From: Nocardioides sp. SYSU D00065
GTDB taxonomy: Bacteria > Actinomycetota > Actinomycetes > Propionibacteriales > Nocardioidaceae
NCBI RefSeq assembly: GCF_017916425.1
Contig: NZ_JAFMSX010000001.1
Span: 1,612,001 to 1,676,000 of the forward strand
Length of the DNA: 64,000 bases
Reading direction: 5' to 3'
The notes beneath the pieces were generated by a model. The model did not search any database, had not been told where the DNA came from, and saw only the letters and a program-made list of their open reading frames with translations. Below, in pieces: positions 1-64,000 of this stretch (its first letter is position 1; each line of letters opens with the position of its first letter). The position numbers and the translations under genes were made by a program.

Positions 1-489
1 CGTGCACACGATGACGATCCGCGTGCGGTCGGTGACCGCGGCGGCCATCGCGTCGAGGTCGTGGCGGCCGTCGGCGGTGACCGGCACCTGCACGCTCCGC
101 GCGCCGCCCGCGGTCACCGCGATCGGGTACGCCTCGAAGGAGCGCCACGCGTAGACCACCTCGTCGCCGGCCTCGCAGAACGCGTTCACCAGCTGGTAGA
201 TCAGCCCGACCGACCCCGTCGCCGCGGCGAGGTCCGCCACCGGCACCCCCATCGCCTCGCCGAGCGCGGCGTAGAGGGCGGTGCTGCCCATGTCGGGATA
301 GCGGTTCATCGACGCCGCCGCCTCGGTCGCCGCCTCCAGCACGCCGGGGAGCGGCGGGTAGGGGTTCTCGTTGGAGGAGAGCTTGTACGACGTCAGCCCG
401 GGTCGGGCGACGGGCGGCTTGCCGGCGACGTACGCGGGGATGGCGAGCACGTTGGGCCGGGGCTGCGGGGCGGAGGGGGTCGTGGACAT
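1..489 (-). CDS. hisC: Histidinol-phosphate aminotransferase, N-terminal part (runs off window)
   Basis: This is a PLP-dependent fold-type I aminotransferase. In histidine synthesis it converts imidazole acetol-phosphate and glutamate to histidinol-phosphate. The 163 visible codons start at ATG 489 and read MSTTPSAPQPRPNVLAIPAY. The family's N-terminal substrate-loop signature (KLSSNENPYPP) is near residues 36-46, followed by a MNRYPDMGS segment and the glycine-rich ATGSVGLIYQLV stretch that normally contacts the PLP phosphate. The PLP lysine lies beyond the left edge. A histidinol-phosphate or aromatic-amino-acid (Pat-type) aminotransferase cannot be separated without the C-terminal half. 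Downstream genes lie outside the window, and the divergent-side neighbour is a VanZ-like gene only 10 bp away on the same strand. Confidence 0.85.
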   Translation of the reverse strand, partial: MSTTPSAPQPRPNVLAIPAYVAGKPPVARPGLTSYKLSSNENPYPPLPGVLEAATEAAASMNRYPDMGSTALYAALGEAMGVPVADLAAATGSVGLIYQLVNAFCEAGDEVVYAWRSFEAYPIAVTAGGARSVQVPVTADGRHDLDAMAAAVTDRTRIVIVCT

Positions 490-499
490 GGGCCCGACC

Positions 500-1060
500 C
501 TAGTGATCGCCGCGGCGCGCCCGCCACGGCCTCACCACGGGCAGGAGCAGCGCCCCGATCGCGCCACCGATCCCGGCGCCGAGGATGTTGTCGACCAGGT
601 CGGTGACGTCGCACGCGCGGTCGAGCCGCGCGAGCTGCAGCTGGGTGAGCTCGACCGCCAGGCTGTACGCCGCCAGCAGCGCGAGGCCGAGGGGGGCGAG
701 CACCAGACCCGTCCACCAGCGGCCCACCGCGAGCACGAGGAACACCCCGGCGGGCACGAACAGCAGGACGTTGAGGGTGCGCTGGTCGAGACCCAGGACG
801 TCGAAGGCGACCCCGGACGGACCGCCGTAGTCCCACGAGCACGACTCGCTGCGGCCCTCGGCCGGCACGATGCCCACGTCCGGTCGGGTCGGCACGAGCG
901 TCACCAGGGCGATCGCGACGAGCGACCACAGCAGGCCCGCGACCGCCACCGCCGAGACCGTCCCCAGCCGTCGGCGCAGGGCCAGCGCGAGCAGGACCGC
1001 GGCGACACCGGCGGCCACGGCGCCGAGCACCATCACGCCCGCGCCGCCGATCGTCACCAC
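500..1060 (-). CDS. VanZ-like membrane protein
   Basis: A small integral membrane protein of 186 aa starting at GTG 1060 (a GTG GTG pair). Hydrophobic segments lie at about residues 5-28, 36-56, 97-113, 118-138 and 158-176. The pattern of a loop with a CSWDYGG segment, a NVLLFVPAGVF helix and a final DLVDNILGAGIGGAIGALL helix fits the VanZ-like family. The family is named after the teicoplanin-resistance protein, but most members have no known function. It ends 10 bp before the hisC start, so the two may be co-transcribed. There is no sign of a vancomycin-resistance cluster here, so resistance should not be inferred. Confidence 0.75.
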   Translation of the reverse strand: MVTIGGAGVMVLGAVAAGVAAVLLALALRRRLGTVSAVAVAGLLWSLVAIALVTLVPTRPDVGIVPAEGRSESCSWDYGGPSGVAFDVLGLDQRTLNVLLFVPAGVFLVLAVGRWWTGLVLAPLGLALLAAYSLAVELTQLQLARLDRACDVTDLVDNILGAGIGGAIGALLLPVVRPWRARRGDH

Positions 1061-1100
1061 GTCGGCGAGGGTAGCCGGGGCGCACGGCTAGGGTCGTGAC

Positions 1101-1490
1101 ATGCGATTCGTGACGTGGTTGCTGACCTACGCCGCCGGGCTCGCAGTGGCCGCCCAGCTCCTCGACGGGATCTGGTTCGACGGTCCGATCAGCGGGCAGG
1201 CCGAGGTGGAGGAGAAGATCGTGCCGCTCCTGCTGGTCGCGCTGATCCTCGGTCTGGTCTCGACGTTCGTCGAGCCGGTGATCAAGCTCCTCTCGCTGCC
1301 GTTCATTCTCTTGACCCTCGGCTTGCTGCTGCTGGTGATCAACGCGTTGATGCTGCTGCTGACCGCCCGGCTCGCCGAGGCGTTCGGCCTCGGCTTCCAC
1401 GTCGACGGCTTCTTCAGCGCCCTCGTCGGCGCCGTTGTCGTCACCCTCGTCGGCTGGGGCGTCCGGACGGCGCTGCCCGCGCGGGACTGA
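1101..1490 (+). CDS. Holin-4-like (YvlD-type) small membrane protein
   Basis: A 129-aa protein with four predicted membrane helices (about residues 4-20, 43-60, 67-90 and 104-122). The arrangement, with a short polar loop after helix 1 and a PVIKLLSLPFILLTLGL segment, matches the phage_holin_4_2 / YvlD group. Members are widespread chromosomal proteins; the name comes from weak similarity to holins and does not indicate a prophage. No lysis, capsid or integrase gene is nearby. The start ATG 1101 is divergent from the VanZ-like gene with a 40-bp gap, so the promoters of both must sit in that short interval or overlap the coding ends. Confidence 0.7.
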   Translation: MRFVTWLLTYAAGLAVAAQLLDGIWFDGPISGQAEVEEKIVPLLLVALILGLVSTFVEPVIKLLSLPFILLTLGLLLLVINALMLLLTARLAEAFGLGFHVDGFFSALVGAVVVTLVGWGVRTALPARD

Positions 1491-1717
1491 TGCCTGCGGC
1501 GGCACTGCCCCACCCCGGCGGTCGGGCCGGACGCGTCCGGCCCTCCGGCGTCCTCGCTTCCCTCGATCGCCTCGATCCGGGGGCTGCGGTTCCGGGCCCG
1601 TACTACGGTGTCACCGACGGGTTCGAGGAGGTGCTGGCGATGGTCGAGCGCACCAGCGACGCGACCCTGCGCGTCGCGGTCGACACGTCCAAGGCGCGGG
1701 TCGAGGACCGCGGCTGA
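1491..1717 (+). pseudogene. Remnant of a low-molecular-weight protein tyrosine phosphatase (C-terminal end only)
   Basis: The frame from ATG 1491 to TGA 1717 encodes 75 residues. The stretch DPGAAVPGPYYGVTDGFEEV followed by LAMVERTSD closely resembles the C-terminal DPYYGG-x-GFEEVLDMVE signature of PtpA/YwlE-type phosphatases, where the aspartate of DPYYG is the general acid. Here that position is Gly (PGPYYG) and the whole N-terminal half, with the CxxxxxR phosphate loop, is absent. The upstream 20 residues are not recognisable. The reading frame ends in a TGATG overlap with the fructosamine kinase start, the spacing expected if an intact phosphatase once headed this operon. I infer a deletion that removed roughly the first 100-110 codons. 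Fructosamine kinase next to such a phosphatase is a layout I recall from relatives. Confidence 0.6.
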
Positions 1718-2580
1718 TGGCTCGCCAGCCGATCATCGCGCGGCGCGCCGAGGAGCTCCTCGGCTCGGCCGTGGTGGCCACCGCGCCCGTCGCGGGGGGC
1801 AACGTCGCCACCGCGACGCGGCTGCGCCTGTCCACCGGCCAGACCGCCCTGATGAAGACGCTGCCGCACGCGCCCGCGGGGTTCTTCGAGGCCGAGGCCG
1901 CCGGCCTGCGGTGGCTCGCCGAGGTCGAGGGCGGGGTGCCGGTGCCCGAGGTCCTGGCCGCCGCCAGCGACTGCCTCGTCCTCGCCTGGGTCGAGCAGAG
2001 CACCAAGACACCCGTCGAGGCCGCCGTCGCGTTCGGCCAGCAGCTCGCCACCACCCACGCCGCCGGCGCAGCGGGCTGGGGCCTCGACCACGACGGCTTC
2101 ATCGGCCGGCTCCCGCTGCCCAACCGGCCCGCGGGCTCCTGGCCGGAGTTCTACGCCGTGCGGCGGGTCCTGCCCTACCTCAAGCTGGCGCGCGACCGCG
2201 GCGCGATCACCGACACCGACGCCGCCGCCGTCGAGGCGGTCATCGGCCGCCTCGACGCGCTGATCCCCGACGAGCCGCCGGCCCGGCTGCACGGCGACCT
2301 GTGGAACGGCAACTGCCTGTGGAGCCAGGACCTCGCCATCCACGCCATCGACCCGGCCGCCTACGGCGGGCACCGCGAGGTGGACCTGGCGATGCTGCAC
2401 CTGTTCGGGCTCACCCACCTGCCGCGGGTGATGGCGGCGTACCACGAGGCGCACCCGCTGGTCGAGGGCTGGGAGGACCGCCTCGGCATCCACCAGCTCT
2501 TCCCGCTCCTCGTGCACGCCTGCACGTCCGGCGGCGGCTACGGGGCCCGTGCCGGGACCATCGCGGCACGCTACGCCTGA
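1717..2580 (+). CDS. Fructosamine kinase family protein (ketosamine-3-kinase-like)
   Basis: A 287-aa cytoplasmic kinase of the APH-like fold. Family members phosphorylate the sugar carbon-3 hydroxyl of glycated amines, which destabilises them and reverses protein glycation. A conserved Lys sits in the MKTLPHAPAGFFEAEAAGL segment (ATP-binding Lys plus alpha-C Glu). The kinase signature LHGDLWNGNCLW at about residues 191-202 holds the catalytic Asp, and AIDPAAYGGHREVDLAM holds the metal-binding Asp and the family-typical GHREVDLAM motif. Its ATG overlaps the stop of the upstream phosphatase remnant, indicating translational coupling. Length matches the family (about 260-310 aa). Confidence 0.88.
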   Translation: MARQPIIARRAEELLGSAVVATAPVAGGNVATATRLRLSTGQTALMKTLPHAPAGFFEAEAAGLRWLAEVEGGVPVPEVLAAASDCLVLAWVEQSTKTPVEAAVAFGQQLATTHAAGAAGWGLDHDGFIGRLPLPNRPAGSWPEFYAVRRVLPYLKLARDRGAITDTDAAAVEAVIGRLDALIPDEPPARLHGDLWNGNCLWSQDLAIHAIDPAAYGGHREVDLAMLHLFGLTHLPRVMAAYHEAHPLVEGWEDRLGIHQLFPLLVHACTSGGGYGARAGTIAARYA

Positions 2581-2662
2581 TCGCTGCGACGAGACGCCGG
2601 CGTCGTGAGACCCACCCCTGCGGCTGACCCGGCGGTGCAGGGACGGCAGGCATGGTGGCCGG

Positions 2663-3283
2663 GTGAGCGAGGCGAAGGACGCGAGTCCCTGGGTCCCCGG
2701 ATCGCGCGAGCTCGGCGACCTCGAGTCCGCGGCCCAGGAGTGCCGCGGGTGCGAGCTGTGGCAGCCGGCGACGCAGGTGGTGTTCTCCAGCGGCGAGCGC
2801 TCGGCCCGCGTCGTGCTGGTCGGCGAGCAGCCGGGCGACCAAGAGGACCGGAGCGGGGAGCCGTTCGTCGGTCCCGCGGGCCGGGTCCTCGATGAGGCGC
2901 TCGCCGAGGCGGGCATCGACCGGGGCGCGGCGTACCTCACCAACGCCGTCAAGCACTTCCGCCACGAGCAGCGCGGCAAGCGGCGCATCCACGCCAAGCC
3001 CGAGCTGCGCCACCTCGCAGCCTGCCGCCCGTGGCTCGACGCCGAGCTGGAGGCGGTCGAGCCGCGCGTCGTCGTCGCGCTCGGCGCCACGGCCGCGCGG
3101 GCGGTGCTGGACCGGCCGGTGAAGATCGGCGAGGTCCGCGGACGGGTGCTCGAGGAGCCGGCACGACCCGTCGTGGTCACCACCCACCCCTCGGCGGTCC
3201 TGCGCCTGCGTGGGCGCGGCGGCTACGACGAAGCCTTCGGCGGCCTCGTGGCCGACCTGCGGCTGGCGACGCCGTACGCCTGA
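2663..3283 (+). CDS. udgX: UdgX family uracil-DNA binding protein
   Basis: A 206-aa uracil-DNA glycosylase superfamily member starting at GTG 2663. The family-4-like uracil pocket motif [20 protein letters not shown] is at residues 54-73. The UdgX hallmark KRRIH is at 106-110, and in characterised UdgX proteins its His forms a covalent bond to the DNA sugar after uracil release. The late His motif THPSAVLR is near residue 176. Cysteines usable for the [4Fe-4S] cluster are Cys27, Cys30 and Cys121. The place of the fourth family-4 cysteine (KC) is taken by His98 in NAVKHFRH, as I expect for UdgX. It acts in uracil-DNA repair or tolerance and is mostly actinobacterial. It stands alone as a gene unit. 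Confidence 0.92.
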
Positions 3284-3323
3284 CCCTCAGGTTCGCCTCA
3301 GGGGCGGCTGGCATCCTTGCGCT

Positions 3324-4019
3324 GTGAGCGAGTCCAGACCCCGCGTGCTCGTCGTCGACGACGACCGCGCCGTGCGCGACTCGCTGCGCCGCTCGCTGGA
3401 GTTCAACGGCTACGACGTGGTGCTGGCGGCCGACGGCGCGGAGGGTCTGGTGGCGGTCGGCGCACAGCACCCCGACGTCGTCGTCATCGACGTCATGATG
3501 CCGCGCCTCGACGGCATCGAGACGACCCGGGCGCTGCGCGCGGCCGGCAACGACGTACCGGTCCTGGTCCTGACCGCCCGCGACGCGGTCGGCGACCGGG
3601 TCGAGGGACTCGACGCCGGTGCCGACGACTACCTCACCAAGCCCTTCGCGCTGGAGGAGCTGCTCGCCCGGCTCCGGGCGCTGCTGCGCCGCGTCGTGCC
3701 CGACCCGGACGCCGACGGCGAGGTGCTGACCTTCGCCGACCTCACCATGGACGTGGCCAGCCGCGACGTGTCGCGGGGCGGGCGGCCGATCGAGCTGACC
3801 CGCACCGAGTTCACGCTGCTGGAGATGTTCCTGCGCCGCCCGCGCCGGGTGCTCGACCGGTCCTTCATCCTCGAGGAGGTGTGGGGCTACGACTTCCCGA
3901 CCAGCGCCAACTCGCTGGAGGTCTACGTCGGCTACCTGCGCCGCAAGACCGAGGCCGCGGGTGAGCCGCGGCTGATCCAGACGGTGCGCGGCGTCGGCTA
4001 CGTGCTGAAGGAAGCATGA
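3324..4019 (+). CDS. mprA: MprA-like OmpR-family response regulator
   Basis: A 231-aa two-domain response regulator from GTG 3324. The receiver domain (about residues 5-118) has the acidic pocket VVDDD, phospho-acceptor Asp56 in [12 protein letters not shown], and the conserved Lys106 in YLTKPF. A winged-helix OmpR/PhoB DNA-binding domain (about residues 133-230) contains [16 protein letters not shown] and the C-terminal [10 protein letters not shown]. The N-terminal segment [20 protein letters not shown] and the [12 protein letters not shown] continuation are very close to mycobacterial MprA, the regulator of envelope stress. The stop overlaps the ATG of the sensor kinase gene (ATGA), so the two are translationally coupled. 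Target genes cannot be read from this window. Confidence 0.88.
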
Positions 4020-5404
4020 CCTCGCCCGACTGGCCCCCCGGGCGCTGGCACTACCGCAGGTCGCTGGCGTCGCGGGTCGCCGTGCTGACCACCTTCGCCC
4101 TCGGGGTGTCCATCGCGATCATGGCGCTGACCGCCTACGTCGTGATGCGCCAGCAGCTGATGAGCTCGCTCGACCAGTCGCTGCTCAACCGGGCGCACAA
4201 GGCGACCTCCGTCTCGGCGCTGTCCGAGCTGACGGTCCAGGGCGTGCCGCCCTGGTGGCTCGGCGCTGCCGACGTCCGGGTCATCTTCGTCACCCTCGAC
4301 GGACCGCCCAGCGGCACCGACATCCCCGACTTCACGCTCGGCCGCCCGGAGTACGAGGTGGTGACGGGGCGGCGCGAGTCGGTCGTGCGGACCCTCGTCA
4401 CGAAGGAGGGCGAGCGGTTCCGCGTCGCGACGGTGCACGCCAGCAGCGGACAGGCCCTGATCCTCGCGCAGCCGCTCGCCCCCAACGACCGCACGCTGGA
4501 GAAACTCGGCGGCGTGCTCTTCGTCTTCGGCGCGCTGGGCGTGCTGGCGGCCCTCCTCGCCGGCTGGCTGGTCGCCCGCAACGGCCTGCGACCCGTACGC
4601 CGGCTCACGTCCGCGGTCGAGCGGATCGCGGTGACCGAGGACCTCACGCCGCTGCGGGTCGAGGGCGACGACGAGGTGGCCCGCCTGGCGACCGCCTTCA
4701 ACCAGATGCTGCTCGCGCTCGGCGCCTCCCGCGACCGGCAGCGGCGGCTGGTCGCCGACGCGAGCCACGAGCTGCGTACGCCGCTCACCTCGCTGCGCAC
4801 CAACCTCGACCTGCTCCGGCAGGCCGAGGGCAACAGCGCGCTCCCGGCGCAGGCGCGCCTCGAGCTCCTCGACGACGTGCGCGGCCAGATCGAGGAGCTC
4901 AGCGCGCTCGTCGGCGACCTGGTGGAGCTGGCCCGGGACGAGCCGATGACGCACGTGGTGGCCGAGGTGGACCTGGCCGACGTGGTGGACCGCGCCGTCA
5001 CCCGAGTGCGCCGCCGTGCGCACGGGATCGCCTTCGACGTGTCGACGACCCCGTGGACCGTGCTCGGCGACGCCAGCAGCCTCGAGCGGGCCGTCACCAA
5101 CCTGCTCGACAACGCGGCCAAGTGGAGCCCCACCGACGGCACCGTCACCGTGCGCCTGGCCGACGGCGTGCTCACCGTCGACGACGAGGGCACGGGCGTC
5201 GCCGAGGCCGACCGGCCCCACGTCTTCGAGCGCTTCTACCGTGCCGAGGAGTCGCGCGCCATGCCGGGCTCGGGCCTCGGCCTGGCCATCGTGCGCCAGG
5301 TCATCGACCGCCACGGCGGGCGCATCGAGGTGTCCGAGGCGCCCAGCGGCGGGGCCCGGTTCTCGATGTGGGTGCCCGGCGTGACCGCCGACGCACCGGC
5401 CTAG
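4016..5404 (+). CDS. mprB: MprB-like sensor histidine kinase
   Basis: A 462-aa membrane sensor. Helix 1 spans about residues 20-44 and helix 2 about 164-188, separated by a roughly 120-residue extracytoplasmic sensor domain. A HAMP linker (188-240) follows, then the HisKA H-box [12 protein letters not shown] with phospho-accepting His251 and an HATPase domain (N-box [12 protein letters not shown]1 VDDEGTGV, G2 GSGLGLAI). The architecture and the sequence around both TM helices match MprB, the membrane partner of MprA. It senses envelope stress in mycobacteria; the stimulus here is unknown. It ends 36 bp before the convergent pabB stop. Confidence 0.88.
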
Positions 5405-5440
5405 CCGGCCAGCCGTCCTCGCCCGGTCTCACTCCTGGCC

Positions 5441-6721
5441 CTATCCGCCGTCGAGGACCCGCAGCAGCCGCTCGGACTTCCACTGCGCCTCGGCCCACTC
5501 CTCGGCGAGGTCGGAGCGCACCGTGATGCCGCCGCCCGTGCCGAGCGTCCAGGTGCCGCTGCCGTCGGTGGTCAGGGAGCGGATGACGACCCCGAGGTCC
5601 GCCGGACCGTCGCCGCTGATCCACCCGAACGCGCCGGCGTAGACGCCCCGCGGCGTCGACTCGACCTCCTCGATGACCTGCATCGTGCGCAGCTTGGGCG
5701 CGCCGGTCATCGAGCCGGCCGGGAACAGCGCGCGCAGCGCCGCCACGGTCGTGACGTCGTCGCGCAGCCGGCCGCGCACCGTGGAGACGAGCTGGTGCAC
5801 GGACGCGTACGTCTCGACCTGCATCAGCGCGGGCACCTCGACCGAGCCGACGTCGCAGACCATCGAGAGGTCGTTGCGCAGCAGGTCGACGATCATGAGG
5901 TTCTCCGCGCGCGTCTTGGGGTCGCCGGCCAGGCGCGAGCGCTGGGCCTCGTCCTCCTCCCGGGTGGCGCCCCGCGGCGTGGTGCCTTTGATGGGCTTGG
6001 TCTCCAGGTGCCGGTCCGCGGTGACGAGGGCGTACCGCTCCGGCGAGCTCGACAGCAGCCACGCCCGTGCGCCGGCGACGTCGTGCTGGAGGAAGCCGGC
6101 GTACGGCGCCGGGTTGAGCTCGCGCAGCCGGAGGTACGCCGTCACCGGGTCGAGGTCGGCGCGGCGGCTCAGCCGGTGGGTGAGGTTCACCTCGTAGGAA
6201 TTGCCCGCGTGCAGGTGCTCCTGGACGCGCGCGAACGCGGCGGCGTACTGGGTTGTCGGGCTCTCCCTGAGGTTGTCGGCTCTTGCGTGGGCCGACAACC
6301 TGAGGGATCCCCGGCCGGCCGGGGATCCCTCATCCGGCCCCCCACCCCCCACCACCACCGCATGCTCGAACACCCGCACCCCGCGTGGCCGCATCCAGAC
6401 CGCGTCGGGCAGCGAGGGGTCGGCGGCGGCGGGCAGGTCGGTGCGCGAGGCGTAGCCGAGGTAGCCGAACCACTGCTCCCCGGCCCGCAGCCGGTCCTCC
6501 AGCACGGCGAAGACGTCGTCGCCCACGACCTCGGCCCGGCCGCCGGCGTGCAGCCGCACCTCGCGGCGGGCGGCCGACCAGCTCAGCGAGACGTCGTCGT
6601 CCTTCAGCCAGCCGATGATCGAGCGGCGGCCCGACCACTCGCGGGCGCCGCCGCCGTCGAGCCAGAAGCAGCGCGGGTGCGCGGCCGCCACCTCACGGAA
6701 GAAGTCGACCGGGTCGCTCAC
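5441..6721 (-). CDS. pabB: Aminodeoxychorismate synthase component I, carrying an in-frame repeat insertion
   Basis: PabB converts chorismate plus PabA-derived ammonia to 4-amino-4-deoxychorismate for folate synthesis. The 426-aa protein has an N-terminal domain (1-120) and a chorismate-binding domain (about 158-426) with GNSYEVNLTHRL, SSSPERY, the PabB-type ETKPIKGTTPRG (its Lys distinguishes ADC from anthranilate synthases), DLLRNDLSMVC, GSMTGAPKLRTMQVIE and the terminal GTGGGITVRSD. Residues about 131-153 (GSPAGRGSLRLSAHARADNL and flanks) are not PabB sequence. They are encoded by a palindromic repeat that recurs twice elsewhere in the window and sits in the variable linker between the domains. 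Stop and start overlap pabA by 4 bp (ATGA), so both are co-expressed. Activity is probably retained because all catalytic motifs follow in frame. Confidence 0.9.
   Translation of the reverse strand: MSDPVDFFREVAAAHPRCFWLDGGGAREWSGRRSIIGWLKDDDVSLSWSAARREVRLHAGGRAEVVGDDVFAVLEDRLRAGEQWFGYLGYASRTDLPAAADPSLPDAVWMRPRGVRVFEHAVVVGGGGPDEGSPAGRGSLRLSAHARADNLRESPTTQYAAAFARVQEHLHAGNSYEVNLTHRLSRRADLDPVTAYLRLRELNPAPYAGFLQHDVAGARAWLLSSSPERYALVTADRHLETKPIKGTTPRGATREEDEAQRSRLAGDPKTRAENLMIVDLLRNDLSMVCDVGSVEVPALMQVETYASVHQLVSTVRGRLRDDVTTVAALRALFPAGSMTGAPKLRTMQVIEEVESTPRGVYAGAFGWISGDGPADLGVVIRSLTTDGSGTWTLGTGGGITVRSDLAEEWAEAQWKSERLLRVLDGG
6264..6332 (+). repeat. Palindromic repeat element, copy 1, inside pabB
   Basis: The core is 69 nt. 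The first part is a hairpin with 17-nt arms (6264-6280 and 6291-6307, one mismatch, GTTGTCGGC against GCCGACAAC). The second part is a perfect 32-bp palindrome at 6301-6332 centred on GGCCGGCC with BamHI-like GGATCC in each arm. The 69 nt equal 23 codons, so the pabB frame is kept and no stop is created. A short GTTGTCGG duplication (6252-6259 and 6272-6279) lies at the left edge, so the true boundary may be a few bases further left. Unlike copies 2 and 3, this copy lacks the left GTGATCCCCGG part. Confidence 0.9.
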
Positions 6722-7302
6722 GACAGGAAGTTCCTCACCAGCGCCTCACCGTGCTCGGACAGCACCGACTCCGGGTGGAACTGCACGCCCTCGAGCGGCA
6801 GTGACCGGTGACGCACGCCCATCACCACGCCGTCCTCGCTCCAGGCGGTGGCGACGAGGTCGCCGGGCAGGTCGACCGCGCCCAGCGAGTGGTAGCGCAC
6901 GGCCGCGAAGCCCTGCGGCAGACCGGTGAAGACGCCGTCAGCGTCGTGCCGCACGGTCGCGACCTCGCCGTGGGCGGGAGCGAGCCGGGAGACCGTGCCG
7001 CCGAAGGCCGTCACCAGGCCCTGCATCCCTAGGCACACCCCCAGCACCGGTCGCGTCCCCGCCCGCAGGACGGCGGCACCCACCGCGAAGTCGGCAGGAG
7101 TGCCCGGATGTCCCGGCCCGGGCGACAGCACGACGTGCGAGTGCCGCAGCACCTCCTCCGGGGGAACCTCGTCGTGCTGGACCACGCGCGGCAGGACCCC
7201 GGTCACGCGGGCGACGAGGTGCACCAGGTTCCACGTGTAGGAGTCGTGGTGGTCGACCACGACAACATCCGGGATCACGTCCGCGGGCACGTCCGGCGTC
7301 AC
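6718..7302 (-). CDS. pabA: Aminodeoxychorismate/anthranilate synthase component II (glutamine amidotransferase)
   Basis: A class I glutamine amidotransferase subunit of 194 aa that hydrolyses glutamine and channels ammonia to PabB. Visible motifs are DHHDSYTWNLVHL (N-terminal), LSPGPGHP (oxyanion strand), the nucleophile elbow GVCLGMQG with the catalytic Cys, and EGVQFHPESVLSEHG with catalytic His and Glu. It is upstream of pabB on the same strand, with a 4-bp overlap. This pairing, together with the Lys-type PabB motif, assigns the pair to folate rather than tryptophan synthesis. A second, fused amidotransferase-chorismate enzyme is nearby at 9147-11036. Some actinobacterial PabA proteins also serve TrpE; that cannot be judged here. 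Confidence 0.9.
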   Translation of the reverse strand: MTPDVPADVIPDVVVVDHHDSYTWNLVHLVARVTGVLPRVVQHDEVPPEEVLRHSHVVLSPGPGHPGTPADFAVGAAVLRAGTRPVLGVCLGMQGLVTAFGGTVSRLAPAHGEVATVRHDADGVFTGLPQGFAAVRYHSLGAVDLPGDLVATAWSEDGVVMGVRHRSLPLEGVQFHPESVLSEHGEALVRNFLS

Positions 7303-7317
7303 CCCCGGAGGGTAGTG

Positions 7318-9018
7318 CTAGCGCCGCACCGCGCGGCAGGCGGCGGGCACCGGCTCGTTCCCCTGCTGCTGGCACGTGTCGAACGCCGCAAGCTTCGCCA
7401 TCAGCGCCGCAACGTCGTCGCGCCGCTTCGCGCTGGCGACCTGGTTGCGCGCCTCGTACGGGCTGCGCCGGTAGTCGTAGTACTCGTAGCCCCACGTGGT
7501 GCGCCCCGGCCGCGGGTCGAGGTCGAAGCGGGCCAGCAGCGCGGTTCGGCTCCGGACCGCGGTGTACGACGGGATCCGGTCGAGCTCGGTGCCGGTGAAG
7601 GCCGCGTCGGGATCGCCGCCGGTCAGCGTCTGCTGGGTGTGCTCGAGGAAGGCGTACGACGAGCGCACCAGCGACGGATCGGTGAGGGTGGGCACCAGCG
7701 AGACACCGCTGCGGTAGGGCGCGGGCACGAGCCCGGCGAGCTCCTCGAACGTCGGGGCGAGGTCGATGTTGCTGGTGACCTCGCGCCGTGCCCCCGGCAC
7801 GACGCCCGGCCCGGTGACGAGCAGCGGCACCCGCACGTCGGTGTCGTACGGCGTCCCCTTGCCGCGGCCGAGCCCGTTCTGGCCGAGGTGGAACCCGTTG
7901 TCGGACGTCAGCACGACGTACGTCTCCGGGCCGACGGTGCGCAGGATCCGCGCGAGCAGCCGGTCGGCCGACTGCACCATCCGCGCGCGGTCGCGGAGGT
8001 CACGGACGGCGACGGCGGCCGGCAGCGAGCCGGCGGTGTTCCAGGCCCGCCCGCGCCGGCCGTCGGGCAGCCGGGGACGGTTGTCGGCCGGGGCGTCGCC
8101 GAAGCCGGGCAGGTCCGCCACGGTGAGCTTGCTGCAGGCGACGCGGCCACAGGAGCGCTCACCCGCGCGGTCGCGGAACATCGGCGGGAAGAGGGGGTCG
8201 CCGGGGTAGTAGCCCTGGGCCTGCGAGCGGTTGTGGGGCGCGTACAGCGCGACCTCGAGGAAGTACGGCGCGTCCGCCGCCTCGCCCCGGCGCAGGAAGT
8301 CCAGGGCGAGGTCGCCGATGACCGTGCCGGCGTAGGCGCGGTCCTTCGCCGCAGCGCTCGCCCCGGCCGGCGGTGCCGGGTGCTCGCGCACGCGCAGCCG
8401 CTGGTCGGTGACGGACGTGCTGGCGAAGCCCCAGCCGTCGTAGGCCGAGCCGAAGACGGCGTCGAACGTCGTCCACCCCGGCACGAGCGGCGGCAGCGCC
8501 CGGCCCGGCACCCACTCGTACTCGTTGAGGAACTTCCCGACGAAGCCGGTGTGGTAGCCCGCCTGCTGCAGCCGCACGTTGAAGGCACGCTCGGGGTTGC
8601 CGTGCGTGTCGTAGGCCGGCCAGCCGCCGAGCGTCGAGGTGCCCTCGCGGGAGATGTTGGTGCGGACGCCGGTCTGGTGGGGGTACTGGCCGGTGAAGAA
8701 GCTCGAGCGCGACACGCAGCACAGCGAGTCGGTGACGAAGGAGTGCGGATAGCTCGCACCCGTGCGCCGCATCGTCTGCGCCGAGCGCATCGTCTGGACG
8801 AGGTCCATGGAGAAGTCGTCGAGCATCACCACGACGATGTTGGGCCGCCGGGCGCTGGTGCCGGCCGGCTCACGCTCCGCGACCGCGGCCGCGGTGCTCG
8901 TCGTACGCGCGGGGCGCACGTCGCCGCGCCGGTCCGAGCCCGCGCTCGACCCGCAGGCGACGCAGGTCATCAGCGCGAGCAGGCACAGGCCGGCCCAGGC
9001 TGTCTTGAAGTGGTGCAC
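7318..9018 (-). CDS. Exported sulfatase-family lipoprotein
   Basis: A 566-aa alkaline-phosphatase-superfamily hydrolase. GTG 9018 is the chosen start: it is preceded by GGGGGA and followed by a signal peptide ending in a lipobox-like CVAC (Cys22). Metal-site residues appear in NIVVVMLDDFS and later TSDNGFHLGQ. The sulfatase signature is CCVSRSSFFTGQYPHQTG at about residues 100-117, where Cys100 would be the formylglycine precursor. The usual CxPxR or CxAxR motif here has Val at the third position, which is unusual. Overall layout resembles glucosamine-6-sulfatase-like enzymes, so the likely substrate is a sulfated glycan outside the cell; this is inference. It lies just upstream of pabA on the same strand with a 15-bp gap. 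Confidence 0.82.
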   Translation of the reverse strand: MHHFKTAWAGLCLLALMTCVACGSSAGSDRRGDVRPARTTSTAAAVAEREPAGTSARRPNIVVVMLDDFSMDLVQTMRSAQTMRRTGASYPHSFVTDSLCCVSRSSFFTGQYPHQTGVRTNISREGTSTLGGWPAYDTHGNPERAFNVRLQQAGYHTGFVGKFLNEYEWVPGRALPPLVPGWTTFDAVFGSAYDGWGFASTSVTDQRLRVREHPAPPAGASAAAKDRAYAGTVIGDLALDFLRRGEAADAPYFLEVALYAPHNRSQAQGYYPGDPLFPPMFRDRAGERSCGRVACSKLTVADLPGFGDAPADNRPRLPDGRRGRAWNTAGSLPAAVAVRDLRDRARMVQSADRLLARILRTVGPETYVVLTSDNGFHLGQNGLGRGKGTPYDTDVRVPLLVTGPGVVPGARREVTSNIDLAPTFEELAGLVPAPYRSGVSLVPTLTDPSLVRSSYAFLEHTQQTLTGGDPDAAFTGTELDRIPSYTAVRSRTALLARFDLDPRPGRTTWGYEYYDYRRSPYEARNQVASAKRRDDVAALMAKLAAFDTCQQQGNEPVPAACRAVRR

Positions 9019-9146
9019 GTGTCCCCCGTCGTGTCCCCCGATGGCTACCCACAGTGACGCCGTGGCCCGCCGATCGGTTGCCTGCCACGCCGAACCAGTG
9101 TCTCCCGTGTCGCGCGCGGGCGCACCCGGGTTGGGCGGATCTGCCG

Positions 9147-11036
9147 TCAGGCGAGCAGGTCGCGCACGGCGGCGTGCAGCAGGTCGTAGCCGTTCTCGGT
9201 GAGGATCGACTCGGCGTGGAACTGGATGCCGCGGTAGTGCGGGCCGACCACGGCGTGGACGTCGCCGGTCGCCTCGTCGGCCTCGACGCGCACCCCGTCC
9301 GGCAGGGCGCCGTCGGGCACCCGGCCCACGAAGGTGTTGTAGAAGCCGACCCGCTCGGTGCGGCCCTCGAGCCGGACCGGCGACTGGGTGCCCTGGAAGA
9401 CGACGTCCTTGTAGGTGAGCTCCAGCCCCAGGCGCTGGCACAGCGTCTGGTGGCCGAGGCAGACCGCGAGGAAGGGCCGCTCGGCGGCGAGCAGGTCGTC
9501 GACGGCGCGCCGGAAGGCGGCGATCTTGGGGTGGTCGCCCTCGCGCGGGTCGCCGGGTCCCGGACCGACGATCACGAGGTCGGCGCCGTCGAAGGCCTCC
9601 GGTGCGTAGTCCTCGTGCCGCACCACCCGCGAGGTCATGCCCAGGACGCCGAGGACGTGGACCAGCATGTTCACGAAGTCGTCCTCGCCGTGCAGGATCA
9701 CCACGGACTTGCCGGCCAGCCGGGCGTCGGCGGGCTCGCCCGCCTGGTCGGTGAGCCAGAAGCGGGAGAGCCGCTGGTTGCGCGACCCGAGCGCCAGCAC
9801 GACGTCCTCGTCGCGTGCCAGCTCGGCGATGTCGGCGCCGTCGGAGGTCGCCCCGGGCGCGAGCCCGAAAGCGCTCAGGATGCCGCCGGCCTTGGCCCGC
9901 GTCTCGGCGACCTCGTAGTCGGGGTCGGAGTCGCGCACGAGCGTCGCGCCGGCGGTCACCTTGAGCTCACCGGCGGGCGAGACGTCGGCGGTGCGGATGA
10001 GGATGGGGCTGTCCATCGTCGGCGTGCCGTCGGGCGAGCGACCGAACAGCGCGAGTGCCGCGCCGTAGTAGCCGCGGCCCTCGGGCTCGTAGTCGGCGAT
10101 CAGCCGGCAGGCGTTCTCCACCGGCGCGCCGGTCACCGTCGCGGCGTACATCGTGTCGCGCAGGATCTCGCGGTGGTCGCGGTCGGACCGGCCGGCCAGG
10201 AGGTACTCGGTGTGGATCAGGTGCGTCATCGGCTTGAGGAACGGGCCGAGCACTTGGCCGCCCTCGTGGCAGATGTCGCACATCATCTTGAGCTCCTCGT
10301 CGACGACCATGAAGAGCTCGAAGATCTCCTTCTCGTCGGCGAGGAACTCCAGGAGCCGCTGCTTGAGGTCGTCGCCGTGGCCGGCCACCCGGAACGTCCC
10401 GGAGATGGGGTTCATCCGGACGTCGCCCGAGCGCACCGACACGTGCCGCTCGGGGCTGGCGCCGATGAGGAACCGCTCACCGGTGAAGAAGCAGAAGGTC
10501 CAGTAGGCGCCGCGCTCGTGCTCCAGCAGCCGGCGCAGCACGGTCAGCGCCTTCTCGGCGTCCCAGTCGGCGAGCACCGCGCGGTAGTGCCGCCCGATCA
10601 CGAGGTTGGCACCCTCGCCCTGGCCGATCTCGTCGCGGATGATCGACTCGACGACCGCTGCGTAGTCCTCGTCGCTGGTCGCGAACCCGCCGCGGTCGGC
10701 GAGCTCGACCGGTACGTCGGGCAGCGCGGCGAGCAGGTCGTCGACCGGCACCTCGTGCTCGGCCTCGATGTCGACCACCGTCAACGGCGTGCCGTCGTCG
10801 ATGGCGGCGAAACCGCGCTCGCGGACCTGCCGGAACGGGACGGCGACCAGGCGGTCGGCGCTGCGGCCGGGCTCGGGCGCCCCGGTCTCGAGCGGGATGT
10901 CGAGCAGGCTCGCCACCTCGTGCGGCGTGCCACCGATCAATCCGGCGGTGGGCGCGGCCTTGCGCCGGATGACCGCCCACGCGCCGTACCCCTGGATCTG
11001 CTCCAGGAGGTCGGTGACGGGTGGGGTCTGGGTCAT
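9147..11036 (-). CDS. Fused TrpE/TrpG-type synthase, PhzE-like subfamily (anthranilate or ADIC synthase)
   Basis: A 629-aa fusion. Residues about 1-420 form a chorismate-utilising domain (GASPERHVSV, MNPISGTFR, DICHEGGQVLGPFLKPMTHL, TVTGAPVENACRLI, EGRGYYGAALALF). Residues about 435-629 form a class I glutamine amidotransferase (VGPGPGDPREGDHP, AVCLGHQTLCQRL, IQFHAESILTENG). The domain order and the PVENAC / EGRGYYG motifs resemble PhzE, which makes 2-amino-2-deoxyisochorismate, and the single-chain actinobacterial anthranilate synthases, rather than classical TrpE with its GAPKVRAM motif. The product could be anthranilate or ADIC. No phenazine or tryptophan genes flank it. ATG 11036 is preferred over GTG 11042. 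Confidence 0.82.
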   Translation of the reverse strand: MTQTPPVTDLLEQIQGYGAWAVIRRKAAPTAGLIGGTPHEVASLLDIPLETGAPEPGRSADRLVAVPFRQVRERGFAAIDDGTPLTVVDIEAEHEVPVDDLLAALPDVPVELADRGGFATSDEDYAAVVESIIRDEIGQGEGANLVIGRHYRAVLADWDAEKALTVLRRLLEHERGAYWTFCFFTGERFLIGASPERHVSVRSGDVRMNPISGTFRVAGHGDDLKQRLLEFLADEKEIFELFMVVDEELKMMCDICHEGGQVLGPFLKPMTHLIHTEYLLAGRSDRDHREILRDTMYAATVTGAPVENACRLIADYEPEGRGYYGAALALFGRSPDGTPTMDSPILIRTADVSPAGELKVTAGATLVRDSDPDYEVAETRAKAGGILSAFGLAPGATSDGADIAELARDEDVVLALGSRNQRLSRFWLTDQAGEPADARLAGKSVVILHGEDDFVNMLVHVLGVLGMTSRVVRHEDYAPEAFDGADLVIVGPGPGDPREGDHPKIAAFRRAVDDLLAAERPFLAVCLGHQTLCQRLGLELTYKDVVFQGTQSPVRLEGRTERVGFYNTFVGRVPDGALPDGVRVEADEATGDVHAVVGPHYRGIQFHAESILTENGYDLLHAAVRDLLA

Positions 11037-11090
11037 GGGCACGACCCTACGGCGGCGTGGCCGCCGCCCGGACGGTCGTCTCAGGCGGGA

Positions 11091-12170
11091 TCAGTCCAGC
11101 TGCGTCGCGATCCACTCCTGCAGCCCGGCGACGCCGTCGCGCAGGGAGACCCTGGGCTGCCAGTCCAGCTGCCTCACGGTGTCCTCCACCGTGCAGGAGG
11201 CGTGCCGGACGTCGCCGTCGCGGTACTGGCCGGTGACGTGCGGCTCGGGCGCCGAGTGGTAGCGCGCGATCTCGCGGGCCAGGTCGCCGATCGTGGTCCG
11301 CACGCCGCTGCCGACGTCGACCGTGCGCAGGTGGTCGGCAGGCTTGCGCGCGATCGCGGCGGCGAGCGCGCTGACGACGTCGTCGATGTAGACGAAGTCG
11401 CGAGTGATCTCGCCGTCCTCGTAGAGCGGGATCGACGTGCCCTCGCGGGCCAGCCGAGAGAACAGCGAGACGATGCCGGTGTAGGGGTTGGACAGCGACT
11501 GGCGCGGACCGTAGACGTTCTGCAGCCGCAAGATCGACAGCCGGGTGTCGTGCGAGCCGGTCCAGGCGGCCAGGATCTGCTCCTGCGCCAGCTTGGTGGC
11601 GCCGTAGACGTTGATCGGGTGGGGCTGGGTGCCCCGCACGGAGTTGGGCACGTGGGCGGCCCCCTCCCCGTGGTCCCAGGAGCCGGCCTCGAGCTGGGCG
11701 TGCGTGCGCAGGCCCGGCTGGAACGTGGTGCCGTCGGGGTTGCGCCACACCCCCTCGCCGTACACCGCGCGCGAGCTGGTCAGCACGAAGTGCCCGGGCA
11801 CGTGGCCGGCCCTGGTGAGCGCGTCGAGCAGCTGGGTCGTGCCGACCACGTTGACCATGCCGTGCCGGGTGCTCTCCGACAGCGACTGTGCCGTGCCGGT
11901 CTCGGCCGCCAGGTGCACGACGGTGTCCGGGCGCAGGTCGGCGACGACCGCGTCGAGGTCCTCTGCGCGGGTGACGTCGCCGACGCGCAGGTCGACCGAG
12001 TCCGGCAGGTCGGCTGGCGGCTCCGAGCCGGGGTGGACCTGGGGGTGCAGGTTGTCGAGGACGACCCAGCGCTCGGCGGAGTCCGCGAGCGCGCGGGCCA
12101 GCGTCGTGCCGATGAAGCCGGCGCCACCCGTGACGAGGACCCGGCCGCCGGCTCGCGAGGTAGAAGGCAC
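11091..12170 (-). CDS. NAD-dependent sugar epimerase/dehydratase
   Basis: An extended short-chain dehydrogenase of 359 aa from GTG 12170. The Rossmann motif GGAGFIGTTLA is near the N-terminus, HLAAETGTAQS follows strand 4, SSRAVYGEG carries the catalytic Ser region, and YGATKLAQEQ has the YxxxK pair. RLQNVYGPRQ and DFVYIDDVV are typical of nucleotide-sugar 4-epimerases and dehydratases. An insertion after SSRAVYGEG (about residues 133-175) resembles UDP-glucuronate/GlcNAc epimerase relatives. The probable role is making a sugar nucleotide for envelope glycans, consistent with the GH16-like lipoprotein upstream on the same strand (78-bp gap). The exact substrate is unknown. Confidence 0.82.
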   Translation of the reverse strand: MPSTSRAGGRVLVTGGAGFIGTTLARALADSAERWVVLDNLHPQVHPGSEPPADLPDSVDLRVGDVTRAEDLDAVVADLRPDTVVHLAAETGTAQSLSESTRHGMVNVVGTTQLLDALTRAGHVPGHFVLTSSRAVYGEGVWRNPDGTTFQPGLRTHAQLEAGSWDHGEGAAHVPNSVRGTQPHPINVYGATKLAQEQILAAWTGSHDTRLSILRLQNVYGPRQSLSNPYTGIVSLFSRLAREGTSIPLYEDGEITRDFVYIDDVVSALAAAIARKPADHLRTVDVGSGVRTTIGDLAREIARYHSAPEPHVTGQYRDGDVRHASCTVEDTVRQLDWQPRVSLRDGVAGLQEWIATQLD

Positions 12171-12248
12171 GGCCCGCAGCCTAGGAGACGGACGCCCGCG
12201 ACCCGCCGCACCGGTCGCCCGAGCCGCCTTCACCTCCCCGGGCCGACC

Positions 12249-13100
12249 TCAGCTGGCAGCGGTCGGGTACTTCACCTGCACGGTGATCCAGTCGACCAGC
12301 ATGCTGTGGCGGGTCCCGCCCGGGACCGCGTCGGCGGCGTCGACGTCCTTGTTCGACAGCCGCAGGTGGAAGGGCACCGTGTTGCCGGGGACCCGGCGCG
12401 GGTCCCGGGTCGTGGCCACTGTGTAGGGCCGGTGGCCCGAGCCGTCCTGCGCGTGGAACTGGACCCGATCGCCACCGACGGTGAACTCGGCGTGGTACTC
12501 CCAGAACGACTCCCAGGGCTTCGCCCCGGCGGGGAAGGTGTGCCCGACCGGCCAGAGCTCCGCGGACATGCCGGCCGCCTCGCACTCGTTGACGGCGTTG
12601 TCGGCCGTCTCGTCGTAGCAGATGTGCGAGCCGAGCTGCGCGCCCGCCGGCTTGAGCGGGCCGTAGCTCTCGATGACGTCGATCTCGCGGGGGTCGGCGG
12701 CGTTGGGGTGCTGCACCCACAACGCCGCGTAGTTGCTCCCGGTGTCCGGCATCAGGAGGCTCGTCGAGACCCGCACCTGCGTGCCTGGGGGCAGCACCCA
12801 GCCGGGAGTGGAGCGGAGCTGGGCGAGGTGGCCCACCTCGAGCTGGCCGAGGCCGTTCTGCGCGGCTCCGTTCCAGCCCGGCATGTGGTGCCACTCCTCC
12901 GGCCACGCCCCGGCCGCGCCGTCGAAGGAGTCGGAGAAGAGGGTCTGCCACTCCGGGGCGGGCGTGGGCCGCGCGACGTCGCCGCGCGACGGGGGCGCCG
13001 GTGTGGGCCCGGCCCCGGGGATTGCGCACGCCGCTGACCCGCTCACGAGCACGAGCGCCGCGGCCAACATGCCGACACGTCGACGCGCGAGCCCGGACAT
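12249..13100 (-). CDS. GH16-like secreted lipoprotein (concanavalin-A-like glycosidase fold)
   Basis: 283 aa with a lipoprotein signal peptide (ARRRVGMLAAALVLVSGSAAC, Cys25) and a Pro-rich linker (residues 29-48). A beta-jelly-roll domain follows that begins WQTLFSDSFDG. The GH16 catalytic signature ExDxxE is present as EIDVIE (Glu139, Asp141, Glu144), so nucleophile and acid/base are retained. Additional aromatic residues such as HHMPGWNG and ALWVQHP fit a glycan cleft. Relatives cleave beta-1,3 or beta-1,3-1,4 glucans, agarose or carrageenan; the substrate cannot be predicted. Being lipid-anchored and next to glycan-building genes, it may trim or remodel the cell's own polysaccharide, or be a foraging enzyme. 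Confidence 0.82.
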   Translation of the reverse strand: MSGLARRRVGMLAAALVLVSGSAACAIPGAGPTPAPPSRGDVARPTPAPEWQTLFSDSFDGAAGAWPEEWHHMPGWNGAAQNGLGQLEVGHLAQLRSTPGWVLPPGTQVRVSTSLLMPDTGSNYAALWVQHPNAADPREIDVIESYGPLKPAGAQLGSHICYDETADNAVNECEAAGMSAELWPVGHTFPAGAKPWESFWEYHAEFTVGGDRVQFHAQDGSGHRPYTVATTRDPRRVPGNTVPFHLRLSNKDVDAADAVPGGTRHSMLVDWITVQVKYPTAAS

Positions 13101-13179
13101 GTGCCTCCCCAGGACGGTCGTGGTGGACGGGTGCGTGTGCGGCGGACAATACGTGCCGGCGGCAAGCTCTCGCTCGAGG

Positions 13180-15357
<2,178 letters not shown>

Positions 15358-15449
15358 ACCTGCTCCTCATCCCCCAGCACCGCTGCCCTCGCTCCCGCGG
15401 GCAGACGGTCAAGAATACCGGCGGGCACCGACGGCGCCCACTTGCCGGC

Positions 15450-16205
15450 TCACCCTCGGGACAGGAAGGCGGTCATCGCCGCGCGGGCCTCGTCGCTGGC
15501 GAAGAGCCGCGCGCTGGTCGCCGCCATCTTCTCGCCCAGGTTGTCGATGCGCGCCACCAGCTCGCGGTTGAGGATCCGCTTGGACTCGCGCAGCCCCTGG
15601 GCTGCGCCGGTCGCCAGGCTCGCGCAGGTGCGGGCGACCTCGGCGTCGAGCCGGTCGGCCGGCACCGCCTTGGTGACCAGCCCGTACGCCGCCGCCTCCG
15701 CGCCGGTGAAGACCTCGCCGCCCAGCGTGGTCAGGGCCGCGGCGCGCGGAGTCATCCGGTGGTGGACGGTGAGGCTGATGATCGCCGCGGCGAGGCCGAG
15801 CTTGACCTCGGTGAGGGCGAACGTCGCGTCCTCGGCGCTGATGGCGACGTCGGCGGCGGCGATGATCCCGATGCCGCCGGCGCGCACGGCCCCGAGGTTC
15901 TTGGTCACCACGGGTTTGTCGAGCGTGACGATCAGCCGCTGCAGGTCGACGATGCGCCGCGCGCCCACCTCCATGCCCTCGGCCGTGGCCTCGGCCAGGT
16001 CGGCGCCCGAGCAGAACACCTTGCCCGAGCTCTCCACCAGCACGACGCGCACGGCGTCGTCGGCACCTGCCCGCTCGAGGTGGGCGGACAGCTCGGTGAC
16101 CAGCCGGCGGCTCAGGGCGTTGCGGTTGGCCGGGCTGTCCAGGGTGATCGTCGCTACGGCATCGGTGACGGCGTAGTGGACCAGCTCGGCGGGCGCATCG
16201 CTCAT
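15450..16205 (-). CDS. Enoyl-CoA hydratase/isomerase family protein
   Basis: A 251-aa crotonase-fold enzyme from ATG 16205. The first oxyanion-hole strand is KVFCSGADLAEA and the second is KNLGAVRAGGIGIIAAADV. The distal catalytic Glu is in FALTEVKLGLAAAI, while the proximal Glu position is not the usual AxGGGxEL sequence, so hydratase activity is uncertain. The C-terminal trimerisation helices include ARLFASDEARAAMTAFL. It probably works on an acyl-CoA in fatty acid or amino acid breakdown. It is on the same strand as the HelD gene (92-bp gap) and the methyltransferase gene, but functional linkage is not evident. Confidence 0.83.
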   Translation of the reverse strand: MSDAPAELVHYAVTDAVATITLDSPANRNALSRRLVTELSAHLERAGADDAVRVVLVESSGKVFCSGADLAEATAEGMEVGARRIVDLQRLIVTLDKPVVTKNLGAVRAGGIGIIAAADVAISAEDATFALTEVKLGLAAAIISLTVHHRMTPRAAALTTLGGEVFTGAEAAAYGLVTKAVPADRLDAEVARTCASLATGAAQGLRESKRILNRELVARIDNLGEKMAATSARLFASDEARAAMTAFLSRG

Positions 16206-16234
16206 GGCGGCCATCCTGCCGCCTCGCGAGCCGA

Positions 16235-16948
16235 TCAGCTCGCGGTGGGCACCCGCGCGGTCGCCGAGAAGCTGATCGGCATCGACCATTGGGTGTCGAG
16301 CCACCGCGTCTGCTCGACCACCGCCGCCAGCTCGGCGACCAGCACACCGGACGTCTCCCTGAGGGGCTGTCGCCCGTCGTCCGCAGTGCCGAGGATCCAC
16401 CGCAGGTGGCGCAGCAGCTCTGCGATCGTCCCCGCGCTGTCGTTCATCGGGCGGATCTCGGCGTCGACGAACCCGGCGCGGTCGAGAAGGTAGCGCAGTC
16501 CGTAGGCGGTGAACCGGTAGTAGTCGTGCGGAACCTCGTGCAAGTACCACGTCAGCGGCGCTGTGAGGATCAGCTTGCCGCCCGGACGTATCACGCGCGC
16601 GAACTCGTCGATGACTGCCCACGGCTCGGGCGTGTGCTCGAGGACCTGCGTGCAGACGACCGCGTCGAGAGCGTCATCCGCGAGTGGGAGGTCGTGGGCC
16701 GGGGCCACCACGTCGACAGGCACGTCGGGGACGTACGTCGTGTCACCCCAGTCGTTGGTGAGGTAGTCGAACTTGCCGAACAGCTCGCGATAGGGCGAGT
16801 CGCCGGACCCGACGTCAAGGATCCGGGCCCCGGCCGGGAGGTCGGCCAGAGCCTCCCGCAGGAACGTCACATGAGGACCTCTGGCCACGGGAGCCTCCTC
16901 GACGAAGCTCCGCAGGGCTTCGCTGGTCCCGCCCATGTCATCACCCAC
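16235..16948 (-). CDS. Class I SAM-dependent methyltransferase (Methyltransf_11 type)
   Basis: 237 aa. SAM motif I is ARILDVGSGDSPYRELFG, the acidic strand-2 end is NDWGDTTYVPDV, motif II is DALDAVVCTQVLEHTPEPW and motif III is RVIRPGGKLILTAPLTWYL. The EVPHDYYRFTAYGLRYLL segment is typical of methyltransferases found in glycan and lipid biosynthesis clusters. The start GTG 16948 is chosen because an AGGAGG site (16958-16963) lies 9 nt upstream; ATG 16936 and GTG 16972 are alternatives. It is divergent from the GT4 gene at 17073, sharing a 124-bp intergenic region, so it likely belongs to the surface-glycan cluster. Confidence 0.82.
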   Translation of the reverse strand: MGDDMGGTSEALRSFVEEAPVARGPHVTFLREALADLPAGARILDVGSGDSPYRELFGKFDYLTNDWGDTTYVPDVPVDVVAPAHDLPLADDALDAVVCTQVLEHTPEPWAVIDEFARVIRPGGKLILTAPLTWYLHEVPHDYYRFTAYGLRYLLDRAGFVDAEIRPMNDSAGTIAELLRHLRWILGTADDGRQPLRETSGVLVAELAAVVEQTRWLDTQWSMPISFSATARVPTAS

Positions 16949-17072
16949 GACCCCACTCCTCCTCTGGCCCACGCGGATCGGCGGCCGACGGATTCACCCT
17001 AGGGCGCTGGTCACGGCGCCACCATGCTGCAGAATGCGCAGTCGTGCCACCCACCGATGGAGAAGCTCGCTC

Positions 17073-19040
17073 GTGACCGATCGTCGACCCTCCGGGGGTG
17101 GCAACCTCCGCCGCGGCCTGCGCGGATCAATCGACCTGCCCAGTGACACCATCGAGGACCCCGCCCGCGTCGTGGTGGCGGGGTGGACCTTCCACGAGCA
17201 CGCCGACGTCGTCCTGGTCGTGGTCTTCGCCGACGGACGGCTCGTCGGGACGGTCGAGAGGGAGATCGACCGACCGGACGTCGCGTCCGTCCACGGCGCC
17301 GCGTCCGCGCGCTCGGGATGGTCGGTCACCGTGGCACTGGGCCCGGTCGGTGGTCAGGTCACGCTGTCGGCACAGGCGCTGGTCGCCGTCGCAGGCACCG
17401 ACGACCAGGCCGCGCGCACGGTCCTGCTCCCGTTCGCCGAGCGGCTGGTCGCCGTGCGCGACGGCGGCCGTGTCCGCGGCGCGGTCGACCTCCCGGACGT
17501 GGTTGGTCCAGGCACGTTCCTGGTGAGCGGGACCGCAGACATCACACCTGCCCTGGCCCGCGTCGAGGTGGCTCTCGACGGCGGCGCCGCAGTGCTGGCC
17601 CGCACGAGTCTGCCCAGCGCCCCGGAGCGGGGAGCGGGCCCGGAGAGCGCCGTACGCGGGTTCTCCGCGACCCTCGAGCTCCCCGCGGGCGCGCGGGAGG
17701 CCGACGTTCGCGTGACTGCAGTGGCCACTGACGGCACCCGAGCCGCCCTCCCCACCACCCCCGTCCGCGTGGCCGAGGAGCCGCCCCGTCCATCGGACGA
17801 GCGCACCCGGGTCAACCGCGAGCGCTTCGAGCAGCACGTCGCGGCGCAGCATCGGGCGTTTCCCGGCCCTCGGTCGGGATGCGTCCTGGTGGCCGCGCAC
17901 GACCTGGGCATCGGTGGCGCCCAGGGGTACCTCGACGACCTCATGAACGGTCTGCATCAGCACGGCGTCACATTCTGTGTCGTGGCCGGGAGCGACGGCC
18001 CGCTACTCGAGCGCATCGAGACCACCTACGGTGCACCCGTGCTGGTCGTGGGCCAGGTGCCAAGCAACGCCGAGCTGCTCGAGACCCAGATCCGCCTGGT
18101 CGCGGACTTCGCGATCGAGCACGGTGCCGTGGCGTGCCTGGCCAACACGCTCGTCACCTTCCCCGCGGTGCTGGCAGCCTCGAGGCTCGAACTGCCCTCC
18201 ACCTGGGCGATCCACGAGAGCTTCAGCCCGCCGATCTTCTGGCACGAGTTCCTCGGCGCCCCGGCGAACCCAGCCATCCTCGCCGCGATGTACGAGGCGC
18301 TCAGCGTGTGCGAGGCGGTCCTGTTCGAGGCGGAGGCCACCCGGCAGGTGTATCGCCACGTGGTGCCGTCCGAGTCCGCCGCCCTGGTGCCCTACGGGCT
18401 CGACATCGAGCCCTTCGATCGCGCGCTCGCCACCACGAGCCGGGGGCGGGCGCGCGACGAGCTGGGCATCCCGCACGACGAGCGCGTCCTGGTCTGCGTC
18501 GGCTCCGTCGAGCCGCGCAAGGGCCAGCTTCCCCTGGCGCGCGCGTTCGCCCGGCTGGACTCCGAGCTCCGAGCGGGCGCGTCCCTCCACCTCATCGGGG
18601 CCTCGGACAACTCGTACTCCAACGCGCTGCGCGACTACGTCCGCGACGCCGCACTGGACAACGTGCACGTCGTGCCTGCGGACCCTGACATCCTGCGGTG
18701 GTACGCCGCGGCCGACGTGTTGGTGTCCGCCTCCGACGTGGAGTCCATGCCCCGCACCATGCTCGAAGCGATGCTGGCCGGACGACCCGTCGCCGCCACT
18801 GCCGCCTTCGGGGTGGGCGAGCTGGTGGAGAACGACGTCAGTGGCTGGTTGTGCGAGCCCGGCGACCTGCACGAGCTGAGCGGGGTTCTTCGCAAGGCCG
18901 TGACTGCCGACGTCGAGACGCTGGCTCGGTTCGGGACCGCAGCTCGTGCGCACGTCGCGTCGCGCCACTCCGCGACCGGCTTCGTCGGCCACGTCCTGGA
19001 CTGGCTGCACCGCCTCGACTCCGCCGGGACGACCTCGTGA
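17073..19040 (+). CDS. GT4-family glycosyltransferase with N-terminal beta-rich domains
   Basis: 655 aa from GTG 17073 (GGAGAAG about 7 nt upstream). Residues about 1-245 look like two related beta-sandwich units, each opening with a GSIDLP / GAVDLP motif followed by a VVVAGWTF or TFLVSGTA strand. Residues about 265-655 are a GT-B glycosyltransferase with LVAAHDLGIGGAQGYLDDL (N-lobe), VCVGSVEPRKGQ (donor-site start), WYAAADVLVSASDVESMPRTMLEAMLAGRPV (the ExxxxxxxE-type motif) and VGELVENDVSGWL. A retaining transfer from a nucleotide sugar in envelope polysaccharide synthesis is the likely role. It overlaps the following epimerase gene by GTGA. Confidence 0.82.
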   Translation: MTDRRPSGGGNLRRGLRGSIDLPSDTIEDPARVVVAGWTFHEHADVVLVVVFADGRLVGTVEREIDRPDVASVHGAASARSGWSVTVALGPVGGQVTLSAQALVAVAGTDDQAARTVLLPFAERLVAVRDGGRVRGAVDLPDVVGPGTFLVSGTADITPALARVEVALDGGAAVLARTSLPSAPERGAGPESAVRGFSATLELPAGAREADVRVTAVATDGTRAALPTTPVRVAEEPPRPSDERTRVNRERFEQHVAAQHRAFPGPRSGCVLVAAHDLGIGGAQGYLDDLMNGLHQHGVTFCVVAGSDGPLLERIETTYGAPVLVVGQVPSNAELLETQIRLVADFAIEHGAVACLANTLVTFPAVLAASRLELPSTWAIHESFSPPIFWHEFLGAPANPAILAAMYEALSVCEAVLFEAEATRQVYRHVVPSESAALVPYGLDIEPFDRALATTSRGRARDELGIPHDERVLVCVGSVEPRKGQLPLARAFARLDSELRAGASLHLIGASDNSYSNALRDYVRDAALDNVHVVPADPDILRWYAAADVLVSASDVESMPRTMLEAMLAGRPVAATAAFGVGELVENDVSGWLCEPGDLHELSGVLRKAVTADVETLARFGTAARAHVASRHSATGFVGHVLDWLHRLDSAGTTS

Positions 19041-19942
19041 CCGGCTCCGCAGCCCCGGGCCACCTCGCGGTGATTGGTCTCGGATTCATCGGACGACGGA
19101 TAGCTCGGACGGCGCGCGCCGGCGGTTGGGACGTCACAGCCCTCTCGCGCCGCCACGTCGCCCTGCCAGGCGTTCGCGTCATCGAGGGCGACGCCGCTGA
19201 CCCGCTGGCCGTCGCGCAAGCGACGGAGGGCACGACGTGGGTGGTGTTCGCGGCCGGCACGACGAAGCCGGCCGAGTCCGACCAGGACCCGCTGACGCAC
19301 GCGGTGCACAACCTGGCGCCCGTCCTGTCGGCCCTCGAAGCCACCGCGGCCGCCGGTGCGCGAGGGTTCACGTTCCTGTCCTCCGGCGGGACGGTCTACG
19401 GGCCCAGCGCGCCCGTACCGACACCCGAGGACACCCCGCTGTGGCCCATCAGCTCCTACGGGGTGATGAAGGCAGCCGCCGAGCAGTACGTCGCCATGCA
19501 TGCGCACCACGACGGATTCGCCGCCGACATCCTGAGGTGCGCCAACGTGTTCGGTCCTGGTGAGCCCACGTCGGGCAGCCAGGGGTTGATCGGCATCGCG
19601 CGGGCGCGCCTGAGGGCCGGCGAGCCCGTCGTCATGTTCGGTGACGGCAGCGCGCGGCGGGACTATCTACACGTCGACGACCTGGCCGAGGTCGTCCTCG
19701 CGCTCGCGGGGCGTCCGGACGGGATCCGGGTGCTCAACGTGGGGAGCGGCACCACCACCTCGGTGGCTGAGATCATCTCGGGACTGGCGAGCGCCCTCGG
19801 TGTGGAGCCTGTCATCGACAGGCGCCCGGCGCGCGAGTCGGACAGCCCCGTCGCGGAGCTCGACATCAGCAGGCTGCGGGAACTCCTCGACTTCCGTCCG
19901 CGATCGGCAGACGACTGGTTGGCGACGGTCGACCCGGAGTGA
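19037..19942 (+). CDS. NAD-dependent epimerase/dehydratase
   Basis: 301 aa, GTG 19037 overlapping the previous stop. The dinucleotide-binding motif is atypical GLGFIGRRIA (one Gly fewer than GxxGxxG spacing in many family members). FLSSGGTVYG carries the Ser region and SSYGVMKAAAEQYV the YxxxK catalytic pair. ANVFGPGEP, YLHVDDLAEVVL and VLNVGSGTTTS are classical for GalE/RfbB-like enzymes. It probably makes or reduces a nucleotide sugar for the adjoining glycosyltransferases. Translational coupling and a 9-bp gap to the next gene suggest a three-gene operon, 17073 to 22651. Confidence 0.85.
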   Translation: MTGSAAPGHLAVIGLGFIGRRIARTARAGGWDVTALSRRHVALPGVRVIEGDAADPLAVAQATEGTTWVVFAAGTTKPAESDQDPLTHAVHNLAPVLSALEATAAAGARGFTFLSSGGTVYGPSAPVPTPEDTPLWPISSYGVMKAAAEQYVAMHAHHDGFAADILRCANVFGPGEPTSGSQGLIGIARARLRAGEPVVMFGDGSARRDYLHVDDLAEVVLALAGRPDGIRVLNVGSGTTTSVAEIISGLASALGVEPVIDRRPARESDSPVAELDISRLRELLDFRPRSADDWLATVDPE

Positions 19943-19951
19943 CCGGTTAAC

Positions 19952-22651
19952 GTGGACCACGTGACGCCCGGGGGACCAACAACTGCCAGTGACGTGCCCC
20001 ACCTGAGCGTGATCCTGAACGCCCATCGCGAGGGCATCCTGGCTCACCACACGCTCCGAACGCTGCATCGCTCGGTCGCCCACGCGCGAGACGCCGGCCT
20101 CGTGGTCGAGATCCTCCCCGTCCTCGACAACGCCGACGAGGCCACGCGAGAGGTGATCGTGGAGGCGGCCGGCCCGTCCGGCTACCTCCAGGACGTGGCT
20201 GAGGCGCGCGTGCTGGAGGTGTCGGTCGCCGATCTCGGTCTCGCGCGCAACCACGGTGTCCGGGCCTCGCGTGCGCCCTTCATAGCGGTGCTCGACGCCG
20301 ACAACCTCCCCTCCCTCACCTGGTTCCTCGAGGCCCACCGCACGGCGGTCGCGCACGGTGGTCCGTGCGTGATCCATCCCGAGGCGCTGATCATCTTCGA
20401 AGGCCGCACGGCCATCTGGCCGCAGTGGCCCACCGCCGATCCGCGCTTCCGCGCCGAGAACTTCTACGACCAGAACTACTGGGACGCCTGCTGCCTGGCC
20501 TCCCGCGAGGTGCTAGAGCGGCATCCCTACGACGCCACCGGACGGGACAGTGGATTCGGTCCCGAGGACTGGCACTGGAACACCGAGGTGGTGCACGACG
20601 GCATTCCCCACCTCGCCGCGGAGAACACTCTCCTCTTCTACCGGGCCAAGACCGTGGGGTCGCTCATGGGCGCACACCGAGCGGGCGGCAGCCTGATCCA
20701 TCAGACCCCGCTCTTGACCGACCCGGCCATCGCCGCGGCGGTCGTCGAAGAGGCACGTGCCTTCGGTCAGACCCAACCGCCCCGCCGATCCCGTCTACTG
20801 GCGCGCCTGGCACGCGAGGCCAGCGGCAAGAAGGCGCGTCGCCGCCTGGTGGCCGCCGAGGCGCCGCCGGCGCCGCTCCCGCCGGCCCAGGAGCGCCTCG
20901 CGCGTCTGCGACCGGGCTTCGTCGAACCGTCCCACTACCGCTATCTCTACAACGCACCTCACCTCACCGATGACGAGGCGATTGCTCACTTCCGCACGGC
21001 CGGAAGACCCGCCGGTCGGCGCGGCTGGCTCACCCGCGAGGAGCTCGCCGCCCTGCACCCGGCCCGCTTCCGGGTGCATCACTACCGCGCCCTCCACGAC
21101 GACGTCATGAAGATGTCCGCGGAGGAGGCGCGGCTGCACTACCTGACGACAGGGCGCGTCGAGGGTCGCCGCGCAGTCCTGACACGCGCCGAGCTCAGGG
21201 ACCTCGCCGTCCTCGACCTGGACGACTACCGCGACCTTTACCCCGACCTGGCCCGGCACGACGATGACCAGCTCCTGCAGCACTACCTCCAGTGGGGTCG
21301 CGACGAGAAGCGCACGACGCACCTGACCGCCGCCGAGCGGACGTGGGCCGCGCCGGTCGCCATCTCCGAGGAGGTCGAGGCGGAGTGGCGACAGATGCAC
21401 GCCTACGAGCCGTGGGTGCCGGTCCCCACCGCGGCCGTCCTGGCCGGATACCGCAACGTCGGCCCGCCGTACGACGGATCCCTGACGGCCGGCAGCGCGG
21501 CCTGGTGGCAGGCGGTCGCCGCGCTCGACGGCACCCGGCCCGACGTCGTGTTCTTCGCACCCTGGGTGCGGATGGGTGGCGGCGACCTCCTGCTGGCGCG
21601 CTACGCCACCGCGATGGCGCGTGCCCGGCCCGATCTCGCCGTAGCGGTCGTCACCACGCACGGGGCTTCCACGAATCCCGAGATCCTCGGCGACGCCGTG
21701 ACCTTCGTGGACATGCACGGCATGGCCGGCTACTCCTCGATGACGCTGCAGGATCGGCAGCGGATGGTTGCGATGCTGGTCGCGCAGTTCCGCCCGAAGG
21801 TCGTGCACATCTTCAACGCGCCCGAGGCCTTCGACGCCGTCCAGCACTACAAGCGGTCGATCTCGGCGCACAGCCGGATCTTCCTGTCCACGTTCGCGGT
21901 GGACTACGGACCGGACGGAGAGATCTACAGCCAGCTCGCGCGCCGACCCGCCGACTACCTCGACGTGGTGGAGCGGGTGATCGTCGACAACCACGCGATC
22001 GTCGAGCAGTTCCACGAGCTGTTCCGCATGCCGCGGTCCCGCTTCGCGGTGCACCACCAGCCGGTCGACCTCCCGCCCCGCCGGGAGTGGACGGCGCGCG
22101 ACCCCGACGCTCCGCTCCAGGTGCTGTGGGCGGCGCGCTTCGACCGTCAGAAGCGCCTCGATGTGCTCGCCGACGTCGCCGAGGCCGCGGCCGAGCGCGG
22201 GTTGCCGGTGGACTGGCACATCTACGGCGCACCGGTGATCGCAGCGGCCGACGAGAGTGCAGCGGCGGTCGCCCGGCTGAAGGAGGTGGGCGCCACCTTC
22301 CACGGCACCTACACCTCGCTCGACGACCTGCCCATCGCAGACTTGGACGCGTTCCTGCTCACCTCGGAGAACGAGGGCATCCCACTCACGCTGCTCGACG
22401 TGATGGCACGCCGGGTGCCGGTGGTGTCGCCCCTGGTCGGAGGGGTCGGCGAGCTGGTCAGCGATCGCACCGGCTGGCCGGTGGCACGCTTCGATGACGC
22501 CGACGCCTACGTCGACGTGCTCGCTCAGCTGCGCGAGGGGCGTCGGGACGCCGAGCGGCGTGCCGACGCCGCCTACGAGCTCCTCGCCGACGACTTCTCG
22601 TGGGACGCGTTCCACCGGCGACTGCGGGAGACACCGAACTACCTTCCCTGA
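19952..22651 (+). CDS. Bifunctional glycosyltransferase: GT2 domain, three HYR/GR repeats, GT4 domain
   Basis: 899 aa. Residues about 15-270 form a GT-A (family 2) domain with LSVILNAHREG, LGLARNHGVRASRAPFIAVLDADN (DxD-like) and GFGPEDWHWN. Residues about 327-475 hold three tandem units of 48-49 aa starting HYRYLY, HYRALH and DYRDLY, each closing with a (H/Y)F/L-x-x-x-GR-xx-GRR-like turn and an LT cap. Residues about 525-899 form a GT-B (family 4) domain with FFAPWVRMGGGDLLLARY, VLWAARFDRQKRLDVLADV, LTSENEGIPLTLLDVMARRVPVV and VGELVSDRTGWPV. Such enzymes add two different sugars while holding one polymer. The repeats probably bind acceptor or cell-surface glycan; this is inference. Confidence 0.85.
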   Translation: MDHVTPGGPTTASDVPHLSVILNAHREGILAHHTLRTLHRSVAHARDAGLVVEILPVLDNADEATREVIVEAAGPSGYLQDVAEARVLEVSVADLGLARNHGVRASRAPFIAVLDADNLPSLTWFLEAHRTAVAHGGPCVIHPEALIIFEGRTAIWPQWPTADPRFRAENFYDQNYWDACCLASREVLERHPYDATGRDSGFGPEDWHWNTEVVHDGIPHLAAENTLLFYRAKTVGSLMGAHRAGGSLIHQTPLLTDPAIAAAVVEEARAFGQTQPPRRSRLLARLAREASGKKARRRLVAAEAPPAPLPPAQERLARLRPGFVEPSHYRYLYNAPHLTDDEAIAHFRTAGRPAGRRGWLTREELAALHPARFRVHHYRALHDDVMKMSAEEARLHYLTTGRVEGRRAVLTRAELRDLAVLDLDDYRDLYPDLARHDDDQLLQHYLQWGRDEKRTTHLTAAERTWAAPVAISEEVEAEWRQMHAYEPWVPVPTAAVLAGYRNVGPPYDGSLTAGSAAWWQAVAALDGTRPDVVFFAPWVRMGGGDLLLARYATAMARARPDLAVAVVTTHGASTNPEILGDAVTFVDMHGMAGYSSMTLQDRQRMVAMLVAQFRPKVVHIFNAPEAFDAVQHYKRSISAHSRIFLSTFAVDYGPDGEIYSQLARRPADYLDVVERVIVDNHAIVEQFHELFRMPRSRFAVHHQPVDLPPRREWTARDPDAPLQVLWAARFDRQKRLDVLADVAEAAAERGLPVDWHIYGAPVIAAADESAAAVARLKEVGATFHGTYTSLDDLPIADLDAFLLTSENEGIPLTLLDVMARRVPVVSPLVGGVGELVSDRTGWPVARFDDADAYVDVLAQLREGRRDAERRADAAYELLADDFSWDAFHRRLRETPNYLP

Positions 22652-22656
22652 GCGCG

Positions 22657-24780
22657 TCAGCGGCTCAGACCTGGGACGACCGCCAGCTCCTTGTCCAACA
22701 GTGGTGCCATCGTGCGGGCGAAGTACTGCAGCAGGTGGTTCTGGTCGGCGTAGACGGGAATGCCACCCACGACCGCGTGGCACCGACGTTCGTCGCACAC
22801 GACATCGGTGAGGTCGACCAGCGTGACGCCGTCCTGCCCGCGCGCGGCCTCGACGAGCGGATCGGGCGTGCGCGCGACCTCGGCCGGCGTCGCGCACGGG
22901 TCGCGGGTCGTGCTCGCAGCGGCCAGGCACTCCGGTACCGGGCCTTGGCCGAGCGCCGGCGGGTCCGCGAGCACCACGACCTGCTTCCCGGCGTCCACCC
23001 ACTCCGCCCACAGGGCGCGCAGGTCACCGACGACGCCCCCTTCACCGCTGCTCACGTAGTCCCGGGAGATGCCCGACATCACGATCACGTCGAGGTCGCG
23101 GTCCGCCGTCAGGCTCGACCGGACGTCGTCGCCCCAGTCACGGCAGCTCGCGATCATCGGCTCACTGGCCCACGCTGCGTGGATGTCACCGGGCGCCGGG
23201 AGACAGGACGACTTCACGTGCATCGTCACGTTCCAGCCGCGTTCGCGGGCGATGACGTCGAGAGGTGCCGCCCAGTGTCCGGCGTGCGAGTCCCCGACCA
23301 GGGCCAGCCGGTGGTGCGCCTCCTCGGAGGGCACACCGAACTCGCACGGGGCAGGCCGCGGGTCATCCGGCTCGACCTGGCACGTGCCACCCCAGCCCGG
23401 GTAGTAGGGAGAGTTGACGATGGTGAGGAGGGAGGAGTTGGAGATGGTGAGCTCGTGGGAGTCCGGACAGGTCGACGACGCCGCGGCCGCACCGACACAC
23501 TCGCCACCTCGGACCACCAGCGCCTCCATTTGCTCCTGCACGTCCTCGAGGTCTTCGGCGACCGTCGTGGGCACGTAGGCCGCGGCACCGGCCACCGCGG
23601 CCATGGCGACGCCCGCGGCGACCAGCGTCACGGCCGCCGGACGAGCGACGAGCACCTTCGCCCGCCGGAAGGGGTCCTCGATGAAGCGGGTGCTCGCGTG
23701 CGACAGAGCCAACGTGACGACGAAGACGCACACCGCCAGCACCGGCGTCATCGGACGCTGGAGGGCGTACGGGGCAAAGACGATGAGCGGCCAGTGCCAG
23801 AGGTAGACCGAGTAGGAGATGTCGCCGATCCACACCGGAGCGCGCAGCACCCGCGGGACCGCCTCGCCTGCCGACGCACGCCCTGACCAGATCACCAGTG
23901 CACAACCCGCGACCGGAACCAGCGTGAGGAGTCCCGGGACGCCGGAGTCGGGACCGAACAGCCACACGCTGGCCGCCATCAGCGCCCAGCCCGGTGCGGC
24001 AAGCCATCGCCCGTGCGGTCCTGGAGCAGTCCTGGACTGCGCAGCGAGGGCGGCGAGCGTTCCCCCCGCCGCGAACTCCCAGACGCGGCCGGGAGTCAGG
24101 AAGTAGGCGGAGTCGGGGTGCGCCGACACCGACCAGGCAGCGAATGCGACGGACGCCAATCCCAGACCGCCAAGGACGAACGCCAGGACGCGGCTCCGTA
24201 CGCGCGGGTCCGCCCTGGGCGCGGCGGAGCCACCGCGGCGTGCGACCAGCCACCAGGTGCCGAATACCAGGAGCGGCCAGGCGAGGTAGAACTGCTCCTC
24301 CACCGACAGGGACCAGAAGTGCGTGACGGGCGACGCGGTCTGCGCGGATGTGAAGTAGTCCTGCGCTGACGCGGCGAGCTCCCAGTTCTGGAAGTACAGA
24401 GCGCTGGCGAGGATCTCCTCCATCACCGGCGACCATCTGGTCTGCGGCAGCCAGACGACCGTCGCGACCGCGCACGCGGCGAGCACCGTGAGCGAGGCCG
24501 GCAGCAGGCGGCGTGCCCGACGGGCCCAGAAGCGGCCCAGCCGGACGCTTCCCTCGCGCTCGAGCTCGGCCAGCAGGTGGGCGGTGATCAGGAAGCCGGA
24601 GATGACGAAGAAGATGTCGACACCCAGGTAGCCCCCGGTGAGCCGGTTGGGCGCCAGGTGGTTGACGACCACGGCCAGGACGGCGAACGCGCGGAGCAGC
24701 TGGATGTCCGTGCGCACCCCGGAACGTCGCCCGGTCGCCTCGACGCGCCTGTCTGCCACTTCCGGTGCTGACACGTGCAC
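22657..24780 (-). CDS. OafA-like acyltransferase with C-terminal SGNH domain
   Basis: 707 aa. Residues about 20-370 form the ten-helix acyltransferase-3 domain: the TDIQLLRAFAVLAVVVNHLAP segment carries the catalytic His, GVDIFFVISGFLIT and FWARRARRLLPA (arginine motif) follow, then FWSLSVEEQFYLAWPLL. After an extra helix near residue 380, residues about 430-707 form an extracellular SGNH hydrolase-type domain with the GDS motif LALVGDSHAGHW and a late DQNHL with the Asp/His pair. These proteins O-acetylate surface sugars by passing acyl groups across the membrane. It is convergent with the glycosyltransferase operon (5-bp gap) and fits the same pathway. GTG 24780 or 24774 could be the start. 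Confidence 0.88.
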   Translation of the reverse strand: MHVSAPEVADRRVEATGRRSGVRTDIQLLRAFAVLAVVVNHLAPNRLTGGYLGVDIFFVISGFLITAHLLAELEREGSVRLGRFWARRARRLLPASLTVLAACAVATVVWLPQTRWSPVMEEILASALYFQNWELAASAQDYFTSAQTASPVTHFWSLSVEEQFYLAWPLLVFGTWWLVARRGGSAAPRADPRVRSRVLAFVLGGLGLASVAFAAWSVSAHPDSAYFLTPGRVWEFAAGGTLAALAAQSRTAPGPHGRWLAAPGWALMAASVWLFGPDSGVPGLLTLVPVAGCALVIWSGRASAGEAVPRVLRAPVWIGDISYSVYLWHWPLIVFAPYALQRPMTPVLAVCVFVVTLALSHASTRFIEDPFRRAKVLVARPAAVTLVAAGVAMAAVAGAAAYVPTTVAEDLEDVQEQMEALVVRGGECVGAAAASSTCPDSHELTISNSSLLTIVNSPYYPGWGGTCQVEPDDPRPAPCEFGVPSEEAHHRLALVGDSHAGHWAAPLDVIARERGWNVTMHVKSSCLPAPGDIHAAWASEPMIASCRDWGDDVRSSLTADRDLDVIVMSGISRDYVSSGEGGVVGDLRALWAEWVDAGKQVVVLADPPALGQGPVPECLAAASTTRDPCATPAEVARTPDPLVEAARGQDGVTLVDLTDVVCDERRCHAVVGGIPVYADQNHLLQYFARTMAPLLDKELAVVPGLSR

Positions 24781-24819
24781 AGGCTAGGGCGATCGCAGAG
24801 CCCACACCGAAACGCCGAC

Positions 24820-24846
24820 CCATCCGCGACGCCCGCGGCTCCGAAG
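24820..24846 (+). promoter_or_regulatory. SigK-type promoter candidate for the molybdoenzyme gene
   Basis: A -35-like CCATCC (24820-24825) is separated by exactly 15 nt from a -10-like CCGAAG (24841-24846). The same two motifs with the same spacing recur before the fasciclin gene at 26535-26561. They resemble the CCATCC / CCGAAT consensus that I recall for mycobacterial SigK. The start ATG at 24854 lies only 7 nt after the -10 box, so the transcript would be leaderless. Confidence 0.6.
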
Positions 24847-24853
24847 ACCACCC

Positions 24854-26428
24854 ATGCAGACCTCCCAGCGCCGCACCCGTGCCGGCACCCTGCGCCACGC
24901 CGGGTTCGGCGTGCTGGCCACCGTGGTCGGCCTCGCCGCCGCCCACCTGGTCGCCGCGCTGACCGTGCCCGCGGCCTCGCCGGTGCTGGCGGTCGGCTCC
25001 ACCGTGATCGACCTGACGCCGACCCCGCTCAAGGAGTGGGCGATCCGCCAGTTCGGCACCGCCGACAAGCTGGTGCTGGTCGGCTCGGTCACCGTGGTCG
25101 TCCTGGTCCTCGCGGCCGTCGCCGGGATCGTCGCGGCGCGGCGCGAGACGCCGGGCCTGCTCCTCGTCGTGGCGCTGGCCGGCGTCGCCGGCCTGCTCGC
25201 CGTGCTGCGCCCGAGCGCCGGGCCGCTGGACGCGGTCCCGGCGCTGGTCGCCGCCGTCGTCGCCGTCGTCTCGCTGTGGTGGCTGCACCGCCTCGACGAC
25301 CGGGCACATCGAGAGGACCACCGGGCCGAGGGCCCGGCCCGGACCGGGCTGTCGTTCAGGGTCGACGGTCCGAGCCGACGCGGGGTCGTGCTGGCGAGCG
25401 GCGGCCTCGCCGCGGCCGCTGTGGCCATGGGGGCAGCAGGCCGCCGGGTGACGTCGTACCGCCTCGGCGGCACCGACGTCGCGCTGCCGGTCGCCGCCGA
25501 CCCCGCGTCGACGTTCCCTCGCGGACTGGAGCAGAGGTACGCCGGCATCACCCCGCTGCGGACCCCGACCGGCGAGTTCTACCGGGTCGACACCCGGCTC
25601 ACCGTGCCGGCCGTCGACGTGGACTCGTGGACGCTGACCATCGACGGCGACGTCGACCAGGAGGTCACGCTGACCTTCGAGGACCTCGCCGCGATGCCCA
25701 CGATCGAGCGCGACATCACCCTCACCTGCGTCTCCAACGAGGTCGGCGGTCCCTACGTCGGCGGCGCCCGGTGGCTCGGCGTACCGCTCGCCGACGTGCT
25801 GGCGCGCGCGGGGATCGGCCGCACCCGGGCGGACCAGATCCTGTCCACCGACGTCGACGGCATGACGATCTCGACGCCGCTCGACGTGGCGCTCGACGGG
25901 CGCGACGCGATGATCGCGATCGGCATGAACGGCGGTCCCCTGCCGCGCACGCACGGCTTCCCGGCCCGGATGGTCGTGCCGGGGCTCTACGGCTTCGTGA
26001 GCGCGTGCAAGTGGATCACCCGGATGACGCTGACGACGTACGACGCCGAGCAGGCCTACTGGACCGAGCGCGACTGGGCTGTCGACGCGCCCATCAAGCT
26101 GTCGAGCCGCGTCGACACCCCCAAGCCGCTGTCGGAGAGCCCGGCAGGGACGGTCGTCATCGGCGGGATCGCCTGGGCGCAGGGCGTCGGCATCGAGAAG
26201 GTCGAGGTGCGCATCGACGGCGAGGCGTGGCAGCAGGCGACGCTCGGCCCGCAGGTGACCGACGACTACTGGCGCCAGTGGTACCTCGAGTGGGACGCCG
26301 AACCGGGCCAGCACTTCATCGCCTGCCGGGCGACCAACAAGGACGGCGAGGTGCAGTCCGACGTGCGGAGGACGCCGTTCCCCGAGGGCAGCTCGGGCCA
26401 CCAGGAGATCTCGGTGACCGTCACCTGA
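24854..26428 (+). CDS. Membrane-anchored molybdopterin-dependent oxidoreductase (sulfite oxidase fold)
   Basis: 524 aa. The N-terminal third has four hydrophobic helices (about residues 15-37, 42-56, 75-97, 101-118 and a fifth near 124-140). A polar linker follows, then RRGVVLASGGLAAAAVAMGAAGRR, resembling a membrane span or signal. Residues about 235-420 form the molybdopterin domain with TLTCVSNEVGGPYVG, where the Cys is the molybdenum ligand, and NGGPLPRTHGFPARMVVPGLYG. A C-terminal Mo-co dimerisation domain (about 430-524) contains IGGIAWAQGVGIEKVEVRID. The substrate may be a sulfoxide or sulfite-like compound at the membrane outer face, perhaps methionine sulfoxide repair as in MsrP relatives; this is inference. 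It is the first gene of the SigK module. Confidence 0.85.
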   Translation: MQTSQRRTRAGTLRHAGFGVLATVVGLAAAHLVAALTVPAASPVLAVGSTVIDLTPTPLKEWAIRQFGTADKLVLVGSVTVVVLVLAAVAGIVAARRETPGLLLVVALAGVAGLLAVLRPSAGPLDAVPALVAAVVAVVSLWWLHRLDDRAHREDHRAEGPARTGLSFRVDGPSRRGVVLASGGLAAAAVAMGAAGRRVTSYRLGGTDVALPVAADPASTFPRGLEQRYAGITPLRTPTGEFYRVDTRLTVPAVDVDSWTLTIDGDVDQEVTLTFEDLAAMPTIERDITLTCVSNEVGGPYVGGARWLGVPLADVLARAGIGRTRADQILSTDVDGMTISTPLDVALDGRDAMIAIGMNGGPLPRTHGFPARMVVPGLYGFVSACKWITRMTLTTYDAEQAYWTERDWAVDAPIKLSSRVDTPKPLSESPAGTVVIGGIAWAQGVGIEKVEVRIDGEAWQQATLGPQVTDDYWRQWYLEWDAEPGQHFIACRATNKDGEVQSDVRRTPFPEGSSGHQEISVTVT

Positions 26429-26534
26429 CGTCGCCGCGCGCCACCGGATCGCCGTCGGGCGGTGCGTGGCGCAGGTCCCGAGCCTCCGGAACCTGCGCCG
26501 CGCACCGCCCGACGACATTTCTTCGACTTCTCAC

Positions 26535-26561
26535 CCATCCGGGAGCGGCCCGGGTCCGAAC
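26535..26561 (+). promoter_or_regulatory. SigK-type promoter candidate for the fasciclin-sigK-rskA genes
   Basis: CCATCC (26535-26540), a 15-nt GC-rich spacer, and CCGAAC (26556-26561) copy the arrangement at 24820-24846. The fasciclin ATG is 58 nt downstream, giving a leader of about 50 nt that includes an AAAGG-type ribosome-binding site. If SigK reads it and transcription continues into sigK (26 bp beyond the fasciclin stop), the sigma factor would be autoregulated. Confidence 0.6.
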
Positions 26562-26619
26562 ACCTCCCGACAGCGGGCCTTCCGGCCCACCCCTGGCAAT
26601 CCCGTCGAAAGGCACCACC

Positions 26620-27282
26620 ATGAACACCACGCTCCGCACCCGTTCCATGGGCCTCGCCGCCCTCGCGCTGACCGCGTCCATGAGCCTCGCCTCCTGCGGC
26701 AGCGAGGACGACAGCACCGCGGCCGCCGACGAGCCCACCACCTCCGAGAGCACGTCGGAGGCGCCGATGGAGTCGGAGTCGCCGATGGAGTCCGAGGAGC
26801 CGATGGCCGCCGGCACGCCCTTCGGTCCCGGCTGCGCCGGCGTCCCCACCAGCGGTGAGGGCTCGGTCGAGGGCATGGCCGACGACCCGGTCGCCACCGC
26901 CGCCTCCAACAACCCGCTGCTCAAGACGCTGGTCGCCGCGGTGACCGAGGCCGGCCTCGTCGACACGCTCAACTCGGCCGAGAACCTCACCGTCTTCGCG
27001 CCGACCGACGACGCCTTCGCGCAGATCCCCAAGAAGGACCTCAACGCGCTGCTCAAGGACAAGGAGGCCCTGACGACCGTGCTGACCCACCACGTGGTCG
27101 GCGAGCGCCTCTCCCCCGAGGACGTCGCGGGTGAGCACGAGACGCTGGCCGGCGACATGATCACCGTCGAGGGCTCGGGCGAGGACTTCACCGCGGAGGG
27201 CGCGGCCGTCGTCTGCGGCAACGTGCAGACCGCCAACGCCACCGTCTACGTCATCGACTCGGTCATGATGCCGCAGATGTGA
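26620..27282 (+). CDS. Fasciclin-domain lipoprotein (MPT70/MPT83-like)
   Basis: 220 aa starting ATG 26620 (GAAAGG just upstream). Signal peptide with lipobox LASC (Cys near residue 26), then an acidic Ser/Thr/Pro/Met-rich linker with repeated MESE units (about 45-65). The FAS1 domain spans about 85-220: DDPVATAASNNPLLKTLVAAV, H1-motif LTVFAPTDDAFAQI, and H2-like VLTHHVVGERLSP through TANATVYVIDSVMMP. Two cysteines (FGPGCAGVP and VVCGNVQ) may form a disulfide, as in MPT70. In mycobacteria such proteins are SigK targets and surface or secreted antigens; here it is adjacent to sigK and preceded by a SigK-type promoter. Its role is likely adhesion or redox-dependent envelope function. Confidence 0.88.
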   Translation: MNTTLRTRSMGLAALALTASMSLASCGSEDDSTAAADEPTTSESTSEAPMESESPMESEEPMAAGTPFGPGCAGVPTSGEGSVEGMADDPVATAASNNPLLKTLVAAVTEAGLVDTLNSAENLTVFAPTDDAFAQIPKKDLNALLKDKEALTTVLTHHVVGERLSPEDVAGEHETLAGDMITVEGSGEDFTAEGAAVVCGNVQTANATVYVIDSVMMPQM

Positions 27283-27316
27283 CTCGTCCCGACAACAGTG
27301 CGCGAGGATGACTGAC

Positions 27317-27922
27317 GTGGACCACGTGAGGCCCGTACCGGACGGGGTGCCCCCGGGCACCCCGTCCCCGGGCGACGCACACCGGCTCTCCGAGCTGCTC
27401 CGCCGTGCCGGCCTCGGGGACGAGGCGGCTTTCGCGGAGTTCTACGACGCGACGTCGGCCCGGGCGTACGGCCTGGCGCTGCGGGTCGTGCGCAACCCGG
27501 CCCACGCCGAGGAGGTCGCCCAGGAGGCCTATCTCGACGCCTGGCGCTCCAGCACCCGCTTCGACCCCGACCGCGGGAGCGCGGCCGGGTGGCTGCTGAC
27601 CATCGTGCACCGCAAAGCCGTCGACCGGGTGCGCTCGGTGGAGGCGGCCACCGCCCGCGACGAGACCTGGAACCGCGAGACCGCCCCGACCGACCACGAC
27701 CAGACCGCGGAGGCGGCCCACGCCTCCCTGGACGCCGCCCGCGTGCGCGGCGCCGTTGCGACACTGACCGACGTACAGCGCCGGGCGGTCGAGCTCACGT
27801 ACTTCGGTGGCTACACCCACACCGAGGTCGCCACCCTGCTCGACGTGCCGCTCGGCACCGCCAAGACACGCATACGCGACGGACTGATCCGCCTGCGAGA
27901 CCTGATGGGAGTCGGCTCATGA
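27317..27922 (+). CDS. sigK: ECF sigma factor SigK
   Basis: About 201 aa. Sigma region 2 runs over DEAAFAEFYDATSARAYGLALRVVRNPAHAEEVAQEAYLDAWR and region 4 over LTDVQRRAVELTYFGGYTHTEVATLLDVPLGTAKTRIRDGL. The sequence AFAEFYD through RVVRNPAHAEEV resembles mycobacterial SigK. GTG 27317 is chosen because a GAGG site (27304-27307) lies 9 nt upstream. ATG 27308 is in frame, but it abuts that site directly. Its stop overlaps the ATG of rskA, so regulator and sigma factor are coupled. It presumably directs the two matching promoters upstream at 24820 and 26535. Confidence 0.88.
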   Translation: MDHVRPVPDGVPPGTPSPGDAHRLSELLRRAGLGDEAAFAEFYDATSARAYGLALRVVRNPAHAEEVAQEAYLDAWRSSTRFDPDRGSAAGWLLTIVHRKAVDRVRSVEAATARDETWNRETAPTDHDQTAEAAHASLDAARVRGAVATLTDVQRRAVELTYFGGYTHTEVATLLDVPLGTAKTRIRDGLIRLRDLMGVGS

Positions 27923-28644
27923 GCGACCTGCACAAGCTCACGGGCGCCTACGCCATGGACGCGCTCGACGAGCTCGAACGAGCCCGCTTCGAGCAGCACC
28001 TGGCCCAGTGCGAGGACTGCCGCGGGGAGGTCGCCGAGCTTCGCGAGACCGCCGCCATGCTGGCCGAGACGGTCGCCACGCCTGCCCCCGCCTCGCTGCG
28101 TGAGTCGGTGCTGACCGGCATCTCCCAGGTCCGTCCGCTGCCGCCGGAGGTCCCGGCACCCGACACCCACTCCTCCGCAGCGCACCGCGGGCGGCGGTGG
28201 CTGCCCTTTCTGGTCGCGGCGGTCCTCGCGCTCGTCGTAGGCGTCGGCGCCGCGGTCATCCAGCCGTGGGCCACCGACGACGCGCCCCGCCTGACCGCCG
28301 CCGAGCAGGTCCTGCGCGCCGACGACGCGGAGAAGGTGTTCCTCGACCTCGGCGAGGCCGGGAGGGCGACCGTCGTCCGGTCCAAGGCGGCCGACCGCGC
28401 CGTGATCGTCACCGAGGACATGGTCGAGGCGCCGGAGGGCAAGGCGTACGAGCTGTGGCTGATGTCCCCCGACGGGGAGTTCACGCCCGCCGGGCTGATG
28501 CCGGACGCCGCGGACCAGACGGTCGTCCTCGAGGGCTCCGCCGCGCAGGCTGCCGCTGTCGGCATCACCGTGGAGCCGGACGAGGGCTCGCCGCAGCCGA
28601 CGACGGAGCCCATCGCGCTGTTCGACCTGACCGCGGCGACCTAG
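27919..28644 (+). CDS. rskA: Anti-sigma-K factor RskA
   Basis: 241 aa. The N-terminal zinc-associated anti-sigma fold carries HLAQCEDC (HxxxCxxC, residues about 27-34), and residues 1-75 would bind SigK. A single membrane helix lies at about residues 95-116 (FLVAAVLALVVGVGAAVI). The C-terminal RskA domain (about 130-241) is extracytoplasmic: KVFLDLGEAGRATVV, DRAVIVTEDMV, GKAYELWLMSPDGEFTPAGLM. In mycobacteria RskA is cut by regulated proteolysis in response to redox state, releasing SigK. The overlap with sigK (ATGA) fixes a near 1:1 supply of both proteins. Confidence 0.9.
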   Translation: MSDLHKLTGAYAMDALDELERARFEQHLAQCEDCRGEVAELRETAAMLAETVATPAPASLRESVLTGISQVRPLPPEVPAPDTHSSAAHRGRRWLPFLVAAVLALVVGVGAAVIQPWATDDAPRLTAAEQVLRADDAEKVFLDLGEAGRATVVRSKAADRAVIVTEDMVEAPEGKAYELWLMSPDGEFTPAGLMPDAADQTVVLEGSAAQAAAVGITVEPDEGSPQPTTEPIALFDLTAAT

Positions 28645-28692
28645 CCGGACGCCACGTCCGGCGCGCCGGTCACCGTTCCTGCCCGCGGACCG

Positions 28693-29265
28693 GTGTCCAG
28701 GGGCGAGAATGCGGCCGTGGCGGAGGAGGGGCTCGACCATGCGGTCGAGGCGATGCTGGGTGGGGACGAGTCGGCGTTCCGGCTGGTCTACCGCCACATC
28801 CAGCCGCCCCTCCTGCGCTACCTGACGGTCCTCGTCGGCACGGCCGACGCCGAGGACGTCGCCAGCGAGGCGTGGGCCCAGGCCTTCCGCGACCTCGACC
28901 GGTTCCGCGGCGACGCCGACGCGTTCCGCGGCTGGGTCACCACCATCGGGCGCAACCGCGCCCTGGACCACCTGCGCCACGCGCGCCGACGACCGACTGC
29001 CGACGAGCCGGTCGAGTCCCTCACGGACCTCGCCGGCCCCGTCGACGTGGAGGACGAGACGCTCGGGCGGGTGCAGTCGGAGGCGGCGCTGGCACTGATC
29101 GCCTCGCTGCCGCGCGACCAGGCGGAGGCGATCGTGCTGCGCACGGTCCTGGGCTTCGACGCGCCGACCGCGGCCCGGATCCTCGGCAAGCGTCCGGGCG
29201 CGGTCCGCGCCGCCTCCCATCGCGGGCTCAAGCAGCTGGCGAAGAAGATCGGCGACAGGCCGTAA
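28693..29265 (+). CDS. ECF-type RNA polymerase sigma factor
   Basis: 190 aa. Region 2 covers GGDESAFRLVYRHIQPPLLRYLTVLVG, DAEDVASEAWAQAFRDLDRF and FRGWVTTIGRNRALDHLR. Region 4 covers LIASLPRDQAEAIVLRTVLGFDAPTAARILGKRPGAVRAASHRGL. GTG 28693 is the first start; GTG 28717 would give a protein starting VAEEGLDH with an AGGGGCGAG-like site upstream. It is 48 bp downstream of rskA on the same strand but is a different ECF group. The gene after it encodes a single-span membrane protein with no ZAS motif, a candidate cognate regulator. The stimulus and target promoters are unknown. Confidence 0.85.
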   Translation: MSRGENAAVAEEGLDHAVEAMLGGDESAFRLVYRHIQPPLLRYLTVLVGTADAEDVASEAWAQAFRDLDRFRGDADAFRGWVTTIGRNRALDHLRHARRRPTADEPVESLTDLAGPVDVEDETLGRVQSEAALALIASLPRDQAEAIVLRTVLGFDAPTAARILGKRPGAVRAASHRGLKQLAKKIGDRP

Positions 29266-29299
29266 CACCTGCGGGTCGCACGGCGCTGAACACAGTGAG

Positions 29300-30415
29300 A
29301 TGACCGATCCCGACCGCCTGTCCCGCCGCGACGCCGAGCGCCTGCTCGACGACCCCGCGGCGTCCGACAGCGCTCTTGGGGCCGCACTCGCCGCGGCACG
29401 GGCGCCGGCTCGTCCCGGCGAGCTGGACGGCGAGGCCGCCGCGGTCGCGGCGTTCCACGCCGCCCGCTCGACTCCCCCACCGGCTCGCCGCAGCCACTTC
29501 GTCTCCCCCCGACGACTCGGCAGTCGTGCCGCGACCCAGGCCGTCGTCGCGACAGCGGCGGTCGTCGCCCTCGCCTCGGGCAGCTTCGCCCTCGCCGGCT
29601 CTCTCGACCTCCCCAGCCTTCCCGGGCAGGACCGTGACCGGAGCAGCGGGGCCGTCGACGAACGGCCCTCGATGACGTCGCAGGACGGTACGACCGGAAG
29701 CGACCCGAGCGACCCGGCGACCGGCGGGTCCGGAGCCCCGGAGGGGCCGGAGGGCGACCCCGACGCGTCGGGCAGCGGTCAGCCCGGCTCCGGCACACCG
29801 GACGCGCCCGGCTCGAAGGGCCCCGGCTCGGAGGACTCCGGCTCGCAGGACCCCGGCACGACCGCGCCCGGCCCCGAGGACCCCGGCACGTCCCCGTCGC
29901 ACGACCCCACCACGACGCCTCCGGTCCAGCCCACCCCCAGCCCGAACCTCCCCGGCCTGTGCCGCGCCTACCAGGCCGGCGGCGGGTCGCTCGACAGCGC
30001 TGCGTTCGCGGCGCTGAGCGAGGCGGCGGGCGGCGCCGACCGGATCGCTGCCTTCTGCGCCGCGCTAGTCGGCGCCCCTGACCCCGACAAGCCGGGCAAG
30101 CCCGACAAGCCCGACAAGCCCGAACCGGGGAAGCCGGACAAGCCCGACCCGGAGCCCGGCAAGCCCGACAAGCCCGACCCGGGCAAGCCCGACAAGCCCG
30201 ACCCGGGCAAGCCCGACAAGCCCGACCCGGGCAAGCCCGACAAGCCCGGCAAGCCCGACCCGGAGCCCGGCAAGCCCGACCCGGCTCCGCCCAGCCAGAC
30301 ACCGAGCGCCCCGCCCACCGACGGCCCCGGCAACGGCAACGGCAACGGCAACGGGCATGGCAACGGCCATGGCAACGGCAACGGCGGCGACAAGGGGGCC
30401 AAGACGTCCGGATGA
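29300..30415 (+). CDS. Single-span membrane protein with Pro/Lys/Asp and Gly/Asn/His repeats, possible anti-sigma partner
   Basis: 371 aa, not assignable to a named family. Residues 1-77 are cytoplasmic and polar (DAERLLDDPAASDSALGAAL could bind the sigma factor encoded upstream). A membrane helix spans about 78-100. A disordered Gly/Ser/Pro/Asp stretch runs over 108-215. A small ordered part at 217-258 has two cysteines (Cys221 in LCRAYQAG, Cys253 in IAAFCAAL). A (PGKPDKPD)n repeat covers about 263-329, and a GNGNGNGHGNGH tail ends the protein. The position 34 bp after the ECF gene and the topology (N-in, C-out) suggest a membrane-anchored regulator with a wall-spanning stalk. No zinc motif is present, so the function is inference. 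Confidence 0.7.
   Translation: MTDPDRLSRRDAERLLDDPAASDSALGAALAAARAPARPGELDGEAAAVAAFHAARSTPPPARRSHFVSPRRLGSRAATQAVVATAAVVALASGSFALAGSLDLPSLPGQDRDRSSGAVDERPSMTSQDGTTGSDPSDPATGGSGAPEGPEGDPDASGSGQPGSGTPDAPGSKGPGSEDSGSQDPGTTAPGPEDPGTSPSHDPTTTPPVQPTPSPNLPGLCRAYQAGGGSLDSAAFAALSEAAGGADRIAAFCAALVGAPDPDKPGKPDKPDKPEPGKPDKPDPEPGKPDKPDPGKPDKPDPGKPDKPDPGKPDKPGKPDPEPGKPDPAPPSQTPSAPPTDGPGNGNGNGNGHGNGHGNGNGGDKGAKTSG
30086..30286 (+). repeat. Tandem repeat encoding PGKPDKPD units
   Basis: Near-perfect tandem repeats of 18-24 nt built from the codons for Gly-Lys-Pro-Asp-Lys-Pro-Asp-Pro lie within the preceding gene. The longest uniform run is at about 30170-30245. Such arrays change length by slippage, so the protein stalk length probably varies between strains. 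A second run coding for Gly/Asn/His follows at about 30326-30388. Confidence 0.85.
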
Positions 30416-30525
30416 ATATCCGGCGGCGGACGCGTTCCGCGGGACCGGACCCTGCAGCCGTACGACGACCCTCCCGCCGTCGTATGGTCCCCCCAGCATG
30501 CTGCACGGGACCGGCTCCCATAACG

Positions 30526-30573
30526 CAACCGACAGCGGCACGACCTTCCCCCGGGGTCGTGCCGCTGTTCGGC
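30526..30573 (+). terminator. Strong intergenic hairpin, probable terminator
   Basis: Arms ACAGCGGCACGACC (30532-30545) and GGTCGTGCCGCTGT (30555-30568) pair perfectly over 14 bp around a 9-nt loop. A further CCGA/TCGG pairing follows on the outside. There is no U-run, as usual in GC-rich actinobacteria. It lies between the repeat-protein gene and the AraC-type regulator gene. Confidence 0.6.
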
Positions 30574-30598
30574 GTCCGGCCTCGGTAGGTTCGCCACC

Positions 30599-31066
30599 AT
30601 GGGCCAGCCGCGGCAGCCCTCGACCCGCGAGGACACCAACCGGCGGATGCTGCGCGCCCGCGACGAGATGGACCGGCGCTACGCGGAGCCGCTCGACGTA
30701 CCGACCCTCGCCGCCATCGCGCACCTCTCCGCCTCGCAGTTCGGGCGGGTGTTCAAGGAGGTCTACGGCGAGACACCGCACCGCTACCTCCAGCGGCGGC
30801 GCGTCGAGCGGGCGATGACGCTGCTGCGCCAGACCGACCGGCCGGTCACCGACATCGCGTGGGACGTCGGCTTCGCCAGCCTCGGCACGTTCAGCCGCAC
30901 CTTCAGCAACGTCGTGGGCGTGTCCCCGACCGAGTTCCGCGCCCGGCACGCCCCGGTCGCGGTGCCGTCCTGCTTCATCGCGGCCTGGACGCGACCGCGG
31001 GAGCGGGCGACGCCCGGCGGGCAGGACAGCGGTTTCGGAGAAGCGGGCGCCCGCGACGCTGACTAG
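30599..31066 (+). CDS. AraC-family transcription regulator (DNA-binding domain only)
   Basis: 155 aa. Two helix-turn-helix units fill residues about 15-115: LDVPTLAAIAHLSASQFGRVFKEVYGETPHRYLQRRRVERAM and VTDIAWDVGFASLGTFSRTFSNVVGVSPTEFRARH (the family signature). There is no ligand or dimerisation domain, so it belongs to the short stand-alone class often paired with VOC proteins. It lies 10 bp upstream of a VOC gene on the same strand and may regulate it. The 25-residue C-terminal tail is unremarkable. Confidence 0.85.
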   Translation: MGQPRQPSTREDTNRRMLRARDEMDRRYAEPLDVPTLAAIAHLSASQFGRVFKEVYGETPHRYLQRRRVERAMTLLRQTDRPVTDIAWDVGFASLGTFSRTFSNVVGVSPTEFRARHAPVAVPSCFIAAWTRPRERATPGGQDSGFGEAGARDAD

Positions 31067-31076
31067 CGTCGTCGTC

Positions 31077-31535
31077 ATGACCAGCCACATCACCAGCCTC
31101 CACATCCGCAGCGTGCCCGTCCTCGACCAGGACGAGGCACTCGACTTCTACACGACCCACCTCGGCTTCGAGGTCCGCGACGACATCGACCTCGGCTTCA
31201 TGCGGTGGCTCACCGTCGGCGTCCCCGGCCAGGACACCTCGATCCTCCTCGAGCTCGTCGGGGGTCCCCAGCACGACGAGTCGACGGCCGCGCAGGTGCG
31301 CGAGCTCGTCGCCAAGGGCGCCCTCGGCGGGCTGTTCCTGCAGAGCAGCGACGTCCACGCGACGTACGCCGCGCTGCGCGACGCCGGCGTCGAGATCACC
31401 CAGGAGCCGGTCGAGCAGCCCTACGGCACCGACTTCGGCATCCGCGACCCCTTCGGCAACCACGTCCGGATCAGCCAGCCCAACACCGCCTCGCCGCAGG
31501 AGGTCCAGGACCAGTACGACGCGGCGGCACGATGA
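31077..31535 (+). CDS. VOC family (glyoxalase/bleomycin-resistance fold) protein
   Basis: 152 aa. Two beta-alpha-beta-beta-beta modules are visible: LHIRSVPVLDQDEALDFYTTHLGFEV near the N-terminus and LFLQSSDVHATYAALRDAGVEI in the second half, ending GIRDPFGNHVRISQP. Metal-ligand candidates are His9 near the start, the Glu in ILLELVGG, and the C-terminal region. Such proteins range from glyoxalases to dioxygenases and antibiotic-binding proteins; the activity is not predictable here. It is co-directional with the AraC regulator (10-bp gap) and the cupin gene (10-bp gap), a probable operon. Confidence 0.83.
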   Translation: MTSHITSLHIRSVPVLDQDEALDFYTTHLGFEVRDDIDLGFMRWLTVGVPGQDTSILLELVGGPQHDESTAAQVRELVAKGALGGLFLQSSDVHATYAALRDAGVEITQEPVEQPYGTDFGIRDPFGNHVRISQPNTASPQEVQDQYDAAAR

Positions 31536-31545
31536 GGTCCCCGCG

Positions 31546-32028
31546 ATGAGCTACCCGCCGCCGCTCTACTCCGGCGAGACCGGCGAGGTCTCCGCACACG
31601 TCGTGGCCGCAGGGATCGAGCCGGCGGTCGTCTACCCCAACGGCAACAAGGTGTTCTACCTCGCGCGGGGCACCGAGACGTCGGGGACGTTCGGTCTCTA
31701 CCGGTGGGAGTTCGCCGGCCCCGCGAGCGGTCCCGGCGCCCACTTCCACCGCACGATCACCGAGTCGTTCTACGTCCTCGAGGGCACCGTCACGATCTAC
31801 GACGGGCGCGACTGGGTGAAGTGCCGCGCCGGGGACTTCGCCCACGTGCCCGCCGGCGGGATCCACGGCTTCCGCAACGAGGACGGCGCCGCCAAGATGC
31901 TGCTCCACTTCGCCCCCGGCGCCCCGCGCGAGGCCTACTTCGAAGGCCTCGCCGCCGGCATGGGCAATCTCGACGGCGACGCCTACGACCGCTTCATGCG
32001 CGAGCACGACAACACCTGGGTCGGATGA
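31546..32028 (+). CDS. Cupin-domain protein
   Basis: 160 aa. Cupin motif 1 is visible as PGAHFHRTITESFYVLEGTVTIYDG (metal-binding His, His, Glu pattern) and motif 2 as CRAGDFAHVPAGGIHGFRNEDG (second His). The C-terminal helix APGAPREAYFEGLAAGMG is common in small quercetinase- or oxalate-decarboxylase-like cupins. The reaction is unknown. Its stop overlaps the start of the following methyltransferase gene (ATGA), which links the two translationally. Confidence 0.8.
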   Translation: MSYPPPLYSGETGEVSAHVVAAGIEPAVVYPNGNKVFYLARGTETSGTFGLYRWEFAGPASGPGAHFHRTITESFYVLEGTVTIYDGRDWVKCRAGDFAHVPAGGIHGFRNEDGAAKMLLHFAPGAPREAYFEGLAAGMGNLDGDAYDRFMREHDNTWVG

Positions 32029-32579
32029 CCGATCCCGTCCAGGCGGCGTTCGAGGCGACCCCGCGGCGGGACTTCCTCCCCCGCGGGGTCCGCCGGCGCG
32101 CGTCGTACGACGGTCCGCTGGCGATCGCGGCCGGCCAGACCAACTCCCAGCCGCGCACCGTCGCCGACATGCTGCGCCTGCTCGACGTCCGGCCGGGCCA
32201 GCGGGTGCTCGACGTCGGGGCGGGGTCCGGGTGGAGCACCGCGCTCCTGGCCCACCTCGTCGGACCCACCGGCTCGGTGCTCGGCGTCGAGCTCGAGCCT
32301 CGGCTCGTGCGGTTCGGCGCCGCCAACCTCGCCCGGACGGCTCGGCCGTGGGCCTCGATCCGGCTCGCGACCCCGGGCGTGCTCGGCGACCCGGCCGGAG
32401 CGCCGTACGACCGGGTCCTGGTGTCGGCGCAGCCCGAGTCGCTCCCGCCCGCCCTGGTCGAGCAGCTCGCCGACGACGGCGTGCTGGTGATCCCGGTGGC
32501 CGGCACGATGCTGCGGGTGACCAACCCGGGGGCGGTGGTGACCGAGCACGGCCACTACCGGTTCGTCCCGCTGCGCTGA
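32025..32579 (+). CDS. Protein-L-isoaspartate O-methyltransferase-like enzyme
   Basis: 184 aa. The N-terminal signature FEATPRRDFLPRGVRRRASYDGPLAIAAGQTNSQPRTVADML matches PCMT enzymes, including the SQP hallmark. SAM motif I is VLDVGAGSGWSTALLA and motif II lies around PYDRVLVSAQPES. PCMT methylates isoaspartyl residues in damaged proteins and so starts their repair. It is somewhat shorter than the usual 205-230 aa, with the C-terminal end compact (HGHYRFVPLR). Its 3' end overlaps the convergent membrane-protein gene by 25 bp. Confidence 0.82.
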   Translation: MTDPVQAAFEATPRRDFLPRGVRRRASYDGPLAIAAGQTNSQPRTVADMLRLLDVRPGQRVLDVGAGSGWSTALLAHLVGPTGSVLGVELEPRLVRFGAANLARTARPWASIRLATPGVLGDPAGAPYDRVLVSAQPESLPPALVEQLADDGVLVIPVAGTMLRVTNPGAVVTEHGHYRFVPLR

Positions 32580-33697
32580 GCCGCGGCGGCGTCGCTCCCG
32601 CGGGCGGCGCGGACCGCGAGGCGGACCGGCCACCCGACGAACGCCTCGAGCGGACCTCGCCGCCGCACCAGGCGGAAGCCCGCCCCCAGGCTCAGCAGCA
32701 CGACGACGTGCGCGGCGTACGACGAGGGATCCTCGGGCGGCCACACCGGCGCCGTGCGCATCACGACGTGCAGGGAGTACAGCGTGAGCGTCACCGTGCC
32801 GGCACCGCAGACCACGGCCAGGACGGCCGTGGCCGGTCGGGGCAGGATCTGGGCGAGGAGCAGGCAGCACGAGATGACGAGCACCGCACTGCCGATCGTC
32901 TGCGCCAGGTCGAACGGCGTCGCCGTGTGCGGCGCGACCAGCAGCAGCCAGTCCCAGTCGCCGTCGGGCGGCGTGGTGCCGTACATCCCGGTCGCGTGCT
33001 CCGAGGCCGCCACCGGGTCGGCGAGCGTCCGCGAGACCTGCGTGGCGAGCACGGCCGTCCCGAGGCCGCCGAGAGCCAGTCCGCCGAGCAGCGAGGTGTC
33101 GCGCAGGTCGGCCCGACCGAGCGCGAGACCGGCGAGCAGGTAGGCCAGCCACGGCACGACGGGGTAGTAGCCGGTGAGGAGCAGCTCGCTGGCCAGCTGG
33201 ACGGGGTCCGCCAGCTGCTCGACGTGCGGATTGGCGAAGCCGCGCTCGGGCAGGTGTGGCCGCACCAGGTGCGAGAGCACCGGCGCGAGTGCGACCCACC
33301 CGACGGTCAGCGGCACCAGCGCGCGGACTCCGAGCAGCGTGAACGGCAGGCCCAGCACGAAGAGCACGCCGTAGTAGGTGAGGATGACCGCGAGGCCGCT
33401 GTCGAGCGCTCCGAGCAGCAGGCCGAGGAGCGCGACCAGCGTCGCCCGGCCGGCGAGGCCGGCGAGGCGCAGCGCGCGGGGGCGCCCGGTCAGGGGCTCG
33501 CGAGTCATCAGGGCGAGACTCACCCCGGCCAGCACCGCGAAGAGCGCCGAGGCACGCCCCCCGGCCAGCCACTGCGCGGTGGACAGGTCGCCCCCCGCGA
33601 CGCGCGCGTCGAGCACGTGGGTGGCGACCATCCCGAGCAGCGCGAGGCACCGGGCGGCGTCCAGCCCGACGAGTCGGGCCTGCGCCGTCGCGGTCAT
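32555..33697 (-). CDS. Polytopic membrane protein, DUF1624/heparan-acetyltransferase-like
   Basis: 380 aa with about ten hydrophobic helices. The N-terminus RLVGLDAARCLALLGMVATHVLDA and the FAVLAGVSLALMTREP segment fit the heparan-alpha-glucosaminide acetyltransferase-like / DUF1624 and DUF418 superfamily, which are relatives of the acyltransferase-3 fold. The first loop holds the conserved ATHV motif. A role in acylating an envelope molecule is possible but unproved. It overlaps the 3' end of the isoaspartyl methyltransferase gene and ends a minus-strand group with the YjbR and SRPBCC genes. Confidence 0.72.
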   Translation of the reverse strand: MTATAQARLVGLDAARCLALLGMVATHVLDARVAGGDLSTAQWLAGGRASALFAVLAGVSLALMTREPLTGRPRALRLAGLAGRATLVALLGLLLGALDSGLAVILTYYGVLFVLGLPFTLLGVRALVPLTVGWVALAPVLSHLVRPHLPERGFANPHVEQLADPVQLASELLLTGYYPVVPWLAYLLAGLALGRADLRDTSLLGGLALGGLGTAVLATQVSRTLADPVAASEHATGMYGTTPPDGDWDWLLLVAPHTATPFDLAQTIGSAVLVISCCLLLAQILPRPATAVLAVVCGAGTVTLTLYSLHVVMRTAPVWPPEDPSSYAAHVVVLLSLGAGFRLVRRRGPLEAFVGWPVRLAVRAARGSDAAAAQRSGTNR

Positions 33698-33754
33698 GGC
33701 GCCATCCTCGCGCGCGGGGCCGCCCCCTGCGGTCCGGCCGTCCGGCCGGGGCAG

Positions 33755-34132
33755 CTAGCCGCCCGGCCGCGCCACCTGCTCGGCGAGGCGCGCGGGGGCC
33801 TGGATGCAGTAGGAGTCGGTGAGCAGCTCGGCCAGCTCGTCCCAGTCGGTGTCCTCGTCGAGGACCATGCCGATCGCGTTGCCGCCCCAGCCGGAGCGGA
33901 AGTAGGGGTGCCCCATGTGCTCGAAGGCGGCCACCTCGTCGGGCTCGCCGCGGAACGTGATCCGGAAGAGCTGGTCCTCGCCGCCGAAGACGTGCGCCAC
34001 GGTCGCCCCGCCGACCCGCCACCGGGTGCCGGTCCACGCGGGCTCCTGCGCGCAGCGCGGCAGCGCCCCGAGCACGGCGTCGATGCGCCGCACCCACTCC
34101 TCGGGCACGAGCGGACGGTCTGCGAGGGCCAC
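33755..34132 (-). CDS. MmcQ/YjbR family protein
   Basis: 125 aa. The small alpha/beta fold shows PEEWVRRIDAVLGALP, TRWRVGGATVAHVF, ITFRGEPDEVAAFEHM, and the C-terminal WDELAELLTDSYCIQAPARLAEQV, typical of the YjbR group. Proteins of this family bind DNA in the E. coli structure (double-wing fold) but have no established biochemical role. The product starts from GTG or ATG near 34132 and lies in the same direction as its neighbours, with 55-57-bp gaps. Confidence 0.75.
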   Translation of the reverse strand: MALADRPLVPEEWVRRIDAVLGALPRCAQEPAWTGTRWRVGGATVAHVFGGEDQLFRITFRGEPDEVAAFEHMGHPYFRSGWGGNAIGMVLDEDTDWDELAELLTDSYCIQAPARLAEQVARPGG

Positions 34133-34187
34133 GGCGCCAGCCTGCCACCGGCCACCGACATCCCGCGCGGCCCGTGGCGGCGCTCAC

Positions 34188-34658
34188 TCACCCTTCGACC
34201 ACGGCCTTCATCCGCTCCAGCGTCGTCCGCATCCCACGCTGGTTCGTACGCCGCCGCAACGGTCCCAGGACGAGCCAGTACAGCCGGGTCGGCAGATTCG
34301 GGTCGAGGCGGAAGTACTCGGTGACCTGCGTGCCGCCGTCCTCGGGCTCCAGGCGGTAGCCCCAGTTGTTGACGGTCACCGCGTCGGTGCCGACGGAGAA
34401 CTCGAAGACCCGCTCCGGCTCGCACCGCGTCACCCGGCAGCCCGACCAGTACGTCGGCCCGACCCCGTTGCGCTTCACGTGCCCCTTGAAGTGGGCGCCC
34501 ACCTCCGGCCCCGTCGAGCCGCGCGTCCACCGCGCCTCGAACGTCTCGGGACTGAACTCCCCGATCCGCGTCACGTCGCTGACGAGGTCCCAGACCTCGG
34601 CGGGCGGCGCGTCCATCCACACCGACACCTCGTCGCCCAGCGACGGCAGCCTCACCAT
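34188..34658 (-). CDS. SRPBCC (polyketide cyclase/START-like) family protein
   Basis: 156 aa from ATG 34658. The pattern EVSVWMDAPPAEVWDLVSDVTRIGEFSPE is the N-terminal strand and helix of the SRPBCC fold, followed by GAHFKGHVKRNG, RVFEFSVG and GTQVTEYFRLDP. The long C-terminal helix RRRTNQRGMRTTLERMKAVVEG closes the hydrophobic cavity. Such proteins bind lipids or polyketides, or act as chaperones; the ligand is unknown. The divergent DUF4282 gene begins 184 bp away, with a GTATGC inverted repeat between. Confidence 0.78.
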   Translation of the reverse strand: MVRLPSLGDEVSVWMDAPPAEVWDLVSDVTRIGEFSPETFEARWTRGSTGPEVGAHFKGHVKRNGVGPTYWSGCRVTRCEPERVFEFSVGTDAVTVNNWGYRLEPEDGGTQVTEYFRLDPNLPTRLYWLVLGPLRRRTNQRGMRTTLERMKAVVEG

Positions 34659-34761
34659 GGACGTCCCTCTCTCCTCGTGCACGGCCCGCCCTGCGCCGGC
34701 CCGCCCGGCCCGCTTGTACCCCGCTCGCGCGTCGTCAGTCGAGTCGGGCGACGTGCACCAC

Positions 34762-34776
34762 GTATGCATCGCATAC
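34762..34776. promoter_or_regulatory. GTATGC-ATC-GCATAC inverted repeat
   Basis: A perfect 6-bp inverted repeat with 3-nt spacer sits in the divergent region between the SRPBCC and DUF4282 genes, 66 bp before the DUF4282 ATG. It has the size of an operator, but no regulator gene is adjacent. Confidence 0.3.
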
Positions 34777-34841
34777 CGGTTTGGCGTGCGGCGGGCGGGG
34801 CAGGAGACGCACCGACCCGTCCCCGAACCCAAAAGATCCGC

Positions 34842-35309
34842 ATGTCGCAGCCCGGTGACACCCCTCCACAGCCGCCCTACGGCGAGCAGCCCACCGCCCC
34901 CTACGGCCAGGCGCCCGCGAGCGGCTCCTACGGCGGCGGGTCCTACGGCGGCGGGTCCTACGGCGGCGGGTCCTACGGCGGCGGGTCCTACGGCGGCTCG
35001 CCCGTCGGCGGCGCGCCGGGCAGCAAGGGGTTCGTCGGGGCGCTGTTCGACCTGCGGTTCACGACGTTCGTCACCCCGACGATCATCAAGGTCGTCTACG
35101 TCATCGGACTCGTGGTGATCGGCGCGGCCACGCTGGTCTTCGCGTTCAGCGGCTTCGCCACCGACAGCCCCGGTCTCGGGATCGTCACGCTGGTCGTCTC
35201 GCCGATCGTCGGCCTGCTCTACCTGTGCCTGTTCCGGATGATGTGCGAGTTCTACCTGGCCATCACCCGCATGAGCGAAGACATCAACCGGCGCCTGCCG
35301 CAGCGCTAG
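34842..35309 (+). CDS. DUF4282-type membrane protein with Ser-Tyr-Gly repeats
   Basis: 155 aa from ATG 34842. The N-terminal third is a disordered Pro/Gln/Tyr/Gly stretch with five SYGGG units (residues about 28-52), encoded by near-identical 15-nt repeats at 34925-34999. Two membrane helices follow (about residues 83-106 and 112-133) with the ALFDLRFTTFVTPTIIKVVYVIG segment typical of DUF4282 and the C-terminal LAITRMSEDINRRLP. Related actinobacterial proteins are small, and their function is unknown. It is convergent with the transporter permease gene, 6 bp away. Confidence 0.78.
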   Translation: MSQPGDTPPQPPYGEQPTAPYGQAPASGSYGGGSYGGGSYGGGSYGGGSYGGSPVGGAPGSKGFVGALFDLRFTTFVTPTIIKVVYVIGLVVIGAATLVFAFSGFATDSPGLGIVTLVVSPIVGLLYLCLFRMMCEFYLAITRMSEDINRRLPQR

Positions 35310-35315
35310 GCCCGC

Positions 35316-36854
35316 TCAGACCGCGGCGACGGTCAGCACGACCCGCGCCCGCTCGTCGCTCGCCAGCCAGCAACGGCGGGCGCGGACGAGCCTGCGGGAC
35401 GACCAGGCGAGGAACGGCACGGCGACGAGGGGCGGCAGCCACGGCCACGGCAACGCGGCGACCCCGGTGAACAGCACCGCGGTCAGCGTGGTGACGAGCG
35501 AGAGCCGGCCCGCGTAGCCGGCCATCGCGCCGTGCGGGGCCGGCGTCGCACGGGGCGAGGCGAGGTCGACGGCGTACGGCGAGCGCATCGACCAGGTGAG
35601 CACGATCGCCAGCACCTGCACCACCACCACCAGCCAGCACGCCGCGACGGCCGTCCCGGTGACGAGCGGCGGCAGCCCGTTGCGCAGCAGCGCGAGCACG
35701 ACGGTCACGCCGGACACCGCGACCATGCACTCGGCGACGACGAGGGCGCGTACGTCGAACACGTCGGCCGCGGACACCGGGAGGGTCTCGCGCCAGACCA
35801 TCCCCTTGCCGTCGAGGCACCAGGTGTTGACGCCGAACAGGAGCGCGGCGCCGCTGGCGGTGAGCCCCGGCAGCAGCATCACCGAGCTCCACTCCAGCCC
35901 CGCCACCAGCGCGACCAGGCCGGGTCCGACGCCCAGGACAAGCAGGCCGCGCCGCATGCCCACCGAGCGCCACACCGACCCGCGGTCGAGTCGGCGCAGC
36001 AGCGCGCGGTCCGGCGATCCCCGGCGCGGCGCCGGCACGGGCCGCGCCTCGTGCACCCCCGACTGGACGTCCAGCTCCTCGCGCGGCGGGAGTCCCAGCG
36101 CCCACGTGGCGGGACGCGCCCCGAGCACCACCGCCGCCCCGGCGAGGGCGAGCAGGGCGACCACGGCGAGCGGCCAGCGCGAGTCCTGGCCCGCCTCGGC
36201 CACCCAGGTCGTGGGCAGGGCTCGCACCAGCGGGACGAGCCACCCGCCGAGGTGCAGCCCGGCGAGTGCCGCGACGACCAGCCCGGCGCCGACCCGGACG
36301 ACCAGCACGCCGTGCGCGGTGCGGCGTACGCCCTCGACGCTCCACCCCACGGCCTGTCCCACGGCGGTCGCGGCGAGCACCCAGGCCAGCACGACGAGCT
36401 GGGCCCCGACCAGGCGGGCGGGCGGGGTCACCAGAGCGGTGATCGCGAGCAGCCCCCAGACCTGGACGAGCCAGGCGAGGTTGAGCGGCGCGAGCACGAG
36501 CGCGCCGAGGTGCTCGGTCACCGGGCCGATCGGATGGATCGACGCCTCGCTCCGCGAGAGCAGCTCGCGACCGCCGCCGGCGCCCATCGCGGCGCTCACG
36601 GCGAGTAGGAGGAAGCCGGCCAGCGCGGTGCCCAGGTTGCCCTGCAGCGTGCCGATCGCGCGCTCCACGGGAGCGGAGGCGAGGGCGTCGGTCTCGACCG
36701 TCGCCGGCCCCCACGCGAAGCCCACCGTGAGGAGCAGCACGACGACCAGCCCGACGGCGGCGGGGGCGCGTCGGCGTACGGTCCGGGCGCGGAAGGCGAC
36801 GAGGTGCGCGGTGGCGCGCGCCGCGTGCGTCCAGCCGTCAGTCGAGGAGGGCAC
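35316..36854 (-). CDS. Polytopic membrane protein, permease partner of the adjacent ABC ATPase
   Basis: 512 aa from GTG 36854, which overlaps the 3' end of the ATPase gene by 17 bp. About twelve hydrophobic helices are spread over two halves with a cytoplasmic linker around residues 255-290 (PREELDVQSGVHEARPVPAP). The actinobacterial family (DUF6297-like, from memory) has no tested function. The permease-type layout plus the overlap with an ABC ATPase suggests an exporter or regulator of membrane composition. The substrate is unknown. It is not similar to FtsX or MacB types by eye. Confidence 0.68.
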   Translation of the reverse strand: MPSSTDGWTHAARATAHLVAFRARTVRRRAPAAVGLVVVLLLTVGFAWGPATVETDALASAPVERAIGTLQGNLGTALAGFLLLAVSAAMGAGGGRELLSRSEASIHPIGPVTEHLGALVLAPLNLAWLVQVWGLLAITALVTPPARLVGAQLVVLAWVLAATAVGQAVGWSVEGVRRTAHGVLVVRVGAGLVVAALAGLHLGGWLVPLVRALPTTWVAEAGQDSRWPLAVVALLALAGAAVVLGARPATWALGLPPREELDVQSGVHEARPVPAPRRGSPDRALLRRLDRGSVWRSVGMRRGLLVLGVGPGLVALVAGLEWSSVMLLPGLTASGAALLFGVNTWCLDGKGMVWRETLPVSAADVFDVRALVVAECMVAVSGVTVVLALLRNGLPPLVTGTAVAACWLVVVVQVLAIVLTWSMRSPYAVDLASPRATPAPHGAMAGYAGRLSLVTTLTAVLFTGVAALPWPWLPPLVAVPFLAWSSRRLVRARRCWLASDERARVVLTVAAV

Positions 36855-37536
36855 GGTAGGCCTCACCGGTGAGCTCGACGGCCTGCATCGCCGCGACCCG
36901 GTTGCCGCCGCGGAGCACGATCGCGTCGCCGCAGGCCTCGAGCGCCAGGTCGCGCAGGTGGGTGGACAGCAGGACGCAGGCTCCCCGGGCGCGAGCGTCC
37001 GCGACCACCTCGAGGGTGGCCTCGACGCCGCGGGGGTCGACACCGTCGAAGGGCTCGTCGAGCAGCAGCACGGCCGGCTCGTGCAGCGCGGCGAGCACGA
37101 CGCTGAGCCGGCGGCCCATGCCGTGGCTGAAGCCGCCGACGACGCGGTGCGCCACGTCGCCGAGCTCGAAGCGCTCGAGCAGGTCGCGCCCGCGCTCCTC
37201 CCAGTCGTCCATGCGCCGCAGCCGGGCGCTGAGCTGGAGGTGCTCCCACGGGGTCGCCCGCGGCACGAGGCCGCCGACGTCGGGGCAGTAGCCGACCACC
37301 CGCTTGACGCCGAGGGCGTCGGTGGCGGCGTCGTGGCCGCCTACCGTGACCACGCCCGCGGTCGGCGGCACCACCCCGGCCAGGACCTTCATGGTCGTCG
37401 ACTTGCCGGCGCCGTTGCGGCCCAGGAGGGCGGTCGCGCGCCCGTGGTCCGCGCTCAGGTCGACGCCCGAGACCGCCTCGACATCGCCGAAGCGGACGTG
37501 CAGGCCGCGGACGACGACGGCGGGGGTCTGGCTCAC
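36838..37536 (-). CDS. ABC transporter ATP-binding protein (CcmA/exporter type)
   Basis: 232 aa from GTG 37536. Walker A is LLGRNGAGKSTTM, the Q-loop is in YCPDVGGLVP, the signature motif is the variant GGFSHGMGRRLSV (FSHGM rather than LSGGQ), and Walker B is VLLLDEPFDGVDPRGVE, followed by a STHL switch His. Length and the single domain match drug- or lipid-exporter ATPases of the ABC-2 type. It forms a unit with the permease-like gene at 35316-36854. A 21-bp inverted repeat lies between it and the fadB stop. Confidence 0.85.
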   Translation of the reverse strand: MSQTPAVVVRGLHVRFGDVEAVSGVDLSADHGRATALLGRNGAGKSTTMKVLAGVVPPTAGVVTVGGHDAATDALGVKRVVGYCPDVGGLVPRATPWEHLQLSARLRRMDDWEERGRDLLERFELGDVAHRVVGGFSHGMGRRLSVVLAALHEPAVLLLDEPFDGVDPRGVEATLEVVADARARGACVLLSTHLRDLALEACGDAIVLRGGNRVAAMQAVELTGEAYRALLD

Positions 37537-37600
37537 CCGCCGATTCTCCCCCGGTCCGGGGCGTTCGCGGGCCGCTTTCGGCGTACCCGCTACGCCGCAT

Positions 37601-37670
37601 GTAACGCCGGGTTGGTGCTTGTAGGCACCCCCGCAGACGGTGGGTAGAACAAGCACCAACACGGCGTTAC
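37601..37670. repeat. Long inverted repeat between fadB and the ABC gene
   Basis: Arms of 21 nt (37601-37621 and 37650-37670) pair with one mismatch: GTAACGCCGGGTTGGTGCTTG against CAAGCACCAACACGGCGTTAC. The 28-nt loop contains a second partial CACC/GGTG pairing. It lies 54 nt after the fadB stop (read on the minus strand) and 64 nt before the ABC ATPase start, so it may terminate fadAB transcripts. Its length and AT-richer bases also suggest a small mobile hairpin. Confidence 0.6.
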
Positions 37671-37724
37671 AAGCCCCGTTGGGCCAAGATCCGGCGCCAA
37701 AATCCGGCCCCGGAATCAGGCGGG

Positions 37725-39977
37725 TCAGGCGGGGAAGGACCCGCCCGTCGCCGCGAGCTCGCGGAGGTACGCCGACGGGCGGAAGCGCTCGCCGTAGGCG
37801 TCGGCCAGCTCGTCGGCTCGCGCCAGGAAGGCGGCCAGGCCGATCGGGCCCACGCCGCGGCCGGTCTCGTCGAGCGCCTGCCAGCCGGTCATGAACTGCG
37901 CGGCACCGCCGGTCAGCGCCGGGAATCCGATGCCCATGATCGAGCCGATGTTGGCCGCCGCGGCCGAGGTGATGACGCCCTCCTCGAAGCACTTCGCGGT
38001 CTCCAGCGCCTCGATGAAGAGCATCCGGTCGCGGACGTCGCGGATCGGGACCTGCTGCTCGGCGACGGGGAAGGTCTCCGCCAGCCCGGGCCACAGCGTC
38101 GTACGCCGTCCGTCCGCGTCGTAGTCGTAGAAGCCCGCGCCGGAGGCCCGCGAGGGCCGGCCGAGGCCGATCATCGTGGCGATGACCTCGCCGGCCGGGT
38201 CCGGGCCGAGGTCGATCCCCTCGCGCTCGGCCGCGTCGGCGGTGGCCTTGCGGATCTTGGCCATCAGCTCCAGGTTGAGCTCGTCGCTGATCTGCAGCGG
38301 TCCGACCGGGAAGCCGGCCGAGGTCGCGGCCCGCTCCAGCGAGACCGGGTGCACGCCCTCGGCGAGCATCGTGAGGCCCTCGTTGATCTGGGTGCCGATG
38401 ACCCGCGAGGTGTAGAAGCCGCGCGCGTCGTTGACCACGATCGGGGTCTTGCGGATCTGCTGCACCACGTCGTACGCCCGGGCCAGCGCCGCGTCCGAGG
38501 TCTCCGCGCCGCGGATGATCTCCACCAGCGGCATCTTGTCGACCGGGCTGAAGAAGTGCAGGCCGATGAAGTCCGCGGGGCGGTCCACGCCCTCGGCCAG
38601 CTCGGTGATCGGCAGGGTGGAGGTGTTGGAGCACAGCAGCGCGTCGGCGTCGACGTACGGCGCGACCTCGGCGAAGACCTTCGCCTTGAGCGCGGGGTCC
38701 TCGAAGACGGCCTCGATGACCAGGTCGCACCCGGTGAGGTCCTCCGCGGAGGCCGTGGGCGTGATCCGGCCGAGCAGCTCCTCGGCCTTCTCCGGGGTGA
38801 GTCGGCCCCGCTCGACGCCCTTGGCGTTGAGCGTGGCGGTGTACGACCTGCCCCGCTCGGCGGCCTCGAGCGAGACGTCCTTGAGCACGACCTGCATGCC
38901 CGCGCGGGCGCAGGAGTAGGCGATGCCGGCGCCCATCATCCCGGCGCCCAGCACGCCGACCTTGGTGGCCTGCCAGCGCTCGATGCCCTGCGGGCGCAGG
39001 GAGCCGGAGCCGATGGCCTGGAGGTCGAAGAAGAAGGCCTGGATCATGTTCTTGGCCTGCTGGCTGATCACCAGGCTGGTGAAGTAGCGGCTCTCGATGC
39101 GCGAGGCGGTGTCGAAGTCGACCTGCGCGCCCTCGACCGCGGCGCTCATGATCGCGCGGGGGGCGGGGTAGACCGCGCCCTTCGTCTGCTTGCGCAGCAG
39201 CGCCGGGAACGCCGGCAGGAACTGCGCCAGCGCCGGCGTGCTCGGGGTCCCGCCGGGCATCTTGTAGCCGGCGCGGTCCCACGGGTTCGACGCCGCGTCG
39301 GCGTCGTCGCGGTGGGCCAGGACCCAGGCCTTCGCCGCGGGCAGCAGCTCCTCGCGGGTCGGCACGAGCTCGTCGACGAGCCCCTTGGCCAGCGCACCCT
39401 GCGGGTCGAACTGGGTGCCGGGCATGAGCACGTCCATCAGCGCGGACTGCAGGCCGAGCATGCGTACGACGCGGGTGACGCCGCCGCCGCCGGGCAGCAG
39501 GCCGAGGGTCGACTCGGGCAGGCCGATCTTCACCGAGCGGTCGTCGACCGCGATGCGCCGGTTGGCGGCGAGCGCGATCTCCAGGCCGCCGCCGAGCGCG
39601 GCGCCGTTGATCGCCGCGACGACGGGGCGGGGGAAGGTCTCCAGCCGGCGCAGGCTGGCCTTGACCGCCTCGGCCATCGCGAAGACGTCCTCGGCGTCGT
39701 CCGGGGTGGCGGTGACCATGCTCTTGAGGTCGCCACCGGCGAAGAAGGACTTCTTGGCACTGGCGATGACCACGCCGGTGACCTCGTCCTGCTCGTCGTG
39801 GAGGCGCTGGACGGCGGCCTCCATCGAGGTCCGGTAGAGCTCGTTCATCGTGTTGGCGCTGGCGCTCGGGTCGTCCAGCACCAGGGTCACGATGCCGTCG
39901 GCGTCGCGCTCGTAGCGGACGGCGGTCCGGGTGTCGGCGGTGTGGGTGTCGGCGGTGTGGGTGTCAGGGGTGTTCAC
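37725..39977 (-). CDS. fadB: Multifunctional fatty acid oxidation protein (enoyl-CoA hydratase / 3-hydroxyacyl-CoA dehydrogenase)
   Basis: 750 aa. The N-terminal crotonase domain (about 20-215) has [20 protein letters not shown] and [20 protein letters not shown], with oxyanion hole and catalytic Glu residues. The dehydrogenase NAD domain (about 340-520) begins [22 protein letters not shown] and includes [13 protein letters not shown] and the catalytic-His segment [18 protein letters not shown]-terminal domains follow ([16 protein letters not shown]). Together they hydrate trans-2-enoyl-CoA and oxidise the L-3-hydroxyacyl-CoA. An odd [10 protein letters not shown] repeat precedes the domain (residues 6-17) and looks like a small codon duplication. 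It ends 54 nt before a hairpin and begins 12 nt after fadA. Confidence 0.92.
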
Positions 39978-39989
39978 GGTGTCTTCTCC

Positions 39990-41201
39990 TCAGACCAGCT
40001 CGACGACGGTCGCGATGCCCATGCCGCCGCCCACGCAGAGTGTGGCGAGGCCGCGCCTGAGGTCGCGGCGCGCGAGCTCGTCGATCAGGGTGCCCAGGAT
40101 CATCGCGCCGGTGGCGCCGAGCGGGTGACCCATCGCGATGGCTCCGCCGTTGACGTTGGTGACCTCGTGGCTGATGCCCATGTCGCGCATGAACCGCATC
40201 GCGACGGCGGCGAACGCCTCGTTGATCTCCCACAGGTCGATGTCCTCGACCGCGAGCCCCGCGCGGGCCAGCGCCTTGCGCGCGGCCGGCGCCGGCCCGG
40301 TGAGCATGATCGTGGGGTCGGCTCCCGACACGGCGGTCGAGACGATGCGGGCGCGTGGGGTGAGCCCCAGCGACGTACCGACCTCCTCGGTGCCGATCGC
40401 CATCACGGCGGCGCCGTCGACGATGCCCGAGGAGTTGCCGGCGTGGTGCACGTGGTCGATGGCCGGCACCCAGTGGTACTTCTCCAGCGCGACGTCGTCG
40501 AAGCCGGCATCGCGGCCGATCTGCGCGAACGACGGCTTGAGGCCGGCGAGGCCCTCGACGGAGGTGTCGGGCCGGACGGTCTCGTCGCGGTCGAGGACGG
40601 TCGTGCCGTTGAGGTCGCGGACCGGGACGACCGCGTCGTCGAAGTAGCCGTTGGCCCACGCCTTGGCGGCGCGGTGGTGGGACTCGGCGGCGTAGGCGTC
40701 GACGTCCTCGCGGCTCCACCCCTCGATGGTGGCGATGAGGTCGGCGCCGATGCCCTGCGGCACGAAGCCGGTGCGCAGCGCGGTCGCCGGGTCCATCGCC
40801 CAGGCACCGCCGTCACTGCCCATCGGCACCCGGCTCATCGACTCCACGCCGCCGGCGATGATGAGGTCCTCGAACCCCGAGCGCACCCGGCCCGCGGCCT
40901 GGTTGACGGCCTCCAGCCCGGAGGCGCAGAAGCGGTTGAGCTGCACACCCGCGACGGTCTCCGGATAGCCGGCCTTGAGGGCGGCGGTCTTGGCGATGTC
41001 GGCGCCCTGGTCGCCGATCGGGGTCACGACGCCCAGCACGACGTCGTCGACACGTGCGGTGTCCAGGGTGGGGTTGCGGGTCGTGAGCTCGTCGAGGAGT
41101 CCCACGACCAGGTCGACCGGCTTGACCTCGTGCAGCGAGCCGACGGCCTTGCCGCGGCCGCGCGGGGTGCGGATGTGGTCGTAGACGAGTGCTTCTGCCA
41201 T
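39990..41201 (-). CDS. fadA: Acetyl-CoA C-acyltransferase (3-ketoacyl-CoA thiolase)
   Basis: 403 aa. The nucleophile Cys is in [18 protein letters not shown] (about Cys92). The His of [16 protein letters not shown] and the second Cys of [11 protein letters not shown] complete the thiolase triad. FadA thiolytically cleaves 3-ketoacyl-CoA, the final step of beta-oxidation. It is upstream of fadB with a 12-bp gap, one operon. A GTGACA-N7-TGTCAC inverted repeat lies 10 bp upstream of its start codon, suitable for repression by the divergently encoded MerR protein or another regulator. Length agrees with the family (390-405 aa). Confidence 0.92.
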
Positions 41202-41210
41202 GCCGTGATT

Positions 41211-41229
41211 GTGACACCACCACTGTCAC
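41211..41229. promoter_or_regulatory. GTGACA-N7-TGTCAC operator-like inverted repeat upstream of fadA
   Basis: Perfect 6-bp half-sites with a 7-nt spacer lie between the fadA start (41201) and the divergent MerR start (41303). It would overlap the -10/+1 zone of a fadA promoter. The MerR-type regulator is the obvious candidate ligand, though the short spacer is also compatible with TetR-like regulators. Confidence 0.45.
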
Positions 41230-41302
41230 GATCCAACCCGGCGTCCTGGGACTCACCCGGCGCGGGGAGGCGCCGGCCGACTGCGAACGGAAGAATGGAG
41301 CC

Positions 41303-41947
41303 GTGGACACCGACGCGAGGACCGACGTGCGAGACGAGGCCCGGCACGAGCCCCGCACCGGCGCCGACCCGGACGGCGACGGGCTGCTGACGCTGGACGA
41401 GCTGACCGCGCGGACGGGGGTGAGCGCGCGCAACGTGCGCTTCTACACCTCCCGCGGGCTGGTCCCCTCCCCTGTGCGACGCGGCCGCTCGGGCTACTAC
41501 GGCCCCGACCACGTCGCACGCCTGGAGCTGGTGCGCGAGCTCCAGGGACACGGCTTCACCCTCGCGGCGATCGAGAAGTACGTCGAGCGCATCCCGGAGT
41601 CCGCGACGCCGTCCGACATCGCCGTGCACCTCTCCCTCCTCGCTCCGGTCACCGGCGACCGTGACGTCGACGTGCCCGGCAGCCTGTCGGGGCTGGGCAT
41701 CTCGCCGGAGGCGGCCGAGGCCGTCGCCGACGTCTATGCCGCGCACGGCAGGCAGGTGGCCGAGGAGCTGTCGGAGATCGTGCGCACCATGGTGTGGCCG
41801 CAGTTCCGCGAGCGCGGCGGCACGGCGGAGCAGCTGCGTGAGCTCGTCCACCGGCTCAAGCCGCTGACCATCGCGGGCCTGGTCACGGCCTACGAGCAGG
41901 CGATCGACGAGAGCCAGGCCGCCTACGGCGGCAGGCGGACCCGATGA
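41303..41947 (+). CDS. MerR-family transcriptional regulator
   Basis: 214 aa from GTG 41303 (GTG 41327, with GAGG 6 nt upstream, is a good alternative). The MerR winged helix (about residues 28-95) is LLTLDELTARTGVSARNVRFYTSRGLVPSPVRRGRSGYYGPDHVARL, with HGFTLAAIEKYVERI forming the start of the dimerisation helix. A long C-terminal domain (100-214) without a cysteine cluster argues against metal sensing. Divergent from fadA-fadB, it is the likely local regulator of beta-oxidation. Its stop overlaps the antiporter start (ATGA). Confidence 0.83.
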   Translation: MDTDARTDVRDEARHEPRTGADPDGDGLLTLDELTARTGVSARNVRFYTSRGLVPSPVRRGRSGYYGPDHVARLELVRELQGHGFTLAAIEKYVERIPESATPSDIAVHLSLLAPVTGDRDVDVPGSLSGLGISPEAAEAVADVYAAHGRQVAEELSEIVRTMVWPQFRERGGTAEQLRELVHRLKPLTIAGLVTAYEQAIDESQAAYGGRRTR

Positions 41948-43287
41948 CCGGCGCCGCGGTCTACCTCATCCTCGGCCTGTCGCTGCTCCTGGCGACGCTC
42001 CTGCCCCACGTCACGCGCCGCATCGCGCTCTCGCCGCCGATGGTGCTCGTCGCCGTCGGCCTGGCCATCGGGCTGCTGCCGCTCGGGCAGGACGTGAGCC
42101 TCCAGCCGGAGGACAACCGCGACCTGTTCACGCACGTCGCGGAGTTCACCGTCCTGGTGTCGCTGATGGGCGTCGGGCTCGCGATCGACCGGATCCTCGA
42201 CGTGCGGTCGTGGCGGTCGTGGCGCACCTGGTCGCCGGTGTGGCGGATGCTGCTGGTCGCCATGCCGCTGACGATCCTCGGCACCCTCCTGGTCGGCTGG
42301 TGGGTGGCGGGCCTGGCACCGGCGGTCGCCCTGCTGCTCGGCGCCGTCCTCGCGCCCACCGACCCCGTGCTTGCCTCCGACGTGCAGGTGGGCGAGCCGC
42401 TCACCGAGGACGTCGCCGAGGCCGAGGCGGAGGACGACTACGAGGAGGACGACGACATCCGGTTCGCGCTGACCGCGGAGGCGGGTCTCAACGACGGCCT
42501 CGCCTTCCCCTTCGTGCACCTGGCCCTGCTGCTGCTGGCTGGCGGCTTCGGGCTCGCGGACGCCGGCACCTGGCTGGGCTGGTACGTCGTGGGCAAGATC
42601 GCCGTGGGCCTCGTGGTGGGCGTCGGCGCGGGCTGGCTCTTCGGGCGACAGGCGTTCCACGCCCGCAACGAGAAGCTCCGCCTGGCCGACGCCGGGGAGC
42701 CCCTGCTCGCGCTGGCCGCGCTGCTGACGGCGTACGGCGCCGCGGAGCTGGTCGGCGGCTACGGCTTCCTCGCGGTCTTCGCCTGCGCCGTCCGGCTGCG
42801 CAGCTCGAAGCGCGGCCACGCCTACCAGCGTGCGATGCACGGCGTGGTCGAGCGCCTGGAGCGCCTGATGACGCTGCTCGTCCTGCTCGTGCTGGGCATG
42901 GCGATGACGCGCGGGCTCCTGGAGCAGCTCGACTGGCGGGGGATCGCCGTCGCCCTCACCTTGGTGCTGGTGATCCGCCCCCTGGCCGGCTACGTGGCGC
43001 TGGCGGTGCTCGCGCGCGACGAGGACGAGGCGGGCGGGCTGGACCGCGGGGAGATCGCAGCCGTGGCGTTCTTCGGGGTGCGCGGCGTCGGCTCGCTCTA
43101 CTACCTGGGCTACGCCGTCACCCACGAGCACGTGCCGGAGGAGTCGTGGCTGTGGTCGACGGTCGCCTTCACGATCATCGTGTCGGTGCTGCTGCACGGC
43201 GTGACCGCGACTCCCGCGATGGCCCGCCTCGACAGGCGTCGGGAGGCGGAGGACCCGCAGCGTGAGCCGACGGGTGGAGCGGGCTGA
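41944..43287 (+). CDS. CPA1-type cation/proton antiporter
   Basis: 447 aa with about twelve hydrophobic helices. The core motif ALLLGAVLAPTDPVLASDVQVG carries the ion-binding Asp (TDP), and AEAGLNDGLAFPFV carries the ND pair typical of Na+/H+ exchangers. An acidic cytoplasmic-loop segment (EDVAEAEAEDDYEEDDDIRF, residues about 160-178) is unusual and could be a regulatory loop. The protein exchanges Na+ or K+ for protons. It is co-directional and overlaps the MerR gene by 4 bp, which may be read-through rather than functional coupling. The following NAD(P)-binding gene starts 12 bp downstream. Confidence 0.85.
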   Translation: MTGAAVYLILGLSLLLATLLPHVTRRIALSPPMVLVAVGLAIGLLPLGQDVSLQPEDNRDLFTHVAEFTVLVSLMGVGLAIDRILDVRSWRSWRTWSPVWRMLLVAMPLTILGTLLVGWWVAGLAPAVALLLGAVLAPTDPVLASDVQVGEPLTEDVAEAEAEDDYEEDDDIRFALTAEAGLNDGLAFPFVHLALLLLAGGFGLADAGTWLGWYVVGKIAVGLVVGVGAGWLFGRQAFHARNEKLRLADAGEPLLALAALLTAYGAAELVGGYGFLAVFACAVRLRSSKRGHAYQRAMHGVVERLERLMTLLVLLVLGMAMTRGLLEQLDWRGIAVALTLVLVIRPLAGYVALAVLARDEDEAGGLDRGEIAAVAFFGVRGVGSLYYLGYAVTHEHVPEESWLWSTVAFTIIVSVLLHGVTATPAMARLDRRREAEDPQREPTGGAG

Positions 43288-43299
43288 CAGCATGAGGGC

Positions 43300-44202
43300 A
43301 TGTCGACAGTCCTCGTCACCGGCGCCACCGGCTTCATCGGCCGGCGACTCGTCCCCGCCCTGATCGACGACGGACACGACGTCCGTGCGATGACGCGGCG
43401 CCCGGAGACGTACGACGGACCCGGCGAGCCGGTGGGGGCGGACGTGATGGACGCCGACTCGCTGGTGCCGGCGCTCGCGGGCGCCGACGTGGCGATCTAC
43501 CTCGTGCACTCCCTCGACGACCCCGACTTCGAGCGCAAGGACGCCGATGCGGCGCGCCACTTCAGCGCCGCCGCGGCCGCAGCGGGGGTCAGCCAGATCG
43601 TCTACCTGGGCGGTCTCGGGGACGACGAGGACGACCTGTCGCCCCACCTGCGCTCGCGGCGCGAGGTCGAGCGGCTGCTGGGCCAGGACGGGGTGCCGGT
43701 GACCGTGCTGCGCGCCGCGGTCGTGGTCGGCCACGGGGGCATCTCGTGGGAGATCACCCGCCAGCTGGTCAAGAACCTGCCGGCGATGGTGGTGCCCACG
43801 TGGGTGTCGACGCCCACCCAGCCGATCGCGCTGGACGACGTCGTCCGCTACCTCGCCGGCGTGGTCGGCGAGGAGGAGGCCAAGGGGCGCGTCTTCGAGA
43901 TCGGCGGCCCCGAGCAGCTGACGTACCTGGAGATGATGCAGGTCGCCGCCGAGGCGATGAACGGCCGCAGGATCCCGATCGTCGCCGTGCCGGTGCTGAC
44001 GCCGCGGCTGTCCTCGCGCTGGCTGGCGCTGGTCACCGACGTCGACGCCACGACCGGGCGCAACCTCATCGACTCGATGTCGCACGAGGTCGTCGTCACC
44101 GACACCTCGATCCGCGACGTGGTGCCGGGCGAGCCGCTGTCCTACCGCGAGTCGGTGCGCCGGGCGCTGGCCGAGCGCGCCGCGTCAGAACAGCAGCGGT
44201 AG
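43300..44202 (+). CDS. NAD(P)H-binding protein (atypical SDR, nmrA-like)
   Basis: 300 aa. The nucleotide-binding motif VLVTGATGFIGRRLVPALID is at the N-terminus. VAIYLVHSLDDPDFE and IVYLGGLGDDEDDLSPHLRSRREVERLL follow, then VLRAAVVVGHGGISWEITRQLV. This layout is typical of the YwnB/Rv-type atypical SDR proteins (about 300 aa) without a full YxxxK active site. The role may be redox sensing or reduction of a small carbonyl; it is not known. Its 3' end overlaps the convergent CPBP gene by 18 bp. Confidence 0.78.
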   Translation: MSTVLVTGATGFIGRRLVPALIDDGHDVRAMTRRPETYDGPGEPVGADVMDADSLVPALAGADVAIYLVHSLDDPDFERKDADAARHFSAAAAAAGVSQIVYLGGLGDDEDDLSPHLRSRREVERLLGQDGVPVTVLRAAVVVGHGGISWEITRQLVKNLPAMVVPTWVSTPTQPIALDDVVRYLAGVVGEEEAKGRVFEIGGPEQLTYLEMMQVAAEAMNGRRIPIVAVPVLTPRLSSRWLALVTDVDATTGRNLIDSMSHEVVVTDTSIRDVVPGEPLSYRESVRRALAERAASEQQR

Positions 44203-44871
44203 CACGAACAGCATCGACAGCGACCACGTGATGTGGGTCAGGATCGGTGCCAGCACGCCGCCGCTGGCGCGCCGCTCGAGCCCGCAGACGGTGCCGAGCA
44301 GGATGGCCGCGAAGCCGAGCATGACGTTGCCGGTCGCCAGCGTCGCCACCACGTAGGCCAGGGTGGTCCAGAGGACCGGGTGGTGCGGGATGGCGGCGTA
44401 CATCGCGCCGCGGAAGAACAGCTCCTCGGCGATGCCGTTGACGAACGTGATGACCGCCAGCACCGTCAGGGAGCCCTCGTCGGCGTACTCCAGGACCGAG
44501 GAGACGTAGCTCGCCAGCGGATCGACCTCGCGGACCACGAGCGCGCCCAGCACGAAGACCCCGACCATGAGCAGGCCGAGCACGACGGGCGCGAGGATCG
44601 GCCGGATGAAGACCTCGCCCCCGCCGGAGATGCGGCCCAGGTGCAGGCGGCCCGACAAGAACGCCCCTGCCGCCCAGACGCCGGCCAGCACGATCGCGGC
44701 GACGTAGAAGGTGTTGCCGCCTGGCTCTAGGCGCAGCGACCAGCCGAGCACGAGTGCGCCGACGAGCACCACCGCCGCCGCCACCACCTGGCGCCGCCTC
44801 AGCGCCTCGGGGGTGTCACGCTGGTCGCGCGGGACCACGTCCCACAGCGACCGCTTGATGAAGGTGCGCAC
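44185..44871 (-). CDS. CPBP-family intramembrane protease
   Basis: 228 aa with seven or eight hydrophobic helices. The CPBP active-site motif is AEELFFRGAMYAAI (EExxxR, Glu pair), followed by FAAILLGTVCGLE and PILTHITWS, where the conserved His is present. Members cleave CaaX-like or other membrane peptides, or act in bacteriocin self-immunity. There is no bacteriocin gene nearby. Its 3' end overlaps the NAD(P)-binding gene on the other strand. Confidence 0.83.
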   Translation of the reverse strand: MRTFIKRSLWDVVPRDQRDTPEALRRRQVVAAAVVLVGALVLGWSLRLEPGGNTFYVAAIVLAGVWAAGAFLSGRLHLGRISGGGEVFIRPILAPVVLGLLMVGVFVLGALVVREVDPLASYVSSVLEYADEGSLTVLAVITFVNGIAEELFFRGAMYAAIPHHPVLWTTLAYVVATLATGNVMLGFAAILLGTVCGLERRASGGVLAPILTHITWSLSMLFVLPLLF

Positions 44872-44891
44872 GCAAGCAGCCTAGGAGCCCG

Positions 44892-46022
44892 TCACTCGCC
44901 GACCGAGAGCCGGCTCAGGGCCAGCACGGCCTGCGCGAGGGCGTCCTCGTCGTCGGGATCGGCACCCCCGAGCAGCTCACGCTGCCGCTGGGAGCCGGTG
45001 CCCTCGGCGAGCAGGCGGGCGAGCCCCGCCGAGACGACGGCGTGGTCGCCGGCATCACGCAGTGCTTCGTCGACGTGGTCGAGAAGCTCGGCGACCACGT
45101 CGGCCGCCGGCCGGCTGGTGCCGGTGGGCGGGTGGACGAGGTCGGCGGTGAGGCCGTAGCGGCCCGCCTTCCACCCGGCCAGCCGGACCAGCGGAGCGGG
45201 TACGTCGGGGGCCGGCACGCCCTCGGCCCACTCCCGTGCGCCGGTCTCCACGAGGGCACGGGCGAGGCCCGCGACCACGACGGTGTCCCGCACGTCGAGG
45301 CAGACGTCGGCCGTGCGGATCTCCACCGTCGGGTGCTCAGCCGACAGCCGCGCGTCGGTGTAGACCATGGCCTCGTCGAGCGGGACCTCCGTGGCGAGCA
45401 TGGCGTCGACGTACGACCGGTAGGCGTCCGGTGAGCCGAGGACGGGCAGCGGACCGGCACTCGGCCAGCGCATCTGCATCTGCCACCGGTAGCTCTCGTA
45501 GGCGGTGTCGGTCGACTGTGCCCACGGCGAGTTCGCGCTGACGGCCAGCAGCAGGGGCACCCACGTCCGGATGCGGTCGAGCACACCCACCCCCTCCTCG
45601 GGCCCGGACACCTCGACGTGCACGTGGCACCCGCAGACGAGCTGCTCGGCGATCATCAGTCCGTAGCGCTCGGCCATGACGTCGTAGCGCGGGCTGCGCT
45701 CGACCGTCGACTCTCCTCGCAGCGGTGAGGTGCCGGACGCGAGGACGCGGGCGCCGACCTCGAGCGCACCGCTGCGGGTGCGCTCACGCCACGCGCGCAG
45801 GGCGTGGTCGAGGGCGGACAGGCTCTCGAGGGGCGGCGTGTCCGTCTCGACCTGGGTCTTGTGGAGCTCGTGGCCGAGCGTGCCGCCGCGGTCGTCGCTC
45901 GGCGCCGGAGTGCTCGCGCCGTGCTCGTCCGCTGCCCGGATGACCTCGGCGGCGAGGTTGCGCGGCGCTCCGGTTGTCGCGTCGACGAGGAGCAGCTCCT
46001 CCTCCACCCCCAGAAGTCGCAT
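44892..46022 (-). CDS. Carboxylate-amine ligase, glutamate-cysteine ligase 2 type (YbdK-like)
   Basis: 376 aa from ATG 46022 (MRLLGVEEELLLVD, the standard family N-terminus); GTG 46061 would add 13 residues. Motifs in order are VEEELLLVDATTGAPRN, LGHELHKTQVETDTPPLESL (ATP and substrate), QLVCGCHVHVEVSG, SANSPWAQS, and EIRTADVCLDVRDT near the C-terminal third. These enzymes form gamma-glutamyl-like amide bonds with ATP. True gamma-glutamylcysteine synthesis in actinobacteria uses EgtA or MshC routes, so the actual substrate is open. Next on this strand is the LLM flavoenzyme gene, 78 bp away. Confidence 0.85.
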   Translation of the reverse strand: MRLLGVEEELLLVDATTGAPRNLAAEVIRAADEHGASTPAPSDDRGGTLGHELHKTQVETDTPPLESLSALDHALRAWRERTRSGALEVGARVLASGTSPLRGESTVERSPRYDVMAERYGLMIAEQLVCGCHVHVEVSGPEEGVGVLDRIRTWVPLLLAVSANSPWAQSTDTAYESYRWQMQMRWPSAGPLPVLGSPDAYRSYVDAMLATEVPLDEAMVYTDARLSAEHPTVEIRTADVCLDVRDTVVVAGLARALVETGAREWAEGVPAPDVPAPLVRLAGWKAGRYGLTADLVHPPTGTSRPAADVVAELLDHVDEALRDAGDHAVVSAGLARLLAEGTGSQRQRELLGGADPDDEDALAQAVLALSRLSVGE

Positions 46023-46100
46023 GCCTCGATCCAACCACCGAGCGTCCGGCCGGCGCTCCACCCTTCGGGCAGGGTCGCCGAGCGGCCGCCGACGGCGGGC

Positions 46101-47162
46101 TCAGCCGGCCGCGAGCAGCTCGCGCACCCGGGGGACGACTTCCTCGCCGTAGAGCCGGATCGACTCCATCCGCTGCTCGTGGGGCAGGGCGCCGACCGAG
46201 TACTTCAGCTGGAACCGGGAGAGCCCGAGCGTGCGCGCCGCCCACGCGATCTTCTGCGCCACGGTCTCGAGCGACCCGACGAACAGCGCGCCCTGCGGGG
46301 CGGCGGCCTGCTCGAAGGCGATCCGGCTGTAGGGGCCCCAGCCGCGCTCGCGGCCGATGCGGGTCACCACCTCGGCCTGGTGGGGGTAGAGCTGCTCGCG
46401 CGCCTCCTCGTCGGTGGCGGCGACGTGGCCGGGCGAGTGCATGCCGATCGGCAGCTCGGGGAGGCCGAGCTGGCCCAGCGCGTCGCGGTACAGGTCGGCG
46501 AGGGGGGCGAAGGCTGCCGGCGACCCGCCGATGACGGCGAGCATCAACGGCATGCCGTAGCGAGCCGCTCGTACGACGGACTGCGGGGTGCCGCCGACGC
46601 CGATCCACGCGGGCAGCTTCCCCGCGGCGGTCGTCGGGTAGACCGGCTGGTCGACCAGCGGCGTGCGGAAGGTGCCCTCCCAGGTCACCGGCTGCTCGTG
46701 CTGCAGCGCGGCGAACAGGTCGAGCTTCTCGTCGAAGAGCCGGTCGTAGTCGCCGAGGTCGAGGCCGAAGAGGCCGAACGACTCCACGAAGGAGCCCCGA
46801 CCGAGCTGCACCTCCGCGCGCCCGCCGGACACCGCGTCCAGCGTGGCGAAGCGCTCGTAGACCCGGATCGGGTCGTCGGAGGACAGCACCGTGACGCCGG
46901 TGCCGAGCCGGATCCGCTCGGTCCGCCCGGCGATCGCGGCCAGCACCACATCGGGTGCGGTGATCGCGTAGTCGGCGCGGTGGTGCTCGCCCAGGCCGAT
47001 GTAGTCGATGCCGACCCGGTCGGCCAGGACCGCCTCCGCGACGACCTCGCGCAGCGTCTCGGCGTGGTTGTCCGGGGCCCCGTCGAGCGGCACGTCGCCG
47101 AAGGTGTCGAGGCCTAGCGAGATGTGCTCGCGGGTGCCGAGCACGGTGTGGTCGTCAGTCAT
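46101..47162 (-). CDS. LLM-class flavin-dependent oxidoreductase
   Basis: 353 aa from ATG 47162 (GGAGGAG about 6 nt upstream). A TIM-barrel luciferase-like protein: ISLGLDTFGDVPLDG at the start, DYIGLGEHHRADYA with the conserved HH, RLGTGVTVLSSDDPIRVYERFATLDAVSGGRAEVQLGRGSF, and the C-terminal KIAWAARTLGLSRFQLKYSVGALPHEQ. It uses FMNH2 or F420 to oxidise an unidentified substrate. Its promoter region contains copy 2 of the palindromic repeat (47217-47304), which ends about 55 nt before the start codon. Confidence 0.85.
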   Translation of the reverse strand: MTDDHTVLGTREHISLGLDTFGDVPLDGAPDNHAETLREVVAEAVLADRVGIDYIGLGEHHRADYAITAPDVVLAAIAGRTERIRLGTGVTVLSSDDPIRVYERFATLDAVSGGRAEVQLGRGSFVESFGLFGLDLGDYDRLFDEKLDLFAALQHEQPVTWEGTFRTPLVDQPVYPTTAAGKLPAWIGVGGTPQSVVRAARYGMPLMLAVIGGSPAAFAPLADLYRDALGQLGLPELPIGMHSPGHVAATDEEAREQLYPHQAEVVTRIGRERGWGPYSRIAFEQAAAPQGALFVGSLETVAQKIAWAARTLGLSRFQLKYSVGALPHEQRMESIRLYGEEVVPRVRELLAAG

Positions 47163-47216
47163 GGCGCTCCTCCATTGGTTGAAGGGTGAACCATCTGGCC
47201 GTGGCGCGCATTCCGA

Positions 47217-47304
47217 GTGATCCCCGGACGTCAGGCTCTTCCGTACGTTGTCAGGCTTTGCAAGGGCCGACAAGCTGAGGGATCCCCGGCCGGCCGGGGA
47301 TCCC
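47217..47304 (+). repeat. Palindromic repeat element, copy 2 (intergenic)
   Basis: The element opens with GTGATCCCCGG (47217-47227). A central hairpin core follows (GTTGTCAGGC at 47248 and GCCGACAAG at 47266), then a perfect 26-bp palindrome at 47279-47304 with GGATCCCC arms around GGCCGGCC. It lies between the starts or ends of the LLM gene and the DEAD-box helicase gene. The minus-strand reading gives a GSPAGRGSL peptide like the one inserted in PabB. Confidence 0.85.
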
Positions 47305-47322
47305 ACACGGGGCCGAACTCGC

Positions 47323-48810
47323 TCAGCGGCCGCGGCTGAAGGAGGAGGCGCTGTGCGCGCGACCGCCCTGGGACTGACCGGACGAGGCGGACTGGCCGCC
47401 ACCGGAGCGACGACGACCTGCGCCGCCGCCCTGACCGCCCTGACCGCCCTGACCGCCGCCGGAGCGGCGACGCTGGCCGCCGCCGGTGGAGCTGGGGGTC
47501 TCGCTGGTGTAGCTGGTCGGGTTGCCCCGACGCGACTGGCCGTTGGTCTGGCCGGAGCGGCGAGCACGCTTGCGCTGGGCGTTGGCGCCCGTGGAGCGGC
47601 CACCGCCACCCGACGCCGGCGCCTCGACGACGAGACCGCCGGGCACAAGGGTCCGCTCACCCGGAGCCAGCTGCGCCAGCACGGGGTGGCCGGGGCCGTC
47701 GACCTTGGTGGTGACCGGCTTGATGCCCGCCTGGCGGGTCAGGTCGCGCACGTCGCGCTGCTGCTCGTCGGTCATGAGGGTGACGACGGTGCCCTCGTTG
47801 CCGGCGCGCGCCGTACGTCCGGAGCGGTGCAGGTAGGCCTTGTGCTCGACCGGCGGATCGGCGTGCACGACGAGCGCCACGTCGTCGACGTGGATGCCGC
47901 GCGCGGCGATGTCGGTGGCGACGAGGGTCGTCGCGGTGCCGGCGTGGAACGCCTCCATGTTGCGGGTCCGCGCGTTCTGCGACAGGTTCCCGTGCAGCTC
48001 GACGCTCGGCACGCCGGACTTGTTGAGCTGGCGGGCCAGCGCCTTGGCGCCGTACTTGGTGCGCGTGAAGACGACCGTGCGGCCCGGGGCGCTGGTGAGG
48101 TCGACCAGCACCGGCACCCGCTGCTCGCGCGTCAGGTGCAGCACGTGGTGGTGCATCGTGGCCACCGGCGACTGCGCCGAGTCGGCCTCGTGGGTCACCG
48201 GGTTGGTCAGGAACCGCTTGACCAGGACGTCGATCGCCTTGTCGAGCGTGGCCGAGAACAGCAGTCGCTGGCCGCTGCGCGGGGTCTTGTCCATGATCCG
48301 GCGGACACCGGGCAGGAAGCCCAGGTCGGCCATGTGGTCGGCCTCGTCGAGGATGGTGATCTCGACGGCCGAGAGGTCGGCGAAGCCCTGGCCCATGAGG
48401 TCCTCCAGCCGCCCGGGGCAGGCGATGACGACGTCGACGCCCTTCTTGAGCGCGGTGACCTGCGGGTTCTGGCCCACGCCGCCGTAGACGACGACGGTCG
48501 AGAGGCCGGCGGTCTTGGCCAGCGGCGCGAGCGCGGCGTGGATCTGGCCGACGAGCTCACGCGTCGGGGCGAGGATGAGCGCGCGCGGCTTGCGCGGCAT
48601 GGCCGGCAGCTTGCTGGCGTCGAGGCGGGCGACCAGCGGGAGCAGGAAGCCGTACGTCTTGCCCGAGCCGGTGCGGCCACGACCGAGCACGTCGCGCCCG
48701 GCGAGGCTGTCGGGCAGCGTCGCGGCCTGGATGGGAGTGGGAGTGGTGATGCCCTGCTGCTCGAGGATCTGCACGAGCGAGGACGGCACGCCGAGGTCGG
48801 CGAAGGTCAT
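47323..48810 (-). CDS. DEAD-box RNA helicase with Arg/Gly/Ser-rich C-terminal tail
   Basis: 495 aa. Motif Q (GITTPTPIQAATLP), motif I GRTGSGKT, Ia APTREL, II ILDEADHM, III LLFSATL, IV VVFTRTKYGAKAL and VI HRSGRTARAG are all visible, so the core (1-375) is complete. The last 120 residues are low-complexity, with RSTGANAQRKRARRSG, SRRGNP, GGQRRRSGGGQGGQGGQGGG and a QSASSGQSQGGRAHSA tail. Such RGG-type tails bind RNA and can promote condensate formation. Related helicases act in cold adaptation, ribosome assembly or mRNA decay. A weak start-site signal (GAAAGC) precedes ATG 48810. Confidence 0.9.
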   Translation of the reverse strand: MTFADLGVPSSLVQILEQQGITTPTPIQAATLPDSLAGRDVLGRGRTGSGKTYGFLLPLVARLDASKLPAMPRKPRALILAPTRELVGQIHAALAPLAKTAGLSTVVVYGGVGQNPQVTALKKGVDVVIACPGRLEDLMGQGFADLSAVEITILDEADHMADLGFLPGVRRIMDKTPRSGQRLLFSATLDKAIDVLVKRFLTNPVTHEADSAQSPVATMHHHVLHLTREQRVPVLVDLTSAPGRTVVFTRTKYGAKALARQLNKSGVPSVELHGNLSQNARTRNMEAFHAGTATTLVATDIAARGIHVDDVALVVHADPPVEHKAYLHRSGRTARAGNEGTVVTLMTDEQQRDVRDLTRQAGIKPVTTKVDGPGHPVLAQLAPGERTLVPGGLVVEAPASGGGGRSTGANAQRKRARRSGQTNGQSRRGNPTSYTSETPSSTGGGQRRRSGGGQGGQGGQGGGAGRRRSGGGQSASSGQSQGGRAHSASSFSRGR

Positions 48811-49027
48811 GTGAGTTGCTTTCGGTTGGCGTCTCGCCACCGTGAGCCGCTGCGCTTGGGACGTGTGCGGCGTACGTGCCTCAGAGTGAGGGAGGTGTCG
48901 CACCGAGCGTGTCGGGCGACGACCTGCGCCCGGGGCAAGACCGACCGGGCGTCTGTGGTGACAACGCTAGTGGGGCCGGTGGTGTTCCCGTGAATCCTCG
49001 ACCACCGGGCGCGGACCCGGACCGCGT

Positions 49028-50071
49028 TCAGGCGCTGTCGCGACGCACCAGGGTCGGCGGGATGATCAGCCGGACCGGGTGGCTGCCGTCGACCCCGTCG
49101 ACGCGCTCGAGCAGCAGCCGCGTCGCGCGCTCCGCCATCACCTCGACGGGCTGGCGGACCGTGGTCAGGGGCGGCGTCGTGCGCTCGGCCACGCCGAGGT
49201 CGTCGTAGCCGACGACGGCGATGTCCTCGGGCACCCGACGCCCCAGCTCGGCCAGCACCCGCAGCGCCCCCACGGCCATCAGGTCGGAGGCGACGACGAG
49301 GCCGTCGAGGTCGGGGTGGCGCTCCAGCAGGGCCCGGGCGGCGCGCACGCCGCTCTCCTCGGTGAAGTCGCCGTGCTCGACCGCGTCGGTGGGCAGGCCC
49401 GCGGTCCCCATCGCCTCGCGCCAGCCCGCCAGCCGGTCGGCCGCGGCCGTCATGTCCGCGGGCCCGGCGATGGTGCCGATGCGGGCGCACCCCCGGGCCA
49501 GCAGGACCTCGGTCGCCTCGCGCTCGCCCGCGGTGTTGTCCACGTCGACGTAGGCCACCCGGTCGCCGCCGGTCCACGGCCGCCCGCCGAAGACGCACGG
49601 CAGCCCGATGTCGGCCAGCTGCTCGGCCAGCCGGTCGTCGCGGTGGTGGGACACCACGAGCGCCCCGTCGACGTGGCGGGCGGTGAGGTAGCGCAGGGTG
49701 CGGGCGGTGGAGGCCCCCGGCCGCGCCAGCAGCAGCACCAGCTGGAGGTCGCGCTCCCCCAGCACCCGGGTGACCCCGCGCAGGGTGCCGGCGAAGAACG
49801 GGTCGGAGAACACACGGTCGTCGGGCTCCGGGACGACGACGGCGATCGAGTCCGTACGCCGCGTCACCAGGCTGCGGGCGGCCGGGTTGGGGACGTAGCC
49901 GAGCGTGCGCACCGCCGTGTCGACCGCCGACTGCGCGCGGGCACTGACGCGCTGGCCCCCGTTGATCGCCCGCGACGCCGTCGCGCGGGACACCCCGGCG
50001 ACGCGCGCCACCTCGTCGAGGGTCGGCGAGCCCGTGCCGGCCGGGGTCCGCGAGGTGCTCACGCGCGCCAC
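49028..50071 (-). CDS. LacI-family transcriptional regulator (CebR/BglR-like)
   Basis: 347 aa from GTG 50071 (GTG 50062 also possible). The N-terminal HTH and hinge (TLDEVARVAGVSRATASRAINGGQRVSARAQSAVDTAVRTLGYVPN) includes the VSRATASRAING recognition helix typical of LacI proteins. The periplasmic-binding-like effector domain (65-347) shows DRVFSDPFFAGTLRGV and VVGYDDLGVAERTTPPLTTVRQP. The two TGAGAGCGCTTCCA sites at 54744 and 54832 are the natural targets. It lies just after the beta-glucosidase gene (1-bp gap) on the same strand, so it is part of the utilisation operon. Confidence 0.87.
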   Translation of the reverse strand: MARVSTSRTPAGTGSPTLDEVARVAGVSRATASRAINGGQRVSARAQSAVDTAVRTLGYVPNPAARSLVTRRTDSIAVVVPEPDDRVFSDPFFAGTLRGVTRVLGERDLQLVLLLARPGASTARTLRYLTARHVDGALVVSHHRDDRLAEQLADIGLPCVFGGRPWTGGDRVAYVDVDNTAGEREATEVLLARGCARIGTIAGPADMTAAADRLAGWREAMGTAGLPTDAVEHGDFTEESGVRAARALLERHPDLDGLVVASDLMAVGALRVLAELGRRVPEDIAVVGYDDLGVAERTTPPLTTVRQPVEVMAERATRLLLERVDGVDGSHPVRLIIPPTLVRRDSA

Positions 50072-50072
50072 G

Positions 50073-51556
<1,484 letters not shown>

Positions 51557-51560
<4 letters not shown>

Positions 51561-52375
51561 CCCTTGACTGCTCCTTGCATGATGCCGGCGACCATCTGGC
51601 GGCCGGTGAGGACGAAGAGGACCAGCAGCGGGACCACGGAGAGGGTGGCGCCGGCGAGCACGAGGCTGTAGTCGACGTAGTAGCCGCTCTGCAGCTGCTG
51701 GAGTGCGATCTGGATCGTGGGGTTGCTGGCCGGCAGCACGATCAGCGGCCAGAAGAAGTCGGTCCACGTGGCCATGAAGGTGAACAGCCACAGGATCCCC
51801 GCGGCGGGCCGGGCGGCGGGCACGGCGACGTTCCAGAAGGTGCGGAACAGCGAGCATCCGTCCACCCGCGCCGCCTCGACGAGCTCGTCGGGCACGGCGT
51901 CGACGAGGTACTGCCGCATGAAGAACACCCCGAACGCGGTCACCATGCCGGGCACGATGAGAGCCCACATCGAGCCCACCCAGCCGAGCTTGGCCATCAC
52001 GATGAACAGCGGGATCACGCCGAGCTGGGTCGGCACCGCGAGCGTCGCGACCACGAACACGAGCAGCGGGGTGCGGCCCTTGAACGCGAGCTTGGCGAAG
52101 GCGAAGCCGGCCAGCGTGGAGAAGAACACCACCGAGGTGGCGACCGTGCCCGAGACCAGCAGACTGTTGCCCAGGGCCTTCCAGAACGGCACCGCGTCGA
52201 TCGCGCGCTGGGCGTTGTCCCAGAAGTGTCCGCCGGGCAGGAGCGGCGGGACCCGCTTGGTGAGCACCTCACGGCTGTGCGAGCCGACCAGGAAGGACCA
52301 GTACAGCGGCGCGCACGAGCCCAGCACGAACGCGGTGAGCAGGCCGTAGACGAGGAATCCGGGACGCCGGTTCAT
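51557..52375 (-). CDS. Carbohydrate ABC transporter permease (MalG/CebG type)
   Basis: 272 aa from ATG 52375. Six membrane helices are visible: [105 protein letters not shown] and a C-terminal one. The EAA-loop [34 protein letters not shown], which contacts the ATPase, is well conserved. It pairs with the permease encoded upstream (ATGA overlap) to import a sugar; the likely substrate is a beta-glucoside or cello-oligosaccharide. Confidence 0.9.
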
Positions 52376-53382
52376 CCGTCCACCCCCCGCAGCGCGCCGG
52401 CTCGCCGGCTGATGAGCAGGTTGACCACCGCGAACACCACGATGATGAGGAACAGCAGCCACGCCACCGCCGACGCCATGCCGAGGTCGCGCACCCGCCA
52501 GCCGAGCTCCCAGAGGTACATCGTGAGGGTCTGGTACTGCCGGTCGGAGCCGCCGAGGCCGGCGGTGTCGAAGAGCCGCGGCTCGGCGAAGATCTGCAGT
52601 CCGCCGATCGTGGAGGTGATGACCACGAAGAGCACGGTGGGGCGGATCATCGGGACGGTCATCGACACGAACTGGCGGATCCGGCCGGCCCCGTCGAGCG
52701 CTGCCGACTCGTAGACGTCACGCGGCACCGCCTGCATCGCGGCCAGGAAGATCAGCGCGTTGTAGCCGGTCCAGCGCCAGTTGACCATCGACGCGATGGC
52801 GACGTGGCTGGCGAGCGTGTCGACGTGCCAGCGGATCGGCTCGAGGCCGATCCCCTGCAGCACCTCGTTGACCAGGCCGTAGCGGTCGCCGAAGACGTTG
52901 CCGAAGATCAGCGCCACCGCCGCGGGTGCCACGACGAAGGGCAGCAGGACGCTCATCCGCCACAGGTTGCGCGCCCGCAGCTGCGTGTCGAGCAGGCCAG
53001 CCAGCACCAGCGCGATGACCACCTGCGGCACCGACGACAGCACGAAGATGCTGACGGTGTTGCGCAGGGCGTTCCAGAAGTAGCGGTCCTCCAGCACGCG
53101 CCGGTAGTTGTCGAGGCCGGCGAAGTCGCCCTGCCCCGACAGCAGCCCCCACTGGTGGACCGACACGAACGCCGTGTAGGCGAGCGGGAACATGCCCACC
53201 AGCAGGAACAGCAGGAAGAACGGGGAGACGAACACGTAGGGCGTGACCCTGGTGTCGAGCCGGGAGAGCCGGCGCCGCCACGCGGAGCGGCGTACGTCGG
53301 CGCTGTCGGGCCGTGCCCGGGTCGGGGACGCCGGGCCACCGGCGCCCCCGACCTGCTTCACGGCAGTTGAACCCACACCCAT
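52372..53382 (-). CDS. Carbohydrate ABC transporter permease (MalF/CebF type)
   Basis: 336 aa, GTG or ATG near 53382. The first helix SPFFLLFLLVGMFPLAYTAFVSVHQW is typical of this permease, and the conserved EAA loop is YESAALDGAGRIRQFVSMTVPMIRPT. The N-terminal 45 residues are polar and cytoplasmic (GGPASPTRARPDSADVRRSAWRRR). It overlaps the next permease gene by 4 bp and lies 10 bp downstream of the binding-protein gene. The three genes plus GH1 and LacI are one operon read from 54678. Confidence 0.9.
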   Translation of the reverse strand: MGVGSTAVKQVGGAGGPASPTRARPDSADVRRSAWRRRLSRLDTRVTPYVFVSPFFLLFLLVGMFPLAYTAFVSVHQWGLLSGQGDFAGLDNYRRVLEDRYFWNALRNTVSIFVLSSVPQVVIALVLAGLLDTQLRARNLWRMSVLLPFVVAPAAVALIFGNVFGDRYGLVNEVLQGIGLEPIRWHVDTLASHVAIASMVNWRWTGYNALIFLAAMQAVPRDVYESAALDGAGRIRQFVSMTVPMIRPTVLFVVITSTIGGLQIFAEPRLFDTAGLGGSDRQYQTLTMYLWELGWRVRDLGMASAVAWLLFLIIVVFAVVNLLISRRAGALRGVDG

Positions 53383-53391
53383 CGCGAAGAA

Positions 53392-54678
53392 TCAGCCCAG
53401 CCGCTCGACGTCGGCCAGGAACGACTGCCAGGCGTCCTCGGGGGACTCCTTGCCCTCGTCGACGCGCTGGATCGCCTGCTGGAACGCCGTGTTGATGTCG
53501 GCGTACTTGGGACCCTTGTGCGGGATGAACTCGATGGCCTCCGCGCGGTCGGCGAGGATCTGCCCGGTCGGGGCGTCGTTGAAGAACGGGCTGGTGTGGT
53601 CGAGCAGTCCCGGGTCCTCCAGGGCCTCGACCTGGCTCGGGAAGGTGAACTTGGCGTCGAACGCCTTGAGCTGCTGCTCAGGGGCGGTCAGCCACTTGGC
53701 GAGCTCCTTGGCCTCCTCGACGTGGTCGCCCTGGGTGGGCACCGTCAGGTAGGAGCCGCCCCACAGGCCGGCCCCGCCCGGGAAGACGTTAGCGATGTCC
53801 CAGCCCTCGACGCCCTCGGCGTTGCCCTCGATGACGCCGAGCATCCAGCCGGGGCACGCCATGGTGGCGAAGCCGTCGTTCTGGAACGACGCGGTCCAGT
53901 CCTCGGCCCACTGCACGAGCTGGGTCGACAGGCCCTCCTCCGACAGCGCCGTGACGGTGTCGAAGACCTCCTTGACCTGCGGGTTCTCCGCGGCGATGAC
54001 GTTGTTGTCCTCGTCCTCGAAGGAGTACTCCGTCTGGTTGATCATCGCCTGGGCGGTCGCGCCGGAGCTGTCGTACCAGGCGACGTCGGGCACCTTCTTC
54101 ACGAACTGGCGACCCGCCTCGAAGTAGTCGTCCCAGGTGGTGAACATCTTGGCCACCTCCTCGCGGTCGGTCGGCATGCCGGCCTTCTCGAGCAGGTCGG
54201 CGCGGTAGCAGATGCCCTCGGGGCCGATGTCGGTGCCGTAGCCGATGAGCCGGCCGTCGTCGGTGGTGGCCGCCTCGGTCTTCCAGTCCAGCCAGCGTCC
54301 CTCCACCTCCGGGTCGGAGAGGTCCTCGAAGGCGTCGGCCTGCTCCATCAGCGCCGCCCACCAGTCGACCTCGACCGCCTCGATGTCCGACAGGCCCGAG
54401 CCCGCGGCCAGCTTGGTGTAGAGGTTGTCCTGGTGCTCGTTGGCCGTGCCGGCCTTCTTCTGCTCGACGACGACCTCGTCCTGCATCGCGTTGTACTCCT
54501 CGATGAGCTCCTCGTAGCCGAACTCGTTGAAGGTCGCGACGGTGAGCTTGATCTTGCCGTCCGCGGTCGTGCCCTCGTCGTCGCTGCCGCCGCACGCGGC
54601 CGCCGTCGTCGCGAGGGTGAGCGCCAGCAACGCGCTCGTGGCGAGTCGCACTCGCCGGCTCTTCGATGTCTGCACCAC
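53392..54678 (-). CDS. Sugar ABC transporter substrate-binding lipoprotein
   Basis: 428 aa from GTG 54678 (or the GTG 54675 just after it). A lipoprotein signal peptide (VQTSKSRRVRLATSALLALTLATTAAAC, Cys29) is followed by acidic GGSDDEGTTADGKIKLTVATFNEFGYEEL. The solute-binding fold of cluster-B type shows KLAAGSGLSDIEAVEVDWW and the late LWGGSYLTVPTQGDHVEEAKELAKWL. This is a CebE/BxlE-like protein that captures oligosaccharides outside the membrane. Its gene heads the operon, and the LacI-type operator at 54744-54757 lies about 65 bp upstream of its start. Confidence 0.9.
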   Translation of the reverse strand: MVQTSKSRRVRLATSALLALTLATTAAACGGSDDEGTTADGKIKLTVATFNEFGYEELIEEYNAMQDEVVVEQKKAGTANEHQDNLYTKLAAGSGLSDIEAVEVDWWAALMEQADAFEDLSDPEVEGRWLDWKTEAATTDDGRLIGYGTDIGPEGICYRADLLEKAGMPTDREEVAKMFTTWDDYFEAGRQFVKKVPDVAWYDSSGATAQAMINQTEYSFEDEDNNVIAAENPQVKEVFDTVTALSEEGLSTQLVQWAEDWTASFQNDGFATMACPGWMLGVIEGNAEGVEGWDIANVFPGGAGLWGGSYLTVPTQGDHVEEAKELAKWLTAPEQQLKAFDAKFTFPSQVEALEDPGLLDHTSPFFNDAPTGQILADRAEAIEFIPHKGPKYADINTAFQQAIQRVDEGKESPEDAWQSFLADVERLG

Positions 54679-54743
54679 TGCACTCCTGCCGTGCGAAGGC
54701 CGGACGGGTTGCCCGGCTCGGGGTGGACGTCAGCACCGATGCG

Positions 54744-54757
54744 TGAGAGCGCTTCCA
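54744..54757. promoter_or_regulatory. LacI/CebR-type operator for the minus-strand sugar operon
   Basis: TGAGAGCGCTTCCA resembles the CebR-type TGGGAGCGCTCCCA operator of streptomycetes, with the central GAGCGCTTC core intact. It is an imperfect palindrome located 65 bp upstream of the substrate-binding protein start, where repressor binding would block its promoter. An identical 14-mer is 88 bp away at 54832. Confidence 0.65.
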
Positions 54758-54831
54758 CTTACGTCCGCGGTTCACCATGACAGGCGTCACATTCGAGTGT
54801 CAATGGAGCGCGCACAAGTCCACCATTTGAA

Positions 54832-54845
54832 TGAGAGCGCTTCCA
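54832..54845. promoter_or_regulatory. Second LacI/CebR-type operator, for the divergent ATPase gene
   Basis: The 14-mer TGAGAGCGCTTCCA recurs exactly, in the same orientation, 97 bp upstream of the MsiK/UgpC-like ATPase start at 54943. Two sites 88 bp apart, one near each divergent promoter, suggest coordinated control by the LacI regulator encoded at 49028-50071, perhaps with looping. Confidence 0.65.
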
Positions 54846-54942
54846 CTAGACGGCACGCCTGCCGCTGCGTACGGTGAGCAGCGACGTCCTGGGCGGCCAC
54901 CGCCCGGGCGTCACACCACCACTTCGCGAGGGGAACCACACG

Positions 54943-56031
54943 ATGGCATCAGTGAGCTTCGTCGGCGCCGGGCGCCACTACCCGGGTGCGGACCGCGCGG
55001 CGGTCGAGGCGCTCGACCTGGAGATCGAGGACGGCGAGTTCATGGTGCTCGTCGGACCGTCCGGCTGCGGCAAGTCGACGTCGCTGCGGATGCTGGCGGG
55101 CCTGGAGGAGTGCGACGCGGGGTCGATCCGCATCGGCGAGCGGGACGTCACCCGCGAGGTGCCCAAGGACCGCGACATCGCGATGGTGTTCCAGAACTAC
55201 GCTCTCTACCCGCACATGACCGTGGGCGACAACATGGGCTTCGCGCTCAAGATCGCCGGCGTCGGCAAGGCCGAGCGCGCCGAGCGGGTGCAGGAGGCCG
55301 CCCGGCTGCTCGACCTCACCGACTACCTCCACCGCAAGCCCAAGGCCCTGTCCGGAGGCCAGCGTCAGCGGGTGGCCATGGGCCGTGCCATCGTGCGGCG
55401 GCCGGAGGTCTTCTTGATGGACGAGCCGCTGTCCAACCTCGACGCCAAGCTCCGTGTGTCCACCCGCACCCAGATCGCCGCGCTGCAGCAGCGGCTCGGC
55501 GTCACGACCGTGTACGTCACCCACGACCAGGTCGAGGCGATGACCATGGGCGACCGGGTGGCCGTGCTCAAGGACGGGGTGCTGCAGCAGGTCGACACCC
55601 CGCTCGGTCTCTACGACCGCCCCGCGAACCTGTTCGTGGCCGGGTTCATCGGCTCCCCGGCGATGAACCTGCTGCCTGCGGTCGTGGCGGACGGCGTCGC
55701 CGTCGTCGCCGGGCACCGCGTGCCGCTGGAGCGGGGCGTCGCCACGCGGGCCGGCCGTGCCGTCACCCTCGGCGTACGCCCGCACGCGTGGCGCCTCGCG
55801 GAGGCCGGCGAGGGCATCCGCGGCACCCTGCGGGTGGTCGAGGAGCTCGGCTCCGACAGCTTCGTCTACGTCACGCCCAGCGATCCCGCCCTCGCCGAGG
55901 AGGTCGCCCAGTGCGTCGTGCGGGTCGACGGTCGCCGGCGGCTGGAGAAGGGCGAGCAGGTCGGCCTGGTCGTCGAACCGAGCGAGGTGCACGTCTTCGA
56001 CACCGCCTCGGGCGAGCGGCTCAGCGCCTGA
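54943..56031 (+). CDS. msiK: ABC transporter ATP-binding protein (MsiK/UgpC type)
   Basis: 362 aa from ATG 54943 (GAGGGGA 8-14 nt upstream). Walker A GPSGCGKST, Q-loop VFQNYALYPHMTV, signature LSGGQRQRVAMGRA, Walker B VFLMDEPLSNLDAKL and switch VTHDQVEAM are followed by a MalK-type regulatory C-terminal domain (about 240-362). In streptomycetes one MsiK energises several sugar importers. Here the gene is next to, and divergent from, the CebEFG-like operon and preceded by a LacI-type operator, so local control is likely. The stop is 6 bp from the convergent monooxygenase stop. Confidence 0.9.
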   Translation: MASVSFVGAGRHYPGADRAAVEALDLEIEDGEFMVLVGPSGCGKSTSLRMLAGLEECDAGSIRIGERDVTREVPKDRDIAMVFQNYALYPHMTVGDNMGFALKIAGVGKAERAERVQEAARLLDLTDYLHRKPKALSGGQRQRVAMGRAIVRRPEVFLMDEPLSNLDAKLRVSTRTQIAALQQRLGVTTVYVTHDQVEAMTMGDRVAVLKDGVLQQVDTPLGLYDRPANLFVAGFIGSPAMNLLPAVVADGVAVVAGHRVPLERGVATRAGRAVTLGVRPHAWRLAEAGEGIRGTLRVVEELGSDSFVYVTPSDPALAEEVAQCVVRVDGRRRLEKGEQVGLVVEPSEVHVFDTASGERLSA

Positions 56032-56037
56032 GCGCGG

Positions 56038-57486
56038 TCAGGACCAGCGCAGGACGCCGTCGTCGAGCCGCGCAGTCCGCAGCGCGAGGGCGTCGTGGAC
56101 GTAGCTCTGCTTGAGCTGCCACGGCGCGACCGCGCCCTGTCGCGGCAGGGCGTGCAGCGCCCGCTGGACGTAGCCGGACTCGAAGTCGAGCAGCGGCACC
56201 TCCTTCACCGCCGGGTCGCGCACCGGCACGACCGAGCGCGAACCGGTGGCGCGCATCCGGGCCAGCACGCGCACGACGTACTCGGCGACGAGGTCGGCCT
56301 TGAGCGTCCACGACGCGTTGGTGTAGCCGATGGTGAAGGCGAAGTTGGGCACCCCCGACAGCATCATCGCCCGGTAGGCCATGGTCTCGCGCGGCTCGAC
56401 GACCTCGCCGTCGACGCTGAGCTCTGCGCCGCCGAAGACCTGCAGCTCGAGCCCCGTCGCGGTGACCACGACGTCGGCCTCGAGCCGGTCACCGGAGGCC
56501 AGCTCCAGTCCCGTCTCGGTGAAGGTGACGATCCGGTCGGTGACCACCGTCGCCGAGCCGGCCCTGATCGCGCGGAACAGGTCGCCGTCGGGCACCAGGC
56601 ACAGCCGCTGGTCCCACGGGTCGTAGGTGGGGTTGAAGTGCGTGTCGACGGCGTACCCCGGCGGCAGCAGCGCCACGTTGGCCTTGCGCACCACGGTGCG
56701 CACGAGGTCCGGGCGGCGGCGACTCAGCTTGTACAGCGCCGACTGCACCGCGATGTTCTTCCACCGGGTGACGGCGTACGACGTCCGCTCGCCGACGAGC
56801 GAGGTCAGCCTGCGCTTCAGCCCGTCCTGGCCCGGCACGGACAGGACGTAGGTGGGCGAGCGCTGCAGCATGGTGACGTGGGCGGCTCCGGACGCGGCGA
56901 GCGCCGGGACCAGCGTCACCGCGGTCGCCCCCGACCCGATGACGACCACGCGCTTGCCGGCGTGGTCGAGGTCCTGGGGCCAGTGCTGCGGATGGACCAC
57001 CTCGCCGCGGAAGCGCTCCTGGCCCTCGAAGTGAGGCGTGTGGCCCCGGTCGTAGTCGTAGTAGCCGCTGCAGGCCCACAGGAAGTCCGCGGTCACGGTG
57101 ACCGTCTCCTCCCCCACCCGGGCGGTGACGCTCCAGCGGGCAGTGGCGGCGTCCCAGGAGGCGGCGGTGACGTGGTGGCCGTAGCGGATGTGGTCGTCCA
57201 CGCCGTACTCGCGGGCCGTGTCGCGCACGTAGGCGAGGATCGACGCGCCGTCGGCCAGCGAGGTGTGCCCGCGCCAGGGACGGAAGCGGTAGCCGAGCGT
57301 GTGCATGTCGGAGTCCGAGCGGACGCCGGGGTAGCGGAACAGGTCCCACGTGCCGCCGCTGGCGTCGCGGCGCTCGAGGACGGCGTACGTCGTGCCCGGC
57401 AGGTCCTTGACCAGGTGGGCCGCCGCTCCGATGCCCGAGAGCCCGGCGCCGATGATCAGCACGTCGACGTGGTCGGCTTTGCTCAC
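56038..57486 (-). CDS. EthA-like flavin monooxygenase (Baeyer-Villiger type)
   Basis: 482 aa. The FAD motif GAGLSGIGAAAHL is near the N-terminus. The BVMO fingerprint FxGxxxHxxxWP is visible as FRGEVVHPQHWP, NADPH-binding is GSGATAVTLVPALA, and the C-terminal TIGYTNASWTLKADLV is highly typical of mycobacterial EthA, to which the whole N-terminal third (GGTWDLFRYPGVRSDSDMHTLG) is strikingly similar. EthA inserts oxygen next to ketones and activates ethionamide. It likely degrades cyclic or long-chain ketones here. No TetR-type EthR gene is adjacent, unlike in M. tuberculosis. Confidence 0.88.
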   Translation of the reverse strand: MSKADHVDVLIIGAGLSGIGAAAHLVKDLPGTTYAVLERRDASGGTWDLFRYPGVRSDSDMHTLGYRFRPWRGHTSLADGASILAYVRDTAREYGVDDHIRYGHHVTAASWDAATARWSVTARVGEETVTVTADFLWACSGYYDYDRGHTPHFEGQERFRGEVVHPQHWPQDLDHAGKRVVVIGSGATAVTLVPALAASGAAHVTMLQRSPTYVLSVPGQDGLKRRLTSLVGERTSYAVTRWKNIAVQSALYKLSRRRPDLVRTVVRKANVALLPPGYAVDTHFNPTYDPWDQRLCLVPDGDLFRAIRAGSATVVTDRIVTFTETGLELASGDRLEADVVVTATGLELQVFGGAELSVDGEVVEPRETMAYRAMMLSGVPNFAFTIGYTNASWTLKADLVAEYVVRVLARMRATGSRSVVPVRDPAVKEVPLLDFESGYVQRALHALPRQGAVAPWQLKQSYVHDALALRTARLDDGVLRWS

Positions 57487-57527
57487 GCCCCGAGCCTAGG
57501 CGAGCGGCGCGCTCGTGCAACTGGGAG

Positions 57528-58697
57528 TTACACCCGGCGCAGGTCGCGCGCCATGGCCAGCAGCCCCAGGACCGGTCCCGGGAGCAGGAGCCACGACACG
57601 TGCGGGCCGAGGTCGCCGACCAGGGCCGACGCCAGCGCGATGGCGCCGATCGTGAGGGCGAACCCGATGCCGTTCTGCACCGCCAGCGCGCTGCCGACGA
57701 GGTGCGGCGGGCACGCCCTGGCCGAGAGCGCCGAGAACTGGGCCGAGTCGGCCACGACCGCGACGCCCCACAGCACCAGCACCGCCAGCACCAGCCAGGA
57801 CGGCCCGCCGGCCACGAGCGGGTAGACCAGGCAGATGGTGCCCGAGGCGGCGAGCGCCGCCGCGGCCACGCGCGCCTCGCCGACCCGCCCGCTCCACACT
57901 CCGCCGGCGACCGAGCCGACCGCCCCGGCGCCGATGACGACGAACGCCCACGCGCTCAGCTCGCCCGGACCGCCGACGACCACGTCGAGGAGCAGCAGCG
58001 GCACGACCGTCCAGAAGGCGTAGAGCTCCCACATGTGGCCGAAGTAGCCGAGGGCGGCACCGCGGTAGGAGCGCACGCGGAACGCCTGGAGGACCGCGCC
58101 CGGACGCAGGCCGCGGGCGTCGCCGCGCGGCAGGTGCGGCCCGTCGCCGAGCCGCAGCACGGCCGCGCCGGCGGCCAGCGCGAGCGCGGAGGAAGCCAGC
58201 ACGACCGCGCGCCAGTCCCATCCGACGCCGAGCGAGGAGACCAGGTGCGGCAGCGCGGTCCCGAGCGTCAGCATCCCGACCAGCCAGCCGAGCGCCCGGC
58301 CCGCGCGGTCGGGGGCCCAGGAGACGACCAGCTTCATGCCGAGGGGGTAGATGCCGGCCAGGCACAGGCCGGTGACGAAACGCCAGGCCATCCCGGACAC
58401 CGTGTCCTCGGCGAGCAACGCGAAGCCAGCGTTGGCGGCGGACCCGAGCACGCAGGCGCAGGCGAAGATCCGGCTCGCTGCGTAGCGGTCCGCCAGGCTG
58501 GTGACCGCGCCGAGCAGCGTCCCGGTCACGAAGCCGGCCTGCACCGCCATCGTCAGCCGTCCGAGGTCGGCGTCGCTCAGGTCCCAGATCCCGCGGAGAT
58601 CGGCGGCGGCCGCGTTGGCGCTGAACCACAGCGAGGTGCCCAGGAGCTGCGCGACGACCACGACCGCGACGGCGAGTGCTCCCTGCCGCCTGTCCAC
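57528..58697 (-). CDS. MFS transporter
   Basis: 389 aa from GTG 58697, about eleven to twelve membrane helices. The N-terminal [36 protein letters not shown] and [21 protein letters not shown] (the D-R-[YK] loop motif after helix 2) match MFS organisation. The middle and C-terminal part contain [19 protein letters not shown] and a helix with [17 protein letters not shown]. The first half resembles actinobacterial MFS members often seen next to metabolism genes. The substrate is unknown. It sits between the monooxygenase and CaiB-type genes on the same strand, with 41- and 50-bp gaps. Confidence 0.83.
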
Positions 58698-58747
58698 GGC
58701 CCCCAGCGTGCCAGACGGCCTCGGCGACGACCGAGCGGCGCCGCGCC

Positions 58748-59896
58748 TCAGGCCTGGACAGCCGCCCCGCTCGCGACCAGGGCATCGATGTCGCCGATGC
58801 CCCACGCGGCCAGCGCCTCCCGCGTGTGCTCGCCAGGCAGGGCCGGCGGCGCGCCGACGGCGGTCGCGGTGCGCGAGAAGCGCGGCGCCGGCGCCGGCTG
58901 GGTCACCCCGCCCGGCGACACGAACGTCCCGCGAGCGGCCAGGTGCGGGTGGTGCGGCGCGTCGGCGAGCCGTACGACGGGCGCGACGCACGCATCGGTG
59001 CCGTCGAACACCTCGGCCCACTCGGCCTGCGTCCGCTCCCGGAACCTCCGGGTGAGCGCCTCCCTGATGCTCGCGTGCTGGGCGGGGTCGTCGCGGTCGG
59101 GCAGCGCGACGCCGATCCGCTCGACCAGGGCGGCCCAGAACTGCGGCTCGAGGGCGGCGACGCTGACGTGCCGGCCGTCGGCGGTCTCGTACACGTCGTA
59201 CCAGGGCGTGCCGCCGTCGAGCAGGCCGGAGCGGCGCCGGTCGGGGTCCAGGCCCATCGCCGCGAAGCTCGACCCGATGGCGTTGAGGTGCGCGGCGCCG
59301 TCGACGATCGCGGCGTCGACGACCTGCCCGCGGCCGCCGGCCCGGGCCTCGATCAGCGCGGCGAGGACGCCGATGACCAGGTACGTCGAGCCGCCCCCGA
59401 AGTCGCCGAGCAGGTTGCCGGGGAACTGCGGCCGGCCGGGGTCCTGGCCGAGGCCGTGCAGGGCGCCGCTGACGGCGACGTAGTTCAGGTCGTGGCCGGC
59501 GACCTCGCTCCACGGTCCGTCCTGGCCCCATCCCGTCATCCGGGCGAACACGAGCCGGGGGTTGCGGGCCAGGCACTCCTCCGGGCCGAGCCCGAGGCGC
59601 TCGATCGCGCCGGGTCGCATCCCCTCGACGAGCACGTCGGCGCGCTCGACGAGGCCCAGCACGGTCGCCACCGCCTCGGGGCGCTTGAGGTCGAGCGCGA
59701 CGCTCGGCCGGCCGCGGTTGAGCAGGTCGGCGCGGCCCCCGGCGAACATCCCGCCGCCCGGTCGCTCGATCCGCACCACGTCCGCGCCGAGGTCCGCCAG
59801 GACCATGCAGGCGTGCGGTCCGGGCCCGATCCCCGCGATCTCGACCACCCGCACGCCCCGCAGCGGACCGGTGCCCTGCCCCAGCTCGTACGTCAT
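58748..59896 (-). CDS. CaiB/BaiF CoA-transferase family protein, alpha-methylacyl-CoA racemase-like
   Basis: 382 aa from ATG 59896. The N-terminal [32 protein letters not shown] is the class III CoA-transferase signature. [27 protein letters not shown] and [18 protein letters not shown] resemble AMACR racemase motifs, with the His of AGHDLNY and the Asp of GDFGGG as catalytic candidates. It would epimerise 2-methyl branched acyl-CoAs during branched lipid or sterol breakdown. Context with a Baeyer-Villiger enzyme and FadH fits lipid or terpenoid catabolism. Copy 3 of the palindromic repeat lies in its upstream region. Confidence 0.86.
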
Positions 59897-59946
59897 GCGC
59901 CGATGATGACACCGTTGCTGTCGGGGTCGCTGTGGGGCGGGATTTA

Positions 59947-60036
59947 GTGATCCCCGGCTGGCCGGGGGTTCCGCAGGTTGTCGGCCCTTGCATGGCCTGA
60001 CAACTTCAGGGATCCCCGGCCGACCGGGGATCCCTC
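59947..60036 (+). repeat. Palindromic repeat element, copy 3 (intergenic)
   Basis: This is the longest copy (90 nt). It starts GTGATCCCCGG, with a left imperfect palindrome (GGCTGGCCGGGG). A central hairpin GTTGTCGGC (59978) and CTGACAAC (59997) with TTGCAT loop follows, then a right palindrome around GGATCCCCGGCC-GACC-GGGGATCC. It lies between the CaiB-type gene and the divergent padR gene. The minus-strand frame reads [20 protein letters not shown], nearly the PabB insertion. Confidence 0.88.
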
Positions 60037-60050
60037 AACCACGCCAGGCT

Positions 60051-60064
60051 TGCAACTCGTTGCA
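60051..60064. promoter_or_regulatory. TGCAAC-TC-GTTGCA inverted repeat upstream of padR
   Basis: Perfect 6-bp inverted half-sites with a 2-nt spacer are centred about 28 bp upstream of the padR ATG. PadR regulators bind palindromes close to their own start, so this is a candidate autoregulatory operator. Confidence 0.45.
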
Positions 60065-60085
60065 TAGGTCGGCGACACTCCATGC

Positions 60086-60631
60086 ATGGCCCTCGAGCAC
60101 GCGCTCCTCGTCGCGCTGAGCGAGCGACCCGCGAGCGGCCTCGACCTCACCCGACGGTTCGAGAGGTCGATCGGCTTCTTCTGGCACGCGACCCACCAGC
60201 AGATCTACCGCGTGCTCGCGCGGATGGAGGCCGACGGCTGGGTCACCGTCGAGGTCGTCGAGCAGGAGGGACGACCCGACAAGCGGGTGCACACCCCGTC
60301 GGCGACGGGTCGGCGGGTGCTCGCCGACTGGCTCGCCGCCCCGATCCCCCGCGAGACGTTCCGCAGCGAGCTCGCCGTCAAGCTGCGCGGAGCGGCGTAT
60401 GGCGACCGCGCGGCGCTGACCCGCCACCTGCACGGCGTCCGCGCCGACCACGCCACCCGGCTCGCGCACTACGAGTCGCTGGAGCGCGAGCAGTTCCCCG
60501 ACCCCGCCGCCCTCGACGAGGCGGGGCTCGACCAGTGGCTCGTGCTGCGCGGCGGCATCCGGCTGGAGCGGTTCTGGATCGACTGGATCACCGAGTACCT
60601 GCAGGCACACGACAGGAAGCCCCACCCATGA
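60086..60631 (+). CDS. PadR-family transcriptional regulator
   Basis: 181 aa from ATG 60086. The winged-helix N-terminus HALLVALSERPASGLDLTRRFERSIGFFWHATHQQIYRVLARMEADGWVTVE is the PadR signature, followed by the recognition wing RPDKRVHTPSATGRRVLADWL. The C-terminal half (about 90-181) is a helical dimerisation domain rich in Glu, Arg and Leu. The stop overlaps the fadH start (ATGA), so it likely controls fadH and itself, perhaps with an acyl-CoA or phenolic ligand. A TGCAAC-TC-GTTGCA repeat lies just upstream. Confidence 0.85.
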   Translation: MALEHALLVALSERPASGLDLTRRFERSIGFFWHATHQQIYRVLARMEADGWVTVEVVEQEGRPDKRVHTPSATGRRVLADWLAAPIPRETFRSELAVKLRGAAYGDRAALTRHLHGVRADHATRLAHYESLEREQFPDPAALDEAGLDQWLVLRGGIRLERFWIDWITEYLQAHDRKPHP

Positions 60632-62640
60632 CGCACCCGCGCTACCCCCACCTCCTCGCCCCGCTGACCCTCGGCACCGGTCCGGACGCCCTGGTGCTGC
60701 GCAACCGGGTGGTGATGGGCTCGATGCACACCGGGCTCGAGGACCGTCCCTGGGACATCGACCGGCTCGCGGCCTTCTTCACCGAGCGCGCACGCGGCGG
60801 CGTCGGGCTGATCATCACCGGCGGCTACGCCCCCACCAAGCGCGGCTGGCTCAAGCCGTTCGCGTCGGAGATGACCAACCGGCTGCACGCCGCGCGCCAC
60901 GAGCGGATCACCGGCGCGGTGCACGACGCCGGCGGCGCGATCGCCCTGCAGGTGCTGCACGCCGGCCGCTACGGCTACCACCCGCTCTCCCAGGGCGCCT
61001 CGGCCAGGAAGTCGCCGATCACACCGTTCCGACCGAGCGCGATGTCCAGCAAGGAGGTCGACCGCACTGCCACGGCGTTCGCCCGCAGCGTCGCGCTGGC
61101 CCGGAAGGCCGGCTACGACGCGGCCGAGATCATGGGCTCCGAGGGCTACCTCATCAACCAGTTCCTCGCCGCGCGGACCAACGACCGCGACGACCAGTGG
61201 GGCGGCTCGCCGAGCCGTCGCATGCGCTTCCCGGTCGAGGTCGTACGCCGCTCGCGCGAGCTGGTCGGCGACGACTTCCCCCTCGTGTACCGGATCTCAT
61301 TGCTCGACCTCGTCGAGGGCGGCCAGACCTGGGAGGAGACCGCCGAGCTGGCGCTGCACCTCCAGGCGGCCGGCGTGACGGTGCTCAACACCGGCATCGG
61401 ATGGCACGAGGCGAGGGTGCCCACGATCATCACGCAGGTGCCGCGCGGGGCGTGGCGGTCGTACACCGCCCGGCTCAAGCAGGTGGTCGACGTCCCGGTG
61501 TGCGCGTCGAACCGGATCAACACCCCCGAGCTCGCCGAGGACATCCTCGCCGCGGGTGAGGCCGACCTGGTCTCGATGGCCCGCCCGCTGCTGGCCGACC
61601 CCGCCTTCGTCGCCAAGGCGATGGACGAGCGCGCCGACGAGATCAACACGTGCATCGCCTGCAACCAGGCGTGCCTCGACCACGTCTTCAGCAACGAGCG
61701 GGCCTCGTGCCTGGTCAACCCGCGGGCCTGCCGCGAGACCGAGCTCGTGCTGATGCCGACACTGCGCAGGCGGACCGTGGCCGTCGTCGGCGCCGGTCCG
61801 GCCGGGCTCGCCGCGGCGACCAGCGCGGCCGAGCGCGGGTTCGCCGTCACGCTGTTCGAGCGCTCGCCGCGGCTCGGCGGCCAGTTCCGCCTCGCCATGG
61901 CCGTACCGGGCAAGGAGGACTTCGCCGACACCCTGCGCTACTTCATGCGCCGCCTCGAGGTCCTCGGCGTGGACGTGCGCCTCGGGACGACCGCCGGCCC
62001 CGGCGACCTCGCCGGCTTCGACGAGGTCGTCGTCGCGACCGGCGTCGAACCCCGCATCCCGGACATCCCCGGCATCGACCACCCGAGCGTGGCGTCGTAC
62101 GCCGACGTGCTGAGCGGCGCCGTGGTGCCCGGGCGCCGGGTCGCGGTGATCGGGGCCGGCGGGATCGGGGTGGACGTGAGCGTCTTCCTCACCCACCAGG
62201 CGGAGGACCTCGACGACTGGTTGGCCCACTGGGGCGTCGGCGACCCCGCGCTGCACGAGGGCGGCCTGACGGAGGCCAAGCCGCGCACCCCGGCCCGCGA
62301 GGTGACGCTGGTCCAGCGCAAGACCACGCCGATCGGCATCGGCCTGGGCCGGACGTCGGGCTGGGCGCACCGTGCGGTGCTCCGCCAGTCGCACGTGACG
62401 CTCGTCAGCGGCGCGACGTACGACCGGATCGACGACGAGGGGCTCCACCTTACCGTCGACGGCGCCGCGCGGGTCGTCGCCGCCGACACGATCGTCGTGT
62501 GCGCCGGCCAGGACTCGGTGCGCGACCTCTACGACGGCCTCGACCGGCCCGCGCACCTCATCGGTGGGGCCGACCTCGCCGCCGAGCTGGACGCCGAGCG
62601 GGCGATCCGGCAGGGGACCGAGCTCGTCGCGGCGCTCTGA
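60628..62640 (+). CDS. fadH: 2,4-dienoyl-CoA reductase (FadH type, FMN/4Fe-4S/FAD)
   Basis: 670 aa, almost the same length as E. coli FadH (672). An OYE-like FMN TIM barrel covers about 1-330, with RNRVVMGSMHTGLED and ALQVLHAGRYGYHP. The 4Fe-4S cysteines are in CIACNQACLDHVF and the following RASCLVNPRAC. The FAD/NADPH domains (about 375-670) begin RTVAVVGAGPAGLAAATSAAERGF and include VAVIGAGGIGVDVSVFL. The enzyme reduces 2,4-dienoyl-CoA during breakdown of unsaturated fatty acids, using NADPH. It shares an operon with padR and is followed by the gene-free repeat region. Confidence 0.92.
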   Translation: MTHPRYPHLLAPLTLGTGPDALVLRNRVVMGSMHTGLEDRPWDIDRLAAFFTERARGGVGLIITGGYAPTKRGWLKPFASEMTNRLHAARHERITGAVHDAGGAIALQVLHAGRYGYHPLSQGASARKSPITPFRPSAMSSKEVDRTATAFARSVALARKAGYDAAEIMGSEGYLINQFLAARTNDRDDQWGGSPSRRMRFPVEVVRRSRELVGDDFPLVYRISLLDLVEGGQTWEETAELALHLQAAGVTVLNTGIGWHEARVPTIITQVPRGAWRSYTARLKQVVDVPVCASNRINTPELAEDILAAGEADLVSMARPLLADPAFVAKAMDERADEINTCIACNQACLDHVFSNERASCLVNPRACRETELVLMPTLRRRTVAVVGAGPAGLAAATSAAERGFAVTLFERSPRLGGQFRLAMAVPGKEDFADTLRYFMRRLEVLGVDVRLGTTAGPGDLAGFDEVVVATGVEPRIPDIPGIDHPSVASYADVLSGAVVPGRRVAVIGAGGIGVDVSVFLTHQAEDLDDWLAHWGVGDPALHEGGLTEAKPRTPAREVTLVQRKTTPIGIGLGRTSGWAHRAVLRQSHVTLVSGATYDRIDDEGLHLTVDGAARVVAADTIVVCAGQDSVRDLYDGLDRPAHLIGGADLAAELDAERAIRQGTELVAAL

Positions 62641-62662
62641 GAAAGTCCGGGGCACCGTTGGG

Positions 62663-62995
62663 CGTACGCCGCTCCGGCTGGCGGTGCGTGAGCCACATCG
62701 ATGACCGCCAGGATGTGGCTGGCTCACCGCTCGACGTACGCCGCGCCCGCTGGCGGTGCGTGAGCCACATCAGGACCCGCTGGGATGTGGCTGGTTCACC
62801 GCTCGACGTACGCCGCGCCCGCTGGCGGTGCGTGAGCCACATCGGGCGGCCCTGAATTGTGGCTGGCCCACCGCCAGCGGTACAGCGCTCCCGCTAGCGG
62901 TGCGTGAGCCACATCGGGACCCGCTGGGATGTGGCTGGTTCACCGCTCGACGTACGCCGCGCCGGCTGCCAGAGCCGCATCGGGCGAGATGCCGG
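62663..62995 (+). repeat. 72-bp tandem repeat array, about 4.5 units
   Basis: Units begin at 62663, 62735, 62807, 62879 and 62951 (the GTAC mark of each), a constant 72-bp period. Each contains GCGGTGCGTGAGCCACATC followed by a spacer and a (G)ATGTGGCTGG-TCACCGC segment, an imperfect hairpin built from GTGAGCC and GGCTCAC. The fifth unit is cut off after about 40 nt. There is no gene in the 62641-63222 interval, which holds only this array and the hairpin below. No open frame runs through it. Confidence 0.88.
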
Positions 62996-63029
62996 CCAGG
63001 TGCACCCGCAGGGGTGCCCGGTCAAGGCA

Positions 63030-63060
63030 CCGGCGGACCGGACGAGGTCCGGTCCGCCGG
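63030..63060. terminator. Strong GC hairpin between convergent fadH and fabH
   Basis: CCGGCGGACCGGA (63030-63042) pairs perfectly with TCCGGTCCGCCGG (63048-63060), 13 bp with a 5-nt loop that can tighten to GAG. It lies between the ends of two convergent genes and could terminate both. No U-run follows. Confidence 0.55.
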
Positions 63061-63222
63061 GCAGCCCCTGCCGATGTGGTCGTACCACTGTTCACGGATC
63101 ACGGTCGCCGCGCAGGTCGAGCCTGCGGAGCCCGTCCGCCCCAGGGGCGGGGCGAGGGCTCGATCGTAGGTCGCGTCGACGCCGTCCGCGACCCGGTTCC
63201 GGGGCGTCGAGGAGCGCGTCCC

Positions 63223-64000
63223 TCAGCCCAGCGGCGGGAGCGTCACGACCTGCCCGGCATAGCTGAGCCCGGCGCCGAAGGCGATGAGCAGGGCGGTGTC
63301 GCCGGGGGCTGCCTCGTCGTGGCGCAGCATCGCCTCCATCGCCAGCGGCACCGACGCGGCCGAGGTGTTGCCGGAGTCGATCACGTCGGTGGCGACCGCG
63401 ACGTGCTCGGGCAGCTTGATGTTCTTCGCGAGCGTCTGGGTGATGCGCAGGTTGGCCTGGTGGGGGATGAAGGCGTCGAGGTCGTCGGGGGTGACGCCGG
63501 CCAGGCGCATCGCCTCGTGCGCGACCTCCGCCATCGCGAACGGTGCCCAGCGGAAGACGGCCGTGCCCTCCATCTGCACGACCGGGTGGTCGGTCTCGGA
63601 GTGGCCGCCCAGGCAGCTGGGGGTCTGGGTGATGACGTGTGCCTGCGAGCCGTCCGAGCCCCACGCGGCCGGGCCGATGCCCGGCACGTCGGACGGACCG
63701 ACGACCACCGCACCGGCGCCGTCGGCGAAGATGAACGCCGTGCCGCGGTCGGTCGGGTCCATGAACCGGCTCAGCTGCTCGACGCCGATCACCAGCACGT
63801 GGGACTCGGCTCCCGAGCGGACCATCGACGACGCCAGGTTGATGGCATGGCAGAAGCCGGCGCAGCCGGCGGAGATGTCGAACGCCGCCGAGGTGATCCC
63901 CAAGGCGGCGGCGACCTGCGGTGCGGACGCCGGCGTGTGCTCGGGGTGGGTGGAGGTGGCGACGATGACGCAGCCGACCTGCTCGGCGCCCACTCCGGCA
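63223..64000 (-). CDS. fabH: 3-oxoacyl-ACP synthase III, C-terminal part (runs off window)
   Basis: About 259 codons of the C-terminal portion. The active-site Cys is in FDISAGCAGFCHAINLA, the His of FIPHQANLRI and the Asn of DSGNTSAASVPLAM complete the Cys-His-Asn triad, and the terminal GAGLSYAGQVVTLPPLG is typical. The enzyme condenses acetyl- or branched acyl-CoA with malonyl-ACP to start fatty acid synthesis; branched primers are usual in this phylum. The N-terminal 60-70 residues are outside the window. FabH versus a related KAS III of a secondary pathway cannot be decided from this part. Confidence 0.88.
   Translation of the reverse strand, partial: AGVGAEQVGCVIVATSTHPEHTPASAPQVAAALGITSAAFDISAGCAGFCHAINLASSMVRSGAESHVLVIGVEQLSRFMDPTDRGTAFIFADGAGAVVVGPSDVPGIGPAAWGSDGSQAHVITQTPSCLGGHSETDHPVVQMEGTAVFRWAPFAMAEVAHEAMRLAGVTPDDLDAFIPHQANLRITQTLAKNIKLPEHVAVATDVIDSGNTSAASVPLAMEAMLRHDEAAPGDTALLIAFGAGLSYAGQVVTLPPLG

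Follow-up and report, generated by a model that had tools for sequence, protein, structure and literature searches.

A palindromic repeat lying in frame in a Nocardioides pabB belongs to a dispersed family that also flanks a gene for a predicted AbiEi/Vsr-like nuclease

An in-frame palindromic element in pabB

How does a palindromic repeat come to lie in frame inside a gene that stays open, and what spreads such repeats through a genome? The question is raised by a gene in a 64,000-nucleotide stretch of the genome of Nocardioides sp. SYSU D00065 (hereinafter the window), whose product we take to be PabB because the gene is overlapped by one for a glutamine amidotransferase (Table 1). An earlier note on this DNA had described a hairpin and a perfect 32-bp palindrome within the coding sequence, sister copies at two further places in the window and a single reading frame across the insert, and on each of these points the sequence reads as described: the hairpin (H) and the palindrome (P) are present, both sister copies are real, and pabB is one open frame spanning both domains. 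The proposal that the element occupies an interdomain linker likewise holds, with residues 124–144, within the linker, being the sole stretch of the predicted PabB structure with pLDDT below 50. A linker predicted to be disordered, as this one is, would accept any sequence that keeps the frame, and residues ~130–157 are presumably translated.

Table 1. Features of the window discussed in the text
Feature	Positions	Strand	Remarks
pabB	5441..6721	-	single open frame of 426 aa with GTG start; PF00425 (chorismate-binding) domain spans residues 157-415
pabA-like glutamine amidotransferase gene (PF00117)	6718..7302	-	4-nt overlap with pabB start
In-frame repeat element (H hairpin, P palindrome and partial extra arm)	6251..6332	-	PabB residues ~130-157
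Extra arm	6251..6269		GGTTGTCGGGCTCTCCCTG
H hairpin	6270..6301		arms AGGTTGTCGGC...GCCGACAACCT; centre TTGCG
P, perfect 32-bp palindrome	6301..6332		TGAGGGATCCCCGGCCGGCCGGGGATCCCTCA
Second copy	47217..47304		not in frame in a gene
Third copy	59947..60036		P-H-P form; P-to-P spacing 62 bp; not in frame in a gene

The bounds originally given to the insert (6264–6332, residues 131–153) capture its core, and comparison with the other copies in the same genome moves the left edge out to about 6251, for a total length of ~82 nt. At the 12 other places in this genome, H is preceded by an arm like that of 6251–6269 in eight cases and by a P palindrome in four, and most H copies have the centre TTGCA instead of the TTGCG of pabB. 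An assembly error is unlikely, because related inserts occupy the same place in the pabB of N. furvisabuli and of further species that were sequenced independently. We also rejected a known RNA family, as no Rfam model matched the repeat at the gathering score; a plasmid-borne source yielded two weak tblastn matches among the plasmids searched and nothing more.

Dispersal of the family and its position relative to genes

The window taken by itself is a poor guide to the abundance of the repeat: when one mismatch is allowed, the palindrome core CCCCGGNNNNCCGGGG has four matches there against 2.55 expected, which is not significant, and we dropped this count as evidence. Across the genome (3.87 Mb in eight contigs), however, the abundance is far above chance. 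The H-hairpin pattern occurs at 13 places as compared to none for a reversed control pattern, with the longer BLAST matches coinciding with the same 13 places, and the P-palindrome pattern has 51 matches, which include a second repeat family, against none for its control. The spacing of 62 bp between the two P palindromes of a copy recurs in several genomes. At the site of the 47217–47304 copy, the relative G017 has a P-H-P-like copy; G007 and G030 lack such a repeat there. A separate observation concerns locus L002 of the window's genome (G000 C2:640456), where a repeat copy adjoins a 31-aa remnant of the C-terminus of the nuclease described below, 81% identical to it, which suggests a decayed second unit.

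Of the 13 places, the one in pabB alone lies in frame within a gene. The copies (14 rows for the 13 places) are open in three or four of the six frames, and therefore landing in frame is not rare in itself. To extend the count beyond this genome, we fetched the best-scoring copies per genome, dropping matches shorter than 35 nt and four duplicate places, and of the 149 copies fetched 145 were distinct. By our own rule combining frame and GC3, as opposed to gene annotation, 13 of these lie in frame in a coding-like ORF, 12 of them in pabB and one in an ABC protein. Eleven of the 12 pabB copies were themselves the query sequences, and the twelfth, from G007, was met among the repeat hits of that genome; thus just two of the 134 non-query copies are in genes. 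The copy in the ABC protein (L203, G011 C18:33270-33367) stands in frame between two ABC_tran stretches, i.e., ATP-binding domains, and its gene is, on its sequence, a second one with the same in-frame habit. A 29-nt partial match (L068), among the short matches dropped, also lies in an ORF. We further scanned 80 loci around pabB (1.52 Mb) for hairpins and found 80 with a score of at least 13, of which 14 are in pabB linkers and nine in other ORFs; five of these nine are near-identical in five species, look like conserved codons and were rejected as repeats.

Recurrent occupation of the PabB linker

We next consider the same linker in relatives, using an alignment of PabB from 30 genomes of the genus (including that of the window) and 80 named loci, nearly all from Nocardioides. 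Both PabB domains are in a single stop-free frame in all 81 sequences, and the segment from VRVFEH to YAAAF is between 22 and 76 aa long in the aligned proteins. In 46 of the 81 pabB genes the best ungapped inverted repeat of the linker beats all windows of the same length tested elsewhere in the gene. Such strong inverted repeats are present in 45 of the 64 linkers longer than 25 aa and in one of the 17 that are not. The inserts are of several kinds, to which we gave our own labels, assigned partly by eye and partly with simple patterns (G008 being a borderline member of the first): family 1 consists of P and H arranged as P-H, H-P or P-H-P, family 2 is of the GGTTTCGAG...CTCAACCACC type, family 3 of the GGTCGTGTGCC...GGCACACGACC type, and there are further kinds besides. 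The earlier view of one tolerated element therefore stands as regards a tolerated linker insert and fails as regards a single accident. It had also been said that orthologs carrying unrelated or equally long linkers would count against an insertion; several species do carry unrelated linkers of equal length, and many of these are themselves palindromic repeats. Ten genomes from other families of the same order have a segment of 55–76 aa at this position, unlike the Nocardioides linkers. The 76-aa linker of L176 is a case of its own, its DNA folding as one very long imperfect hairpin (-151 kcal/mol).

The linker inserts are also part of dispersed families. When linker DNA was searched against its own genome in ten genomes, chosen for palindromic-looking pabB linkers, the insert had dispersed copies in all ten, with the matches spanning about half of the linker in G025. 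The GGTTTCGAG...CTCAACCACC palindrome enters pabB in some species, and many copies of this palindrome family were seen in G022, G008 and G025. On the other hand, G028 and G034, which are rich in P (22 and 32 matches, respectively), have a short pabB linker without a repeat, and therefore occupancy of the linker is not automatic.

These patterns bear on two alternative explanations. One is that selection maintains the hairpin for what it does in pabB itself, for instance by making the ribosome pause at the domain border or by controlling expression, in line with its recurrence in many species at one position of an operon-like gene pair despite differing sequences. We consider this very unlikely, since 17 of the 81 species have linkers of at most 25 aa, 16 of these without a strong inverted repeat, and since the inserts have the loops and arms of dispersed families and not those of just any stem. 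The other is a single ancient insertion followed in every lineage by divergence of the insert and the dispersed copies alike, through ordinary gene conversion without a dedicated enzyme. The forward form of family 1 is indeed concentrated in one large species group of the PabB tree, and a P-H-P ancestor, a form found in the linkers of L168 and G031, could yield both P-H and H-P. The same consideration led us to drop the reading of the two opposite orientations in pabB as two insertions, because loss of either P from a P-H-P element gives both forms. Nevertheless, close relatives have unrelated linkers, as in the pairs L145/L164, L118/L130 and L162/L173, the last being 93.7% identical in PabB outside the linker; a PabB tree of 81 rows built without the linker, a quick one with 36 of its 78 inner branches open, requires 24 changes of linker state; and G011 holds a different family in pabB despite many copies of the family typical of G015. 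A single ancient insertion is hence an unlikely explanation in our estimate.

A repeat-flanked unit encoding an AbiEi/Vsr-like protein

What, then, might spread these repeats? A scan with the P pattern was positive in 40 of 59 genomes (the control had no match in any of the 59), and in its results and the BLAST lists we noticed pairs of repeats about 1.2 kb apart. The family that entered pabB also bounds a unit of ~1.25 kb encoding one protein with an AbiEi-like DNA-binding half and a Vsr/I-Bth0305I-like predicted nuclease half, a predicted partner gene that the earlier note had missed. In the window's genome this protein has 321 aa (L332:2043-3005). We read nine such family-1 units, namely that of the window's genome and eight others encoding homologs 45–72% identical to it. 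Pfam recovers AbiEi_4 (PF13338) in the protein, with WH4_Lhr below the cut-off; NCBIfam gives no match, and neither collection identifies a known transposase family in the unit. Residues 208–319 are predicted to adopt a catalytic fold of the Vsr/EDxHD type; Foldseek by itself matches Vsr with an E-value of just 0.86, and a sequence profile made from the nuclease alignment had no match among solved structures.

Homologs with E-values of 1e-15 or better are found in 53 of the 59 genomes of the genus. We examined the flanks at the top-match loci of 30 of these 53 genomes, leaving out G031, where the locus is at a contig end: repeats of 33–147 nt flank the best homolog in all 29 usable genomes, 28 of the pairs being inverted and one direct. 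With the flanks cut slightly wider, the scores of the two flanks of one locus against each other are all at least 47, as compared to a median of 26.9 for flanks from different genomes; 75 of the 812 cross pairs reach the own-pair level, and of the 25 best-scoring cross pairs 22 are between species that share a syntenic group. At the same level, none of 29 pabB genes and two of 292 arbitrary 950-nt intervals are flanked. Among 20 further paralogs 19 are flanked, 13 by inverted and six by direct repeats, with L419 unflanked; G008 alone has seven paralogs, and its best match and the six others all have flanking repeats. The places of the units are conserved in species groups of nine, five, three, two and two of the 29 genomes, and therefore the nuclease gene itself seldom moves.

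Pairing of units with repeat families

The genome of the window has three units in all, each matching a distinct dispersed family. The families of the two units other than the one described above occupy at least 33 places in one case and at least 16 in the other, unit ends included (lower bounds, 40 of 76 candidates having been scored). In one of these two units, at L403 (G000 C1:1306487-1307379), the paralogous AbiEi/Vsr gene is split into two pieces in the alignment; its terminal repeats are still present, and its repeat family has at least 14 further places. Across species, we ranked 32 units against the pabB linkers of the 17 genomes that have both a unit and a linker. The genome's own unit came first or second of the 32 for seven of ten family-1-type linkers (G000, G001, G005, G007, G012, G021 and G032); with one unit tested per genome, the linkers of G008, G010 and G017 missed theirs. 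Linkers of other kinds (G009, G011 and G022) and short ones (G014, G028, G033 and G034) had unit matches at the level of noise only, the first rank of its own unit for the short linker of G028 being due to chance (28 bits). We found no nuclease unit for pabB families 2 and 3 (e.g., in G022 and G009), and the linkers of G022, G009 and G025 did not match the flanks of five paralogs checked in those genomes. In G011, the repeat of the type found in pabB flanks an ORF with only weak AbiEi matches (L341; repeat pair ~1.1–1.2 kb), and a second repeat pair of ~1.1–1.2 kb (L342) has an unrelated gene inside.

A contrasting explanation is that these are REP- or MITE-like repeats moved by another, unrelated transposase, with the AbiEi/Vsr gene a bystander to which they serve as operator and terminator. 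AbiEi antitoxins are described as autoregulating through inverted repeats (PMC7319586), and an AbiEi-type autoregulator might instead use the flanking repeats as its operators; moreover, of the 19 copies with both flanks readable eight lie between convergent and ten between tandem genes, as do REPs and terminators, and one lies between divergent genes. Set against this are the match of three paralogous units of one genome to three different dispersed families and the repeat at both gene ends in every usable genome. As for another mover, Y1_Tnp, searched with the PF01797 profile alone, is absent from all 40 genomes of the genus examined (control matches in five of 14) and likewise from that of the window, and we rejected a RAYT with this domain as the mover. 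Overall, we regard the bystander role as somewhat improbable.

A possible mechanism of spread

Taking these observations together, the 82-nt insert in pabB is a copy of a dispersed family, members of which also lie at both ends of a predicted AbiEi/Vsr-like nuclease gene elsewhere in the genome, and we think it fairly probable that this nuclease is what spreads the repeats. The AbiEi-like half would bind the inverted-repeat ends, and the Vsr/I-Bth0305I-like half would cut or nick at these ends or at target sites; host repair or strand transfer might then copy the repeat into the cut site, allowing families to multiply. Old copies, for example in pabB, could be overwritten by the family now active in the given genome, and selection would remove insertions in genes, with those in the pabB linker surviving and the site being re-occupied again and again. 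The same route is only presumed for families that occur in pabB without a nuclease unit. More speculatively, and with some hesitation, we propose that the AbiEi–Vsr proteins might be homing enzymes for their own palindromic ends, with each paralog driving its own family by cut-and-copy repair; the pabB linker would then be a safe harbor in which the active family overwrites the previous one, and PabB a translated record of the latest invasion.

If true, this would represent a new route by which repeats multiply in bacteria, and the non-RAYT palindromic repeats of Actinobacteria would have a partner enzyme from a class not expected in this role. The pabB linker would serve as a natural experiment on how a protein takes up selfish DNA at the same linker over and over. 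A function would also be suggested for a large family of proteins, with 1684 proteins at an E-value of 0.001 or better; among these, informative names are few ("type IV toxin-antitoxin system AbiEi family antitoxin domain-containing protein"), most having none or "hypothetical".

Comparison with known repeat systems

In the titles and beginnings of abstracts that we searched, which cover few subscription papers, there is no mention of nuclease-flanking repeats like these or of repeats in Nocardioides pabB. The closest parallels are REPs and REPINs with their RAYTs (REPtrons) and TIRtrons (PMC3116915, PMC3733652). Like the present families, these comprise short palindromes, also as doublets, in dozens of copies that are mostly intergenic, with several families per genome and one or a few enzyme genes that have the cognate repeat at their flanks. 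Dispersed, mostly extragenic short palindromes and doublets of fixed spacing are both found here, with the caveat that the inverted orientation of the doublets is not independent evidence, P being palindromic. However, the enzyme is AbiEi- and Vsr-like rather than a Y1/HUH tyrosine transposase, and the pabB element lacks the GTAG tag: neither GTAG nor CGTC occurs on either strand of the pabB copy (6251–6332). As in a MITE of an insertion sequence, the short copies have the same termini as a longer enzyme-encoding unit, which here is without a transposase family known to Pfam or NCBIfam.

The two halves of the protein have their own relatives. The predicted fold of residues 208–319 is shared with Vsr/EDxHD endonucleases such as I-Bth0305I; in contrast to that type, no intron or intein is known here, long palindromic repeats border the gene, and the nuclease-like part is joined to an AbiEi-like DNA-binding half. 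With the AbiEi antitoxins of type IV toxin–antitoxin systems it has in common PF13338 and the N-terminal fold, and differs in its C-terminal nuclease-like domain and genomic context: the three neighbors tested at L332 in the window's genome (one without a Pfam match, an AsnC-type regulator and a 5′-3′ exonuclease) include no DUF1814 toxin gene.

With regard to insertion into genes, the earlier note had pointed to Rickettsia palindromic elements, which lie in frame inside functional-looking genes and affect many of them (PMC3733652). The analogy is apt for palindromic repeats in frame in genes that stay open, but does not extend to their spread over many genes: 12 of the 13 intragenic copies here are in pabB, recurrently and from different families, and a single gene other than pabB is affected among the 145 copies. 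The same paper reports that recB of two Xanthomonas species contains different REPs at roughly one position, as compared to which the PabB linker has a strong inverted repeat, drawn from several families, in the 46 species noted above.
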